From Asaia bogorensis (GTDB lineage Bacteria; Pseudomonadota; Alphaproteobacteria; Acetobacterales; Acetobacteraceae), in NCBI RefSeq assembly GCF_900465345.1, contig NZ_UEGO01000012.1, positions 62,001-126,000 of the forward strand: 64,000 bases of DNA. The letters are read 5' to 3'. This document shows positions 1 to 64,000 of this stretch, piece by piece; the first letter of the stretch is position 1; every line of letters begins with the position of its first letter. A model generated the notes under the pieces. That model had not been told where the DNA came from and searched no databases. It worked only from the letters and a program-made list of their open reading frames with translations. The position numbers were made by a program, and so were the translations under genes.

Positions 1-3169
<3,169 letters not shown>

Positions 3170-3247
3170 GCAAGGCGGTCCTGATGTGTCAGTCTGGAAA
3201 CATCGCTGGCGGCGGCAGATCGCGCCAGCGTCCTTGTCTCGTCCGGA

Positions 3248-4126
3248 TCAGAAAACCGAGTGCCACATGCGGCCGAAAAGCCCGCGCTGCTTGCCACCCG
3301 GCGCGACGCTATGATCGGGTAAAAGATCGCGGTTGCGCAGCAGGTTGTAGCTGTAACGATACCATTGGCTGTTGGGATAGTTGTAACCCAGAACCGAGGC
3401 TGATTTGCGTGCCTCGTCGACCAGACCCAGTTCAAGGCTGACCTCGACGATGCGTTCGAGCGCTTCAGCCACGTGATTGGTCGTCTGGAAGTCGTTCACG
3501 ACGCGCTGGTAGCGGCCAAGAGCCGCCTCGTAGTTGTGCTGCTGCTGGTAGTAGCGGCCGACGAGCATTTCCTTACCGGCAAGATGGTCGCGGCAAAGGT
3601 CGATCTTCAGCTGGGCGTCGCGGGCATAGGCCGTCTGTGGGAAGCGTGTCACGACCTCCTCAAGAGCGTTCAGGGCTTCGATCGTACCCTGCTGGTCACG
3701 CTGAACTTCGGCAATCTGTTCGTAGTAGCAAAGAGCGCGCAGGTAATAGGCATAAGCGGCGTCAGGGCTGGTGGGGTGCAGGAGCAGATAGCGCTCAAGC
3801 TGCTGGACTGAAAGCGCATATTCCCCCTGAAGGTAATAGGCATAGCCTTCCATCAGCTCGGCATTACCGACATAGCCCGAATAAGGGTAGTTCTGCTGCA
3901 GGAGTTCGAATTCGCCACTGGCCAGCGTGTAGCGCTTCGAATGAAGGGCATCGATGCCGTAATTATACAGCGTCTCGGCACTGGCGACCTTTGGTGCCTT
4001 GAACTCTTCCTTGTTGGAAAAGAGCGAGCAGCCGCTCAAAAGCAGAAAGCTGCCGGCTGTCAGGACGCTAACGACGCGCTGACGCTTCGAGGCAGGAGGT
4101 ACGTGACGTTCTGTATTCTGGTGCAT
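3248..4126 (-). CDS. bamD: Outer membrane protein assembly factor BamD (lipoprotein)
   Basis: Essential lipoprotein of the BAM complex that inserts beta-barrel proteins into the outer membrane. I place the start at the ATG at 4126. It follows a GGAAGAG ribosome-binding site and gives a proper lipoprotein leader with lipobox LLLSGC (Cys33). The open frame extends upstream to 4297, but that would run into lpxC and bury the leader. After the cysteine come tetratricopeptide-like helices (YNYGIDALHSKRYTLASGEFELLQQNYPYS-type repeats) typical of BamD/YfiO. The product has 292 residues. It sits between lpxC and recN, a common alphaproteobacterial order. Confidence 0.94.
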   Translation of the reverse strand: MHQNTERHVPPASKRQRVVSVLTAGSFLLLSGCSLFSNKEEFKAPKVASAETLYNYGIDALHSKRYTLASGEFELLQQNYPYSGYVGNAELMEGYAYYLQGEYALSVQQLERYLLLHPTSPDAAYAYYLRALCYYEQIAEVQRDQQGTIEALNALEEVVTRFPQTAYARDAQLKIDLCRDHLAGKEMLVGRYYQQQHNYEAALGRYQRVVNDFQTTNHVAEALERIVEVSLELGLVDEARKSASVLGYNYPNSQWYRYSYNLLRNRDLLPDHSVAPGGKQRGLFGRMWHSVF

Positions 4127-4205
4127 GCCGACTCTTCCACTGACGAACGGTCTTATATCACGCCTGACCATTCGCGGAAGTCCTGGGCGCACGAGATCGT
4201 TTCTC

Positions 4206-5213
4206 TCACGCTGCTGCGTGTATTTCACTTCTGTTTCGAGCGGTCTGACCTGCCAGGCGCCAGTTTTCACCGGAGGAAAAAAGGGAGCGCAAAACACGGT
4301 TGTTCAATCCATGGCCCGATTTATGGCCCATGAAGCCTGCCTTGAGCGTGTGCCCGGCCAGATACAGATCGCCCACGGCATCCATGAGCTTGTGACGCAC
4401 GAATTCCTTGGGATGACGCAGACCGCAAGGATTGAGCACGGTATCGCCTTCCACAACGATGGCATTATGCAGTGAGCCGCCGCGGGCGAGCCCCATCTTC
4501 TGGAGGGTCTCGATTTCCTTACGCTCAACAAACGTACGGCAATACCCTACCTCTTGGCGGAAGCGGTCGAGGGTGAAGGGCATGGCATGGCGCTGATGGC
4601 CGATCGCGCTGGCCGTGAAATCGATCGACATGGCGAGGGCGAAGCCAGCTCGTGCGGGGCGAAGCTCGGCAAACGCTCCGTTATCGTCTTCCACACGAAC
4701 GGTGCGAAGAACCTCGATCACGACGCGTGTAACATCCTGCCCGGTCTTGCCCGCGCACTGGATCAGAAAATCGAATTCGGCAGCTGAACCATCAAGTACC
4801 GGTGTTTCCGGGCCATCAATGTCGATCAGGGCATTGTCGATACCATTGGCGTGCAGGGCGGCCATCAGATGTTCGATCGTGGCAACGCGGATATCTGGCG
4901 CATCGGCACGGGCGATCACCGTGCTGAGCCGTGTGCACACCACATTGTCGTAGCGTGCAGGGATCGGCAGGGCATCGGGAAGATCGCTTCTGCGGAAAAC
5001 GATGCCATGGTTCACAGGGGCGGGACGCAGGGTCATACGCACCTGATGGCCACTATGAAGCCCTATGCCAACGCAGGTAATGGGCTGCTTGAGTGTGCAT
5101 TGGGGCGCGGTCTGCGTATTGGTGCCGAAGGGGCTTAGAAAATCGGCTGAGTTCTTGAAAACTGAGGGAGGCACGATCGATGCTTTGAACGGTGTTTCGG
5201 CCGTGATCTGCAT
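4206..5213 (-). CDS. lpxC: UDP-3-O-acyl-N-acetylglucosamine deacetylase LpxC
   Basis: Zinc enzyme of the committed step of lipid A synthesis, removing the acetyl group from UDP-3-O-acyl-GlcNAc in the cytoplasm. The product has 335 residues from the ATG at 5213, which follows a GGGAGAG site; a TTG six codons upstream is less likely. Seen motifs are QPITCVGIGLHSG near the N-terminus, the zinc-ligand segment TIEHLMAAL, and FVRHKLMDAVGDLYL carrying the second histidine and the aspartate ligand, then GHKSGHGLNN near the end. About 30 residues precede the conserved start, slightly longer than E. coli. It lies downstream of ftsZ, separated by a strong inverted repeat. Confidence 0.96.
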   Translation of the reverse strand: MQITAETPFKASIVPPSVFKNSADFLSPFGTNTQTAPQCTLKQPITCVGIGLHSGHQVRMTLRPAPVNHGIVFRRSDLPDALPIPARYDNVVCTRLSTVIARADAPDIRVATIEHLMAALHANGIDNALIDIDGPETPVLDGSAAEFDFLIQCAGKTGQDVTRVVIEVLRTVRVEDDNGAFAELRPARAGFALAMSIDFTASAIGHQRHAMPFTLDRFRQEVGYCRTFVERKEIETLQKMGLARGGSLHNAIVVEGDTVLNPCGLRHPKEFVRHKLMDAVGDLYLAGHTLKAGFMGHKSGHGLNNRVLRSLFSSGENWRLAGQTARNRSEIHAAA

Positions 5214-5328
5214 GATTGGACGCTCTCCCAAATTACCGAAACGTTATGTTTCGGCCTTGAAGAAAGCTCTACCCGCTAAAGGGGCAGGCAGACCAGTCAA
5301 TGTTTGTTGCCATTCATTACGGCCTAAG

Positions 5329-5363
5329 GCTCTGAAACTGCACGTAAAAATCAGTTTCAGAGC
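5329..5363 (-). repeat. 12-bp perfect inverted repeat between ftsZ and lpxC
   Basis: GCTCTGAAACTG (5329-5340) pairs perfectly with CAGTTTCAGAGC (5352-5363), leaving an 11-base loop. In the direction of transcription it starts 18 bases after the ftsZ stop. No run of T follows the stem, so it does not look like a standard intrinsic terminator. An RNA hairpin that limits read-through or protects the ftsZ 3' end is an inference. Confidence 0.7.
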
Positions 5364-5381
5364 GTGGCTTTGTGTCAGAAA

Positions 5382-6860
5382 TCAGCGACCCTGATCGCGA
5401 CGAAGAAAAGCAGGAATGTCGAGACCGTTTTCTTCGCTATTGTCGTGATTCGAGACAGGACGCGAAGGCTCAGCGCGCTCGACCACAGTGGGTTCGTTGC
5501 GCGGTGCCTCGTCTTGCTGGGTATAGTTCGACGGCGCGGGTCGACCACGCAGCGCACCTGTTACGATACCAAACAGACTGCGAGACTGGGGTTCGGGCGC
5601 GGGGCGTTGACCCTGGTCCGAGAACAGGCCCGAACGCGGTGAGGCAGCGGGGGCTGGTGTCACTTTTGCTGCCTGGGGAGGCACTGAGTGAGGAGAGGGC
5701 GCAGCGCTTGCGGGTGATTGCGCATCAAGCGCGTAATGGGGCTGCTGGCGCGGTACGGCGGCATAGGTGGAAGCCGGCTGGAAAGGCTGCTGCCCGGCAT
5801 TCTGGGCGAGTTCCGCGCCATCAGCCATGACGGAGGTTTCCTGCGACGGCTCTGACGGGGCAACCACCTCTTCGGGCTCGGGCTCACGGCTGCCGTCAAT
5901 ACCAGTAGCGACTACCGAAACGCGGATGCGACCGTTCAGCGACGAATCGATGGCTGAACCCCAGATGATCGTGGCGTCATCAGCCACTTCCTGTCGGATA
6001 CGCTCTGCGGCCTGATCGACTTCGTAAAGGGTCAGGTCATCACCGCCGGTGATGTTGATGAGAAGACCACGCGCCCCGGACATGGACGAGTCATCAAGGA
6101 GCGGGTTGGAAATGGCGCGGTTGGCGGCTTCGAGGGCGCGATCCTCACCTTCGGCTTCGCCCGTACCCATCATCGCCTTGCCCATCTCCGCCATGACAGT
6201 GCGGATATCGGCGAAGTCGAGATTGATCAGCCCGGGTGCCAGCATGAGATCGGTCACGCCGCGCACACCCATATAGAGCACCTCGTCAGCCATCTTGAAG
6301 GCTTCACGCAAGGTCGTGTGCATGGTCGCCATGCGAAACAGGTTCTGGTTCGGAATGACGATCAGCGTATCGACATATTGCTGCAGCTCGGCAATGCCTG
6401 CCTCGGCCACTTTCTTGCGTCGCGCGCCTTCAAAGCCGAAAGGTGTGCTGACCACGCCGACTGTGAGAATCTTGCGGTCACGCGCCATCTTGGCAATGAC
6501 GGGTGCAGCGCCCGTGCCGGTGCCGCCACCCATGCCAGCTGTCACAAAAACCATGTGCGCGCCATCAATATGACGGCTGATTTCCTCTGCCGCTTCCTCA
6601 GCGGCAGCCTTGCCGATTTCCGGCTTGGCACCTGCCCCGAGGCCCTGGGTAAGATGAGGACCAAGCTGGACGCGGCGTTCTGCGCGTGAGCCCGCAAGCG
6701 CTTGCGCATCCGTATTGGCGACAACAAATTCGACGCCCTGCAACTGCATCTCGATCATGTTGTTGACGGCATTCATGCCACCGCCACCAACGCCGATAAC
6801 GGTGATGCGCGGAGAGAAGTCAGAGTAATTATATTGCGGGGCAGTGAGATTGAGCGTCAT
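5382..6860 (-). CDS. ftsZ: Cell division protein FtsZ
   Basis: Tubulin-like GTPase that forms the cytokinetic ring. The 492-residue protein has the nucleotide-binding start [18 protein letters not shown], the tubulin signature [10 protein letters not shown] at residues 111-120, and the T7-loop region with [11 protein letters not shown]. The GTPase core ends near residue 320. A long Pro/Gln/Ser-rich linker follows, then the conserved C-terminal peptide LDIPAFLRR that docks FtsA and other partners. The linker is longer than in E. coli, as is usual in alphaproteobacteria. An 83-base gap separates it from ftsA and the upstream site is weak, so it may have its own promoter there. Confidence 0.98.
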
Positions 6861-6919
6861 GGCGTAATCCGGATAGGGCTGGTATCAGTCCCGAATTCAG
6901 GGAGAATGACTGAAAAGCG

Positions 6920-6935
6920 TAACCTTAATAGGTTA
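6920..6935. repeat. Short inverted repeat between ftsA and ftsZ
   Basis: TAACCT (6920-6925) and AGGTTA (6930-6935) form a 6-bp stem with a 4-base loop in the 83-base ftsA-ftsZ gap. On the plus strand it is followed by GTTTTT, but that strand carries no gene here. On the operon strand only a partial T-rich stretch follows. A regulatory role is possible but unsupported. Confidence 0.35.
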
Positions 6936-6943
6936 GTTTTTCG

Positions 6944-8344
6944 TCATGTGCGACCCCTAATGAAATGGACCAGGCGCTTTAGCATGCCTCCCGGTCTCTG
7001 CTCTGGTGTATCGGCATCGTGGAAGCTCCGATCTCCCCCGGCGACCCAGGCCAGCAGGCCCGATGCCGTGGAAAAACCAGCGGAATTCGCGCCGATTTCG
7101 GGTAATCCGACAATGCCGAGCGGGCGTCCGAGACGAACGGGACGATCCAGGATCCGTGCGGCCATCGGTCCCACGCCATCCAGCAGGGAGGCACCTCCGG
7201 TCAGGACCACACGCTCGCGGCCTGTCCGGCTGAAACCGGCATCATCCAGACGATCGCGCACGAGTTCGAGCGTTTCCTCGATGCGCGGCCTGATGGCCGA
7301 GACCAGTCTTGCGCGTGAAACGGTTGTCAGCGTCCCGGGGGCTTCACCGATTTTCTGAAGCGTGATGAGTTCGCTGCTGTCTTCGGCAGAGAGTTCGGCG
7401 GCGCCATATTTGGTCTTGAGCCGCTCCGCCTCGTCCAGCGAGGTGGAAAGCATGCCCGCGAGATCGCGGGTGACATGCAATCCGCCGACAGGCAGGAAAG
7501 CCGTATGACGTAGCATGCCATCACCAAAGACGGCGATCGAGGTCGTGCCGCCGCCCATATCGACAACAGTTGCGCCAAGTTCGCGCTCATCTGCATCGAG
7601 CACCGAGAGACCCGAGGCGAGGGACGCCGAGACAAGACCGGTCATCTTGAGCTCTGAGCGCATCAGGACCGAGTCCAGTGTACGCACTGCGGTTGTTGCG
7701 GCATCGACGACATGAAGCCTGGCCGTGAGTTGCTCACATACCTGGCCCCGGGGATCGACAATGCCGTAAGTATCATCCACCGCATAACCGATGGGCAGGG
7801 TGTGGATGACGGTGCGACCCTCGGTGAAGGCACGGGCCTGACCCTCTGCCACGACGCGGGCCATATCGCTCTCGCTGACCCCGTGACCACCAATGGGCAT
7901 ACGCGCATTGAACAGACGGCTCTCGGGATGACCACAGGAGAGATTGACGGCAATATCGTCGAGGCGACGATCGGCAGCTTCTTCAGCCTGACCGACAGTG
8001 GCACGTATGGCCTGCTCAGCCTCTTTCAGATCGACGATATTGCCGTTGCGTATCCCGCGCGATCGACGCCAGCCATAGCCGAGCACACGCAACGTGCCAT
8101 CAGCCTCGCCACGGCCGATCAGGCAGGTCATCTTGGTCGATCCGATGTCCAGCACACCGAAAACACCCACGCGCCAGTGTCTGGGCATGGCAGGCTCATC
8201 TGCCGGGGGCAGGGCGAGGATATGATCCTCGGAGCGTTCGTGATGTCTCTGCGCTGTGCTGACCGGCAGGAGCGCGCGGCTACGCACTGTCCGCCGGCGC
8301 TTCTTGCGCGGCGAGTCCGGGTCTGTGGCCACGAGGTCGTTCAT
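6944..8344 (-). CDS. ftsA: Cell division protein FtsA
   Basis: Actin-like ATPase that tethers FtsZ filaments to the inner membrane and recruits late divisome proteins. The product has 466 residues. An Arg-rich N-terminal extension of about 60 residues precedes VFGVLDIGSTKMTCLIG, the phosphate-1 segment of the actin fold. The second phosphate segment is GATVVDMGGGTTSIAVF, and VVLTGGASLLDGV is the adenosine segment. The C-terminal MLKRLVHFIRGRT resembles the amphipathic membrane-targeting helix. The start overlaps the ftsQ stop by four bases. Confidence 0.96.
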   Translation of the reverse strand: MNDLVATDPDSPRKKRRRTVRSRALLPVSTAQRHHERSEDHILALPPADEPAMPRHWRVGVFGVLDIGSTKMTCLIGRGEADGTLRVLGYGWRRSRGIRNGNIVDLKEAEQAIRATVGQAEEAADRRLDDIAVNLSCGHPESRLFNARMPIGGHGVSESDMARVVAEGQARAFTEGRTVIHTLPIGYAVDDTYGIVDPRGQVCEQLTARLHVVDAATTAVRTLDSVLMRSELKMTGLVSASLASGLSVLDADERELGATVVDMGGGTTSIAVFGDGMLRHTAFLPVGGLHVTRDLAGMLSTSLDEAERLKTKYGAAELSAEDSSELITLQKIGEAPGTLTTVSRARLVSAIRPRIEETLELVRDRLDDAGFSRTGRERVVLTGGASLLDGVGPMAARILDRPVRLGRPLGIVGLPEIGANSAGFSTASGLLAWVAGGDRSFHDADTPEQRPGGMLKRLVHFIRGRT

Positions 8345-9426
8345 TCTTCGGTCGAGGCTCCATCTGCGGAGGAAGGGGCTTGGCTGTCATGGCCGCGCTG
8401 GGTGGCAGCATGGCCCGGTTTGTGCGTTGATTGCGGCGGATTTCCGGTAGTTCCCGGTCCTGATTTTTGCGTTGATCCTGCTTGTCCGCCGCTTCTGACG
8501 GGCGCGCCATTACCTGTGTTGGAGGCGTCGGTGCCGGGTTCCTTGTCCTGGTTGGTATTTGAAGATTCATGCGGAGCGTTCGGATCGGCAACCGGCGCGG
8601 GGGGCTGGTGAATGACCATACGATCCGGCAGGCGCATATCGATCGAAACGACCGGGCGCTCGAGCAGGCGGAACTGGTCCTGATATTGCGCAAGACGCGC
8701 AAGCGCCGCCTGTTCCTGTCCTTCTGGCAGCAGGACGGTGGCGCCATCACGCAGGGTCAGGTTCCAGCGACGCTGCCCGACACGTACGGCTGCGACAACG
8801 AACTCCTTGACCGATGGATTGGCCGTCAGCGCATCCACCAACGTCGAGGCCGCCAGGTTTGCACCTTCGCCGACAACCAGTGGCAGCTTGATAAAGGCCT
8901 GACCATTTTTGCCTTCCAGCCCCTGATCCGGCACGCGCTCGCCAGCGCGGTTGATCAGGATGAACTGTCCATGGTCCTGCCAGACGGCCACCGGGCTGCG
9001 TTCCGTGATCTTGATGACGATCGTGTCGGGCATATGCCGTTCGACCGTCGCATGATCGATAAAGGGCAGAGTGTCGATGCGATCACGCGCCGCCGAGACC
9101 GAAAACCCGAAGATCGGCTTGCCGACCGAGGTGCCGAGAGCCCGCATCAGATCGTCTTCCGGCGTGAGGTTGCGCCCCTCGATTCGGATCGTCTTGATCT
9201 GGAATGGCAGGTACTGAACGAGCTTCGCGCGATAGGGCGCAAAACGCGCCTCGGAAGCCGAAAGGCGCAGAAATGAGGCGGCAATTCCTGCTACGACCAG
9301 CAGAAAAAGGAAGGCCAGAAATACACGCAGGCCCCGCTTGTGGCGGCGCATAAACAGCACGAGACGCGCTGGTCTGTCCTGCTGAACGGGCCCGCGATAC
9401 GGAGCTTCCGGCCGCCGGTTTCTCAT
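8341..9426 (-). CDS. ftsQ: Cell division protein FtsQ
   Basis: Bitopic divisome protein linking early and late division proteins. The 361-residue product has an Arg-rich cytoplasmic start, one membrane segment at about residues 32-54 (VFLAFLFLLVVAGIAASFL) and a POTRA domain (IKTIRIEGRNLTPEDDLMRAL). The FtsQ beta domain follows, containing DTIVIKITERSPVAVWQ and VSIDMRLPDRMVI. The last ~90 residues are a Pro/Ser/Thr/Gly-rich low-complexity tail absent from E. coli FtsQ. Four-base overlaps join it to ddl upstream and ftsA downstream. Confidence 0.95.
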   Translation of the reverse strand: MRNRRPEAPYRGPVQQDRPARLVLFMRRHKRGLRVFLAFLFLLVVAGIAASFLRLSASEARFAPYRAKLVQYLPFQIKTIRIEGRNLTPEDDLMRALGTSVGKPIFGFSVSAARDRIDTLPFIDHATVERHMPDTIVIKITERSPVAVWQDHGQFILINRAGERVPDQGLEGKNGQAFIKLPLVVGEGANLAASTLVDALTANPSVKEFVVAAVRVGQRRWNLTLRDGATVLLPEGQEQAALARLAQYQDQFRLLERPVVSIDMRLPDRMVIHQPPAPVADPNAPHESSNTNQDKEPGTDASNTGNGAPVRSGGQAGSTQKSGPGTTGNPPQSTHKPGHAATQRGHDSQAPSSADGASTEE

Positions 9427-10361
9427 CTGGCCTGTTTGCCCCGCGTGGTGAGAGCATCACGCACGATCCAGTCGCAAAGCTCCGGGTAGGAAATGCCACA
9501 ATAGGCGGCCTGTTCCGGCAGGAGAGAGGTGGCGGTCATGCCGGGTTGCGTATTGACTTCCAGAAGGATCAGACGGGACGTTTCCTCGTCATAACGGAAA
9601 TCGGCTCGCGAGGCACCCGAGCAGCCCAGCGCACGGTGGGCGTTCTCGGCCACGCGCAAGGCCTGGGTGAAAATGGCCTCCGGCACTTGCGCTGGCACGT
9701 GATGCACGGAACCACCGGGTGCGTATTTCGCGTCGAAATCGTAGAAATCGCCTGTGGGAGACGCCGCCACGATATCGGTCACGGTCAGGGCCCGGTCACC
9801 CAGCACGGCGACGGTGAGTTCGCGACCCGGAATATATTCCTCAACCAACGCCTCGCGGCCAAAGGCCCAGTTAGAGGCAATGGTCTGACGGCGGTTGCTG
9901 CCGGTCCGGACAATCTCGACCCCGAATGATGACCCTTCGGCGATGGGCTTGACCACATAGGGCGTCGGTAGAGGGTCAGCTGCGGCAAGTTCGTCCATCG
10001 TCACGACCCGTCCCTCAGCGACGGGCAGACCGGCCGCTGCAAACACGCGACGCGAGGCTTCCTTGTCCATGGCGAGCGAGGACGCCCGTATGGAAGAATG
10101 GGTGTAGGTCAGGCCTAGCCACTCCAGAACGCCCTGAATGGCACCATCTTCCCCCAGCGGGCCATGCAGCGCATTGAACACGACATCTGGTGCCGCAGCG
10201 CGCAGGGCGCGGATCGTTTCGGCCAGATCGGGGCCGGCATCGACACTGACAACATCATGCCCGGCTTCGGCCAGAGCCTGTGCAACGCCAGCGCCACTAC
10301 GCAGACTGACGGGTCGTTCGCTTGAAATGCCTCCCTGAAGGACGGCAATCTTCAGACTCAT
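9423..10361 (-). CDS. ddl: D-alanine--D-alanine ligase
   Basis: ATP-grasp enzyme that makes the D-Ala-D-Ala dipeptide added by MurF. The start is placed at the ATG at 10361 ([23 protein letters not shown]), which overlaps the murB stop as ATGA. The frame extends 15 codons further into murB but lacks a typical N-terminus there. The product has 312 residues. Seen are NALHGPLGEDGAIQG, the lysine segment PYVVKPIAEGSSFGV and the metal-binding end ILLEVNTQPGMT. It is the standard dcw-cluster Ddl of the DdlB type. Confidence 0.96.
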   Translation of the reverse strand: MSLKIAVLQGGISSERPVSLRSGAGVAQALAEAGHDVVSVDAGPDLAETIRALRAAAPDVVFNALHGPLGEDGAIQGVLEWLGLTYTHSSIRASSLAMDKEASRRVFAAAGLPVAEGRVVTMDELAAADPLPTPYVVKPIAEGSSFGVEIVRTGSNRRQTIASNWAFGREALVEEYIPGRELTVAVLGDRALTVTDIVAASPTGDFYDFDAKYAPGGSVHHVPAQVPEAIFTQALRVAENAHRALGCSGASRADFRYDEETSRLILLEVNTQPGMTATSLLPEQAAYCGISYPELCDWIVRDALTTRGKQAR

Positions 10362-11269
10362 GGCTGTTCTCCCGATGACGGTTTTCCAAGGCGTTTGATT
10401 TCCCAATGCAGGGCAATGCCGCTTTGGGCAAGGACGCGAGCACGGACTTCGTCACCCAGATCTTCCAGATCGCGGCTTGTGGCAGTGCCGAGATTGAGCA
10501 GGAAATTACAGTGTTTCTCGCTTACCTGCGCGCCACCCCGGGTGAGACCACGGCATCCGGCGTCGTCAATCAGTTGCCAGGCCTTGTGGCCGTCAGGATT
10601 GCGGAAGGTCGAGCCCCCCGTGCGGGCCTTGACGGGTTGCGAGGCCTCGCGGGCGGCCTTGATGCCTGCAATATGGGTGCGGATCTGCTCGCGGTCGCCC
10701 GGTCGCGCCCGCAGCCGCGCCCTCAGCACGATGGCCCCATCAGGCAGACTGGCATGACGATAGCTGAAGGCCAGTTCGGCATTGCCCAGACGCGTGATCG
10801 TCCCGTCGGGCAGGAGGATTTCAGCCCAGTCGAGCACGGCATTGATATCAGAGCCATAAGCGCCGGCATTCATGACCACCGCCCCGCCAATGGAGCCGGG
10901 AATTCCAGCTAGGAATTCCAGCCCGGTCAGACCTGCTGCGGCGGCCTGCTCGGCCACGATCATGTCGAGCGCTGCAGCACCGGCCACGAGACCATCGGGC
11001 TCGATGACGATATCGGCGAAACCGCCCGCCATGCGCACCACAAGTCCCTCAATCCCATCATCGCGGATGATGACATTCGAACAGGCGCCAAGCACCGTGA
11101 CCGGAAACCCTTCGGGGAGGGCCGCCAGAGTGTCGGCAAGGTCCTGCACATCCTTGGGCACGAACAGGGCTTCGGCATTGCCGCCCGTGCGAAACCAGGC
11201 GCGTGGGCCAAGCGGTGCGTCAAAACTCAACCGGCCACGTGGCGAGAGCTGATGCAGATTCGTGCTCAT
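10358..11269 (-). CDS. murB: UDP-N-acetylenolpyruvoylglucosamine reductase MurB
   Basis: FAD enzyme that reduces UDP-GlcNAc-enolpyruvate to UDP-MurNAc with NADPH. The 303-residue length fits the type II (short) MurB class. Motifs include the FAD-binding [16 protein letters not shown], the [18 protein letters not shown] segment, and SFRNPDG-like [18 protein letters not shown] with the catalytic serine position. Four-base overlaps with murC and ddl indicate tight translational coupling. Confidence 0.96.
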
Positions 11270-12684
11270 GATGCCTTGCCATTAAGCGCGGCAAGCTGAC
11301 CCGGCAGCGCGTGGGCCCAGTTGGTGATGGTGCCCGCACCAAGGCACACAACGAAGTCACCCGGCTTGGCGATGGCGTTGATCATCTCGGCCAGATGCTC
11401 GGGGCCGGGCAACGGCACCACGGAGCGATGGCCGCTGGCGCGCAGTCCCTCGATCAGTGTGTCGCGGCTGACGCCCTCGATCGGCGCTTCACCGGCAGCA
11501 TAGACATCGGTCACGATGACCGTTCCAGCGTCGTTCATGCAGGTGCAGAAATCGCTGAACAGGGCTTGGAGGCGCGAGTAGCGATGCGGCTGCACCACGG
11601 CAATCACATCGCGTGCGCCAGCCTGGCGGGCGGCGCGCAGCACGGCAGCAATCTCGACCGGATGATGACCGTAATCATCAATGACCGTGATACCATTGAA
11701 ATCACCGCAACGCGTGAAACGACGCTTGACGCCGCGGAACCCGGCGAGCGCAAGGCGAATGGTTTCGTCACTGATATCCATCTCGCTGGCGACGGCGATG
11801 GCAGCGAGTGCGTTGAGCACGTTGTGCTGGCCCAGCATGGGCAGGCGGAACGGCCCGGCGCGACGCGTGGTCTTTCGCGTGCGGTTGGTGATCACCACCT
11901 CGAATGTGGCGCCCAGACGGTCGGTAATCAGCTTGTCCGCGCGGATATCGGCCTGCGGGCTGAAGCCATAGGTCACGATACGATGGTCTGACAGGCGCGG
12001 GATCATCTGCTGTACGGCAGGATGATCGATGCACAGTACAGCAAACCCGTAGAACGGAATGTTGGACACGAACTGGTCATAGGCCGCCTGCATGGCTTCT
12101 GCCGTGCCCCAATGGTCCAGATGTTCGGGGTCCATATTGGTGACCACGGCAATGACCGCAGGCAGACGCAGGAAGGAGCCATCGCTCTCATCGGCCTCGA
12201 CCACCATCCAGTCGCCCGAACCCATGCGGGTGTTGGTGCCGTAAGCCTCGATAATGCCGCCATTGATCACGGTCGGGTCAAGTTTGGCCTGTTCGAGCAC
12301 GCAGGCCACGAGGCTTGTGGTGGTTGTCTTGCCATGGGTGCCGCCAATCGCCACCGCCCAGCGCAGGCGCATGAGCTCGGCCAGCATTTCGGCACGACGC
12401 ACGACGGGGATCAGCCTCGCGCGCGCCGCCAGAACCTCGGGATTGTCCTTCTTCACGGCCGTTGAGGTGACCACAACCTGAGCCGCGCCCAGATTACCTT
12501 CGTCATGGCCAATCGCGACGACAATACCGAGCTTGCGCAGGCGCAGCACATTGGCGTTTTCGCTGATATCCGACCCCTGAACCTTGTAGCCGAGCATATG
12601 CAGCACTTCGGCAATTCCTGACATGCCAATTCCGCCAATACCGACGAAATGGATGGTTCCGATGGAAAGGGGGAGTGCGCGCAT
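11266..12684 (-). CDS. murC: UDP-N-acetylmuramate--L-alanine ligase MurC
   Basis: Cytoplasmic Mur ligase adding the first amino acid, L-Ala, to UDP-MurNAc. The 472-residue protein has the N-terminal Rossmann motif [11 protein letters not shown], the ATP-binding GTHGKTTTT at residues 115-123, and the central [11 protein letters not shown]. The C-terminal domain carries [15 protein letters not shown] 101-base gap separates it from murG upstream, the largest break in the mur run, while the stop overlaps murB by four bases. Confidence 0.97.
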
Positions 12685-12785
12685 GAACCAGGCTTTCAGA
12701 GTAACTGCGAGAAAACAGGAAGATCGAGTTGAGGACAGAAGAAGGGCGTCAGGTCAGCGATGGATGTGAGCGAAGAGGCTACCCA

Positions 12786-13901
12786 TCACGAAACAGGGGA
12801 GCGGTAGTCCGAAATGCGGGCTTCGACAAGGTCGGCCAGCAGTCTGGCGCTGTGGGGATGGGCAAAACCGTGTGCGGCCTTCGCCGCCATCGCCAGACGT
12901 TCGGGGGCGTTCAGCAAGGTGGCAAGAAAGGCAGATATCGTCTCGGGGGTGAAGTCCTTCTGGCGGAACATCCAGGCCCCGCCAGCATCGACAAGCTGCG
13001 TGGCATTGGCGCCCTGTTCGTCTGATGCGGCAATGGGCAGGGGGACAAGAATGGACGGACGACCCGCAATGGTGAGCTCTGCCACAGAAGAGCCTCCGGC
13101 ACGCCCGATCACCAGATGCGCCTGCCGCAGCAATGTGGCGACATCGCTGAAAAACGGCGCGAGGGTGCAAACAATGCCTGCGGCCTCGTAGGCGGCGCGT
13201 GTTTCAGCAATGTCTTTCTCATGCACCTGCTGCGTCACGCGCAGCCGGGCGCGGAACCCTGCGGGCAACTGGGCCAGAGCGGCGGGCATGGTGGTCGAGA
13301 ACACTCTGGCGCCCAGGGACCCCCCCCAGATCAGGAGATTGATCGCCTCTTCGGGCGGGGTATAGGGCTCATCGAGCAGCGCCTCGATGGCGGGCCGCAC
13401 CGGCATGCCGGTTAGGGCCGTGCGCAGCCCCAGAGGCAGACGGGCGACGGTGGGGAAAGATGTCGCGATGGCACTGGCAAAACGGGCCAGCAGGGCATTG
13501 GCCTGCCCGAGCACGGCATTGCCTTCATGAAGGATCACGATCGGCTTGCGTCCGCCGGTCAGGAAACGACTGCCCAGAATGGGGGGCACCGACGGATAGC
13601 CGCCAAAGCCGATCACGGCGACGGGCGCGATCTGTTTATGCAGGCTGCGGGCCTCCCAGGCACCCCGCAGAAGCGAAGTCACACCGCGGAGCTTGGCAGC
13701 GATACCCTTGCCAGCCACACCTGTGCCATCAAGCACATATTGTGGCCTGTCCTGAAAGATACCGCTCGTTCTTTTACCAGCTCGCTTGTCGGTCATCAGC
13801 ACCAGATCATGCCCGCGCGCCGCAAGTTCGGTCGCGAGCGCCTCGGCGGGGAAGAAATGGCCGCCTGTGCCACCGGCAGCAATCACGATGGGGCTTTTCA
13901 C
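12786..13901 (-). CDS. murG: UDP-GlcNAc:lipid I N-acetylglucosaminyltransferase MurG
   Basis: GT28 enzyme on the inner face of the membrane that converts lipid I to lipid II. The product has 371 residues. The N-terminal glycine loop is GGTGGHFFPA (residues 10-19). GFGGYPSVPPIL and HEGNAVLGQAN are the donor/acceptor motifs, and GGSLGAR opens the C-terminal domain. VIGRAGGSSVAELTIAGRPSILVPLP holds the UDP-GlcNAc site. Start overlaps ftsW by four bases. Confidence 0.97.
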   Translation of the reverse strand: MKSPIVIAAGGTGGHFFPAEALATELAARGHDLVLMTDKRAGKRTSGIFQDRPQYVLDGTGVAGKGIAAKLRGVTSLLRGAWEARSLHKQIAPVAVIGFGGYPSVPPILGSRFLTGGRKPIVILHEGNAVLGQANALLARFASAIATSFPTVARLPLGLRTALTGMPVRPAIEALLDEPYTPPEEAINLLIWGGSLGARVFSTTMPAALAQLPAGFRARLRVTQQVHEKDIAETRAAYEAAGIVCTLAPFFSDVATLLRQAHLVIGRAGGSSVAELTIAGRPSILVPLPIAASDEQGANATQLVDAGGAWMFRQKDFTPETISAFLATLLNAPERLAMAAKAAHGFAHPHSARLLADLVEARISDYRSPVS

Positions 13902-15091
13902 GAATTGGATCCTTCACGAAGCGACGTCCAGTGCCTCTGACCGGCATAGTGCGAACTGATGGGGCTGGCCGAAACCTGATGGCGTGTCAGTGCCAGCACC
14001 ATGCCAAGGGTCAGGGCGATGGAGATGGCCGAGGAGCCACCATAGGAAATGAGGGGCAGCGTCATGCCCTTGGTGGGAATCAGATGCAAGGTCGAGCCCA
14101 TATTGATGAAGGCCTGCAGCCCGAACCCGGCAACCAGCCCCGACGCGGCCGTGATCACGAACGGGTCGCTCTCGCGCATGAGCTTGAGCAGCGTGCGCAC
14201 CACGATGACGGTGAAGATCAGGATGATAAACAGGCAGATGAACAGCCCGTACTCCTCACCCGCCACAGCAAACACGAAATCGGCATGGGCGTCTGGCAGC
14301 AGATCCTTCACCCGGCCTTCACCGGGGCCACGCCCCATCATGCCGCCATTGCCAAAGGCACGCAGCGCGGTGTCGATCTGATAATGGTCGCCCACATTGG
14401 GGTGCAGGAAGCGCTCCACGCGCGAGCGCACGTGCGGAAACGCGACATAGGCGCCTGCAAACGCCGCGATCATGGCTCCCACGCCAGCACCAACAAAAAT
14501 GATGGGCAGGCCATTCACGAAAAGCTGGATGAAAAAGACCATCGTGATGACCGACAACATGCCGATATCAGGCTGTGACTTGAGCAGTAGCAGGATAAGC
14601 CCGAAACAGCCGAAGGCGATGAGCATGCCGGGGAAACGGACCGAGCCGAAAATGACCCGCCGCCTCTGCTCGGCAAGCAGCCATCCCGTCACCACTGCAA
14701 AGAACGGCTTGAGGAACTCGGAGGGCTGGACCGACATCATGGGCAGCGCAATCCAGCGCCGCGCCCCCTTGATCTCGACGCCATGAACGAGCGTCATGAA
14801 GGTAGCCGCCAACGCAATGACACCGCCGATAAGCGCAAGGCGTTTGACCGCTTCACGCGACAGGCCGGAGACAAGCAGCACGACCCCACCCGCCAGAAGC
14901 AGGAAGATCACCTGTTTGAGGATGAACATCTCGCGTGAGGCGCCAATGCGCACGGCGACGGCAGGACTGGCGGCCAGCATCAGGACATAGCCAAAAGCTA
15001 TCAGCACCCCGACACAGCACAAGGTGACGCGATCCACATTGCGCCACCAGCGCCCTATACGGGACGTATCGACACGTGAAAGCCCTGCCAT
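13898..15091 (-). CDS. ftsW: Peptidoglycan glycosyltransferase FtsW
   Basis: SEDS-family polymerase of septal lipid II, acting with FtsI. The 397-residue protein shows about ten membrane segments. It has the SEDS landmarks GARRWI followed by QPSEFLKP, KSQPDIG, and the C-terminal STLHLIPTKGMTLPLISYGGSS block. It lies between murD and murG as in most dcw clusters, with a four-base overlap to murG and 27 bases from murD. Confidence 0.97.
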   Translation of the reverse strand: MAGLSRVDTSRIGRWWRNVDRVTLCCVGVLIAFGYVLMLAASPAVAVRIGASREMFILKQVIFLLLAGGVVLLVSGLSREAVKRLALIGGVIALAATFMTLVHGVEIKGARRWIALPMMSVQPSEFLKPFFAVVTGWLLAEQRRRVIFGSVRFPGMLIAFGCFGLILLLLKSQPDIGMLSVITMVFFIQLFVNGLPIIFVGAGVGAMIAAFAGAYVAFPHVRSRVERFLHPNVGDHYQIDTALRAFGNGGMMGRGPGEGRVKDLLPDAHADFVFAVAGEEYGLFICLFIILIFTVIVVRTLLKLMRESDPFVITAASGLVAGFGLQAFINMGSTLHLIPTKGMTLPLISYGGSSAISIALTLGMVLALTRHQVSASPISSHYAGQRHWTSLREGSNS

Positions 15092-15118
15092 GTTTCCCTA
15101 ACCCCTCGGCCCTTCGGA

Positions 15119-16486
15119 TCAGGGCGTTTCTGAATCGCTGAGGCGAGTCAGGATATCGATAAAAGACGCGCCGCGCGCTTCAAAACTCGCAAACTGGTCA
15201 AAGCTTGCACATGCCGGCGACAGCAGAACAACCGGGACATCGAGCGCGCGGGCCGCTTCCAGTGCCGCCGACGTCGCAACATCGAGCGTCTGGCTGATTT
15301 CAGTGGCAACCCCGTGGGCCAGCAGAGTGACCTGCAGGATGGGCGCGTCGCGGCCGATCAGAAAAGCCTTGGCAATCCGATCGAACAATGGCGCAAGTGC
15401 CTCGATCCCACCGGATTTGGCCGTACCCCCCGCAATCCAGATGACCTTGTCATAGCAGAGCAGCGCCTTTTCGGCGGCTTCGGCGTTGGTCGCTTTGCTG
15501 TCGTTGATGAAACGGATACCATCAATGACGCCCGCCAGTGCCTGACGATGCGGCAGGCCCGGATAGGTTGTCAGGCCGGTTTCGATGGCGCGGTCGTCCA
15601 GCCCCAGATGCTTTGCCATCGCCCGTGCCACGAGAGCATTCTGCAGATTATGCGCGCCGGGCAGGGCGGGCGCTGCTTCAAGGGCTTTCGCCACCGGCGC
15701 GACAAGCGTTTCATCATGAACCGAGATCGTGACGACGCCCAGGCCGTTGGCAATCAGCGTTGATGCCTCGGCGCGGGTGTAGGCGTCGTCGACGCCGATC
15801 ACAGCGAGATCATCCGGGGTCATGTTATCGAAAACGTGGCGTTTGGCTGCGGCATAGCCCGCCATATCCCCGTGACGGTCCAGATGATCCGGCGTCAGAT
15901 TGAGCAGGCAGGCTGTCGCGGCATGATACTGGTCCAGACGCTCCAGCATATAGGACGACATCTCGATGACATACACGCCGTCATCGGGCAGGAGCGGCAG
16001 GGCAAGCGATGCCGTACCGAGATTGCCCCCGGCCAAAACAGGCACTCCGGCCTTATCCAGCATATGGGCGAGCAGGGCGGTCGTCGTGGATTTGCCGTTC
16101 GTCCCGGTGATCGAGGCGAAACGGGCCTTCGAGCCTGTCTTGCGCACCGCACGATAGAGCATCTCGGCATCGGACAGAATGGGGATGCCAGCCTCACGCG
16201 CCTTGATGGCGACGGGGTGAGGGCTCGGAAGCCTGTGAGGGATGCCCGGTGAGAGGATCAGCGCCTCGAACCCGGTCAGATCGTCCAGCGGGGCGGCGGT
16301 AAAGCGGCTGTTTTCGCCCTGCGCTCCATAAGCATCAGGGGCCGGGGGTGATTTGTCATCCCAGGCCTGGACCTCTGCCCCCATGCCAAGCAGGGCCTTG
16401 ACGACAGCGTGGCCATTGCGGCCAAGGCCGACCACAGCAAAGCGCGACCCGGCAAACAGATCGGAGGGGAAGGGGCGACCGGTCAT
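15119..16486 (-). CDS. murD: UDP-N-acetylmuramoylalanine--D-glutamate ligase MurD
   Basis: Adds D-Glu to UDP-MurNAc-L-Ala. The 455-residue protein has the N-terminal nucleotide-binding [17 protein letters not shown], the ATP loop [30 protein letters not shown], and the C-terminal [15 protein letters not shown] and [12 protein letters not shown] motifs, all diagnostic of MurD. The start lies one base from the mraY stop. Confidence 0.97.
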
Positions 16487-16487
16487 T

Positions 16488-17579
16488 TCAGCGCAGCTTC
16501 AGCGTGGCAAGGCCAGCCAGGCCGAGCAGGATGGACACGATCCAGAACCGGATGACGATCTTGGGCTCCTGCCACCCTTTCTTTTCGAAGTGATGATGCA
16601 GCGGGGCCATCAGAAAGACGCGCTTTTTTGTGCGCTTGTACCAGAACACCTGAATGACAACCGAGAGTGTCTCGACCACGAAAAGCCCGCCCACGATGCA
16701 AAGCACCAGCTCATGCTTGACCGCAACTGCGACAGCACCCAGTGCGCCACCCAGCGAGAGCGAGCCCGTATCGCCCATGAACACATCGGCCGGGGTCGCA
16801 TTGAACCAGAGAAAGCCGAGCCCCGCGCCGATAAGGGCTGCACAGAAAACGGCAAGCTCGCCGGTGCCGGGGACAAGGTGAAGCTGCAGATAATCGGCGA
16901 AAACGCGATTACCCACCAGATAGGCGATCAGCGCGAAAACCAGCGATGCGATCACGACAGGCACGATGGCGAGACCGTCAAGGCCGTCGGTAAAGTTCAC
17001 CGCATTGCCGAACCCGGTCATGGTGAGCATGGCAAAAAGCGGAAAGGCAAAGCCGAGCGGCAGCAGGAAGTCTTTCACGAACGGAAAGGCCACCATATTA
17101 CGCAGTTCGGGCGGCATCAGGCTTTCCATCCAGTAGCCGGCAATCAGCGAGGCGGCGAATTCGCTCCCCAGCCGGGCCCGCTTGGATACGCCTGCCGTGT
17201 TGCGACGCGAGAGCTTGAGATAGTCATCCGCAAACCCTACCGCGCCGAAAGCGGCTGTCACGAACATGACGGCCCAGACGAAGCCGTTCGTGAGATCGGC
17301 CCAGAGCAGGGTGGAAGCAAAAAGCGCGATCAGGATGAGCATGCCACCCATTGTGGGGGTGCCGGCTTTTTCGAGAATATGGCGTTCCGGGCCGAGCGTG
17401 CGAATGGGCTGCCCCTCGCGCTGGATACGCTTGAGCTGCGCAATGAAGGGACGCCCGAAAACCAGCGAAATAACGAAAGCCGTCAGGCATGCACCGCCTG
17501 AACGGAATGTCAGGTAATGGAACAGATTGAAGAAGCCGCCATGGGTCGTGTCGTGGATGGCGATAAGATTATACAGCAT
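16488..17579 (-). CDS. mraY: Phospho-N-acetylmuramoyl-pentapeptide transferase MraY
   Basis: Integral membrane enzyme that transfers phospho-MurNAc-pentapeptide to undecaprenyl phosphate, giving lipid I. The product has 363 residues with about ten membrane segments. Catalytic motifs are GTPTMGG, the aspartate pair in [18 protein letters not shown], and [25 protein letters not shown] is the characteristic C-terminal loop. The start overlaps the murF stop by one base. Confidence 0.98.
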
Positions 17580-18955
17580 CAGGCCTGCACGCCCCCTGCA
17601 AGAAGAGGGGTGACAATGTCGCGCATGCGACTGCCAAGACTGCCTTTTACGAGAACCACGTCACCGGCTTTCAGATTGGATTGGACGAAGGGGGCGAGAG
17701 ATGCCGCGTCTGGTTGCCAGACGCCACGCTTTTCTTCGGGAAGAGCGTCAAAAACATGGCGCATGTGCGGGCAGCAGCAAAAAACCAGATCGGCGTTTGC
17801 TGTGACATCCGGCACGAGTGAGAGATGCTCTGACTCGGCAAAGTCACCGAGTTCGCGGATATCACCCAGAACCGCGATTTTCCGTTCGCCCGGTACGAGA
17901 GAGAGCGTTTCCAGCGCTGCACGGATGGAGAGAACCGAGGCATTGTAGCTCTCATCCAGCAGGGCAGCCTGCCCGGCCATGATGAGCTGGATCTGGCCAC
18001 GCCCCGCGCCGGGGCGCCACGCGGCCAGAGCCGCTATGGGGTGGGCAAGAGGCAGGCCGAGCGCCTGAAGGGCCGCAAGGGCCATGCCTGCGTTGCGCAC
18101 GAGATGGGCTCCCGGTGCAGCAAGCGTCACCGCATGACTCGTCCCATCGCGACAACCGAGCGTGAATTGTGAGCTTCCTGACGCGGTCTGCACGCCGGTC
18201 AGGCGATAATCGGCGTTCTCGCCCAGACCGACACGGGCCAGGCGGCACCCGGCCTGTGCGGCAGCATCCTCGAAAACGGCGTCCAGCCCTGTATCGTCTG
18301 GAACCAGCGCCACGCCAGCGTTACTGAGGGCGCGGATCAGGTCGGATTTTTCTTCTGCAATGGCCCCCACACTCCCCATATAGCCCAGATGCGAACTGCC
18401 TATGGTGGTGATGACGGCTGCATCGGGGCGCACCATCCCGGCCAGTGGAGCGATCTCACCGCGATGGTTCATGCCGATCTCGGCCACGCAGAATGCAGCA
18501 TTGCGCGGCATACGGGCGAGCGTCAGCGGGACACCCCAGTGGTTGTTGTAGGAGGCGACTGCCGCATGGGTCGGCCCGAGCGCCGAGAGGGCGCAATGCA
18601 GCATGTTCTTGGTCGTGGTCTTGCCGACTGACCCCGTCACACCGATCATCACACCGGTGAAACGCGCCCGTGCGGCCTGTGCCAGGGCGCGTAGCCCCTG
18701 CATGGTGTCCTGCACACGCAGCAACCGCGGGTCGTCGCTGCCTGACGCAGTGTGAACCATGACGCAGGCCGCGCCTTTCTCCAGTGCGGTCGTGATATGG
18801 GCATGGCCGTCGCTGGTATCGCCCACGAGGGCGATGAACAGGTCTCCCGGTTCCAGCGTGCGGGTATCAATGGAGATACCGGTCACGGTGACATCGGCAA
18901 TGAGCTGCCCTGATGTGGCCTCACGAAGCTCGGCGCTGGTCCAGATCGGTGTCAT
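17579..18955 (-). CDS. murF: UDP-MurNAc-tripeptide--D-Ala-D-Ala ligase MurF
   Basis: Adds D-Ala-D-Ala to complete the pentapeptide. The 458-residue product carries the N-terminal ISIDTRTLEPGDLFIAL, the ATP loop GVTGSVGKTTTKNML, EIGMNHRGEIAPL, and LLDESYNASVLSIRAAL followed by AVLGDIRELG, the standard MurF series. Overlaps: four bases with murE upstream and one base with mraY downstream. Confidence 0.97.
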   Translation of the reverse strand: MTPIWTSAELREATSGQLIADVTVTGISIDTRTLEPGDLFIALVGDTSDGHAHITTALEKGAACVMVHTASGSDDPRLLRVQDTMQGLRALAQAARARFTGVMIGVTGSVGKTTTKNMLHCALSALGPTHAAVASYNNHWGVPLTLARMPRNAAFCVAEIGMNHRGEIAPLAGMVRPDAAVITTIGSSHLGYMGSVGAIAEEKSDLIRALSNAGVALVPDDTGLDAVFEDAAAQAGCRLARVGLGENADYRLTGVQTASGSSQFTLGCRDGTSHAVTLAAPGAHLVRNAGMALAALQALGLPLAHPIAALAAWRPGAGRGQIQLIMAGQAALLDESYNASVLSIRAALETLSLVPGERKIAVLGDIRELGDFAESEHLSLVPDVTANADLVFCCCPHMRHVFDALPEEKRGVWQPDAASLAPFVQSNLKAGDVVLVKGSLGSRMRDIVTPLLAGGVQA

Positions 18956-20415
18956 GCCGGCACCCCGGTCAGTTCGCGGATCACCGCACGGTCGTCAAAC
19001 GGTGTCGTGACACCAGCCACGGTCTGTCCACTCTCATGGCCCTTGCCTGCCACGACCACCACATCACCCGGTCTGGCTTCGGACAGGGCAGCGGCAATGG
19101 CCGCGCGTCTGTCCCCGATTTCCAGAGCATCAGGGCAGGCGGCAAGGATGGCAGCGCGGATTGAGGCGGGATCCTCGCTGCGCGGGTTATCATCCGTCAC
19201 GATCGCCAGATCGGCCAGTTTCGCAGCGATGCCACCCATGAGGGGGCGCTTGCCCCGGTCACGGTCCCCACCGGCACCGAATACGACAATCAGGCGGTTC
19301 TGAGCATGAGGGCGCAGGCTGTGCAGCAGATGATCCAGCGCGTCGGGGGTGTGGGCGTAATCGACATAGACACCGGCACCATTATTTAGCGTCACGGCCA
19401 GTTCGGCACGACCGCGTACGCCTTGCAGATGGGGGATGAGGTCGAGAATACCCCGCGCCTGATCGTCCTGCGCCCAAATCATCGATGCCGCCAGAAGCAC
19501 GTTATCAACCTGAAAGCGGCCCGTCAGCCCGATAGTGACGTCGGGCAGTTTCTCACCGAACAGAGCGAGGGAGACAATCTGACCATGCGGCAATGGGGTG
19601 GCATTCAGCAGACGGATCGTCTCGCCCTGTTCGCCCACACTCCGCGGCTTGAGGCGTCGTGCCTGCGCCAGATCGCGCAGGGCCGAGACAGTTTGCGCAT
19701 CCATGTCCGCGTTGAAGGCGGCAATGGCCCCTTCAGGCAAAAGATCGGAAAAAAGGCGCAGCTTGGCGGCGCGATAGGCGTCCATCGTCCCGTGATAATC
19801 GAGATGGTCGCGCGTCAGATTGCAGAACCCGCCCGCGCCGAGACGCACGCCATCCAGACGATGCTGGTCGAGACCGTGAGACGAGGCCTCCAGCGCGACA
19901 TGGTCGATCCCTGCGGTTTTGAGCTGCGCCAGTGTCTGGGCCATCGAGACGGCGTCTGGCGTCGTCAGCGGCGGCGGGGCCTCGACGGGAATATCGCTGA
20001 TCAGCCCCAGCGTGCCGATACTGGCAGCCGGTTTGCCGCTCATGGACCAGAGCTGGCGCAGGAAATCGGCTGTGCTGCTCTTGCCGTTTGTTCCCGTCAC
20101 TGCAGCAATATGGGCTGGCTGGGGCCCGGCAAGGACAGCTGCCATGAGCGCCAGCGCATGGCGAGGCGAGGGCGATGAGACGCAGGGCACGGAAAAAGTG
20201 GGTGTTACCGCGTCGGAGGCCAGCAGGGCCGAGGCACCTTGTGCGAGCGCCTGCGGAATGAACGTCGCGCCATCGACAGCAACGCCGGGCAGGGCGGCGA
20301 AGATCATACCCGGCCGCACCGCACGACTATCCGCTGTGATGCCATGAATTTCAGGGTCAACGACAAGAGGCGGGACCGTTAGTCCGGCCCGCTTCAGGAT
20401 CTCGGAAAGACGCAT
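18952..20415 (-). CDS. murE: UDP-MurNAc-L-Ala-D-Glu--meso-diaminopimelate ligase MurE
   Basis: Adds the third residue of the stem peptide. The start is placed at the ATG at 20415 ([12 protein letters not shown]), four bases after ftsI. The open frame reaches 20682 but that part is an Arg/Pro-rich shadow of ftsI. The 487-residue protein has the ATP loop [16 protein letters not shown] and [16 protein letters not shown]. It also has DNPRSEDP, whose DNPR signature is associated with meso-diaminopimelate rather than lysine. This predicts a DAP-type peptidoglycan. Confidence 0.96.
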
Positions 20416-20419
20416 GGGC

Positions 20420-22558
20420 TCAGCCTCGTTCGGGAGTGTGGTGCGCGGCGCGATCGGCGGCTTTGGCGGCGAGCTTCGCCGCTTTCTCGGCAGCCTTGGC
20501 CGCCTTCTTCTCGGCCTCTTCCTTCTGCGCGGCGATGCGCGGGTCGCCGGGATCATTTCCGGGCCCGAGAGCGCGACGTCCGGGGGGAATGCCGGGCTCA
20601 AGCGGTATGGCCATCTCGGCGTCGATACGGGCAGCGTTCTTGGTGTCCGGAAACAGGCCGAGCATCGGGCCGATACGCGCAATCAGCTTGCCGGTGGTTG
20701 GCGCCGCATTCCAGCCTGAGGTCACAAAGCCATGTGTCTTGGGCGTAGGATGCGGAGAGTCGAGCATGACGTACACGGCATAGCGCGGCGCGTTCATCGG
20801 GAAGATGGAGGTGAAGGCCGAGATATTGACGTGTTTGAGGTAACGGCCATTGGGGCCGACCTTCTCTGCCGTGCCGGTCTTGCCGCCCACAAAGTAGCCA
20901 GGCACCTCGGCGCTGCGGGCCGTACCCTGTGTCACGTCAAGACGAAGCATCTTGCGGATAAGCTTTGAATTCTCCTCTGATACGACGCGCTCACCCTGAG
21001 GGATGGGCGGCGGTGCAGGGGCATCGCTGCTGGCGTCGGCGTCCGGCTTGAAGGCTGCTGGGACGACAGGCGCGTGAGAGGGCTGCGTCGTGGCAGGTGT
21101 CGTGTTCAGCGCGCCATCCTGTGATGCGGCGTTGCCTGCCGGTGAAGGTGCAGCATTCCCCGGTACTTGGTCCGTCGCGGCGCTGGTGCCATCATCCTGC
21201 TCGCGGGCGAGGAGGGTTGGCTTGATCAGGATGCCGCCATTCACCGTCGCTGCCGTCCCGCGCACGATCGAGAGCGGTGGCTCGGCAACACCATGACCGA
21301 ACCCGACCGTCATGACGGTCGATATGCCCCAGTTCTTTGAGGATGGCACAATCGGACGTCCGGCCTCGGGCAGCTCGATAGGCACGCGGTTGAAAAATCC
21401 CATCGTGCGCAGCCAGTCCTGCTGCCTTTTCGCGCCGACATCGAGCGCAATATGGGCAGCCGCCGGGTTTGAGGATTTTGCCAGAACGTCGGGCAATGCC
21501 AGCCAGGGGGCAAAATGATCGGTCTTGATGTCAGAGATGGTGAACCGGCCGATATGGATGGGAATGGTTGAAAAGCGGTCCCAGATATGGGCAACGCCAT
21601 ACTCGATGGCCATGGCCGCTGTTTGCAGCTTGAAGGTCGAACCAGGCTCATACATGCCTGTGACAGCGCGGTTGAAACGGGCATCGGCAGGTGCATGGCC
21701 GAACTCATTGGCATCATAGTCGGGCAGGCTGACCATGGAGATGATCTCGCCTGTGTTCACGTCCATGACGATGGCAGCCGCGCCTATGGCCTGAAACTCG
21801 TCCATTGCCGCCTGGGTCACTTCACGCGCGACAGCCTGGATACGCACATCAAGCGACAGGCGCAGCGGGGTACGATCCTTGTTCAGGCGCTCGTTGAAGT
21901 AGCGTTCGACACCAGCCACACCATGATCGTCAATGTCCACGCCACCCAGAATCTGCGCTGCGGTGCGGCCCAGCGGATAATGACGCCGCTCGCTCGCTTC
22001 AAAATAGATGCCGGGGATGCCAAGATTGTTGATCGCGATTTCCTGCACCGGCGAGATATCGCGCGCGATATAGACGAACTGCTTCTTCAGCGAGAGGCGA
22101 CGTGTGGTCTCGGCTTCATCCAGCTGCGGTAGCACGCTCTTGAGCTTTTTAGCCGCGTCTGCCGCGTCGATCAGCTCCATGGGATTGGCATAGACCTGTG
22201 CCACAGGCAGAGACAGGGCCAGCGTCTGGCCGTTGCGGTCGACAATGCTGGCGCGGCGCACGTCGGGGAGCGAGAAATCACCAGCAACCTGACCCTTGGG
22301 ATCGCTTTTGGGGATCTCGGGAACCTGCGAGGCAATCTGGCGCTTTTCGGGCGCCATGGGCATGAACACCGTGGCGAGGCTGAGTTTGGCTGCAACAAGG
22401 CTGAACAGCAGCATGAAGCCAAGACCAACGCCGATCAGCCTTGTATGCATCTGATCGAGAGAAGCCCTGACCCTCTTGGAGCTCTTGCCTTCGACGCGGG
22501 ATGATGCGCCGCCGCTATGGCCCGACCTGTTAGAGGGTGGGGGTGTCCTGCCAGCCAT
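20420..22558 (-). CDS. ftsI: Septal transpeptidase FtsI (penicillin-binding protein 3)
   Basis: Class B penicillin-binding protein that crosslinks septal peptidoglycan with FtsW. It has 712 residues, longer than the ~580 of E. coli. A basic cytoplasmic N-terminus and one membrane segment (about residues 41-64) precede the pedestal domain. The active-site serine is S307 in GSTFK, followed by S362-S-N364 and K560-TGT. Two oddities are a Pro/Ala/Thr/Asp-rich insert at about 455-522 between SxN and KTG, and an Ala/Lys-rich coiled tail in the last ~35 residues. It lies 22 bases downstream of the ftsL-like gene. Confidence 0.96.
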
Positions 22559-22580
22559 GCTCAGCCGCTTTCATATCCGC

Positions 22581-23594
22581 TCAGTTGGCGAGTGGGGTCG
22601 GGGGCGGCAAGGCATCGCCATAGCCGGCCAGCGCCGAGGATGACCCGGAATCGCTCTGCACATGATGCGGCTTTGGAGACTGCATGGCAATGTCACGACT
22701 GGCGTGCGCGCTATGGGAGACAGCCTCTCTCGCGCTGTGCCATGAGGTTGCAGGGGTTGCCTGCGGGCGGTTGCCACGAAAGCTGGCCAGTCGCACGGCA
22801 AGGTCGGATGCGCTGCCTGACTGCGCTGCACTGTCACGTGCGCCAGCATCGCGCGACGAAGCATGGACAACGGCACCATAACGCGATTTGTGATGGCTGG
22901 TCTGGCCGAGTTCGTCAGACACGACATGGGTACGCGTTGTTTCCTGCGCGAGTTCGATGGTCGGGCGCGGCGAGGCATTCTGGGCACGAACTGCATGGGC
23001 CGGGGAAGGGACGGGACGTGCAGTCGGGACCACACGCGGTGTCACCGATGCGACCATGACGCGGGGTGCCACAACCGGGGGGGCGATAGAGGGTGCAACG
23101 ACCGCCGCATGATGATGGGCAGGCTCGGCACTCGCTATGAGAGCCGCAGTATCGCGAGGAGCTTGTGCCTTGGGGCTGCTGACCTTGGGAGCCGGTGTTG
23201 CAACCACAGGGGCAGACTCGGAATTGCGAGGCGCCGACGCTGCGGGCGCCTGTGAAACCGCAATGCTCAGGCTTTCACGTGGGTCACGAAACGCCGGACG
23301 AGTGGAAGGTGCCGGCAGTGTCTCGATCATGCTGGCAAGCCGCACATATTGCGTGGGTGCCATGGGGTGAAGCTGGCCAAGGAAGCGTGAGGACAGGGCG
23401 CTGAGACGATCCGGCTGGTTCAGCAAGGCCCATTGTGTGCGCAGCATGGCGGTTTGCTGCCTGACACGCTCGGTCTTCTGAACAACCGAAGTGATATTCT
23501 GGTCCAGGACCGTTGTCTCGTGCTTCTTTGTATAAAGAAACATTCCCGAACCACCAGCGAGAAGCGCGCAAAGAATCGTAAACGGCCGGATCAT
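22581..23594 (-). CDS. ftsL: FtsL-like division protein with long C-terminal extension
   Basis: FtsL forms a complex with FtsQ and FtsB at the septum. The position between rsmH and ftsI is the ftsL locus. The N-terminal ~75 residues fit the family: a membrane segment (residues ~4-21), a short leucine/glutamine-rich coiled coil, then [18 protein letters not shown], the recognisable alphaproteobacterial FtsL pattern. The remaining ~240 residues are Ala/Ser/Pro/His-rich low complexity with no fold I recognise; typical FtsL is ~100-130 residues. The four-base overlap with rsmH supports the locus. Assignment rests on position and the N-terminal pattern. Confidence 0.8.
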
Positions 23595-24592
23595 GAAGAA
23601 GACCCCCTAACAGAGGCTGATGGTGCGGTACGGAGAAGGCTGCGCAGCTTGGCACTGCGCGAGCGGGGGTTGCGCCCGATCTCCTCGTCAGAGGCGAGAA
23701 CGGGGCGGGTATGGGGCAGAACATAGTCGGGCGTGACGAAACGCTCGGCCATGGGTTCGTGGCGTGACGGGCGGCTCACCCGTCCAGCAGCCTGCGCGAA
23801 GGCACGCTTGACGAGGCGATCTTCAAGGGAGTGGAACGTCACCACAACCAGTTTTCCGCCTTCATCCAGAAGGGCGGGGGCCTCGTCCAGCGCACGCTGT
23901 AGCTCGCCAAGCTCGTCATTGACGGCAATACGTAGTGCCTGGAAGCTGCGCGTGGCGGGATGGATGCCAGATTTGTCAGGGCGAACAACACTGCGTACGA
24001 TATCCGCGAGACGAGCCGTCGTACGGATCGGTTCTTCCTGGCGCTCGCGCACGATAGCAGCGGCGATACGGCGTGACATGCGGTCTTCGCCATAATGATA
24101 GATGATATCGGCCAGCTCGGCTTCATCCGCTTCATTGACCAGATCCGCAGCTGAGCGACCGGCACGGGACATGCGCATGTCGAGCGGACCATCATGGCGG
24201 AAAGAGAAGCCGCGCTCGGCTTCATCGAGCTGATACGATGAGACGCCGACATCAAGCACAATGCCATCGAACGGCGCGTCATCATTTAGAAGCTCAGCCA
24301 TGGCGCCGAATGTGCCCTCGACAGGCACGAGCGCCCGCCCTGGCGCAAGAGCGTTCAGCTCTGCGGCGAGGTCGGCGGCACGGGCAATAGCCGTCGGGTC
24401 GCGATCAATTCCCCACACAGTGCAGGCGGCACGAGCGAGGACGCCGCGTGTATAACCCCCACCGCCAAATGTGCCATCGACATAGCGTCCGCCATCACGC
24501 GGCGCGAGTGCATCGAGCACCTCTGGCAGCATCACGGGCACATGACCGGGGTCGTGGCGTGTCAGTATGGCGAGTGGTGCAAGGGCGTTCAT
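23591..24592 (-). CDS. rsmH: 16S rRNA (cytosine(1402)-N4)-methyltransferase RsmH
   Basis: SAM-dependent enzyme that methylates C1402 in the ribosomal decoding centre (formerly MraW). The product has 333 residues. [13 protein letters not shown] opens the conserved region, [12 protein letters not shown] is the SAM loop, [33 protein letters not shown] is the long family signature (split here by its motifs DVGVSSYQ and GPLDMRM), and [13 protein letters not shown] is near the C-terminus. It overlaps mraZ and ftsL by four bases each. Confidence 0.97.
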
Positions 24593-25119
24593 GATGCCAC
24601 CTCGCCCTGCATGGCGGGACGGCTGGTCATGCGCCGTGCGCGCACGCGTGCCTCCTCGCGGCGCTTGGCGCCTGCTTCGGGCTCCCAGATCTGGAACACG
24701 CGTCCCAGACCCATGAAGGAAACCTCGTCGACAAGATTGGCATGGTGCTTGAGCACATCCGGCAGGATGATGCGCCCTTCCTTGTCGGCGTCGATCGGGT
24801 AGGCGTCGGCGTAGAGACTGGCCGCCAGATCATCATGATCATCAGAGAAGATATCGAGCGATTCCACGGGACCTGCCAGCGTGGCGAAGGCGGCGCTGGG
24901 CCAGGCCTCGATGCAGGGATGCAGATGTGAGGGACGAAGAATCACGAGGCTCACATCGGGTTGCGCCTGCGCCCTGAGAGCGGCACGAAACGGGGCAGGA
25001 ATTGACACGCGACCCTTGGCGTCAAAGCGGTTCTGATGCGTTCCGAGAAACACGCTCACGCCGTTCGATGCCTCCCCTTCGCCCTGGAGTGATTGCCGCA
25101 GATGTTTCGGGTCCGTCAC
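24589..25119 (-). CDS. mraZ: Transcriptional regulator MraZ
   Basis: AbrB-like DNA-binding protein, first gene of the dcw cluster and its repressor in E. coli. Two MraZ repeats are visible: FLGTHQNRFDAKGRVSIPAPF and, later, DADKEGRIILPDVLKHH. The open frame starts with GTG at 25119, giving 176 residues, about 20 more than usual at the N-terminus. An internal GTG at 25059, preceded by GGGGAGG, would place the start right before the first repeat and is a credible alternative. An 18-bp palindrome sits just upstream of the longer start, and TGGGA repeats lie 47-71 bases upstream. Confidence 0.95.
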   Translation of the reverse strand: MTDPKHLRQSLQGEGEASNGVSVFLGTHQNRFDAKGRVSIPAPFRAALRAQAQPDVSLVILRPSHLHPCIEAWPSAAFATLAGPVESLDIFSDDHDDLAASLYADAYPIDADKEGRIILPDVLKHHANLVDEVSFMGLGRVFQIWEPEAGAKRREEARVRARRMTSRPAMQGEVAS

Positions 25120-25121
25120 GG

Positions 25122-25139
25122 GACAGGTCTTGACCTGTC
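25122..25139. promoter_or_regulatory. 18-bp perfect palindrome at the mraZ start
   Basis: GACAGGTCTTGACCTGTC reads as two perfectly complementary 8-base arms (25122-25129 and 25132-25139) around TT. It begins three bases upstream of the GTG at 25119. It could be a protein operator or a small RNA hairpin; if the shorter mraZ start at 25059 is used, it lies in the leader instead. The regulator is unknown. Confidence 0.45.
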
Positions 25140-25165
25140 ATGCAGAGAAACCGTTCGGATAAATT

Positions 25166-25190
25166 TGGGATATCATGGGATTTCATGGGA
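25166..25190. promoter_or_regulatory. MraZ box: three TGGGA repeats at 10-base period
   Basis: TGGGA occurs at 25166-25170, 25176-25180 and 25186-25190 on the plus strand, that is, three copies each separated by exactly five bases. This is the known MraZ operator architecture (TGGGN direct repeats with 5-base spacers, established in E. coli). It lies upstream of mraZ on the complementary strand to the operon and overlaps a candidate promoter, consistent with autorepression of the cluster. Confidence 0.85.
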
Positions 25191-25196
25191 CGTCAA
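25168..25196 (-). promoter_or_regulatory. Candidate dcw promoter upstream of mraZ
   Basis: On the minus strand TTGACG (25191-25196) is followed after 17 bases by ATATCC (25168-25173). The -35-like element is good and the -10-like element only fair. The three MraZ repeats lie within the spacer and elements, which supports the placement. Confidence 0.5.
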
Positions 25197-25481
25197 ACAA
25201 TTCGCAACAAAAAATGGCGGGATTTCGCAGATTTTCTCTGGGGCCAACAATCAATAGTTCTTGTTATGTTCTGGATTTTGATATGGCGAAAGAGAACGGA
25301 AGGTCGACGCAAGGTTTTTGTTATGTTCTTCACTGCGAGGAGTTGCGATGGATTGTGGCCCCAGTGAGGCGAAAGATGAAGATTTCCAGAATATTTATAA
25401 ACGATTAATGTAATTTATGATGATACTGCGATTTCACTGTTCGGTGCAGTATTCGTCACGTCGTTTTTCGACGGGGGAGAT

Positions 25482-25876
25482 GTCAGACGGTCTGTAAGCC
25501 GGGTTCTGTCCGCTGAAAGCGGGGCGATCATTCCTCTGGGACCGGTCTTGCAACCGGCCTCACGCAACCAACCCGAATGACAAGGCGGGAGAGCCTCTGA
25601 TCCCATCCCGAGGGACGGATCCGCCATTCCTATTCGGTCTTGCTCCCGATGGGGTTTGCCCTGCCTCCCGCGTTACCGAAGGAGCGGTGCGCTCTTACCG
25701 CACCGTTTCACCCTTGCCTGCAGCCCGAGGGCCGGGCAGGCGGTTTGTTTTCTGTGGCACTTTCCCTAGGGTCACCCCCGCCGGCCGTTAGCCGGCATCG
25801 TTCTCCCGTGGAGCCCGGACTTTCCTCCATCACGACGGTTCTCACCGGCGCAACAGCGATCGCCCGACCGTCTGAC
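25482..25876 (-). ncRNA. rnpB: RNase P RNA, bacterial class A
   Basis: Catalytic RNA that matures tRNA 5' ends with the RnpA protein. On the minus strand the P1 helix arms GTCAGACGGTC (5' end, 25866-25876) and GACCGTCTGAC (3' end, 25482-25492) pair perfectly over 11 bases and set the ends. The universally conserved GAGGAAAGTCCGGGCTCC lies near the 5' end and ACAGAACCCGGCTTA just before the 3' arm. The length of about 395 bases fits class A. No protein-coding reading of this segment is credible. Confidence 0.95.
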
Positions 25877-26214
25877 GGGCGCAACCTGACCCAACAGGGC
25901 AGGTGGGTCAAGCGTGGCACCGCGCTTTTTGATAACTTCCCGGTGCCTTTGGCAACAGATCGACCAAGGGGAAGAACATCCCCTCCTTTCTCGGGGAAGC
26001 TTCACCATCCGCCGGATGAAGGTGATGTGGTACCGGTCAGCTTCCCAGAGCGCGTATGCAGAGGCTGGGACGCCAGTTGTGACCCGCATGCGGCACAATC
26101 CTTCCGGGAGAGGGGCGATCGCAAAGGGTGCATCCCGGTGAGTGCGACCTGCTGTGAGTGAGCCGCATGATTTGAGGCCAGTTCTGTAAGCGCATCCTGT
26201 GTTAGTGTCGGCTC
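25877..26214. other. Intergenic region between rnpB and the esterase gene
   Basis: Contains the divergent promoter region of rnpB at its left end. The rest, up to the esterase start at 26215, shows no gene, RNA or strong repeat that I can support. Confidence 0.5.
25883..25911 (-). promoter_or_regulatory. rnpB: Candidate rnpB promoter
   Basis: On the minus strand TTGACC (25906-25911) and CAGGTT (25883-25888) are separated by 17 bases, and the -10-like element ends six bases before the predicted 5' end of the RNA. Good -35, weak -10. Confidence 0.55.
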
Positions 26215-27195
26215 ATGACTGACTTGCCCGTTGCACGCCCCGGATTGCCCTACAGGATATTCCTCTCATGGTTGAGGCGCGCGGCAAAAGGGCGTGATGG
26301 TCTGCCTATACCGGACCGCCTGACCCCGGAATCGCTTGCTGCCCTGCGTCGCATGACGGGTATGCCAAGTTTTCCGCAGGTATTATCGGCCCTGCAGATA
26401 AGGTCATGGCGTAGCCTCGATATCCCGTGCGGCGAGCATGTGCGTCCGGCGAGGTTGTATCGCCCGAGGGGTGAGGTGACGGGCATCATCCTGTTTCTGC
26501 ATGGTGGCGGGTTCGTCCATTGCGATCTGGTGTCGCATCACGGCATGTGCTGCCGTCTCGCGCGCCATGCAGGCGCGATGGTGTTGTCGCTGGATTACCG
26601 GCTGGCCCCGGAACACCCCTATCCGGCGGCCGTCGAGGACAGCTGGGCGGCCCTGAAATGGCTCGATCATCAGGCCGGGATGCGCGATCTCCCCATCGCT
26701 GTCTGTGGCGACAGTGCAGGTGGGAATCTGGCAGCCGTGCTCGCACGCCGTGCCGGAGTGGAAGGTATGTGGCGCGTGGTCGCCCAGCTTCTTTACTACC
26801 CCACGGTCTCGGGCCTTTGGTCACCTTCAAGCCGCGCTGTCTATGCGGAAGGATTTATGCTTACGGCGCGTTTGCTCGACTGGTATGGCCGACAATATAT
26901 CCGGCAGGACCGTGACATGCTTGACCCGGATTTTGCGCCAGTTTTCGCGGATGATCTGTCAGCGGCGCCCCCCGGCATGATCGTGACGGCCGGGTTCGAT
27001 CCGTTGAGAGGTGAAGGCGAGCTGTATGCTACGCTGCTGCGTGAAGCGGGAGTTCGAGTGCGCCTCGTCTGCTGTGCGAAAGCCATTCACGGCTTTCTCA
27101 ATTTCTATGCTGTCGTGGTTGAGGGGCGGCGTGCCTTGCGGCTGGGCGGGGCGTATCTGCGGGCGCAATTCGCGCGGTACAAAGAGGCGCAATAA
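26215..27195 (+). CDS. Alpha/beta hydrolase, hormone-sensitive-lipase type esterase
   Basis: Carboxylesterase acting on short-chain esters; the natural substrate is unknown. The 326-residue protein has the oxyanion motif LHGGGF (HGGG at residues 96-99), the nucleophile S167 in GDSAGGN, an aspartate in TAGFDPLRGEG near residue 262 and the histidine in AIHGFLNF near 292: the full triad of the HSL/family IV esterases. No signal peptide is visible, so it is probably cytoplasmic. It is a single-gene unit ending at a convergent hairpin terminator. Confidence 0.9.
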   Translation: MTDLPVARPGLPYRIFLSWLRRAAKGRDGLPIPDRLTPESLAALRRMTGMPSFPQVLSALQIRSWRSLDIPCGEHVRPARLYRPRGEVTGIILFLHGGGFVHCDLVSHHGMCCRLARHAGAMVLSLDYRLAPEHPYPAAVEDSWAALKWLDHQAGMRDLPIAVCGDSAGGNLAAVLARRAGVEGMWRVVAQLLYYPTVSGLWSPSSRAVYAEGFMLTARLLDWYGRQYIRQDRDMLDPDFAPVFADDLSAAPPGMIVTAGFDPLRGEGELYATLLREAGVRVRLVCCAKAIHGFLNFYAVVVEGRRALRLGGAYLRAQFARYKEAQ

Positions 27196-27222
27196 AAAAC
27201 CGGGCTCAAGGCCCGGCGTTCT
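27193..27222. terminator. Bidirectional intrinsic terminator
   Basis: CCGGGC (27200-27205) pairs with GCCCGG (27211-27216) around a 5-base loop. An A-run lies on the left (27193-27198) and a T-rich stretch on the right (CGTTCTTT), so it can serve both the esterase on the plus strand and the converging zwf unit on the minus strand. Confidence 0.8.
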
Positions 27223-27696
27223 TTATTGTTGCGACATGGCGTGGAACCGGCCGGGTGTACCCTGGTCCGTTGCCAGCATGCGATCGGCACGATTGACCTT
27301 GATGGTGAACAGGCGATCAAAAGTACCCGGCTTACCGGGGCAGCCATCATTGCTGCGCTGCATGAAATCGATGCGTGTTGCATCTGGCGGATCATTGCCA
27401 TTGAGAATGGGAACGAGGCATTTAGCCGGCACGTCGGTCATACCATTATGCGTGACCATGACGCGCAGATGCTCGACCAGCTTCGTGTTATCAAACCACG
27501 CCAGGCGGTCGAACTGGATCTTGTCCGCCGCCTGATCCAGCCACCCCATTTTCATGACGAGAATGGCCAGAAGCGAGGCGGGCACCAGCACGATCAGGCG
27601 GCGTAGGAGATGCTGCTTGAGCGTGCGGGGCTTGCGGCGGCCCGAACCAAGTCTGGGCGCGCCGGGCTGCGAGGGTGTTTTGGGTTCAGAGGCCAA
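27223..27696 (-). CDS. Small membrane-anchored protein of unknown function
   Basis: I do not recognise the family. The 157-residue product has a basic Pro/Arg/Lys-rich N-terminus, one membrane segment at about residues 33-51 (LIVLVPASLLAILVMKMGW), then a soluble part of ~100 residues with two cysteines (KCLVPILNG and DGCPGKPG) that could form a periplasmic disulfide. It starts nine bases after the zwf stop, so it is probably co-transcribed. Given the N-in topology suggested by the basic start, the C-terminal part would be periplasmic. Confidence 0.75.
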   Translation of the reverse strand: MASEPKTPSQPGAPRLGSGRRKPRTLKQHLLRRLIVLVPASLLAILVMKMGWLDQAADKIQFDRLAWFDNTKLVEHLRVMVTHNGMTDVPAKCLVPILNGNDPPDATRIDFMQRSNDGCPGKPGTFDRLFTIKVNRADRMLATDQGTPGRFHAMSQQ

Positions 27697-27705
27697 GGGG
27701 ATGCC

Positions 27706-29175
27706 TTATTCCATGTCTTCGTGCCAGACCTGCCCGTCACGGGCGAGCATCTGACGCGCTTCCTCGGGGCCCCAGCTGCCTGCCGCATAATGCGCCATCG
27801 GCACTTCGTTCTTGGCCCAGGCATCCATAACCGGCGCGACCCACTTCCATGCAGCCTCGACCTCGTCACGACGGATGAAGAGCACAGGATAGCCGCGCAC
27901 AGCATCGAGCAGCAGGCGCTCATAGGCATCGGGGTAACGGACCGAGAATTCGCGCTCGAAATGCACGTCCATGTTGGTTTCCCACAGGCCGAAATCATCA
28001 TCGAGCGGGTTCTTGACGTTGAACTGCCACGACACGCCTTCATCCGGCTGGATCCGGATCACTAGCACGTTCTTCTCCGGCTGGGACGGGAACAGCTTGG
28101 TGGCCGACGGCTTGAACGTCACCACGATCTCGCTGACCTTGGCCTTCAGTCGCTTGGCCGAGCGGATATAGAACGGCACGTTCTTCCAGCGCGGGCTGTC
28201 GATTTCAGCGCGCAGGGCGACATAGGTTTCGGTGTTGCTGTCATGGCCGAGCTCGTCGAGATAGCCATCGACCGTCGCGCCCTTGCTGTGACCCTTCGTA
28301 TACTGGGCGCGCACCGTGCTGGTGGGCAGCGTGCTGGCATCGAGCGGCACGAGCGACTTCAGGACAGCCACCTTGGCGTCACGCACGTCATCGGCCTGCA
28401 GGGAGTCCGGCTTTTCCATGGCGACCAGGCAAAGCACCTGCAGCAGGTGGTTCTGCACCATGTCGCGCAGGGCGCCGGAATTGTCGTAATAGGCGGCGCG
28501 GCCTTCAACGCCCACGAGCTCACCTGCCGTGATCTGAACGGACTCGATATGCTCACCCGACCAGACCGCCTCGAAAAGCGGGTTGGCAAAGCGCAGGGCG
28601 ATCACGTTCTGGACAGTTTCCTTGCCCAGATAATGATCGATGCGGAAAACATAGCTTTCCTTGAAATACTGACCAACACCTTCATTGATCTCTTCGGCAG
28701 TCTTGAGGTCAATGCCGATCGGCTTTTCCAGCACAACGCGGCTGTCATCGGTGATCAGCCCTTCGTGGTGCAGGTTCTTCGAGATTGCACCGTAGAGGTC
28801 AGGGGCCGTGGCGTAATAGAACACGCGCACATGCTCTTCGGCCTTGTGGCTGAGCACTTCACGCAGACCTGCCCAGTTGCTGTCGGGCTTGGAGCCGTCG
28901 AGGCTGACATAATGGATCATGTCCAGGAAGCGATCGACCGTGTCTTCGTCGAAATCATCGGTCTTGACGAAGCGCTTGAGCGCATCGCGTGCGCGCGTCT
29001 GATACTCGCTGCGCTTGAGCGGGGAGCGTGCCGTGCCGATGATGCGGGCCGTATTCGGCACCTGTCCCATGGTCAGACGGTAATAGAGGGCGGGTAGCAA
29101 TTTGCGCATGGTCAAATCGCCGGTGGCGCCGAAAATGACATAGTCGAATGGGGCGACCTGGTGGCAGTTGGTCAT
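27706..29175 (-). CDS. zwf: Glucose-6-phosphate 1-dehydrogenase
   Basis: Oxidises glucose-6-phosphate to 6-phosphogluconolactone, feeding the pentose-phosphate pathway that dominates sugar metabolism in acetic acid bacteria. The start is placed at the ATG at 29175, preceded by AGGAAG, giving 489 residues; the open frame to 29346 adds an implausible Arg/Pro-rich leader. Seen are the cofactor loop FGATGDLTMRKLLPALY, the active-site RIDHYLGKETVQN and the C-terminal dimer region. The usual partners (pgl, gnd) are not adjacent here. Confidence 0.96.
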   Translation of the reverse strand: MTNCHQVAPFDYVIFGATGDLTMRKLLPALYYRLTMGQVPNTARIIGTARSPLKRSEYQTRARDALKRFVKTDDFDEDTVDRFLDMIHYVSLDGSKPDSNWAGLREVLSHKAEEHVRVFYYATAPDLYGAISKNLHHEGLITDDSRVVLEKPIGIDLKTAEEINEGVGQYFKESYVFRIDHYLGKETVQNVIALRFANPLFEAVWSGEHIESVQITAGELVGVEGRAAYYDNSGALRDMVQNHLLQVLCLVAMEKPDSLQADDVRDAKVAVLKSLVPLDASTLPTSTVRAQYTKGHSKGATVDGYLDELGHDSNTETYVALRAEIDSPRWKNVPFYIRSAKRLKAKVSEIVVTFKPSATKLFPSQPEKNVLVIRIQPDEGVSWQFNVKNPLDDDFGLWETNMDVHFEREFSVRYPDAYERLLLDAVRGYPVLFIRRDEVEAAWKWVAPVMDAWAKNEVPMAHYAAGSWGPEEARQMLARDGQVWHEDME

Positions 29176-29418
29176 CTTCCTGGCTCTCCGGTTCTGGGTG
29201 GGGCAGTGCGGTCTTATGACATGCGTGCCCGGACGGGGTAAAGGTAGCAAAGCAAAGCCGCCAGATGGTCGGTTGTTCCCTCGCAATATGCGTTGACCCG
29301 GCCTATACCGGCGCGATAAGCCGCCGTTCTTCGCAAGTGCCTGCAAAATCCAGCTGCGTGCATCTGTGGCTGTTCTGGCTCGACCGGGCCGTGTGCAACC
29401 CCTGTTTTCGAGGTCACC

Positions 29419-29727
29419 ATGTCTGACATGCCTTTTGATATTGACGAAGCCGCCGCCAGCCGCGCGCGTCAGGCTGCCGATCCTGACTCGAATGTAGGTG
29501 GCATTGCCGTTGACCGCCTGCGCAGCGTTATCGAGCGCGTCGAGCGTCTGGAAGAAGAGCGCAAGGCGCTGGCAGGCGACATCAAGGATATCTTCAGCGA
29601 AGCCAAGTCAGCCGGGTTCGATGTTGCAACCATCAAGAACATCATCAAGCTGCGCAAGAAGGAGCCCAATGAGATTGAAGAGCAGGAGACGCTGCTTGAT
29701 ATCTATCGCCGTGCGCTTGGAATGTAA
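29419..29727 (+). CDS. gapR: GapR family DNA-binding protein (DUF2312)
   Basis: GapR is an alphaproteobacterial nucleoid protein that binds overtwisted AT-rich DNA ahead of forks and polymerases. The 102-residue product contains the diagnostic IAVDRLRSVIERVERLEEERKALAGDIKDIFSEAKSAGFD run (seen as motifs RLEEER, DIKDIF and AKSAGFD) and IIKLRKKEPNEIEEQETLLDIY. A GAGGT site lies just before the ATG. The N-terminal ~25 residues are a variable acidic extension. Function is by family. Confidence 0.92.
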   Translation: MSDMPFDIDEAAASRARQAADPDSNVGGIAVDRLRSVIERVERLEEERKALAGDIKDIFSEAKSAGFDVATIKNIIKLRKKEPNEIEEQETLLDIYRRALGM

Positions 29728-29747
29728 GGCTTCTCGCCAACACGAAC

Positions 29748-29773
29748 CGGGCATGTTTTATTGATGCCCGTTT
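29748..29773 (+). terminator. Probable terminator downstream of gapR
   Basis: CGGGCAT (29748-29754) pairs with ATGCCCG (29764-29770), followed by TTT. A second GC-rich inverted repeat with a T run (CCGGAGCCTCCGG then TTTT, 29774-29790) follows at once and may strengthen termination. Confidence 0.6.
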
Positions 29774-29950
29774 CCGGAGCCTCCGGTTTTCGGAGACCGG
29801 TTTTTGTAGGCGCGCGACCCGGCTGGGCGTCAGCGCGCTGCCGCCCAGCCGCACTGTGATCCTGCTTAGTGCAGCAAGGGCCTGTGCCGGGTTTCATGAA
29901 GATTTAAAGACACGTTCTATCTCTCCCTGACTTTGGCGACGGCCATTGAT

Positions 29951-29978
29951 ATGAAACGCCCCGTTCCGGTTGTTTCAT
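29951..29978. promoter_or_regulatory. Inverted repeat upstream of the ECF sigma gene
   Basis: ATGAAAC (29951-29957) and GTTTCAT (29972-29978) are perfect inverted arms with a 14-base spacer. The left arm extends to ATGAAACG, which recurs ahead of the receptor gene (31399-31406). GAAAC resembles the -35 type used by ECF sigma factors, so these could be autoregulated promoters or binding sites; no convincing -10 is seen. Confidence 0.35.
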
Positions 29979-29988
29979 TACGGTCAGG

Positions 29989-30501
29989 ATGGCGATGTCA
30001 GCGGCAGAATGGTGCCTCAGACAGTCCGTTTGGACGTCTTTGCACGAGCGTATCCGGCGTCAGAACCGGCGCAACGATACAGATGATCTGCTTCAGACCG
30101 CGCTCATGCATCTGTTCGAGCGCGGGCTGGACGGCATCGAACACCCCGAAGCCTATGTTCTGCGCGCGGCACGCAATCTCGCCATCGACCGCACACGGCG
30201 CGAGGCACGGCTGCGTGTGGCATCGCTCGACGATGATACCAGCGCAGAGCCCGTCTGTGCTGCGCCGGGGCCGGAACGCATCGTCTTGGGTCGCGAGCAA
30301 CTGAGGCGCGTGCGCACGGCGTTCAATGCGCTTGATCCCCGCACGGCGCGTATCTTCCTGATGCATCGTCTGGATGACCTGACCTACAGCCAGATTGCCG
30401 CGGCCCTCTCGCTGAGTGTCAGCACGATCGAAAAATCCATGGCGCGAGCCCTGGCCCATCTGGCGATGGCGCTCCTGACCGATACAGCGGTGGGCGCGTG
30501 A
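29989..30501 (+). CDS. ECF-type RNA polymerase sigma factor, FecI group
   Basis: Directs transcription of its own surface-signalling unit when released by the adjacent FecR protein. The 170-residue product has a sigma region 2 (DTDDLLQTALMHLFER and EAYVLRAARNLAIDRTRRE) and region 4 helix-turn-helix (LTYSQIAAALSLSVSTIEKSMARAL), as in FecI. Two ATGs compete (29989 and 29995); the second has the better distance to GGTCAGG. The frame overlaps the FecR gene by four bases. An ATGAAAC/GTTTCAT inverted repeat sits 11-38 bases upstream. Confidence 0.9.
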   Translation: MAMSAAEWCLRQSVWTSLHERIRRQNRRNDTDDLLQTALMHLFERGLDGIEHPEAYVLRAARNLAIDRTRREARLRVASLDDDTSAEPVCAAPGPERIVLGREQLRRVRTAFNALDPRTARIFLMHRLDDLTYSQIAAALSLSVSTIEKSMARALAHLAMALLTDTAVGA

Positions 30502-31385
30502 CGCCCGCGGAAATCGAACAGGCGGCAAACTGGCAGGCGCGGCTTATGTCCGACCGGTGTTCCGACCTCGACCGCAGGCGTTTCGACGCGTGGCTTGAGG
30601 AAAAAGAGGCGCATCATCAGGCCTATAATCTCGTCTCACAGATCTGGCAGGGCGGGCAGTTTGCACAGCCGCGCCGGAGAAGCGTCTTGCTGCCGCTGTC
30701 GCGTCGTGGCGTGGTGGCCGGTATCGTCGGGCTTGGGGCAAGTCTCGGTGCCGCGGCAAACGTGGCAGATGCGCGGACGATCTGTACGGGCCGCGGCGAG
30801 CACAGGCGCGTCATGGCATCCGGGCTGCGCGTGGAGATGGATGCGTGCAGCTCTCTCGTTCTCGCGCCTCGCACCGGTCGCATGGTTTTCGAGGCGGGGC
30901 GCTATGAGGTGATGGCCGCGCCATTCGGGCAGCAGGCGCAATTCGGCTGTTGCTCCTGGGCCGTGTCGGGGCGTGGTGGACGTTATGCGCTGGATGTGAC
31001 GAACACTGCCATGACGCTCGCGGTGCTTGAGGGGAACGCAAGGCTGAGGAAACCCGGCGCGTCGCATGTTGTGCAGGCTGGGCAGATCTTTGCATATGAC
31101 AGGCGGACCGATCTGGTGACCCAGCGGCCCGGGAAACTGGATGATCTGCTGGCATGGCGTGAGGGGCGCGCCGTGTTTCATGGCACGCCGCTTGCACAGG
31201 CTTTGAGCGAGATGGCCCGCTACAGCGATCGTCCTGTCCGGCTTGTTTCGCCGTCGCTCGCCTCCCTGCGCATCAGCGGTGTCTTTCACACCCATGACCC
31301 GGCTCGTTTCTTCCGGGCGCTGGCGCATCTTCTGCCTTTGCGGGTGGTTTTTGCCCCCGATCTGATCTCGGTCGTGCAGCTCTGA
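30498..31385 (+). CDS. FecR family anti-sigma / signal transducer
   Basis: Inner-membrane protein that holds the ECF sigma factor and receives the signal from the STN domain of the receptor in the periplasm. GTG start within the sigma stop region. Residues ~8-50 match the DUF4880 cytoplasmic domain (AANWQARLMS, RRRFDAWLEEKEAH). A membrane segment near residues 70-95 contains SRRGVVAGIVGLGASLGAA, which has a twin-arginine look. The rest is the FecR periplasmic domain (ALDVTNTAMTLAVLEGNARL) and a C-terminal STN-like segment (LRISGVFHTHDPARFFRALAHLLPL). Length 295 residues, slightly short of typical. Confidence 0.9.
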   Translation: MTPAEIEQAANWQARLMSDRCSDLDRRRFDAWLEEKEAHHQAYNLVSQIWQGGQFAQPRRRSVLLPLSRRGVVAGIVGLGASLGAAANVADARTICTGRGEHRRVMASGLRVEMDACSSLVLAPRTGRMVFEAGRYEVMAAPFGQQAQFGCCSWAVSGRGGRYALDVTNTAMTLAVLEGNARLRKPGASHVVQAGQIFAYDRRTDLVTQRPGKLDDLLAWREGRAVFHGTPLAQALSEMARYSDRPVRLVSPSLASLRISGVFHTHDPARFFRALAHLLPLRVVFAPDLISVVQL

Positions 31386-31398
31386 TTGTTAAGCTTTG

Positions 31399-31408
31399 AT
31401 GAAACGGC
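31399..31408 (+). promoter_or_regulatory. ATGAAACGGC element ahead of the receptor gene
   Basis: Shares ATGAAACG with the element upstream of the sigma gene (29951). It lies in the 108-base gap between the FecR and receptor genes, where an ECF-dependent promoter would be expected. Weak evidence. Confidence 0.25.
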
Positions 31409-31493
31409 ATTGAAACAGATGAGGGCCTGATCGTGCCTGTCGTCTCGCCAGGGAGAGACCAATCCGGTCGTACCCTGACGGAAACCCGCTTCA

Positions 31494-34088
31494 ATGATTC
31501 CCGCCCTGTATGCCTCTGATCGCCCCGCCTCATGCCCTGTTCCTGCCAAGCAGCCGCGCAGGAATCGCCAATGTTTGGCGATGGTGCTGCTGTCGCTTTG
31601 TGCCTGGCCAATCCCTGGGCTGGCTCAGACCTCCACTGTACGGCAGACAGAGGCAGGGGATGCGGTCTCCGGGAAGGGGCGTATGGTCACAGGGTTCAGT
31701 CAGCCCGCGGGACCACTCGAAGACTCCCTGACCGCCCTCGCGAGGCAGTCCGGGCGCGACCTCCTGTTTTCGAGCGATCAGGTGCGTGGCAGGCATGCCC
31801 CGGCGCTGAAGGGGCGCCTGACGCTCGACAAGGCACTGGAGCGTCTGCTGGGCGGGTCCGGGCTGAGTGCGCATATCCAGCCCGATGGGACTGTTGTGAT
31901 CGCCAATGCCGCTCGTGGCAGCAATTTCGCGCATGACAAACACGACGACAAAACCGGGCAGGAGCATATCACGGTCATCGGGCGGGCTGAGCGCCTTGCG
32001 CCTTCCACCGTGCCGCTGACCATTACCGAACCGACCTCGGTCATCCAGAAGCGCTTCATCACCAATAATATCGTGCCACTGGCAAGCGTGGATGACATTA
32101 TCAAGTTCCAGCCGAGCATCTGGACACAGAACCCCAACGGCCCCGGTATGGGCAAGGCCGAGACCATGAGCCTGCGTGGCTTTCAGGATGGTCAGTACAA
32201 CATGCTGTTCGATGGTATCCCCTTTGGAAATGCCAGCGATCTGCACCACACCACCTCGTCGCTTTTCATTTCGCATTTTCTCGGCGAGGTGCAGGTCAAT
32301 CGTGGGCCGGGTACCGCCTCGACTATCGGCAATGCGACCTTTGGCGGGACGATCGGGTTTCAATCCCGCACCCCTGCACAGCATTTCGGGGTCACACCCT
32401 ATGGCACCTATGGCAGCTTCAACACCCGTGCCGGGGGTGTAGAGGTCGATTCCGGCAAGACCCGTTTTGGCTCGATGGTGCTCGATCTGCAGCATGAGGA
32501 GACGGATGGATATCTGACCGGCTCGGGAGAGCGGCGCAACAACCTGCTGTTCAAGGATGTCGCGCGACTGGGGGAAAACACGACCCTGACCTTGCTGACC
32601 ACCTATAACTGGGAAAACCAGAACACCACGCAGGGGGCCACGCTGGCCCAGTACCGTAAATACGGCAAGGATTATGGCCTCTGCTTCAATCCTGCGCTGC
32701 AATGCTATGCCGGGTATCAGCCAAGCACCTACACGTCGGATTTCGACTACATCGATATCAAGAGCAAGGTGCTGCCCTGGCTGACAATCGAAAACCGTCT
32801 TTATACGAACGGTTTTGAACACGATTACACCGAGTCCACCGATGCCAGTTCGGATGATCCGGGCGCCAATGGCGTGACCTTCTATTCAACTGCAGGCAAG
32901 AAGCTGGCCACATACAAGAATGACGTGCCAGGCAAATATGCCGATGCGAAATTCCGTGACTATGGCGACACACTGACCTTCAAGGCCCATACGTCGCAAG
33001 GTGATGTGCTGGTTGGTGCCTGGGCCGATCTGCAGGACGATCGGCGCTATACCTATGCCCTCGACCTGACAAAGGGCGGCATCATGGTGCCCGGCAAGAA
33101 TGGCTCGGCCTATAGCTATGATATTTCGGATTTCAACACGACCGTTCAGCCCTATCTGGAATTCGACTGGAAGCCGTTCCGCAACACCATCATCAAGCCG
33201 GGCATCAAATACTCCTATTTCCGTCGTGATTATGATGCGGCGGTCAACAAATCGACCAAGGTGCCGCTGAACGCGACGCAGCAATTCACCTCATGGCAGC
33301 CTTCGATCTCGGCAAACCAGATCATCCTGCCGGGCTGGAGTGCCTACGCCCAGATTGCCCGCGGTTTTCTGGCCCCGCCCATGAGCGTGTTCCAGACCCA
33401 GAATGTGGGCAATGTCAGCCCTGAAACCACACTGAACTATCAGATCGGCACAGTGGTGCAGCAGAAGCGCTGGACGGTCTCGTTCGACGCCTATTACATC
33501 AATTTCTCGAACTTTATTGCCTCGGCGCAGATCAAGGTGCCCGGCTTTGGCACGCAAAGCACCTCAGTAAATAGTGGTGGCGCCATCTACAAGGGGCTTG
33601 AGGTTGAGGGGCAATATGCCATCGGTCATGGCGTGTCTCTTTATGGCAATTACAGCGTGAATGACGCGCAGTACAAGCACAGCTCGGTGCGCGTGGCAGC
33701 TACCCCCAATGTGCTCGCCTCTTTTGGTGTGCTCTATGACGACAATAAGGGCCCTTATGCCTCGCTTATCGGCAAATTTGTGGGCAATCATTATGGGCTC
33801 GACAGCACCACCGATAGCGCCGGCAATACAGTCTTTGCCAATCAGTATCGTATTGGCAGCACCACCACCGCCGATCTTGCCTTGGGGTGGCATTTCAAGA
33901 AGCTGGGTGGCTTCATGCGCGATGTGACGCCCAGCCTCAAGATATCCAACCTCTTCAATAATCGTGCCATCAGCGACTTTGCCGGTAACCAGTCTGCCGC
34001 CAGCGCGGGCTATCCCGATGGCGCACCGCTTTACTGGCGTCTGGCGGGGCGCTCTGTGTTCTTCAACCTGACGGTCACCCTGCCATGA
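31494..34088 (+). CDS. TonB-dependent outer-membrane receptor with STN signalling domain
   Basis: Outer-membrane importer of the FecA/FpvA transducer type. The 864-residue product has a signal sequence ending in PGLAQ (about residue 45), an STN domain at ~67-138 (PAGPLEDSLTALARQSGRDL and LDKALERLLGGSGL), and a TonB box HITVIGR at 158-164. The plug domain follows to ~residue 290 (SLRGFQDGQYNMLFDGIPF, VQVNRGPGTAS), then a 22-strand-type barrel. The plug resembles siderophore receptors, but no siderophore genes are adjacent. The stop overlaps the phosphatase start by four bases, so the two are made together. The ligand could be iron-loaded or a phosphate ester; this is unresolved. Confidence 0.93.
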   Translation: MIPALYASDRPASCPVPAKQPRRNRQCLAMVLLSLCAWPIPGLAQTSTVRQTEAGDAVSGKGRMVTGFSQPAGPLEDSLTALARQSGRDLLFSSDQVRGRHAPALKGRLTLDKALERLLGGSGLSAHIQPDGTVVIANAARGSNFAHDKHDDKTGQEHITVIGRAERLAPSTVPLTITEPTSVIQKRFITNNIVPLASVDDIIKFQPSIWTQNPNGPGMGKAETMSLRGFQDGQYNMLFDGIPFGNASDLHHTTSSLFISHFLGEVQVNRGPGTASTIGNATFGGTIGFQSRTPAQHFGVTPYGTYGSFNTRAGGVEVDSGKTRFGSMVLDLQHEETDGYLTGSGERRNNLLFKDVARLGENTTLTLLTTYNWENQNTTQGATLAQYRKYGKDYGLCFNPALQCYAGYQPSTYTSDFDYIDIKSKVLPWLTIENRLYTNGFEHDYTESTDASSDDPGANGVTFYSTAGKKLATYKNDVPGKYADAKFRDYGDTLTFKAHTSQGDVLVGAWADLQDDRRYTYALDLTKGGIMVPGKNGSAYSYDISDFNTTVQPYLEFDWKPFRNTIIKPGIKYSYFRRDYDAAVNKSTKVPLNATQQFTSWQPSISANQIILPGWSAYAQIARGFLAPPMSVFQTQNVGNVSPETTLNYQIGTVVQQKRWTVSFDAYYINFSNFIASAQIKVPGFGTQSTSVNSGGAIYKGLEVEGQYAIGHGVSLYGNYSVNDAQYKHSSVRVAATPNVLASFGVLYDDNKGPYASLIGKFVGNHYGLDSTTDSAGNTVFANQYRIGSTTTADLALGWHFKKLGGFMRDVTPSLKISNLFNNRAISDFAGNQSAASAGYPDGAPLYWRLAGRSVFFNLTVTLP

Positions 34089-35314
34089 ACCGCGCGCTCA
34101 TTCTTTCTCTTGCGTTGGCACTGGGTGGTGCAGGTACAGCACAAGCTGCCTCATCTCCTGTTTTCTCTTCGGTCGAGCCTGAAGCGCCAGCGAGACTGGA
34201 ACGCGTTGTGCTGATCGCACGTCATGGGATACGCAGCCCGACGCATGATTCCCGTAGCCTCGAACAGGAAACCGGGGTTGTCTGGCCCTCCTGGCCGGTG
34301 GCCCCCGGCGAACTGACCGATCATGGCCGCGCCACACTCGATGCCATGATGCAGGGGGTGGCTCGCTATTATGATCTCGCCTGCACGCACAACATATCTC
34401 CCTGCATTGGGGCGACGCCTCCTTTCATATGGGCAGATTCTGCCGATGACCGCACCCGTGAGAGCGGGCGAATCATGGCCCGTGCCCTTTCGCCGGGGCA
34501 TGAAATCGCGGCCCACTCACTTGTCGCGGGGCAGCATGATCCGGTGTTTGACGCCGTGACGGCGGAATTCGTGAAACAGCACCATGATCAGATGGCGCAG
34601 GACGCGACGCAGTCAGCCCGAAATGACAGGCTGGCGCGTCCTGACAGCGTGAATGTCGGGCTGGCGGCGTTGCAGCAGCTTTTTGCGCCACAAGCCTGTG
34701 AGACGGCGCAGGGGCCCTGTTTCAAAGACGGCCTCGTGGTCAGTGAGAAAAAAGGGCGACCTTCGCTGGGCGGAGGGATGACACTGGCAGCGACGCTCGC
34801 TGAAAACCTGCTGCTGATTCATGCGCAAAGCCTCGATCAGGCAGGAAATGCGTCCGCCCGTGAGGCATGGGTCGGAAAAATCAATCCGGCTCTGCTGACA
34901 ACCGTGCTTCCGGTGCATGACTATATATCCGAACTTGTCCGCCGTCATGGTGTGGCCATAGCCGCACGCAGCGCGGTCATGGCGGATATCATCGCGCGAT
35001 TCATGGCAGGCGAGGCGATCACGCTGGGGGATGGTTCGATCGTCCCACCCGCAACGCGGCTTCTTGCCTTTGCAGGTCATGACACGACGCTTGATGCATT
35101 GGCGGCCCGATATGGTCTGGACTGGCATTTCAGTGATCAGCCGGACAGCACGGCTCCGGACACGACACTGGCTTTCGAGCAATGGCGCGATGGAAAAGGG
35201 CAGATCGTCTATCGCGCCCGGATATTCCATCAATCCCTGCAAGCCCTGAGGGAAGGCAAGAGCGGCGCCGCGCAACCGCTTGCCGTAACCCTCACCCGGA
35301 CGCGTTTACGCTAG
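34085..35314 (+). CDS. Exported histidine acid phosphatase / phytase-like enzyme
   Basis: Hydrolyses phosphomonoesters through a phosphohistidine in the periplasm. A signal peptide ends at AQAA (about residue 21). The catalytic RHGIRSP lies at residues 46-52 with nucleophile H47, the arginine-containing ADSADDRTRESG segment at ~117-128, and the proton donor pair H332-D333 in GHDTTLDAL. This is the branch that includes AppA phytase and Agp glucose-1-phosphatase, 409 residues here. Several cysteines could form disulfides. Its ATG overlaps the receptor stop (ATGA), linking dephosphorylation to uptake. Specificity (phytate, sugar phosphate, other) cannot be read from the sequence. Confidence 0.92.
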   Translation: MNRALILSLALALGGAGTAQAASSPVFSSVEPEAPARLERVVLIARHGIRSPTHDSRSLEQETGVVWPSWPVAPGELTDHGRATLDAMMQGVARYYDLACTHNISPCIGATPPFIWADSADDRTRESGRIMARALSPGHEIAAHSLVAGQHDPVFDAVTAEFVKQHHDQMAQDATQSARNDRLARPDSVNVGLAALQQLFAPQACETAQGPCFKDGLVVSEKKGRPSLGGGMTLAATLAENLLLIHAQSLDQAGNASAREAWVGKINPALLTTVLPVHDYISELVRRHGVAIAARSAVMADIIARFMAGEAITLGDGSIVPPATRLLAFAGHDTTLDALAARYGLDWHFSDQPDSTAPDTTLAFEQWRDGKGQIVYRARIFHQSLQALREGKSGAAQPLAVTLTRTRLR

Positions 35315-35330
35315 AAACTGTGCGTCCGGG
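35295..35330 (+). repeat. 9-bp inverted repeat spanning the phosphatase stop
   Basis: CCCGGACGC (35295-35303) pairs with GCGTCCGGG (35322-35330); the stop codon (35312-35314) is in the loop. No T run follows, so factor-independent termination is doubtful, but it is the only strong stem at the end of the four-gene signalling unit. Confidence 0.5.
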
Positions 35331-35477
35331 AATGGGATCGCTTTCCCGGTTGGAGACTGGGGATACACCGTTACGAACGCTGGGAGGCAATCTGAGGGCT
35401 GCTTGCTGTGAGGCAGGAAGGCTGGCCGTAAAGATCGCTCTTGGCGGAGTCGGCAAAATTAGCATAGATCGCTGATT

Positions 35478-36446
35478 ATGACGACCGCGCTCCTTTCTCT
35501 CCCTCTGTGGATGCAGTTTCTTGCAGGATTTATCCTGCTCGGACTGGGACTTATGTTCATCCTCATGCCGTTTTCCATCTTCGGTGTAAAACCGCGGCTG
35601 GAAGAGGTGGAGCTACAGCTCAACGAGGTACGGGCGGAACTGCGGATCATCGCCATGAGGCTGGCTCAGGGCGCTGGCGAAACTGGTCCCTCCGGTGAGC
35701 CGATCTATGCGCCGCCCCGGCGAGCCGCAGCGTCTGGCGGGCAGGCTGAGCCGCCCCTTCGTCCGACTGAAACCATGCGCGCCCCCGACCCCATGCCGTG
35801 GTCGGCGCAGGCCGGTCGGCAGGCAGCCCAGCGTCCCCCGGTGGATCGTCCCCCGGTTGAGCGTCCCCCGGTTGAGCGTCCCTCGGGTGAGCGCCTCACG
35901 CCAGATCATGCCCCGGCTGAACGTATCCAGCCGGACAGGATGCAGTACGACCGCTCTGGTCAGGATGAGGCATTGCGGCCCATGCCTGCTGCCGAGGAGG
36001 TTTCACCGCGCGAGGCCTTCCAGCCGCGTCCTCCTTCCAGTGACGAGCGTCGTGACCGCCAGAGCCCGCCGAGTGTGCGGGATGATTACAGCTATGCGGA
36101 GTCCGGCGCACAGGAGAATCTCGAGCGCATCCTGCGTCCCACGCATTTTGACCCGCCGCCACCGAGAGAGGCGCCGCGTCCGCCAGGCGCAGCTTATGAG
36201 ACGCGGGGGTCTGCAGCCCCATACGCCGGGGCAGGCGGTACCGCTGCATCAATTTCCGGCTATCAGGGCAAGGTTCAGAATGAGGTGACGAGCCGCAACG
36301 ATGATGCATGGCGCCTGAAGGCGCAGCGTCAGGAAATGGCACCGCGCGGTGCCGGAGCGGAAGCTGAAAAACTCCGTCAGGCGGAGGAGGCAGGCGCGCG
36401 GCGCGTACGTTCCGAGCCGACCCTTCGCTGGCCACCGCGCCCCTGA
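35478..36446 (+). CDS. Proline/arginine-rich membrane-anchored protein, unknown function
   Basis: I do not recognise a family. The 322-residue product has one N-terminal membrane segment (about residues 9-35, FLAGFILLGLGLMFILMPFSIFG), a short coiled coil (EEVELQLNEVRAELRIIAMRL), then a long low-complexity Pro/Arg/Glu-rich tail. Residues ~119-138 are built from RPPVDRPPVER-type five-residue repeats, encoded by a 15-base tandem repeat. The product could be a cell-envelope or scaffold protein. It follows the phosphatase by 163 bases on the same strand but shows no coupling to it. Confidence 0.75.
   Translation: MTTALLSLPLWMQFLAGFILLGLGLMFILMPFSIFGVKPRLEEVELQLNEVRAELRIIAMRLAQGAGETGPSGEPIYAPPRRAAASGGQAEPPLRPTETMRAPDPMPWSAQAGRQAAQRPPVDRPPVERPPVERPSGERLTPDHAPAERIQPDRMQYDRSGQDEALRPMPAAEEVSPREAFQPRPPSSDERRDRQSPPSVRDDYSYAESGAQENLERILRPTHFDPPPPREAPRPPGAAYETRGSAAPYAGAGGTAASISGYQGKVQNEVTSRNDDAWRLKAQRQEMAPRGAGAEAEKLRQAEEAGARRVRSEPTLRWPPRP
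35832..35891 (+). repeat. Four 15-base tandem repeats inside the proline-rich gene
   Basis: Copies at 35832-35846, 35847-35861, 35862-35876 and 35877-35891, based on CGTCCCCCGGTTGAG; the second and third are identical, the first and fourth differ by two or three bases. Each encodes RPPVE or a close variant. In-frame unit length means copy-number change would alter the protein length without frameshift. Confidence 0.9.
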
Positions 36447-36644
36447 AGCTGCGCAGTCTTCATGGGCGGATAGAGAGAAGAGAAACGATACTCAGAGGAC
36501 GTAATTGGTACCGAGGCATGATGCCAAGGTATGAGCAAGACTTCTTACATAGCCATAATTCTGAAAAAGTTTTAATGCTAGAAAAACATCGTTCATGCCT
36601 TTGTCTTGGTAATATTTTTCTAGTGAATTTGGCAATCAGTACCA

Positions 36645-36662
36645 CATAAATCCGGATTTATG
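36645..36662. promoter_or_regulatory. 18-bp perfect palindrome upstream of the dehydrogenase gene
   Basis: CATAAATCCGGATTTATG has perfect 9-base arms with no spacer, centred about 100 bases upstream of the start at 36754. The form is that of a dimeric repressor or activator site. No candidate regulator is adjacent. Confidence 0.5.
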
Positions 36663-36704
36663 CTCTTCGAGCACAATCATGTGTCACCCCCTTTATCTGA
36701 ATGT

Positions 36705-36729
36705 GTCGTATTGTGTCTGACGATACGAC
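36705..36729. promoter_or_regulatory. GTCGTAT-N11-ATACGAC inverted repeat upstream of the dehydrogenase gene
   Basis: Arms at 36705-36711 and 36723-36729 are perfect complements spaced 11 bases apart, ending 24 bases before the ATG. The position would suit an operator blocking transcription start or a leader hairpin. Confidence 0.45.
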
Positions 36730-36753
36730 TTCAGGTAAGCGGGAGCGACGACC

Positions 36754-37824
36754 ATGCCTCATCCAAGGACAAGCAAAGCCATTCTAGGTGATGGCACCGA
36801 GACATCTTCGGTTCATCCGCGGCGTGCCTTGCTGGCTGCCGGTCTGGCAGGGGGGGCCGCATTTCTGTCTTCAGCCGGCGGCGCCAGGGCCGCTGCGGTC
36901 AACGATGATGGTGCGCATGCTGCGCCCAGCGCCCCTGCCGTTTTCAGTGCGGGGGCTATCCGGGCCGGCAGAGGGTCTCAGCTTCAGGGGCGCGTGGCAG
37001 TCGTCACAGGAGCGGCTCGGGGTATCGGTCGTGCCATTGCGGTCGAGTATGCCGCAAACGGGGCCGACGTGGTGGCTCTGGATATCGCCGGGCCGATAAG
37101 CGGTGTGGCTGACGCTGTGCCTGCCAGTCATGAGGAACTGGACGAGACCGTTCGTCAAATCCGGTCATTTGGTCGCCGTGCAATGGCGATAAAGGCTGAT
37201 ATCCGTCAGATCGCGCAGCTGCGAGCCGCAGCGGATGAGGTTGTCAAAGCCTTTGGCCATATCGACATCCTCGTGGCCAATGCCGCCATACAGGGCTGGA
37301 AGGCGCTGCTCGATATGGATGACGCTGACTGGGACGACCAGATAGAGAACAACCTCAATGGCACCGCACGGACCCTGCGGGCTTTTGTACCGCACATGAT
37401 CACGCGCCAGGGCGGTCGAGTGCTGATCGTCTCGTCCATGCAGGGGCGACATGGCACGAAGGGGGGCGCGAGCTATTCCGCGTCAAAATGGGGTCTGATC
37501 GGCCTGATGAAATCCGCAGCGATGGAATTTGCGCCCTATGGCATGACGGTCAATGCCATTATACCGGGGCTTGTGGGCACTGCTCTCACGCTCAATCAAC
37601 AGCGTCTTGCGGCCCTTGAGCAGCAGGTGCATCACAAGGTGCATGGCGAGATCTCACCCGCCCAGGCATGGAAGGATCGTGCCCGGACCGAGGTTCAGCC
37701 AGTCGGATGGCTACAGCCTGAGGATATCTCGCCTGTTGCCGTATTTCTGGCTTCCGACGCATCTGCCCTTACAACAGGGGCAGAATTCGAGGTTAATGGC
37801 GGTGACAGTGCTCTGATGACCTGA
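36754..37824 (+). CDS. Short-chain dehydrogenase/reductase with twin-arginine-like leader
   Basis: Classical SDR oxidoreductase. The core starts near residue 77 with the cofactor loop TGAARGIG (85-92), an acidic residue after strand 2 (VVALDIAG) that favours NAD(H), NAA at 176-178, catalytic serine in VLIVSSMQG, and Y241/K245 in YSASK. It ends with the usual FLASD...GAEFEVNGG. Unusually, ~75 residues precede the core: HPRRALLAAGLAGGAAFLSSAGGARAA, a paired arginine followed by a hydrophobic stretch and an AxA-like site, suggesting Tat export after folding with cofactor. A GGGAG site lies nine bases before the ATG. Substrate unknown. Confidence 0.88.
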   Translation: MPHPRTSKAILGDGTETSSVHPRRALLAAGLAGGAAFLSSAGGARAAAVNDDGAHAAPSAPAVFSAGAIRAGRGSQLQGRVAVVTGAARGIGRAIAVEYAANGADVVALDIAGPISGVADAVPASHEELDETVRQIRSFGRRAMAIKADIRQIAQLRAAADEVVKAFGHIDILVANAAIQGWKALLDMDDADWDDQIENNLNGTARTLRAFVPHMITRQGGRVLIVSSMQGRHGTKGGASYSASKWGLIGLMKSAAMEFAPYGMTVNAIIPGLVGTALTLNQQRLAALEQQVHHKVHGEISPAQAWKDRARTEVQPVGWLQPEDISPVAVFLASDASALTTGAEFEVNGGDSALMT

Positions 37825-37866
37825 GCCGATAGGCACAGGAGCGTTCAAGAGAGTGATGACGACCCC

Positions 37867-37887
37867 GGGTGCCGGTAATGGGCACCC
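37867..37887. repeat. 7-bp inverted repeat between the dehydrogenase and proB
   Basis: GGGTGCC (37867-37873) and GGCACCC (37881-37887) form a stem with a 7-base loop in the convergent gap between two genes. No T run, so only a weak terminator candidate. Confidence 0.4.
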
Positions 37888-38019
37888 AACTCATCCGGGA
37901 GGGGCTATCTGACATCGTGGCTCGCCTCTAACGGCAGACTATCTTTCCCCGCCGGGGCCTCACCGCATGAGCGAGTGTTTCAGGCGCCCTATACGGTTAC
38001 CGTACCGGAGCGCAGGGGC

Positions 38020-40534
<2,515 letters not shown>

Positions 40535-40562
40535 GGAGGTCTCTCCTTCTCTCTAGCGTCAG

Positions 40563-40877
40563 TTACGCTGCGTTGATCGCGTCGATGCGCAGGACGGTCA
40601 CGTGCTGGCGGTGACCATTCTTGCGGCGGCTGTTCTGCCGACGGCGCTTCTTGAAGATGATGACCGTGTCCAGACGGTCCTGGGCGATGACGGTTGCCGT
40701 GACGGTGGCGCCAGCGACCAGCGGAGCGCCGATCTTGATGCCTGCGTCGGAACCAACGGCCAGAACGTCGGAGAAGGTGATGGTCGTGCCGGCTTCGGCT
40801 TCGAGCTTCTCAACCTTCAACGTTGCCTGCGGGGCCACGCGATACTGCTTTCCGCCGGTGCGGATGACTGCGAACAT
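40563..40877 (-). CDS. rplU: 50S ribosomal protein L21
   Basis: Binds 23S rRNA with L20. The 104-residue product starts [17 protein letters not shown], has a central hydrophobic strand ([17 protein letters not shown]) and the basic end [16 protein letters not shown], all typical of L21. It heads the rplU-rpmA pair; its promoter must lie in 40,878-41,156. Confidence 0.98.
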
Positions 40878-41156
40878 GTCTTAAACTCTCTATCAGTCCG
40901 ATCTCTTGGCAATTTTGCCAGGGTTTTCCCCGGTCGGCATTGCCCAGTCGCTTTTTATTATTGGCCGAACCACGCACCACAAGACGCATGCTCCCGCGAG
41001 GGGGGCTCACTACAGGAGGCAAGCCGCTTCCGTCAATCATTATCGCGTGGGGAGCAGGGCGAAATGACGGCCTTACGAAAAGAATCGCATTTCCCCCTCT
41101 TGCAAGCCACCGGACCTGCCCCTTATAAGCCGCCCACGACCAGGTGATCCTGCTAC

Positions 41157-41248
<92 letters not shown>

Positions 41249-41488
41249 CCCCGAAAAAAGGGTCGACAGATCACGACAATAATCCATCAATAAAGACGGT
41301 CGACGGCGGGCCAACGGGCCTATTGGGTTCTGTCACGCTGGGTGGCGAGACGCTTTGCCGCGGCTTAGAGCGATATGACGCTGGCAAAAGCCATGCTGTC
41401 AGGGGTAAACGCTACCCTGCGCGTCAAGAAAAAGCGGTGCCCTGATATCTTTTCATGAGGCGCCCCCAATGAACAGGAAGACAAGATC

Positions 41489-41845
41489 GTGAAAAGCGAT
41501 ATCTGCCCTCAATGTGGCTGCGAACATATCTATCAGGACGGTGGACTTTGGGTCTGCCCCGAATGTGCGCTTGAGTGGAGCGTCGAGGGGGCGCCTGCGG
41601 ATGGCACAGCCCAGGCTGGCGATGATGCGACGGTGCGTGACGCCAATGGCAACGAACTCGCCGATGGCGATACCGTGACCATCATCAAGGATCTCAAGGT
41701 CAAGGGATCGTCGTCGGTCATCAAGGGCGGCACCAAAATCAAGGGTATCCGTCTTGTCGATGCCAGCGATGGGCACAATCTGTCTTGCAAGATTCCCGGG
41801 ATCGGCGGGATGAATCTCAAATCGGAATTCGTCCGAAAGGCCTGA
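41489..41845 (+). CDS. PhnA/YjdM family zinc-ribbon protein
   Basis: Small protein of the PhnA family, named for a phosphonate operon in E. coli but not itself shown to degrade phosphonates. GTG start preceded by AGGAAG. The 118-residue product has two zinc-binding CxxC knuckles (CPQCGCEH and CPECALEW) and the domain [36 protein letters not shown] (seen as [17 protein letters not shown] and GTKIKG), ending [12 protein letters not shown]. It is followed 32 bases on by an esterase lipoprotein gene. No phosphonate genes are nearby. Confidence 0.9.
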
Positions 41846-41877
41846 GCGCCGTTCGCGACAAGCAGGAAGGAAGCCGC

Positions 41878-42930
41878 ATGTCGCGTAAAGCGCCCGGAAG
41901 TTTCAGACCCGCTATCGCAATGGCGGAGCAAGGTTCCGGTCATGGTTTGACCCCTGCGATCACGGGGCCGGTCGAGGCGAAAAATGCTCTCAACCGCCGC
42001 CGCGTGCTGACATCCTCTCTCGCACTCTCCGCCGCAACTCTGACAGGATGTCACGGGCCGTCCCGCTCGCGATCGCCAGAGCAGATTGCGCTCTGGCCCG
42101 AGACGCCACCCGGCGGTGGTGGTCCGAGCGGACCGGAACAGGCGACGGCCAAGGGCGCTCTTTACAATATCACCGAGCCTCGCCTTGAGGTCTTTCGCCC
42201 AAACAGCCCCAATGGCAGTGCGGTACTCATCGCGGCAGGGGGCGGGTATCAACGCATCGGCATGAAGCGTGAGGCCTATCCTGCTGCACGCTGGCTCTCG
42301 GCCCGTGGCGTGACCGCCTATGTGCTGGTCTATCGTCTGCCGGGTGAGGGATGGGCAGAGGGTCCGCTCGCTCCCTTGCAGGATGCCCGTCGTGCGCTTG
42401 CCCTTATCGGGCGCCATGCGCATCGTGACGGTATCGACAAGGCGCGTATCAGCCTGCTTGGCTTCTCGGCTGGAGGCCATCTTATGGGCGTGACAGCCTC
42501 GCAATGGCATGGAGAAGGTCCGTTTGCGTCCCTCCTTGCAAAAATATCCGTGCCGAAACCGGCTGGCGCTGCCCTGATCTACCCTGTGATCACGCTTGAG
42601 AAGCCCTATGATCATACGGCAACGCATCGGGATCTTGTGGGCGTCGATGCAGCCCCTGATCTGGCGCGTCTATGGTCAGTGCAAAGTCACGTCAGGCCGG
42701 GTTATCCGCCGGTGTTTCTGACCCAGGCGGATAATGACCGTATCGCAAACCCCTATAACGCTGCACTGATGGCCCAGACCTGCGAGGCTATAGGGACGGC
42801 TGTCGATTATCACCGCCTGCCCAGTGGCGGGCATGGCTTCGGCATGGGTGAGCCCGATCAGGTCACCGCGAACTGGCCAGTCTGGTATGAATCCTGGCTC
42901 GCCCAATACGGGCTGATCCGCGCCATCTGA
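41878..42930 (+). CDS. Lipoprotein alpha/beta hydrolase, BD-FAE/xylan-esterase type
   Basis: Probable exported carbohydrate or carboxyl esterase. Start at the ATG at 41878, preceded by AGGAAGGA; the open frame begins earlier inside phnA. The leader has RRR at residues 40-42 and lipobox TLTGC with Cys58, so it is lipid-anchored, possibly Tat-routed. Motifs: IAAGGGYQRIG (HGGG-like oxyanion with Ala replacing His), nucleophile in LLGFSAGGHLMG, and the histidine in PSGGHGFGMG. Length 350 residues. Similar to acetyl-xylan-esterase-like hydrolases; substrate not known. Confidence 0.85.
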   Translation: MSRKAPGSFRPAIAMAEQGSGHGLTPAITGPVEAKNALNRRRVLTSSLALSAATLTGCHGPSRSRSPEQIALWPETPPGGGGPSGPEQATAKGALYNITEPRLEVFRPNSPNGSAVLIAAGGGYQRIGMKREAYPAARWLSARGVTAYVLVYRLPGEGWAEGPLAPLQDARRALALIGRHAHRDGIDKARISLLGFSAGGHLMGVTASQWHGEGPFASLLAKISVPKPAGAALIYPVITLEKPYDHTATHRDLVGVDAAPDLARLWSVQSHVRPGYPPVFLTQADNDRIANPYNAALMAQTCEAIGTAVDYHRLPSGGHGFGMGEPDQVTANWPVWYESWLAQYGLIRAI

Positions 42931-42963
42931 GCGCTGATCGTGCCGGGGTGGGAGTTTGGCGTT

Positions 42964-44331
42964 TCACGGCGTTGAGCGTTGATGCCGCAGCCCCATGACA
43001 TAAGTGGCGCTGATTGCCCTGTCGTCCCCGAGCATGGAAAGCGCGAAAAGCAGATCTGACACCGTTTCGGCCCGTTTCGCACGTTGCGCCATAAGGGGCG
43101 TCGCATAGGGGTCCATCACGCAAAGATCAGCCTCTAGCCTGGGCTCCACCTGGCCGATCTGATGCTGCAGCCCCAGCGCCTGTGCTGCCCCGGCTGTTGC
43201 CAGCCAATAGGCCTGCACCGGATGCAGACTCGTTCCATGTGACTGTGCAGCGCAATAGGCGTCGTTCATCACGCGCAACATGGAGAGGCTGTTACCGCCG
43301 CCAATATCGGTGCCCAGCCCAACATGCACACGCCGGTCGGGGCGCATGGCATCGAACAGGCGAAAGGCGCCACTGCCCAGAAACGCGTTTGAGGTCGGAC
43401 AATGCGCCAGGGTGCAGCCCGCATGGGCGCAACGCGTCAGGTCCTGCTCATTTACATGGACGGCGTGGCCGAAAATGCTGCGCGGTCGAACAAGCCCTGC
43501 CTGGTCATACACATCCAGATAGCCTGTACGGTGAGGGAAAAGGGACCGGACCCATTCTTCCTCGCGCAGTGTTTCCAGAAGATGCGTCTGCATGAACAGA
43601 TCGGGCGCCGTATCAAGGAGGGCTCCGGCCAGCTCAAGCTGGGTCTCGGTGCTGGTTGGGGCAAAGCGTGGCGTTACAGCATAGAGCTGACGGCCACGAC
43701 CATGCCATTTGTCGATCAGGCGTCGGGACTCGTCAAAGCCGCTCTGAGCCGTATCGCGCAGGTAATCTGGCGCATTGCGATCCATGAGGACCTTCCCGGC
43801 GATCATACGGGTATTGCGCCTTGAGGATTCGCTGAAGAAGGCCTCGACCGATTCTGGATGCACCGTGCAGTAGACCGCGGCAGTAGTTGTGCCCTGGTCA
43901 AGCAGGTTATCCAGAAAAGCCGAGGCGATGTGTTGTGCGTAGGTCTGTTCGGCAAAGCGACGCTCTTCAGGAAAGACGTAACGCTCGAGCCAGGTGAGCA
44001 ATTGCTCACCATAGGACGCAATGACCCCGAGTTGCGGATAATGCACATGGGTATCGATGAAGCCCGGTCCGATCAGCTTGTCGCGATGATCGACAATCAC
44101 CACGTCGCTACCGAATTGTGGTGCTATCTGACCGTAAGACCCGACAGCGCTGACGCGGCCTTGCTCGATGAGAATAACCCCATCTGTGTCTGCGCTCAAA
44201 GCCATTTCAGGAGGCATATCGAACGGGTTACCGACGAAACGCAGAATGGTACCGCGCAGGGCAAGGCTTTGCTGACGCGTCTGCGGTGTCTCGCTATCGA
44301 AACTGTCACGAGGATGGCTGGACCGGATCAT
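42964..44331 (-). CDS. guaD: Guanine deaminase
   Basis: Metal-dependent amidohydrolase converting guanine to xanthine. The 455-residue protein has the zinc site PGFIDTHVHYPQ and downstream family motifs: MIAGKVLMDRNAPDYLRDT, TPRFAPTSTETQLELAG, QTHLLETLREEEWV, GHAVHVNEQD, CPTSNAFLGSGAF and LGTDIGGGNSLSM. This series matches GuaD rather than other amidohydrolases. The start overlaps the FUSC gene stop by four bases, an unexpected partnership. Confidence 0.93.
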   Translation of the reverse strand: MIRSSHPRDSFDSETPQTRQQSLALRGTILRFVGNPFDMPPEMALSADTDGVILIEQGRVSAVGSYGQIAPQFGSDVVIVDHRDKLIGPGFIDTHVHYPQLGVIASYGEQLLTWLERYVFPEERRFAEQTYAQHIASAFLDNLLDQGTTTAAVYCTVHPESVEAFFSESSRRNTRMIAGKVLMDRNAPDYLRDTAQSGFDESRRLIDKWHGRGRQLYAVTPRFAPTSTETQLELAGALLDTAPDLFMQTHLLETLREEEWVRSLFPHRTGYLDVYDQAGLVRPRSIFGHAVHVNEQDLTRCAHAGCTLAHCPTSNAFLGSGAFRLFDAMRPDRRVHVGLGTDIGGGNSLSMLRVMNDAYCAAQSHGTSLHPVQAYWLATAGAAQALGLQHQIGQVEPRLEADLCVMDPYATPLMAQRAKRAETVSDLLFALSMLGDDRAISATYVMGLRHQRSTP

Positions 44332-46523
44332 CTGATTTCTTCGAGCAATTCGTGACTGGTGAAAGCCTGTGTCTCATCCAGAAAGGCCGCGTTGGCAACC
44401 AGTTCATCCCGGACTACCACGAGGTAGGAGATGCCCCGTATGAGTTCGAGCCTTGTCACCAGATCCTTCTCGGTCCGATCGAGGGCGCGTAACCGGCGTA
44501 CGGCCGCTGCGGCGATACGAGCCGGCCGGTCATGACGGTCGCGTGTATATTCCATGCGGTCCAGCAGAAGTTCTATGGGACGTCGGGCCGTCACCGGCAG
44601 ATGCTCACGGTCGAGCAATGTGCGCAGGCGGATGGCATTGAGGCCAATTGTCATGACCGCCAGCGTCCCTTGCAGATAGCTTTCCACGATAGGTAGCGGG
44701 GAGGGGCCTGCATGACGGATCAGGCGGGCAAAACGATCAATGTTGCGCCCGATCCACTGTCTGGTCTCGGGTGCCTTGTCGAGGTGGCAAAGGGTACGCA
44801 ATTCGCCCAGCATCTGCCTACGCAGGCGCAGACGCTCTGCCTGGGGGCTGAAGGGCAGGAAGGTGTGAAATACCAGCACTGCCGCGCATGCCGCCAACAC
44901 CGTGCCCATCGCGCCATTGTAAAAGGCAATCTCGTCCAGGCGATGATGATTCTGAACATTTACCATACTGGGCATCAGCAGCCCGTATGCGGCAGCAGCG
45001 CCTGCGGTGGCAGCATTTGCTCGTGCGAGGCCACCTATGAACATGGCGGGCCCGAAGGCCATGATGAACATTTCGTATGTGTCGAATTTCGGAACGAAGA
45101 TGAACGTCAGGATACCCCCGACAACAACTGACCAGAGGGTTCCCTTGAGAAACACGGTCGTGCCGAGAACCGGGTTTTCCTGCGTGGCAAACAGACCGCA
45201 GATGAGTGCCGTCATGGAGATGAAGCCGGTGCCGTTAGGCCAGGCTGTCACTTCCCACACCAGAGCCGTGAACAGGATGGACGCCATCACGCGCAGACCA
45301 TTATTGACGGCATTACGCGGGTCGCGATGGCTTTCAAGCCGGAAATGGAAACGATCGCGTGGGATCAGATGCGTGCTGGCATCATATTCGATGATGGCGA
45401 TTTCGAGATCATTGAGCAGTTCGCCAAGCGCGACATGCAGGACGCGTTCATCGACCGGACCGAGGTCAGGGGTATCGTCATAGTCAGCCCTGATGAAGGG
45501 CGCGGCATGAACACGACACTCTTCGATCAACAGATGCAGGTCAGCCAGAATGCTCTGGATGGGTTCGGCTTTGCGGAGCCTTTCCTCAAGCCCACGCAGG
45601 AAGATCTGTGCGTTTTTGGATGTCTCGCGAAAGCTGCCATGACTGTGAGCCAGAGCCGCCAGACGCGCAGCCATGCCAAAGCCCCGGGAAAGCAGAATGG
45701 AAACTGCAGCGAGCGCAGCACGGGCGTGATCGCCCTCGTGCCCATGGGGGCCCATTTCTATCTCGGCAAATTCGATCTCGCTGTTCAGGCGCAGTATCGT
45801 CGCAAACAGTTCACGTGCCTTGCGCTGGGTGGTGGCGGCATCTGAAAGAATGTCGGCAATGGAAAGCGATACTAGGGAAAGCGCCGTCTGTAGTTTCGTC
45901 TGTACCGCCTGTCGCGCCTGGCGTTCCTGACTGGTTGCAAAGAGCAAGCCCATCCCGGCCTCGCAGATCACACCAAGAGCGATATATGTGGAGCGCGAAA
46001 CCGCGATGATGAACACGTTCTCAGGATCGTAGACGGCGCCCATCGCAATGATTGCGCAGGTATAGCCTGATAGTACGAGAGCATAGGCACGGAAATTACT
46101 GACAAAAGTGGCGAGCCCTGCGCAGAGCCCCATCCAGAGCGCCAGTGTGAGGAAAAACAGCAAGGGCTGCTGCGGGAACACGGTGAAGAGCCCGACGGCG
46201 GCTATTGCACCGATGATTGTCCCGACAATACGCCAGCGTGCCTTTGAAAGGCTTTCACCGCGCGTCCCCTGAGCGACCGCCCAAACGGTCATCGTCGCCC
46301 ATATAGGACTGTCGAGTTCCATCCACATGGCTATGCCGAGCGCAAGCAAGGCAGCGACCGTATTGCGTAGCGCAAACTCCACGGACTGGGCGGACGGAGC
46401 AAACAGCCAGCTCCAGCGATTGAGACCGTAAGAGGCAGGCATCCTGAGGGCGATTTTCTCCGCCAGGGATGTTCGTTTACCCGAGCGATTGGCGACGGAG
46501 GGAAGGAAGGAGAAAAGGCGCAA
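44328..46523 (-). CDS. FUSC family membrane transporter (aromatic-acid exporter type)
   Basis: Inner-membrane efflux protein of the FUSC/AaeB/YccS superfamily. The 731-residue product has a first bundle of six membrane segments (residues ~45-200, e.g. WATMTVWAVAQGTRGESLSKARWRIVGT; seen as GTRGESLSKARWRIVGT). A long cytoplasmic helical region follows, then a second bundle (SILFTALVWEVTAWPNGTGF, FLKGTLWSVVVGGILTFIF) and a C-terminal helical domain. Such proteins often pair with a membrane-fusion protein; none is adjacent. It overlaps guaD by four bases and starts divergently to a 0.9 kb gap. Confidence 0.85.
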   Translation of the reverse strand: MRLFSFLPSVANRSGKRTSLAEKIALRMPASYGLNRWSWLFAPSAQSVEFALRNTVAALLALGIAMWMELDSPIWATMTVWAVAQGTRGESLSKARWRIVGTIIGAIAAVGLFTVFPQQPLLFFLTLALWMGLCAGLATFVSNFRAYALVLSGYTCAIIAMGAVYDPENVFIIAVSRSTYIALGVICEAGMGLLFATSQERQARQAVQTKLQTALSLVSLSIADILSDAATTQRKARELFATILRLNSEIEFAEIEMGPHGHEGDHARAALAAVSILLSRGFGMAARLAALAHSHGSFRETSKNAQIFLRGLEERLRKAEPIQSILADLHLLIEECRVHAAPFIRADYDDTPDLGPVDERVLHVALGELLNDLEIAIIEYDASTHLIPRDRFHFRLESHRDPRNAVNNGLRVMASILFTALVWEVTAWPNGTGFISMTALICGLFATQENPVLGTTVFLKGTLWSVVVGGILTFIFVPKFDTYEMFIMAFGPAMFIGGLARANAATAGAAAAYGLLMPSMVNVQNHHRLDEIAFYNGAMGTVLAACAAVLVFHTFLPFSPQAERLRLRRQMLGELRTLCHLDKAPETRQWIGRNIDRFARLIRHAGPSPLPIVESYLQGTLAVMTIGLNAIRLRTLLDREHLPVTARRPIELLLDRMEYTRDRHDRPARIAAAAVRRLRALDRTEKDLVTRLELIRGISYLVVVRDELVANAAFLDETQAFTSHELLEEIR

Positions 46524-47427
46524 GGAAGGGGACCGCGTTCTGTACGACTATGGCAGGCGCAGAAAACACCGCCCTGCAAATGGCTGGTCCATGATGGCAG
46601 GGCGTCATGACGAAAGAAAGCGTAGCCGAGGAGCGTACGCCTAAAGAATCGGTAATGCTCATACTTGCGAAGCTGTCTGACATGGGCCGAAGGCCGTCAT
46701 CTGCCAGATGTGCATCAGCGACAGGATGAGCTGTGAATGGAGAGAATTATCAGATTGTTAAAAATCGTTATCCATTGCGTCAGTACCGTCTCGAGGCACG
46801 GAGACGATGAAAACCTGATCATCGACAGCATCTGGTTACTTGAGCAGAGAGACAGGTTTTCTGTTCAGAGCAGTTTTTGTGAGAGGTGCAAGAGTAACCG
46901 AATGTAAAAAGACAAGCGTCGACGAGAGTGCCAATGACCAGAAAATATACGACGATCGTATCATGATCATGCAATATCAGGATGCGCACGTCTGCTTTTT
47001 ATCATCGAGATTATCGTGCCTGTGACCTTTCGGCGATTTTTCCCCTTTCGGGCATGCGGTATTTTTGATCTGGCGAAGGAATAAAAACGTTAATTAAACA
47101 ATAATAAAAGGAAATGGCCGAATGAAAATCCAAACAACGATGATGAGGCGGTTTTTTTTTCCTGACTTATCAAAAAATTTACAAAGATATATTAGGATAC
47201 TTTTACGTATATTGACGCATTAGAAAAAAATGCTTCGAAGATAAGAGCGCTGTCCTGGATTTCTTCTTGATGCCGATGAAAAAAAACTGTCAGATCAATT
47301 TGATTTTAACGCAAACTTATTGGAAGTATAAAAAAGAAAAGATAAAACGTTAAGCCTATTTACCCCGAAAAACTGATGCTATAAAACATCCGGTTAAAAG
47401 AGTTAAACTTCAACAAAGAGAAAATAA
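46524..47427. other. Long AT-rich intergenic region upstream of mucR
   Basis: No gene is supported: short frames here lack family features and sites. The left ~220 bases resemble the rest of the genome and must hold the FUSC promoter. From about 46,740 to 47,427 the composition shifts strongly; bases 47,281-47,340 contain only 14 G or C of 60. A/T runs and T-A steps are frequent, including an eight-T run near 47,150. This could be a silenced or curved regulatory stretch bound by the adjacent MucR protein. Confidence 0.65.
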
Positions 47428-47919
47428 ATGTCAGAGTCAGAAACCAACGTCGCCTTGCTCGAGTTGACTGCCCAGATCGTGTCCTCTCACGTTGCCAACA
47501 ATTCGATCGCTGGCGATGACCTGCCGGGCATGATCAAGCAAGTATACAATGCCCTGCAAGGTGCCGGTCAGGCCGATCCCGAGCCGGAGCGTCCGCAGCC
47601 TGCCGTGCCGATCAAGCGATCGGTCTTCCCGGACTATATCGTCTGCCTGGAAGACGGTAAGAAGCTCAAGATGCTCAAGCGTCACCTGCAGAGCGCCTAT
47701 GGCATGACGCCTGAGCAGTATCGTGAGCGCTGGGGCCTTCCGAGCGACTATCCTCTGGTTGCACCGAATTACGCCGAGCGTCGTTCGCATCTTGCTCGCG
47801 AAATCGGTCTTGGTCGCAAGATCAATGCCGGGGCTGATACGGCCTCGCGCGTCCCGACCGAAGAAGGTAGTGAAGGCGAAGAGCGTCCCGCCCGCCGCGG
47901 CCGCGCAAAAAAGGCCTGA
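47428..47919 (+). CDS. MucR/Ros family transcriptional regulator
   Basis: Alphaproteobacterial global regulator of the Ros/MucR type, an H-NS-like binder of AT-rich DNA. The 163-residue product has the N-terminal oligomerisation region (LLELTAQIVSSHVANNSI), the DNA-binding block VFPDYIVCLEDGKKLKMLKRHL (shown by its motifs CLEDGKKL and MLKRHL), then MTPEQYRERWGLP and DYPLVAPNYAERRS. The usual zinc ligands are incomplete: C73 and H86 are present, but D76 and Y91 replace the second Cys and His. Basic C-terminal tail. Long AT-rich DNA precedes it. Confidence 0.92.
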   Translation: MSESETNVALLELTAQIVSSHVANNSIAGDDLPGMIKQVYNALQGAGQADPEPERPQPAVPIKRSVFPDYIVCLEDGKKLKMLKRHLQSAYGMTPEQYRERWGLPSDYPLVAPNYAERRSHLAREIGLGRKINAGADTASRVPTEEGSEGEERPARRGRAKKA

Positions 47920-47949
47920 AACGGGGATTTACCCAGTAGACGCGCCACG

Positions 47950-47987
47950 AAAGGCAACCCATCCTGTGATGGGTTGCCTTTTTTATT
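47950..47987 (+). terminator. Strong intrinsic terminator after mucR
   Basis: AAAGGCAACCCATC (47950-47963) pairs with GATGGGTTGCCTTT (47968-47981), a 14-bp stem with a 4-base loop, followed by a T-rich tract. Separates mucR from sppA. Confidence 0.92.
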
Positions 47988-48009
47988 TGCGTGATGGGAA
48001 ACAAGACCG

Positions 48010-48954
48010 ATGACGGCATTCAATCGCACGGATGATGATAGTGAGGCCGTATTGCGTCGCCAGCGAAAGCGCTTGCTGTTCTGGCGTGGTATCGCCGTTG
48101 CGGCCCTGATCGTGACGACGCTCGTGCTCTTTGCACCCGCCAGACCTCATCCCCCCCATGATGCGATTGCACGCCTCGAGATAACGGGCGTCATCGGCAA
48201 CAGGGTACGACCGACGGTTGAAGCGATCGAGCGAGCAGAGCGTGACCCGCATATCAAGGCGATGCTGCTGGTCATCGACAGTCCTGGCGGTGGTGTAACC
48301 GGAGGGGAGGCGCTGCACGATGCCATTGCCGGTTTTGCCAGCCACAAGCCGGTTGCCGTTTCCATGCAGGGTCTTGCTGCCTCGGCTGGCTACATGATTG
48401 CCGTGCCGGCTCAGCGAGTCTTTGCCTATCCTTCATCCATCACGGGGTCGATCGGGGTCATCATGATGCGTCCCGATGCCTCGGTCTTGCTCGATCATAT
48501 CGGTGTCAAGGCCGATGCGATTGCTTCAGGCCCGATGAAAGACCAGTCACAGCCCTTTACGGCCCTCAAACCCGAGGGGCGACAGATGCTCCAGGGGATT
48601 GTGGACGATCTGTTTGACCAGTTCGTTCTGATGGTTGCCAAGGGACGTCATCGCTCCGTCGATGAAATCCGTCAGCTTGCCGATGGCCGCCCCTATACTG
48701 GACGTCAGGCCGTTGCGCTTCATCTGATAGACCAGATTGGCGATGAGGAGCAGGCGACGGCATGGCTGCATGGTCAGATCAAGGGTGGCAAGGGTCTGCC
48801 GGTCAGAAAGCTTGTTATCGAAAGACCCGGCCGCACGATGTGGGAGCGCCTCTATCACCGTTTTGGCGGCTCGCTGTTTGCCTGGCCCGAAGCAATCGAC
48901 AGGATGGTGGCTTATCAGAGCCTTGACGGTGCAGTCTCGATTTTGCCACGGTGA
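48010..48954 (+). CDS. sppA: Signal peptide peptidase SppA, short form
   Basis: Membrane serine protease (S49) that degrades cleaved signal peptides. The 314-residue product has one N-terminal membrane anchor (about residues 24-42), the family start ARLEITGVIG, DSPGGGVTGGEAL, and the nucleophile serine in GLAASAGYMIA. The lysine of the Ser-Lys dyad lies in GPMKDQSQPF. It is the half-length form found in many alphaproteobacteria rather than the double E. coli protein. It is followed closely by ihfB. Confidence 0.93.
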   Translation: MTAFNRTDDDSEAVLRRQRKRLLFWRGIAVAALIVTTLVLFAPARPHPPHDAIARLEITGVIGNRVRPTVEAIERAERDPHIKAMLLVIDSPGGGVTGGEALHDAIAGFASHKPVAVSMQGLAASAGYMIAVPAQRVFAYPSSITGSIGVIMMRPDASVLLDHIGVKADAIASGPMKDQSQPFTALKPEGRQMLQGIVDDLFDQFVLMVAKGRHRSVDEIRQLADGRPYTGRQAVALHLIDQIGDEEQATAWLHGQIKGGKGLPVRKLVIERPGRTMWERLYHRFGGSLFAWPEAIDRMVAYQSLDGAVSILPR

Positions 48955-49021
48955 AAACTGAGCGTTGTCGGGCGGATCAGGCGATCCGCCCTCTTGTTAC
49001 CGAGAGTTTGCAGAGCCCCTG

Positions 49022-49318
49022 ATGACAAAATCCGAACTCATTGCCGAACTCTCAGCGGCGCATCCTCATCTCAGTGCCCGTCATATCGAGATGATTGTCC
49101 AAACCATCCTGTCGGAGATTTCCGGCGCCCTTGCGCGTGGAGACCGGGTGGAAATCCGTGGCTTCGGTGCCTTTGTCGTCAAGAAGCGTGATGCCCGTCT
49201 GGGTCGAAATCCTCGCACGGGTTCTGCTGTCTCGGTGGAAGAAAAGACGATCCCTTTCTTCAAGGCAGGCAAGGAGCTACGCGAGCGCGTCAATGCTCAT
49301 GCAAACAAGCGAGGCTAG
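49022..49318 (+). CDS. ihfB: Integration host factor subunit beta
   Basis: DNA-bending nucleoid protein, partner of IhfA. Start at the ATG at 49022 ([17 protein letters not shown]); the frame extends upstream only as a leader shadow. The 98-residue product has [25 protein letters not shown], the HU/IHF arm (seen as RGFGAF and GRNPRTG), and ends with the IHF-beta-like [12 protein letters not shown]. The sppA-ihfB order is typical. Confidence 0.95.
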
Positions 49319-49509
49319 GTGGCCGCTCGTCGGTGACAAGAAAAGCGGGGGCGCCGCAGCGGGCCGTCAGCCCTCTCAGGTTGATGTGACACAGCCGGCC
49401 CCCGACTCTGCAAGGCAAGCCTGTACTGGCTCAAGATCGGAATAGCAGCGAGCGATTTCTCGGTGACAGTATCACCCAGGGGATTGCGGGTGAGGTTATC
49501 GGGCTTGGT

Positions 49510-50400
49510 TCAATGCTTGCCTGCCTGAATCTCGCTCAGCAGGAAGTCACGCAGCACCGTGATGCGCTTCGACATCTTGAGTTCCTCGGGATAGACGAAA
49601 AACGCTTCGACGGTTGGAATGGGCTCGTGCTCAAGAATGCGGACGAGTTCTGGATGTGCCTGCGCCAGATAGGTGGGAACCGATCCGATCCCGGCACCTT
49701 TCGCGATGGCCGTGGCGATGGCCGGGAAGCTGTTGATCTCTAGCTTGTTGCGAACCGACCCATGACACTGGCGGCGGACCAGTTCGAGCAGCCAGAAGGC
49801 ATCAGGGAGGGGAGGTGACATACCAGCGAACCCGACCAGATGATGCTGGCCGAGCTCTGCAATACTGTTCGGAACGCCGTGCTGGTCCAGATAGGCCTGA
49901 CTGGAATAGATAGGCATTGCAAAATTGGCCAGATGACGCTGGATCAGATCGGCCTGCCTGGGGGGATGCATACGTATGGCGACGTCGGCCTCACGCATCC
50001 CGAGGTCGAGGTCCGTATCCTCCATGATCAGGCTCACCTCGATATCGGGGTGAAGCGACAGAAAGCGTTGAATCTTGGGGGCAAGCCAGCCGAGGCCAAA
50101 CCCGGACGTTGTGGTGATCTTGAGCTCGCCCTTGGCCTTGACCTTGCTCTCGCTCAGATAGGCCTGTGTCAGGGAGAGTTTCGAGAACACTTCCCGGACG
50201 GTGTGGTTGAGTGTCTCGCCCTGCTCGGTCAGGATCAGGCCGCGGGCATGGCGGTGGAAAAGCGGGACGTTCAGCGTCTCTTCAAGAGCCGAGATCTGAC
50301 GCGAGACTGCGGACTGGCTCAGATTGAGCCGGTCGCCGGCATGGGTGAATGAACCCGCCTCCGCAACCGCATGGAATATTCGCAATTTGTCCCAGTCCAT
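49510..50400 (-). CDS. LysR family transcriptional regulator
   Basis: The 296-residue protein has the LysR helix-turn-helix at residues 1-60 (LRIFHAVAEAGSFTHAGDRLNLSQSAVSRQI) with motifs FHAVAEAGSF and LSQSAVSRQI, and a substrate-binding domain thereafter. AGGAAA precedes the ATG. It lies downstream of trxB in the same direction with a 175-base gap, so it may share the trxB message or have its own promoter; target genes and inducer are unknown. Confidence 0.92.
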   Translation of the reverse strand: MDWDKLRIFHAVAEAGSFTHAGDRLNLSQSAVSRQISALEETLNVPLFHRHARGLILTEQGETLNHTVREVFSKLSLTQAYLSESKVKAKGELKITTTSGFGLGWLAPKIQRFLSLHPDIEVSLIMEDTDLDLGMREADVAIRMHPPRQADLIQRHLANFAMPIYSSQAYLDQHGVPNSIAELGQHHLVGFAGMSPPLPDAFWLLELVRRQCHGSVRNKLEINSFPAIATAIAKGAGIGSVPTYLAQAHPELVRILEHEPIPTVEAFFVYPEELKMSKRITVLRDFLLSEIQAGKH

Positions 50401-50575
50401 GCGGCTTTCCTAGAGCTCGTCCCCGACCACGTCAGAAAAAGAGCGCGAGCGGGCGGATTTCCCGGTCGCGTGCCTGGCGGTCATCAAATGTTGATCGCTA
50501 TGACTTGGCAGCATTCTTGGGCTCTGCCAAGTCATTTTATGCAGCAACTCTTACGGAAGAATAACGATCAAAATG

Positions 50576-51532
50576 TCAGGATAGTCCAGCCAGAAGATGC
50601 TCGGCCTCGAGGGCTGCCATACACCCGGTACCAGCCGCCGTAATCGCCTGCCTGAATTTCTTGTCCTGCACATCGCCAGCGGCAAACACGCCTTCGACTG
50701 AGGTTTTTGTGCTGCCCGGCACCGTGATGATGTAGCCCTCTGAGTCGCATTCCAGCGTCTCACGGAACGGTGCTGTGTTGGGGCTGTGGCCGATCGCCAC
50801 GAATACACCATCGACACCCAGGGTCTGTTCGCTGCCATCAACCGTATTGCGTAGTCGCACGCCACAAACGGTCTCCGGCTTGCCGGCACCCAGAATTTCC
50901 TCGACCGCGTTGTTCCAGAGCACCGTGATCTTGGGATTGGCAAAAAGACGATCTTGGAGGATGCGTTCTGCACGCAAGCTGTCGCGTCGATGAACCAGTG
51001 TCACATGGTCGGCATGGTGTGTCAGGTAGAGCGCCTCTTCGACAGCCGTGTTTCCGCCACCGATCACGGCCACCTTCTTGCCACGATAAAAGAATCCGTC
51101 ACAGGTGGCGCAGGCCGATACGCCACCGCTTTGCAGTCTGGCTTCGGAGGGCAGGCCCAGCCATTTCGCTTGGGCCCCGGTGGCGATGACGACGGTGCGC
51201 GCCAGATATTCCGCGCCGGAATCTGCTTTGAGGCGGAAATAGCCATCGTCGGTTTTTTCGTTGAATGCACATTCCGTGATCAGGTCGTAATGCATCTCGG
51301 TGCCGACATGCTCGGCCTGCAGGCGCATCTGCTCCACCAGCCAGGGGCCCTGAACCGGCTCGGCAAAGCCGGGGTAGTTTTCAACATCGGTTGTGATCGT
51401 CAACTGGCCGCCCGGCTGCAGCCCGGCCACAAGAATCGGCTTGAGATTGGCACGCGCTGCGTAAATCGCTGCGGTATAGCCTGCCGGGCCTGCGCCAATA
51501 ACAAGCAGATCAGTCCTGAAACTCTGGCTCAC
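50576..51532 (-). CDS. trxB: Thioredoxin reductase
   Basis: FAD/NADPH flavoenzyme that reduces thioredoxin. GTG start. The 318-residue product has the FAD loop LVIGAGPAGYTAAIYAARA, the redox-active CATC in ACATCDGFFYRG, the NADPH loop VIGGGNTAVEEALYLT and GVFAAGDVQDKKFRQAITAAGTG (seen as FAAGDVQD). All domains are intact. It sits divergently to the Lrp-type regulator across a 178-base gap. Confidence 0.96.
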   Translation of the reverse strand: MSQSFRTDLLVIGAGPAGYTAAIYAARANLKPILVAGLQPGGQLTITTDVENYPGFAEPVQGPWLVEQMRLQAEHVGTEMHYDLITECAFNEKTDDGYFRLKADSGAEYLARTVVIATGAQAKWLGLPSEARLQSGGVSACATCDGFFYRGKKVAVIGGGNTAVEEALYLTHHADHVTLVHRRDSLRAERILQDRLFANPKITVLWNNAVEEILGAGKPETVCGVRLRNTVDGSEQTLGVDGVFVAIGHSPNTAPFRETLECDSEGYIITVPGSTKTSVEGVFAAGDVQDKKFRQAITAAGTGCMAALEAEHLLAGLS

Positions 51533-51710
51533 TGGGAATGTCCTTGAACTGGTGTTCGTTTAACTTTTAGTCATTGACCATCGGGCAGGGTGTTGATGCA
51601 CCATGCCTAAGTGACAAGACAATTGCGAAGAGACATGGCTCTCGGGTCAGGATGCAGATATAGGTGATGATGCGCGCCTGCCAACCGACTAGTTTTGCCC
51701 GACCCTCACG

Positions 51711-52289
51711 GTGACGATGACTGACAACGATCCTGACGACCACTTCCCCCACAACGCTGCTCCTCACGACGCTACGGCGCGAGTCGAGTCACTGTCGGCA
51801 GGTCTCTCCCCGGGATCGTCCAGCGCGACGATCGTCGATCTGGATTCGATCGACCGTCAGATCGTGGCCGAGTTGCAGCGTGACGGCCGTATGACCAATG
51901 TCGAACTGGCGCGACGTACAGGTATCTCGGCGCCACCCTGCCTGCGCCGTGTTCGACGCCTTGAGGAAATCGGAGTTATTGAGGGCTATCATGCAGATGT
52001 GGATGCCTCCCGGCTCGGGTGGTCGCTAACATTTTTCGCGCTGATCGGGCTCGAGAGCCAGAAGGGCAGTGTGCTGGAAGCCTTCGAGCGCGAAGTCGCT
52101 GGCTGGGCCGAAGTGCGTGAGTGTCACATGATCCGGGGCGGCGGCGATTTTCTCGTGCGCCTCGTGGCCCGTGATGCCGCGCATCAGAACTATTTGACTA
52201 AGCGCCTGACGGATCTGGATCATGTGGTGCGCGTGCAAACGCTCCAGACGATACGCACCAGTCTGAACAGGGCCGGCGTTCCGGTATGA
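51711..52289 (+). CDS. Lrp/AsnC family transcriptional regulator
   Basis: The 192-residue protein has an acidic N-terminal extension of ~40 residues, then the winged helix (DSIDRQIVAELQRDGRMTNVELARRTGISAPPCLRRVRRLEE, seen as LARRTGISAPPCLRRV) and the RAM ligand domain. Starts at GTG 51711 or ATG 51717 are both possible. Its stop overlaps the glycosyltransferase start by four bases, so regulator and enzyme are coupled. Ligand probably an amino acid, by family. Confidence 0.9.
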   Translation: MTMTDNDPDDHFPHNAAPHDATARVESLSAGLSPGSSSATIVDLDSIDRQIVAELQRDGRMTNVELARRTGISAPPCLRRVRRLEEIGVIEGYHADVDASRLGWSLTFFALIGLESQKGSVLEAFEREVAGWAEVRECHMIRGGGDFLVRLVARDAAHQNYLTKRLTDLDHVVRVQTLQTIRTSLNRAGVPV

Positions 52290-53377
52290 TGCCCCCGCTT
52301 CCGGCGGATCTGACCCTCGTCATTCCCTGCTATAACGAGGCCGCCAACGTGGCTCCCCTGATCGAAGGGGTGCGCCGCGCACTGGAGGGCACGCGCTGGG
52401 AAATCGTTTTCGTTGATGACGATTCGCCGGACGGGACATCGAAAGCGGTCGAGAAAGCCGCGCAGGAAGATCCCCGTATCCGCCTGATCCGCCGCGTCGG
52501 GCGCCGGGGGCTCTCCTCTGCGGTGATTGAGGGGGCGCTGTCTTCAACGGCCCACGTTATTGCCGTGATGGATGGCGACCTGCAGCATGATGAGGGCATC
52601 CTGCGTGATCTGGTTACACCGCTACTCGAAAACCGTGCCGATATTGCTGTCGCCAGCCGCCATGTAGAGGGTGGTGATAGCAGCGGTCTGGCCAATCGGT
52701 GGCGGCATATGCTGTCACAGGCCGGGATAAGACTGGCACAGTCGATCCTGCCTATGCCGCTTTCCGACCCTATGAGCGGTTTCTTTGCGGTGAGACGGGC
52801 CATGTTTGAACAGGCTGTCCCGAAGCTGACCGGGACAGGTTTCAAGATTCTGCTTGAAATCGTCCTGTCCGTGCCGCGTCAGGCGCGGCTTATTGAAGTG
52901 CCCTTCGTGTTTCGTCCGCGTGTATCGGGTGAGAGCAAGCTCAGTCCGCTTGTCATGGTGCAGTTTCTGGGCATGCTGATCGAGCGTGCCTTCGGTGGTT
53001 GGCTCCCGACGCGTTTCATCATCTTCGCGGCTGTCGGGCTGATCGGGATTGCCGTCAATTTGCTGGTTTCGGAATTGGCGCGTTTCTCCGGAGCTGGCTT
53101 TCAGGTGAGTCAGATACTCGGTACCGCTTGCGCCATTCTTGCCAATTTTCAGCTGAACAATCGCATCACCTACCTTGATCGCCCTCTTCGCGGGCGACGC
53201 TGGCTACCGGGGCTATGCATTTTTGTTATCGGTGCCACCATCGGGGCGTTCGGCAATATTGGTGTTGCCCAGTTGATTTATGACACGCATGGACACTGGA
53301 GCAGCGCCAGTGCGGCCGGTGCGCTGATTGGTGTAGTCTGGAATTATGCGATCGCCTCTACTCTCGTCTGGCGCTGA
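52286..53377 (+). CDS. GT2 glycosyltransferase fused to GtrA-like membrane domain
   Basis: Dolichol-phosphate-mannose-synthase-like enzyme that likely loads a sugar on a polyprenyl phosphate carrier. The first ~230 residues are the GT2 fold: LVIPCYNEAANV, the UDP/GDP-sugar DDDSPDGTS, DGDLQHDEG (DxD), and SKLSPLVM. From ~240 the GtrA domain has about four membrane segments (IIFAAVGLIGIAVNLLVSEL onward). The product feeds an ArnT-like transferase encoded 13 bases downstream. Which sugar and acceptor are not known. Confidence 0.92.
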   Translation: MMPPLPADLTLVIPCYNEAANVAPLIEGVRRALEGTRWEIVFVDDDSPDGTSKAVEKAAQEDPRIRLIRRVGRRGLSSAVIEGALSSTAHVIAVMDGDLQHDEGILRDLVTPLLENRADIAVASRHVEGGDSSGLANRWRHMLSQAGIRLAQSILPMPLSDPMSGFFAVRRAMFEQAVPKLTGTGFKILLEIVLSVPRQARLIEVPFVFRPRVSGESKLSPLVMVQFLGMLIERAFGGWLPTRFIIFAAVGLIGIAVNLLVSELARFSGAGFQVSQILGTACAILANFQLNNRITYLDRPLRGRRWLPGLCIFVIGATIGAFGNIGVAQLIYDTHGHWSSASAAGALIGVVWNYAIASTLVWR

Positions 53378-53390
53378 GTCATCAGCAATC

Positions 53391-54821
53391 ATGAAGGGGA
53401 GGGACAGTCAGCTTGTTCCTCTGTTCTGGGGTGTATTGCTTGCCCTGACCCTCCTGCGCCTGGGCCTCGCGGCTACATTGGGGGTATCGCCGGATGAGGC
53501 CTATTACTGGACATGGTCGCGCCATCTTCAGACCGGTTATCTCGATCACCCGCCCATGATCGCCCTTTGGATCCGGCTTGGCACAGCCCTGTTTGGCGAT
53601 AGTGCTTTCGGGATCCGGTTGCTGGGGCCTCTCTCTGCGTTGCTGGGTTCGATCATGCTCGTTCGCGCCGGGCGCGACCTTCTGGGCAGTGAGCGGGCCG
53701 GCTATCGTGCTTCCCTCCTGCTCAATGCCACGCTCATGCTAGGCCTGGGGGCCGCCACGGCAACGCCCGATACGCCTCTGGTCTTTTTCCTGACGCTCAC
53801 GCTATGGGCTCTGGGGCGCATGATCGCGAGCGGACAGCCTCGCTGGTGGCTGGCGACAGGGTTTTTTTTTGGCCTCGCTTTCGATAGCAAATACACGGCA
53901 GTGCTGCCGGCCCTGGCTTGTGGGTTGTGGGTGCTCGCGACCCCTCCGCAGCGTCGGCACTGGCTTTGGCTCTGCGGTGGCGCTGTTATCGGCCTCACGA
54001 CGATCTCGCCTGTCCTGTTTTGGAACGCCACCCATCATTGGGCCAGCTTCATCAAGCAAGGGGGGAGGGCGGGAGACTGGCACCCGCTGAAGGCGGTCAG
54101 TTATCTGGCGGAACTGGCCGGGGGGCAGATTGGTCTTGCCACACCTTTGGTCTTTCTTCTGTTCTGTGTCGGTATCCTATGGTGCCTCAGGCGCGCCGGA
54201 CGGGAGCCAGTAGCACGGCTTCTGGCCTGTCTTTGTGTTGTGCCGATCGCTGTCTTTGTGCAGCACGCCTTTGGTGGACGGGTGCAGGCCAACTGGCCAG
54301 TGGTGATCTATCCTGCGGCTGCCCTTGCGGCTGCCGCAACGCAAAGACGTATCGGCTATGCGTGCACCCTTGGTCTGACGATCACCGCGCTGATCAGCAT
54401 TCAAGGCATGGTCGCGCCGATTCATCTTTCGGCCCATCACGATGTCATCGCCCGTCAGACAGCAGATTGGTCCGGGCTGGCGCGCAGGGTGCAGGGGGAG
54501 GTTTCGCCAGATCATAGCCTCGTCGTGGGAGACTACGCTCTGGCCGCCATCATGCGCTATGAGACGCCAGATCAACCGGTATATAGCTATGATACCCGCT
54601 GGGGTTTTCTTGGCGATTATCGCGGCAGTGCGCGTGATGATCCCGGTGCGCGGGCGCAATTGCTGATACGTGAGAGCGAAAAGCCGGATCTGCCCGCAGC
54701 GTGGCTCGGTCCAACTGAGACGAAGCGATTTTGTCGTCTGCTGCGTGGCCAGCCAATCATCTGCTATCGCCTGATCAACCTTAATCTGCCCGCAGGAACC
54801 GAGATGTTCCGGCTTCCCTGA
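53391..54821 (+). CDS. ArnT/PMT-like polyprenyl-phosphate glycosyltransferase
   Basis: Inner-membrane GT-C enzyme using a lipid-linked sugar, as ArnT does for lipid A. The ATG at 53391 is preferred over the in-frame upstream start that overlaps the GT2 gene. The 476-residue product begins with a membrane segment, then SPDEAYYWTWSRHLQTGYLDHPP, whose DE and DHPP motifs are typical, and has about ten further membrane segments. The C-terminal soluble domain (~360 onward) is periplasmic. Acceptor (lipid A, hopanoid, glycan) unknown. Confidence 0.9.
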   Translation: MKGRDSQLVPLFWGVLLALTLLRLGLAATLGVSPDEAYYWTWSRHLQTGYLDHPPMIALWIRLGTALFGDSAFGIRLLGPLSALLGSIMLVRAGRDLLGSERAGYRASLLLNATLMLGLGAATATPDTPLVFFLTLTLWALGRMIASGQPRWWLATGFFFGLAFDSKYTAVLPALACGLWVLATPPQRRHWLWLCGGAVIGLTTISPVLFWNATHHWASFIKQGGRAGDWHPLKAVSYLAELAGGQIGLATPLVFLLFCVGILWCLRRAGREPVARLLACLCVVPIAVFVQHAFGGRVQANWPVVIYPAAALAAAATQRRIGYACTLGLTITALISIQGMVAPIHLSAHHDVIARQTADWSGLARRVQGEVSPDHSLVVGDYALAAIMRYETPDQPVYSYDTRWGFLGDYRGSARDDPGARAQLLIRESEKPDLPAAWLGPTETKRFCRLLRGQPIICYRLINLNLPAGTEMFRLP

Positions 54822-54852
54822 GGCCCCCTGCCGGAGGCGCGCCCTCTCAGGG
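54816..54852 (+). terminator. Weak stem at the end of the ArnT-like gene
   Basis: CCCTGAG (54816-54822) and CTCAGGG (54846-54852) pair with a 23-base GC-rich loop that spans the stop. No T run; offered as a possible end of the three-gene unit only. Confidence 0.3.
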
Positions 54853-55072
54853 TGTTGTCCCGAAATTGCCGTACCGCAACGCCGTGGGGAGCCTGCCACG
54901 CATTTGCGCTTGGGCTTTGCCATTGAGAAATGGTTACGTCCGCCAGCCAGCCAAACGCTGCATGGCCGCAGCGACGAACACGGGGCTCACGCAGATAATG
55001 CCCTGTCGGGTCCTTTCCCTTATGTAACGGTATGCTCTAGGCTGGCCGTGATTTGCATAAGGGAAATGGCTC

Positions 55073-57223
55073 ATGAAGCGCATCTTGATGGCGATGACAT
55101 CGCTCGTCTGCACTACTCTCCTGCTTCCTGCCGCCAATCAGGCTCGCGCCGGAACAGGCGTGACGGCTGAGGCATCCGGCGGGGAGCCGCCGTCACGCGC
55201 TGCGCTGGAGCAGGTTGAGGGGCAGCAGGCGCTGGACTGGGTCAAGGCTCAGAACAGTCGCAGCGCGGGCGTCTTGCAGGCCGATAAACGCTATCAGAAA
55301 TTCTATGATGACGTATTGGCGGTGGAACAGGCGCCAGGGCGTCTCACCCTGCCTGAGCAATCAGGTAGCAAGCTGTGGAACTACTGGCAGGATGCCGGCC
55401 ATCCCAAGGGAGTATGGCGCGCCACAACTCCGGCTTCCTTCGCCAAGGCGGCGCCTGACTGGACGACAATGCTCGATATTGATGCCATGTCGCGTGACGA
55501 GAAGCGCGATTGGGTGTTCCAGGGGGCAGAATGCCTGGACCCTGATGCGAGCCGCTGCCTCGTCGCTCTGTCGCTCTCGGGTGAGGACGCAGCCTATTAT
55601 CGTGAATTCGATACGCAGGCGCGCCGCTTCGTCTCTGGCGGTTTCGATCTGCCTCATTCCAAACAGCGTGTGGCATGGTTCGATCGCGATACGCTTCTTG
55701 TATCACGCGACTGGGGCTCAGGCTCCATGACGCGCTCGGGCTATCCGTTCAGCGTACGCCTCGTCAAACGGGGTGAGCCGCTTTCGGCGGCGCGGGAGAT
55801 CTATAGGGGTCAGGAAGGCGACATGATTGTCGAACCTGAGGTGCTGCATGATGAGACCGGCAAGCGTATCGCCATCATCCGACGCAATATTGATTTTTTC
55901 CGTAGCGAATATCGCCTCTATGATCCCGCCAGCGGTACGCTGAAGCAGATCGCCCTGCCTGAGAAAATCGGATATCTCGGCTTTTATGCAGGCAAGCTGA
56001 TTATCCGCCTCGATCAGGACTGGAACGCCGGTGGCCATTTCACCCGTGGCAGCATCATAGCTGTTGACCCCGTCACATCCGGCGCAGTGCCCGCTCTGGT
56101 GTTCAAGCCGCAGGAGAGTGAAACAACAACCGATATCGGTGTCACCTCCAAGGGTGTCATTGCCGTGGTCTATCGCGACGTCCAGCCATCGGCACGGCTC
56201 TACACGCCCGGTAAGGACGGGAAGAGCTGGGAGGAGCAATATCACATCTTGCCACGCATGAGTTCAGCGAGCCTTCAATCCTCTTCTGCCTCTGTCAGTG
56301 ACGCCTATCTCAAGGTCGAGGGTTACATCGTCCCGCCTCAACTCTGGAGCTTCGATACGGGGACAGGCGACGCCAAAAAGGTCAAGGTCACCCCGGCATT
56401 GTTTGATGCCAATGGGCTGCGAACCGAGCAGTTCTGGGCAAAATCGAGTGATGGTGTCGATATCCCCTATTTCGTGACCCACCGCCGGGACTGGAAGCTG
56501 GACGGTCATAACCCCGTGCTCTTTACGGCCTATGGCGGGTTCGATCTCTCCTATCTACCGACCTATTATGCCGATATCGGCAAGACATGGCTGGAGCGTG
56601 GCGGCGTCTATGTGGTCGGTAATATTCGTGGTGGCGGTGAGTACGGGCCAGCCTGGCATGAAGCCGGGATGAAATCAGGCCGTCAGCATGCCTATGATGA
56701 TTTTGCGGCGATCGGGCGCGATCTGGCCAAACGCGAGATTGCTGATCGCGAGCACCTCGCCATACGTGGGCGCTCAAATGGTGGGCTGCTGATGGGGGTG
56801 GAATTTACCCAGCATCCGGAACTGTGGAAGGCCGTCATCATCGGTGTGCCGCTGCTGGATATGGAGAATTTCGAGACGATGGCGGCTGGCGCGTCCTGGG
56901 CGGCAGAGTACGGCCATATGAGCGTGCCGCAGGAGCGTAAATTCCTTGAGGGAATATCGCCGTTGCAGCATCTGAAGAAAGACGTGTCCTACCCGGTACC
57001 GTTCATCTTCACTTCAACCAAGGATGATCGTGTGGGCCCCGTTCATGCGCGCCTCTTTGCCGCCCGTCTGCAGGAGCTGGGCAAGCCGTTTTTCTATTAT
57101 GAGGATACGGAAGGCGGTCATGCCGGGACAGTTAACGCCCGGGAAATTGCTCATGAGCGGGCATTGGAGGCCGTCTACCTGTCAAAGAGCCTCATGGATC
57201 AGGACCCCGCCTTCAAACACTGA
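55073..57223 (+). CDS. Exported prolyl oligopeptidase family serine peptidase (S9)
   Basis: Peptidase of clan SC that cleaves short peptides, usually after proline. A signal peptide (about residues 1-26, LLLPAANQARA) predicts the periplasm. The 716-residue protein has a seven-bladed propeller region then the alpha/beta catalytic domain with FTAYGGF, GNIRGGGEYG, nucleophile S568 in GRSNGG, aspartate at about 652 in TKDDRVG and histidine H683 in EGGHAG. All triad elements are present. It is a single gene with 251 bases upstream. Confidence 0.93.
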   Translation: MKRILMAMTSLVCTTLLLPAANQARAGTGVTAEASGGEPPSRAALEQVEGQQALDWVKAQNSRSAGVLQADKRYQKFYDDVLAVEQAPGRLTLPEQSGSKLWNYWQDAGHPKGVWRATTPASFAKAAPDWTTMLDIDAMSRDEKRDWVFQGAECLDPDASRCLVALSLSGEDAAYYREFDTQARRFVSGGFDLPHSKQRVAWFDRDTLLVSRDWGSGSMTRSGYPFSVRLVKRGEPLSAAREIYRGQEGDMIVEPEVLHDETGKRIAIIRRNIDFFRSEYRLYDPASGTLKQIALPEKIGYLGFYAGKLIIRLDQDWNAGGHFTRGSIIAVDPVTSGAVPALVFKPQESETTTDIGVTSKGVIAVVYRDVQPSARLYTPGKDGKSWEEQYHILPRMSSASLQSSSASVSDAYLKVEGYIVPPQLWSFDTGTGDAKKVKVTPALFDANGLRTEQFWAKSSDGVDIPYFVTHRRDWKLDGHNPVLFTAYGGFDLSYLPTYYADIGKTWLERGGVYVVGNIRGGGEYGPAWHEAGMKSGRQHAYDDFAAIGRDLAKREIADREHLAIRGRSNGGLLMGVEFTQHPELWKAVIIGVPLLDMENFETMAAGASWAAEYGHMSVPQERKFLEGISPLQHLKKDVSYPVPFIFTSTKDDRVGPVHARLFAARLQELGKPFFYYEDTEGGHAGTVNAREIAHERALEAVYLSKSLMDQDPAFKH

Positions 57224-57392
57224 GAGCCTGATGCCTGCCCAGTGCTCGCACCCCCGGCAGGTATCGCCCACAGGTGATCGGCGAGGGAGGTTCTTTCTCG
57301 CCAAGGGCTTTTTGCAGAGAAGCTGGCCAGCATCGTTAAACAGCGCGGCGAAAGACGATGCAGGGCAATGACTGTCCCCAGGAAGCAGGCAC

Positions 57393-57417
57393 AAAAAAAC
57401 CGCCGTGGAAACGGCGG
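57393..57417 (-). terminator. Intrinsic terminator of rpsU
   Basis: On the minus strand CCGCCGT (57411-57417) pairs with ACGGCGG (57400-57406), loop 4, followed by seven Ts. Lies 29 bases after the rpsU stop and marks the end opposing the peptidase gene. Confidence 0.9.
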
Positions 57418-57446
57418 TTGTTCTGTTTGCCGGCTTGGCAGGCTGA

Positions 57447-57650
57447 TCAGAAGCCTTCACGCTCCAGGCGCTTGCGCTCCATCTTGCGTGCACGACGAAC
57501 CGCTTCGGCCGCTTCACGAGCGCGACGCTCGGAGGGCTTCTCGAAGTGGCGACGCAGCTTCATCTCGCGGAAAACGCCTTCGCGCTGCATCTTTTTCTTG
57601 AGCGCCTTGAGCGCCTGATCAACATTGTTGTCACGAACCAGAACCTGCAC
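57447..57650 (-). CDS. rpsU: 30S ribosomal protein S21
   Basis: Ribosomal protein near the anti-Shine-Dalgarno site. The 67-residue product [20 protein letters not shown]...[21 protein letters not shown] shows the S21 pattern ([15 protein letters not shown] and [16 protein letters not shown]). Its highly basic C-terminal tail ([15 protein letters not shown]) is normal. Single gene, followed by a clear terminator. Confidence 0.97.
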
Positions 57651-57871
57651 GGGTCTGCCATCTCCTGTCCGACCATGAGGATCATGGTCTGTTTGTAAAT
57701 GCGATGCCAGGAACGCGTTACCGATGGCAGAGCGTTCCAGAGAGGCCAGCGCCTTAGCACAGGTTTTGAAGGGGACACAAACGGTTTGAGCAGTATCGCC
57801 CGAAAATTATTCATGTCACCATGCGGCTGGATCCGGGAACTATTCCGGCGAATAGAAGGCTGTGTGCAGAA

Positions 57872-58402
57872 ATGGCGTTGCTGAAAATTGCGCGTATGGG
57901 GCATCCGGTATTGCTTCAGCGAGCGCAACCGGTTGAAGACGTTCATTCTTTATCGGTCAGGCAACTGGTTTCAGACATGATCGAAACGATGCTTGATTCA
58001 CGTGGCGCCGGGCTCGCCGCCCCGCAGGTTCACAAATCATTGCGCTTGTTCGTTTATCATGTGCCTGAGGGGCGATGCGGCCCCAATGAGGCGCCGATTC
58101 CACCGCGCGTGCTGATCAATCCCGAAATCATGCCTTTAGGCGAGGAGATGATGCAGTGCACGGAAGGGTGTCTTTCTCTCCCGCTATTGCGGGGTGTCGT
58201 GCCACGCTATGCAGCCATCGCCTATCGTGGTCTGGATCTTGATGGCTCGGTAATTCAGGGAGAAGCGCGTGGGTTCCACGCCAACGTCCTGCAACACGAA
58301 TATGATCACCTTGATGGTGTTCTCTACACCATGCGCATGACTGATTTCGCGAGCTTCGGCTATGCCGAGGAATTCGCCATACCTCGTGACAGTGAGGGCT
58401 AG
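57872..58402 (+). CDS. def: Peptide deformylase
   Basis: Metal enzyme that removes the formyl group from nascent proteins. The ATG at 57872 gives 176 residues and matches the family start (MALLKIARMGHPVL); the frame's earlier start adds an unlikely leader. The three motifs are GAGLAAPQV, EGCLSLP and QHEYDHLDG, with the metal ligands Cys and two His present. It heads a tight unit: the MarR gene begins three bases after its stop. Some genomes carry several deformylases, so this may not be the only one. Confidence 0.95.
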   Translation: MALLKIARMGHPVLLQRAQPVEDVHSLSVRQLVSDMIETMLDSRGAGLAAPQVHKSLRLFVYHVPEGRCGPNEAPIPPRVLINPEIMPLGEEMMQCTEGCLSLPLLRGVVPRYAAIAYRGLDLDGSVIQGEARGFHANVLQHEYDHLDGVLYTMRMTDFASFGYAEEFAIPRDSEG

Positions 58403-58405
58403 TTG

Positions 58406-58888
58406 ATGTCCGGCCTGCGTGTGCAGCGAGATGCTCCCGGTCTGGCGCATCTCTACCTCCGTGAAGAACAGATCCGACTCACCTATGAGGCCATGCTCCT
58501 GGCCTGGCGTGAACTGGGTGCAACCTGTGAACCGCTCCAGCGTGACCATCAACTGGGTTCGGCCCATCACCGGGTGATGTTTCTGGTTTCGACCCATCAG
58601 GGCCTGACCATGAGCGCTTTGCTGCGACGTCTCAACATTACGAAGCAAAGCCTCAATCGTGTCCTGCAGGAACTCATGGCTCGCGGTCTGATCGAACAAC
58701 GGGCTGATGAGCATGACAAAAGGCTCAAACATCTGCACCTGACGCCGCAGGGAGCGGCCATCGAAGAGGAAATCTTCGTGGCCCTGCGTGACCGCATGAC
58801 GCTGGCTTATCGTGCCGCCGGAGGGCAGGCTGTCGAGGGTTTCAGGCGCGTACTGGCCACTCTTCAGGGCGAAGGCGGTGCACCATGA
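58406..58888 (+). CDS. MarR family regulator (PetP-like)
   Basis: Winged-helix protein. The 160-residue product has the MarR core: MSALLRRLNITKQSLNRVLQEL (helix-turn-helix) and RADEHDKRLKHLHLTPQG (wing with the DxR-like DKR). It starts three bases after def and overlaps the response-regulator gene by four bases. In Rhodobacter petP (MarR-like) precedes petR (OmpR-type) in this same order, so PetP-like is a reasonable reading by context, not proven. Confidence 0.88.
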   Translation: MSGLRVQRDAPGLAHLYLREEQIRLTYEAMLLAWRELGATCEPLQRDHQLGSAHHRVMFLVSTHQGLTMSALLRRLNITKQSLNRVLQELMARGLIEQRADEHDKRLKHLHLTPQGAAIEEEIFVALRDRMTLAYRAAGGQAVEGFRRVLATLQGEGGAP

Positions 58889-59706
58889 CCGAAATGCCGG
58901 ATATGAGGGCAGGAAAGGCGTCAGACGCGGTGCCGGGCAAGACGGGTGACACGAGGATATACGGGGGTGGTATGGGCGAGACCAGATCGGCAGAGGGTAA
59001 ATCGCAGGGGGTGGGGGGCCAGGGTGCTCATATCCTCGTGGTGGATGATGACGCGCGCCTTCTGCGCCTGTTGCAGCGCTTTCTGACCGAGGCCGGGTTT
59101 CGTATCACCACGGCGGTTGATGCCGAAGCAGCGCGCAAGATCCTGGCTGTCACCCAGCCTGATGCCATGGTGGCCGATATCAATATGCCCGGTGAGGATG
59201 GCCTGAGTCTGACGCGCTGGCTGCGTGAGAACGGTCAGGTCCTGCCCATTATCCTCCTGACCGCCCGCGGCGAGCCTGCGGACCGTATCATTGGACTCGA
59301 ATCAGGTGCCGATGACTATCTTGGCAAGCCTTTTGAACCTCGTGAATTGTTGCTCAGGCTCCAGGCGCATCTGCGTCGCCGTGTTCCACGCCCCATTGGT
59401 ACGCCGCGCCTGCTCCGCCTTGGAAAGCTGGAATTTGATACCGGACGTGGACTGCTCAGCGGACCGGACGGCATTGTACACCTCACAAGTGGCGAGGCAG
59501 CCCTGCTGGGTGTGCTGACCCGCGCGCCAGGTGAGATCCTGTCACGTGAGGCTATTGCGGAGGCTCTGGGTATGGATGAAATCGGGGAACGTGCCGTGGA
59601 TGTGCAGGTGACGCGCCTGCGCCGACGGATCGAGCCCGACCAGAAAGAGCCCCGTTTTCTTCAGACGGTCAGAGGCAAGGGCTACGTGCTGAAGCCGGGA
59701 AGCTGA
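58885..59706 (+). CDS. OmpR family response regulator (PetR-like)
   Basis: The 273-residue protein has a Gly/Lys-rich N-terminal extension of ~47 residues, then a receiver domain (ILVVDDDARLL, phosphoacceptor aspartate in VADINMPGEDG, the threonine in LLTARGE, lysine in YLGKPFEPREL) and a winged-helix output (LTSGEAALLGVLTRAPGEILSREAIAEAL and VDVQVTRLRRRIE). An ATG at 58972, after GGGGGTGGT, would remove 29 residues of the extension. It is followed eight bases on by its sensor kinase. Confidence 0.93.
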   Translation: MTEMPDMRAGKASDAVPGKTGDTRIYGGGMGETRSAEGKSQGVGGQGAHILVVDDDARLLRLLQRFLTEAGFRITTAVDAEAARKILAVTQPDAMVADINMPGEDGLSLTRWLRENGQVLPIILLTARGEPADRIIGLESGADDYLGKPFEPRELLLRLQAHLRRRVPRPIGTPRLLRLGKLEFDTGRGLLSGPDGIVHLTSGEAALLGVLTRAPGEILSREAIAEALGMDEIGERAVDVQVTRLRRRIEPDQKEPRFLQTVRGKGYVLKPGS

Positions 59707-59713
59707 GCCCGGG

Positions 59714-61060
59714 ATGAAAGCTGCCCGTTTGCTGGAGCGTCTGGTTCGCCGGCTGTTGCCACGCTCTTTCCAAGGCCGGTCGCTCCTGATCGTGCTTATG
59801 CCGCTACTGATCACCCAGATCGTGGCCCTGCAGCTCTTCTATGGCAATTACCTGAATGTGGTGTCGCGTCGGCTGGCCGATAGCGTGGTATCGGATCTCG
59901 CCTACATCAAGGATTCGGTGGAGCATATGCCAGGCCAGAAGGACTGGATCCTGCATCAGGCCCGATGGCGCACGCAGCTTGTGATCACCTTTCATCCCGG
60001 CGAACGTCTGACCAATGCGCAGGCGCCTTTTGTGCTCGGCCCTATGGATGAGGACCTTACAAATGCCGTGCGTCGGGTGTTCGATGCACCATGCTACATC
60101 GACTGGAACGCCACGAGACAGAGCGTAAGGCTTGATATCCCGCTGCATGACGGCGTGCTCGAGGTGATCGTCCCGCGCAAGCGGCTCGATGTCGGCCCAA
60201 TCTGGCTGTTTGTGGCATGGGAGGTGGGGAGCGCCATCCTGCTCTTCATGGTTGCTGGCCTGTTTATTGGTCGGCAGGTTCGCGCAGTCAGACGTCTGGC
60301 GAAGGCGGCCGAGAATTTCGGTCTGGGCCGCGACGATGGTCCAATTCATCCGCAGGGTGCTCTGGAGATACGCAAGGCGGCACTAGCCTTCAATCGTATG
60401 CAGGCGCGGGTGAACCGTTTCGTGACCCATCGTACGGCTGTTCTGGCGGGGGTGTCGCATGATCTGCGCACGCCCCTGACGCGTCTGCGCCTGACATTGG
60501 CCATGATGCCCGTCGAGGGCACGGTCGAGGCACAGGAACTGCGCCCCGATATCGAGGATATGGTTGCCGATATTGCCGAGATGGAACGTTTGATCGGGAG
60601 CTATCTTTCCTTTGCGCGAGGTGAGGGGGAGGAGGATCCTGTTCCAACTGATCTTCTGGCCATGCTGCGCGATGTGGCGGCCGCAACGGTGCGAGCCGGC
60701 GGCAAGGTGCTGGCGATCCATGCAGAGCATGGGCTGACGGTGCCTGTGCGTCCCGACGCGATGCGGCGTGTGTTGATCAATCTGGCGGAGAACGCCCGTC
60801 GTCATGGCGGCCGCATGACATTCTCGCTGCGTCAGACCGGGCGCATGGTGGAAATCACAATTGACGATGACGGACCAGGCATAGCGCAGTCGCGACGCAA
60901 GGATGTATTCCGCGCCTTCAGCAGCACGGCCGGGCCTGAGGGGGGAAGCGGGCTCGGTCTCACGATTGCGCGTGACATCATGGCAGCGCATGGGGGGAGT
61001 GTGGTGCTGCGGAACAGCCCACTCGGTGGCCTGCGGGTCATGCTCAAACTGCCGCAATAG
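59714..61060 (+). CDS. EnvZ-type sensor histidine kinase
   Basis: Inner-membrane kinase that probably phosphorylates the adjacent response regulator. The 448-residue product has a first membrane segment (about 22-42), a ~120-residue periplasmic region, a second segment (about 155-180), HAMP, the phosphoacceptor HisKA (GVSHDLRTPLTRLRLTL), and an HATPase domain with NLAENARRHGG, DDGPGIAQ and GSGLGLTIA. All catalytic boxes are intact. The signal sensed is not known. Confidence 0.94.
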   Translation: MKAARLLERLVRRLLPRSFQGRSLLIVLMPLLITQIVALQLFYGNYLNVVSRRLADSVVSDLAYIKDSVEHMPGQKDWILHQARWRTQLVITFHPGERLTNAQAPFVLGPMDEDLTNAVRRVFDAPCYIDWNATRQSVRLDIPLHDGVLEVIVPRKRLDVGPIWLFVAWEVGSAILLFMVAGLFIGRQVRAVRRLAKAAENFGLGRDDGPIHPQGALEIRKAALAFNRMQARVNRFVTHRTAVLAGVSHDLRTPLTRLRLTLAMMPVEGTVEAQELRPDIEDMVADIAEMERLIGSYLSFARGEGEEDPVPTDLLAMLRDVAAATVRAGGKVLAIHAEHGLTVPVRPDAMRRVLINLAENARRHGGRMTFSLRQTGRMVEITIDDDGPGIAQSRRKDVFRAFSSTAGPEGGSGLGLTIARDIMAAHGGSVVLRNSPLGGLRVMLKLPQ

Positions 61061-61205
61061 GGATTTTCTCTCCGGCAAGGCGCAGTGCCGGGAGAGGGAA
61101 GCCTAACTCTGGGCCGGGATTCGTGCAGATAACACCTCAGCCGGCCCGACGAAGAGCCCGTGCGCAACGAGAGAGATCCGTTCCGCCAGTGAAGGCGTCA
61201 TGAAA

Positions 61206-61237
61206 AAACCGGCATCGCGTGAGGGCGAAGCCGGTTT
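61206..61237. terminator. Bidirectional hairpin between the kinase and bamE
   Basis: AAACCGGC (61206-61213) pairs with GCCGGTTT (61230-61237) around a 16-base loop. An A-run on the left gives a T run on the minus strand (bamE side), and the plus-strand side has a shorter one, fitting convergent genes. Confidence 0.7.
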
Positions 61238-61294
61238 GTCAGAAGGCGATGCCGCTCCTGTGCGCTCGCAAGGCCGGTCAGGCGCTTGGGGTGA

Positions 61295-61867
61295 TCAGGG
61301 AAGCGAGTTGCCCGTTCCACCATGACCTGTGCCCACACCGGCACCCAGCGGGCCCTGCGTGCCACCAAATGTGCTGCCCATATTGCTCATGGGGTTGTAG
61401 CGGCCGACATTGCCCAGCAGCTGCTGCAGCACGTTGACCTTGGTGCCCGGCGTCGGGGTCGTTTCGCCTACCATGCCGACATTATAGCCGTTCTTGCGGT
61501 GCAGCGTGTCCATACGGCGCAGGACGCCGGTGGTGTCAAATGCCAGAACCAGAACGTTCTGCTTGGTCACACGAGGAAAGCCCAGGGGCTGGGGCACGGT
61601 CACCATCGAGACGTAGAACCAGGTATTGTCGTCAAAGGTCGCATGGGCGGTCGGTGAGCCGAGGATATCGGTCACGTCGTTGCGTGTGCTGGTTCCCGGT
61701 ACGAGCTGGCTATAATCGTCCTTCTCGATCAGCGAGCCACGATTCTGGGGAATCGGGCTGAAAACCGAGCAACCCGCCAGGGCGAGGGGGGCGATGCAAA
61801 GCAGGGTGCGCGCGAGGCCCACATGCGATTTCAGCCGCGGGGAGGTCTTCTGGGAGGCGCTCTTCAT
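61295..61867 (-). CDS. bamE: Outer membrane protein assembly factor BamE (lipoprotein)
   Basis: Small lipoprotein of the BAM complex that supports BamD. The 190-residue product has a signal peptide with lipobox LALAGC (Cys33), then the SmpA/OmlA domain: RGSLIEKDDYSQLVPGTSTRNDVTDILGSPTAH (seen as VPGTSTRNDVTDILGSPT), and a Gly/Asn-rich tail absent from E. coli BamE. It diverges from yceD. Confidence 0.92.
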   Translation of the reverse strand: MKSASQKTSPRLKSHVGLARTLLCIAPLALAGCSVFSPIPQNRGSLIEKDDYSQLVPGTSTRNDVTDILGSPTAHATFDDNTWFYVSMVTVPQPLGFPRVTKQNVLVLAFDTTGVLRRMDTLHRKNGYNVGMVGETTPTPGTKVNVLQQLLGNVGRYNPMSNMGSTFGGTQGPLGAGVGTGHGGTGNSLP

Positions 61868-62056
61868 GGCGGGTTATGTCGTCCTGCAATGATCGTGAAA
61901 TAATCCGGGCGATCTTCTCTGATTTGGCGGGAACATCGTTTCACCAACATCGATAGGACCATCAGGCTCTTCTATATTGCGGAGAGCGACGTTAAGGCAA
62001 TTCGGAAAAGGAAGCCCGCTCCCGGGTTTTTGCCAGCACCATGTCAGGAAGGCAGC

Positions 62057-62674
62057 ATGACAGACAGCAACGATCCGAAATTCTCCCGTGCTGAGTCCGT
62101 GGCTGCGGCTACGGCGCCACCGGAGTTTTCCCGCCGCCTTGTGATCAACCGCATTGGTCATGATGGCATGGTCGAGACAATCAAGGCCAATGAGGCCGAG
62201 TGCCGCAAACTGGCCAGGAGGCTCGATATTCCGGTCATCCACGCCTTGAATTGCCGGTTTCGTATCATTCCCGAACCGGGTAATCATTTCGTGCTCGAAG
62301 GGGTGCTGACTGCCCATGTGGCGCTCGAATGCGTCATCACAGGCGAAACCTTTGAGGACGCTCTCAACGAATCCTTCGCCGTGCGTATGGTACCGGCGCG
62401 TCGTTTTTCTGAAGAAACTGCGTCCGATCTCGAGGCAATTGACGAGATCCCCTATGAGGGAAATGCGCTCGACCTTGGGGAGGTTGCTTCGGAGCAGCTG
62501 GCCCTGATGCTGCCCTCCTATCCCCGCAAGCCCGGTGCCGCCCTCGAAAATGCGGTTGACGAAGCCCCACGGGAAACGGCAGAGGAGGCGGCTGAAGAGG
62601 AAGGCGGCCGACCCAACCCGTTCGGTGCCCTCGCTGGATTGTCTTTGAGCAAAAAAAAGACAGATCTGAGCTAG
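62057..62674 (+). CDS. yceD: YceD family protein (DUF177)
   Basis: DUF177 proteins are linked to 23S rRNA or L32 biology in plants and bacteria; the exact role is unsettled. Start at the ATG at 62057 after AGGAAGG, giving 205 residues. The conserved segment is ECVITGETFEDALNESFAVRMVPARRF, seen as ECVITGE and FAVRMVP. The C-terminal region is acidic. It precedes rpmF and plsX, the usual order, which supports the assignment. Confidence 0.88.
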   Translation: MTDSNDPKFSRAESVAAATAPPEFSRRLVINRIGHDGMVETIKANEAECRKLARRLDIPVIHALNCRFRIIPEPGNHFVLEGVLTAHVALECVITGETFEDALNESFAVRMVPARRFSEETASDLEAIDEIPYEGNALDLGEVASEQLALMLPSYPRKPGAALENAVDEAPRETAEEAAEEEGGRPNPFGALAGLSLSKKKTDLS

Positions 62675-62811
62675 AATTGAACAGGATGCTTGCGACCCGG
62701 CCAAGGGTCTGCTAGAGCCGCCCGCCTGATCATAGTGAACAGCATCGTTATCTGCTGAGGCCGAATGGCGGCCGAAAGCAGGGACGATCTAAGAAGAAAG
62801 AGGCTTCCGCC

Positions 62812-63015
62812 ATGGCCGTCCCCAAAAGAAAGACCACGCCGTCCCGCATGGGCATGCGTCGCAGCCATCACGCCCTGACCGTTCAGGCTCACGCAGAGTG
62901 CAGCAATTGCGGCGAACTGAAGCGCCCGCATCACGTCTGCGCCCATTGCGGTCATTATGACGGTCGTGAAGTCGTGGCTTCCGGCAAGACGCTGAAGACG
63001 ACCGTTCGCGTTTGA
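62812..63015 (+). CDS. rpmF: 50S ribosomal protein L32
   Basis: The 67-residue product begins [22 protein letters not shown], the L32 hallmark ([19 protein letters not shown]), and has the zinc-binding cysteine pairs [20 protein letters not shown] (CxxC...CxxC). It lies between yceD and plsX, as in many Proteobacteria. Confidence 0.97.
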
Positions 63016-63080
63016 GGCTCGATCGGGTCGACCCCCTTCGGGTCGGCTCGTCTTGTTCAAAATAAGACGCGGGGCGGAGC

Positions 63081-64000
63081 ATGACTGACCTAGATGCGCC
63101 GGCCAGCCAGGCTGCGCCTTATAGTTTGGCCATTGATGCGATGGGTGGGGATCATGCCCCGGAAATCGTTCTGGCTGGTTTGGATCGCGCTGCCGATCGA
63201 CATCCTACAGCAAAAATTCTGCTTGTTGGTGACGAGGCTATTCTGCGCCCTCAGCTGGCGCGCTACGCCAAGGCGCAGCGCATCTGCGAGATCCGCCACG
63301 CGCCTTCTTCCATCTCGATGGAAATGAAGCCCACAGCGGCTTTGCGCCTGCGTGACTCCTCGTTGCGTATGGCGATCGATGCCGTAGCATCGGGTGAGGC
63401 AGGTGGGGTTGTGTCGGCTGGCAATAGCGGCGCTATGCTGGCTCTTGCCAAGATCGTTCTCAAAACTCTCCCTGGTATCACGCGGCCTGCCATGGCAGCG
63501 GTCAACCCATCTGCCCGTGGCGACGTGGTGATGCTGGACCTTGGTGCCAATATTGCCTGTGACACGCGCAATCTGGTCGAATTTGCTGTGATGGGCGAGG
63601 CTTTTGCCAAGGCGGTTCTGGGCCTGCCCGCACCGAGTATCGGCTTGCTTAACGTGGGTGCCGAAGAACTCAAGGGTGATGAGCGTCTACGTGCCGCTGC
63701 CGATATCCTGCGCGAATCGCCTCTCGCTGCCCAGTTTCACGGGTTTGTCGAAGGGCATGACATCACGGCGGGCACAACCGACGTGGTCGTCACTGACGGG
63801 TTTTCCGGCAATATCGCGCTCAAGACGGGTGAGGGTGCGCTCAAGCTGGTGTCGATGCTGTTGCAGCGCGTGTTCAAGACCAGCCTGCTGACCCGCATCG
63901 GTTATCTGCTCGTGCGTCCCGGCCTCGAGCGTATGAAGGAATGGATTGACCCGAGACGTTATAATGGCGCGGTCTTCGTAGGCCTTAACGGCATTGTGGT
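63081..64000 (+). CDS. plsX: Phosphate acyltransferase PlsX (3' end outside window)
   Basis: Peripheral membrane enzyme making acyl phosphate for phospholipid synthesis. About 306 residues are present and the frame runs off the right edge; family length is ~350. Motifs are LAIDAMGGDHAPEI, VSAGNSGAMLALAK, LDLGANIACDT, GAEELKGDE, GTTDVVVTDGFSGNIALKT and KEWIDPRRYNGA near the cut. GGGGCGGAGC precedes the ATG. Downstream would be expected to hold fabH. Confidence 0.95.
   Translation, partial: MTDLDAPASQAAPYSLAIDAMGGDHAPEIVLAGLDRAADRHPTAKILLVGDEAILRPQLARYAKAQRICEIRHAPSSISMEMKPTAALRLRDSSLRMAIDAVASGEAGGVVSAGNSGAMLALAKIVLKTLPGITRPAMAAVNPSARGDVVMLDLGANIACDTRNLVEFAVMGEAFAKAVLGLPAPSIGLLNVGAEELKGDERLRAAADILRESPLAAQFHGFVEGHDITAGTTDVVVTDGFSGNIALKTGEGALKLVSMLLQRVFKTSLLTRIGYLLVRPGLERMKEWIDPRRYNGAVFVGLNGIV

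What the first reader, a model, noticed from the sequence alone, without database searches (positions are those of the whole stretch)
29989..35314. ECF sigma, FecR, STN-type TonB receptor and exported phytase-like phosphatase in one coupled unit
Sequence shows four consecutive plus-strand genes with 4-base overlaps at sigma/FecR and receptor/phosphatase. Known: FecI-FecR-FecA systems use an STN receptor to sense an outside ligand and activate transcription. The unusual part is the histidine acid phosphatase (RHGIRSP plus GHDT) translationally coupled to the receptor. I infer a surface-sensing route for a phosphorylated ligand, such as phytate (possibly iron-loaded) or another phosphomonoester, bound by the receptor and dephosphorylated in the periplasm. 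No siderophore or transporter genes adjoin it. This is my best candidate for an undescribed system.
Basis: partly seen in the sequence, partly recalled or inferred. Interest (0 to 1): 0.72.

Follow-up and report, generated by a model that had tools for sequence, protein, structure and literature searches.

The report
Surface sensor paired with secreted phytase-like phosphatase
A vinegar-type bacterium carries, as one conserved unit, an outer-membrane receptor that can probably signal to its genes and an exported phytase-like enzyme, which looks like a dedicated system to sense, import and break down an organic phosphorus compound.

Summary
In detail: ECF sigma, FecR-type regulator, STN TonB receptor and exported histidine acid phosphatase (HAP) lie in order, with 4-base overlaps at sigma/FecR and receptor/HAP. 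More exactly there are two pairs, sigma-fecR and receptor-HAP, separated by 108 bases holding a conserved promoter.
Of 299 family genomes searched, 16 hold the close receptor (67-100% identity; next best 41%). All 16 have the HAP directly downstream; 11 also have sigma and FecR upstream. The other 5, one clade, show no sigma, FecR or receptor promoter (STN absent in the 3 scanned). Asaia sp. W19 holds the full set.
One element lies upstream of both sigma and receptor. A Pho-box matrix from pstS promoters ranks it first in 23 of 24 promoters, but it is reversed and often weak. A Fur consensus gives no clear signal. Four of five receptor-free HAP loci carry pstS or phoR-phoB. Distant receptors neighbour PhoC-type acid phosphatases in 8 of 32 loci read.
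Best reading: a phosphate-starvation-gated surface-signalling system for uptake and dephosphorylation of an organophosphate, perhaps phytate; ligand unproven. A new variant of a known kind, near PUMA3 signalling and Bacteroidetes phosphate utilisation systems.

The parts
29896..29913 (-). Pho-box-like element upstream of the sigma gene (reverse orientation)
   Evidence: conserved in the 12 loci aligned; top window of the pstS matrix in 11 of 12 sigma promoters; 16-base core exact at only two places in G000
29989..30501 (+). ECF (FecI-type) sigma factor
   Evidence: Pfam Sigma70_r2, r4_2; TIGR02937 over its cut-off
30498..31385 (+). FecR-type anti-sigma / sigma regulator, GTG start, 4-base overlap with sigma
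   Evidence: Pfam DUF4880; PRK09774 E 5.5e-15, below cut-off; the only DUF4880 match in the genome
31388..31405 (-). Pho-box-like element upstream of the receptor gene (reverse orientation)
   Evidence: conserved in the 12 loci aligned; top window of the pstS matrix in 12 of 12 receptor promoters
31420..31444 (+). candidate ECF-type promoter TGAGG[GA]-N14-TCGTC before receptor
   Evidence: same sequence and spacing in 12 of 12 loci; 11 matches in the whole genome, so the pattern alone is not specific
31494..34088 (+). STN-type TonB-dependent receptor (864 aa)
   Evidence: Pfam STN, Plug, TonB_dep_Rec_b-barrel; 67-98% identical relatives in 15 other family genomes
34085..35314 (+). exported histidine acid phosphatase (AppA/phytase-like), 4-base overlap with receptor; signal peptide judged by eye
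   Evidence: Pfam His_Phos_2; NF007552; solved histidine acid phosphatases/phytases at E 3e-32 to 1e-28; R46 H47 R50 T53 R123 H332 D333 invariant in 17 receptor-linked enzymes

Best explanation
It is a cell-surface signalling and uptake unit for an organic phosphorus compound. Under phosphate starvation PhoB (inferred from the Pho-box-like elements) raises sigma-FecR and possibly the receptor. When the receptor binds its ligand outside, its STN domain signals through FecR to release the sigma factor (inferred from the FecA paradigm). The sigma factor then transcribes receptor-phosphatase from the TGAGG[GA]-N14-TCGTC promoter. The receptor carries the ligand into the periplasm with TonB energy, and the phosphatase, probably made from the same message, strips phosphate for the Pst transporter. 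A phytate-type inositol phosphate is the leading ligand candidate. Shown: anatomy, conservation, catalytic residues, conserved promoter elements. Inferred: every regulatory, transport and substrate step.
For: 16 of 16 family genomes with the close receptor have the HAP directly downstream. The 17 linked receptors (with Asaia W19) form one clade (SH-aLRT 100, quick tree). All 17 linked enzymes keep the catalytic residues. In three pairs of relatives all four genes have dN/dS 0.04-0.31, the receptor 0.04-0.06 (synonymous changes near saturation for some). The element shared by both promoters is ranked first by a pstS Pho-box matrix in 23 of 24 promoters; 0 of 200 column-shuffled matrices reach 23 (mean 1.4, max 20). 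The ECF-type promoter lies before the receptor in 12 of 12. The 5 g55 genomes without sigma and FecR matches lack it in 600 bases upstream and lack STN in the 3 scanned, while a Pho-like match remains, clear only in L098. Four of 5 receptor-free HAP loci carry pstS (3: L063, L064, L066) or phoR and phoB (3: L063, L064, L065) within about 7 kb. Distant receptors have a PhoC-type acid phosphatase within about 2.2 kb in 8 of 32 loci read; in five of those eight genomes it is the only such gene found. A second complete sigma-FecR-STN receptor-phosphatase set, with a PI-PLC+HAP fusion, exists in L075. In print: PhoB and an ECF sigma act together on PUMA3 promoters with the pho box upstream of -35 (PMC4971064, passages).
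Against: The Pho-like element is reversed relative to the pstS boxes and mostly weak: in the window it scores 9.3 (sigma) and 7.7 (receptor), as high as 2.6% and 5.5% of local 200-base stretches; over the 12 loci this share runs from 0.06% (L093) to 36% (L086 sigma). A pstS-box pattern with up to 3 mismatches does not hit the system's promoters in four genomes. Exact matches to the element's 16-base core occur only at this system in three of four genomes, so another regulator could own it. Two receptor-free HAP genes beside Pho genes (L063, L065) have no Pho-like match themselves. No inositol gene was seen among the flanking genes scanned. HAP evolves much faster than the receptor, which suggests the enzyme is less tied to one substrate. 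There are no expression, binding or enzyme data.
Confidence: 0.6

Rival explanations
1. The receptor imports a phosphorylated nutrient wanted for its carbon or cofactor part (sugar phosphate, vitamin, nucleotide), and the phosphatase removes the phosphate so that the rest can cross the inner membrane.
For: The receptor is far more conserved than the enzyme. The HAP also matches the glucose-1-phosphatase model, more weakly (E 1.1e-18). Weak similarity of the receptor to PqqU and other receptors.
Against: Pho-like elements and pstS or phoR-phoB in 4 of 5 receptor-free HAP loci point to phosphorus as the need. No inner-membrane transporter or catabolic family was seen next to the unit among the flanking genes scanned, apart from glucose-6-phosphate dehydrogenase on the other strand.
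Confidence: 0.2
2. It is a ferric-siderophore or ferric-phytate FecIRA system in which iron is the nutrient and the phosphatase strips the ligand to release iron.
For: FecI-FecR-FecA anatomy. The 12 solved chains matched are siderophore, metallophore and haem receptors, matched within the STN and plug part (residues 56-341). One distant receptor relative lies near an iron-permease-type gene (L082).
Against: A Fur consensus (recalled, E. coli) reaches at best the top 6.7% of local stretches in 24 promoters (alphaproteobacterial variants not tried). No siderophore gene among the flanking genes scanned. The recurrent partners found in the wider receptor group are phosphatases.
Confidence: 0.15
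3. The phosphatase is a passenger with its own role; its place after the receptor is an accident of inheritance.
For: A 39-45% identical HAP exists without the receptor in five genomes.
Against: 16 of 16 family genomes with the close receptor, of four genus groups, keep it adjacent, with overlapping stop and start in 9 of the 12 full loci.
Confidence: 0.03

Closest known systems
FecI-FecR-FecA cell-surface signalling (E. coli ferric citrate; Pseudomonas siderophore systems; recalled)
   Same: ECF sigma + FecR-type regulator + STN receptor, with an ECF-type promoter before the receptor
   Different: no clear Fur signal; a phosphatase is coupled to the receptor; Pho-box-like elements
PUMA3 (VreA-VreI-VreR) of Pseudomonas aeruginosa, PMC4971064 (passages)
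   Same: surface-signalling set under phosphate rather than iron control; pho box upstream of the -35 of sigma-dependent promoters
   Different: VreA lacks the barrel and seems not to transport; here there is a full receptor and a coupled phosphatase, the Pho-like box is reversed, and PhoB control is only inferred
Phosphate utilisation systems (PUS) of Flavobacterium, PMC8115612 (passages and table)
   Same: low-phosphate TonB-type receptors with co-located phosphatases and, in some clusters, ECF sigma or FecR-like regulators
   Different: PUSI and PUSII are SusCD-type with a SusD-like lipoprotein and diesterases or PhoA; here a proteobacterial receptor, no SusD among scanned neighbours, AppA-type acid phosphatase
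TonB receptor next to a phytase gene: Citromicrobium (PMC3400609, passages) and Fjoh_1367/1368 (PMC8115612, table)
   Same: receptor-phytase gene pair taken to suggest phytate import
   Different: no STN/sigma/FecR mentioned in the passages seen; Fjoh_1367 is a Pfam 02333 phytase, not a histidine acid phosphatase
AppA-family histidine acid phytases
   Same: RHGxRxP and HD motifs; best solved relatives are histidine acid phosphatases/phytases
   Different: NCBIfam equivalog cut-off not reached; activity untested

Membership tests
FecIRA-type cell-surface signalling system | ECF sigma factor gene | tested here: met
FecIRA-type cell-surface signalling system | FecR-type regulator next to sigma | tested here: met
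   DUF4880 over its cut-off; PRK09774 match below its equivalog cut-off; 4-base overlap
FecIRA-type cell-surface signalling system | TonB receptor with N-terminal STN signalling domain | tested here: met
FecIRA-type cell-surface signalling system | promoter before the receptor that depends on this sigma | tested here: inconclusive
   conserved ECF-like promoter 12 of 12, absent in 5 of 5 g55 loci without sigma match; dependence not testable
FecIRA-type cell-surface signalling system | ligand-dependent signal transfer | not testable with these tools
   needs expression experiments
PUMA3-type phosphate-controlled signalling | pho box before the signalling operon | tested here: inconclusive
   Pho-like element ranked first in 23 of 24 promoters but reversed and mostly weak
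PUMA3-type phosphate-controlled signalling | barrel-less VreA-like receptor | tested here: not met
   full barrel present
Bacteroidetes PUS (SusCD type) | SusC/SusD pair | tested here: not met
   no SusD family among the unit and the six flanking genes scanned
AppA-family phytase | catalytic RHGxRxP and HD motifs | tested here: met
AppA-family phytase | NCBIfam NF007552 equivalog cut-off | tested here: not met
   139.1 bits against 585
AppA-family phytase | hydrolysis of phytate | not testable with these tools
   needs an enzyme assay

The most novel reading that the evidence does not exclude
A TonB receptor of Acetobacteraceae senses an inositol phosphate (phytate-like) at the cell surface and switches on its own uptake and periplasmic dephosphorylation through a dedicated sigma/anti-sigma pair gated by PhoB. 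It would be one of several independent pairings of TonB receptors with exported phosphatases (HAP, PhoC-type, PI-PLC+HAP fusion) that together form a proteobacterial counterpart of polysaccharide utilisation loci for organic phosphorus.
Probability: 0.35. Interest if true: 0.75.

Novelty: new variant of a known kind. Interest (0 to 1): 0.58.

Why it matters
If true, these bacteria sense not only lack of phosphate but the presence of a given organic phosphorus source outside the cell, and tie its import to its hydrolysis. That gives a testable case for the open question of whether and how large charged organophosphates such as phytate cross the outer membrane through TonB receptors. It also suggests that some TonB receptors annotated as siderophore receptors may serve phosphorus uptake.

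Tried and rejected
Rejected: iron control. A Fur consensus (recalled, E. coli) is at background in 24 promoters; the best three sigma promoters reach the top 6.7% of local stretches.

Pho box: the conserved element was first searched genome-wide; exact hits only at this system in three of four genomes, so it is not a general Pho consensus. A pstS-box pattern gave one exact hit per genome, the pstS promoter, plus 2-7 looser hits not identified; none at this system, a result against a strong Pho box. The pstS-derived matrix was then used; its boxes were picked as best matches to a degenerate consensus that I read from pstS upstream sequences.

Pho-like matches at other receptor or phosphatase genes are weak and mixed (27 stretches): top 1-2% of local stretches for L106, L108, L070 (HAP), L075, L077, L205; 22% or worse for L063, L065, L073, L074, L206; the rest between.

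The ECF promoter pattern alone is not specific (7-12 hits per genome in six genomes; backward control 0-5). Clade-specific receptor residues (94 of 710 positions) show only a mild surplus of lysine, glutamine and tryptophan, no clear ligand hint.

Papers: searches (3 papers; 4; 0; 1; 8; 0; 3; 5; 19, 15 listed), 67 (0); passages read. The one paper does not describe such a locus in the passages.

Rows dropped or unseen: of the distant receptor hits, 26 loci were read, not all. L032 (partial) was not used in the tree; L089 and L098 were used as partial stretches and left out of the clade-specific residue count. Neighbours of distant receptors were scanned with Pfam only in part; 'none found' means only that the seven phosphatase queries gave no match, so other enzyme families may be missed. 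L102 fell inside the PAP2 clade without a PAP2 match. STN was scanned in 3 of 5 g55 receptors and 4 distant ones (none found). G157 and G285 (HAP matches) were not looked at further; L068, L069, L071, L076 only by neighbour list.

Full report
Observation. Sigma 29989-30501 and FecR 30498-31385 overlap by GTGA; receptor 31494-34088 and phosphatase 34085-35314 overlap by ATGA. Pfam and NCBIfam give ECF sigma; DUF4880/FecR; STN + Plug + barrel; and histidine phosphatase branch 2, closest to the AppA phytase model though below its cut-off. FecR and receptor are 108 bases apart, so the set is two coupled pairs. The flanks scanned are an alpha/beta hydrolase, a gene without family, glucose-6-phosphate dehydrogenase (these last two on the minus strand) and a GapR-type gene upstream; a gene without family and a short-chain dehydrogenase downstream.

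Where it occurs. The window lies in G000, family group f1. The named relative Asaia sp. W19 (L031) has the same four genes, and its receptor falls inside the window's genus group in the tree, so the organism is Asaia or close to it (inference). In 299 genomes drawn from the family, 32 have a HAP match and 135 some receptor match at E 1e-3. There is a clean gap between 16 genomes (own included) with a receptor 67-100% identical and the rest at 41% or less. In all 16 the HAP lies directly downstream. In 11 (7 of genus group g1, 1 of g9, 3 of g43) sigma and FecR lie directly upstream; in 5 (all of g55) the receptor match begins at or after the end of the STN part and no sigma or FecR match at E 1e-3 is found in 18-19.5 kb. 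Pfam finds no STN in the 3 g55 receptors scanned. The 17 linked receptors, Asaia W19 included, form one clade (SH-aLRT 100) and the 5 g55 rows one clade within it (99) (quick tree). STN, sigma, FecR and the ECF promoter are thus present or absent together, as far as scanned. That g55 lost them is my reading; the order of branching is not resolved. In 385 genomes of the class, six others have a receptor match at E 1e-60, at 31-41% identity.

The reverse does not hold. HAPs 39-45% identical occur with no receptor match in five loci (L063-L067). Of these, three carry pstS 2.6-3.5 kb from the HAP (L063, L064, L066) and three phoR and phoB within about 7 kb (L063, L064, L065); L067 has neither in the stretch read. 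PstS of L063 and L066 and PhoR/PhoB of L063 and L065 were confirmed with NCBIfam, PhoR below its cut-off; the L064 genes are assigned by similarity to these. This ties the enzyme family to phosphate acquisition.

The enzyme. The best solved relatives are histidine acid phosphatases/phytases (E 3e-32 to 1e-28). R46, H47, R50, T53, R123, H332 and D333 are invariant in all 17 linked enzymes; they correspond to the catalytic and phosphate-binding residues of AppA (correspondence recalled). dN/dS is 0.11-0.24 for the enzyme and 0.04-0.06 for the receptor in three pairs, so both are under constraint, the receptor more; synonymous distances of the enzyme are near saturation in two pairs.

The promoters. 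Aligning 12 loci shows one element before both the sigma gene and the receptor gene, consensus TKAAGMTTTRAWGAMA. In G000, G149 and G192 exact matches occur only at these two places in the whole genome; in G008 only the receptor copy is exact. The strongest pstS gene of each of 16 genomes has a Pho box upstream, for example CTTTCATAAAACTATCAT. A matrix from 11 distinct pstS boxes places its best window of 366 on the conserved element, on the minus strand, in 23 of 24 promoters; 200 column-shuffled matrices give a mean of 1.4 and a maximum of 20. Single-site scores are modest in the window (top 2.6% and 5.5% of local stretches), poor in some sigma promoters (L086, 36%) and strong in L093, where the receptor box reads CTTTCATAAAACCTTCAT in the pstS sense. 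The reversed orientation, the weak scores and the system-specific sequence argue for caution: I give the PhoB reading about 0.7.

The receptor promoter also carries TGAGG[GA]-N14-TCGTC, in 12 of 12 loci with constant spacing, like ECF promoters with a CGTC-type -10 (recalled). It starts 15 bases after the Pho-like core. In PUMA3 a pho box upstream of the -35 of sigma-VreI promoters is needed together with the ECF sigma (PMC4971064, passages). None of the 5 g55 loci has this ECF pattern in the 600 bases before the receptor match, while a Pho-like match remains, clear only in L098 (top 0.4%; top 2.7% of longer stretches).

The genome has a single DUF4880 match, so this may be the only FecR-type surface-signalling set of this bacterium.

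The wider pattern. Distant receptors (29-41% identical, by call) were read in 26 family loci and 6 class loci. In 8 of these 32 a PhoC-type PAP2 acid phosphatase lies within about 2.2 kb, in 1 (L070) a HAP, in 1 (L116) an S1/P1 nuclease. In the 8 genomes with such a neighbour there are 1-3 such PAP2 genes; in G037, G277, G174, G030 and G164 the only one found is the receptor's neighbour. On the tree the PAP2 label needs at least three changes on starred branches, so it is not one event, though five of the eight lie in one clade, with L102 which has no PAP2 match. No STN was found in 4 distant receptors scanned.

A different receptor family is coupled to a PI-PLC + HAP fusion protein in L072, L073, L074 and L075 (1-base overlap) and L077 (3-base gap) (Pfam for L072, L075, L077). 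In L075 it comes with its own sigma, FecR-type gene and STN, and in L072-L074 with a neighbouring Gfo/Idh/MocA gene whose best NCBIfam match is inositol 2-dehydrogenase, below cut-off (L072 scanned). This makes inositol phosphates or phosphoinositides attractive substrates for the theme, but does not prove the ligand of the window's receptor.

Known and new. Flavobacterium PUS clusters hold low-phosphate receptors with phosphatases and, in some, ECF sigma or FecR-like genes, and a TonB receptor lies beside a phytase (PMC8115612, passages and table). Citromicrobium has a TonB receptor beside a phytase gene (PMC3400609, passages). Caulobacter's PhoB regulon includes TonB receptors and a phytase (PMC11208175, passages). 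I found no paper describing the four-gene set (searches; open-licence papers only, listings and the passages named). The new points are the complete FecIRA-type set with a receptor-acid phosphatase pair in Acetobacteraceae, its two conserved promoter elements, and the repeated pairing of receptors with unrelated phosphatases.

Verdict. The ligand, the PhoB control and the sigma target remain to be tested by the steps listed.

Noticed in passing
L075:9216-16077 (G277): A second complete sigma - FecR-type - STN TonB receptor - phosphatase set, in which the phosphatase is a PI-PLC (Ca2+-dependent type) fused to a histidine acid phosphatase and its first base overlaps the receptor's last.
   Followed up: partly
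L072, L073, L074, L077: The same PI-PLC+HAP fusion directly after a TonB receptor (no STN in L072 and L077, the two scanned); in L072-L074 next to a Gfo/Idh/MocA oxidoreductase related to inositol 2-dehydrogenase, in L074 also a GH76 and an ABC binding protein.
   Followed up: partly
L099, L101, L106, L108, L110, L081, L205, L206: Distant relatives of the receptor within about 2.2 kb of PhoC-type PAP2 acid phosphatases; in five of the eight genomes it is the only such gene found.
   Followed up: partly
L114:7513-8478, L115:7036-8094: Distant receptor relatives next to a protein with NHL-type beta-propeller matches (weak in L115); the receptor also resembles PqqU weakly, so PQQ-type uptake is a side possibility for some of the group.
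   Followed up: partly
L031 and L032 (Asaia sp. W19): Two contigs of one assembly carry receptor+HAP pairs whose receptors are 92 and 97% identical to the window's, either two copies or a mixed assembly.
   Followed up: no
L089 (G286), L098 (G180), L094 (G279): Receptor frames (and in G286 also FecR and HAP) look interrupted in these draft genomes; decay or assembly error. Intact copies exist in relatives.
   Followed up: no
L094 and L095 (g55): The HAPs there begin with lipobox-like signal peptides (LTGC, LGGC, judged by eye), so the enzyme may be a lipoprotein in part of the clade.
   Followed up: no
window 36754-37824: Short-chain dehydrogenase with a long N-terminal extension that looks like an export signal (by eye); closest model is mycofactocin-coupled SDR, below cut-off.
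   Followed up: no
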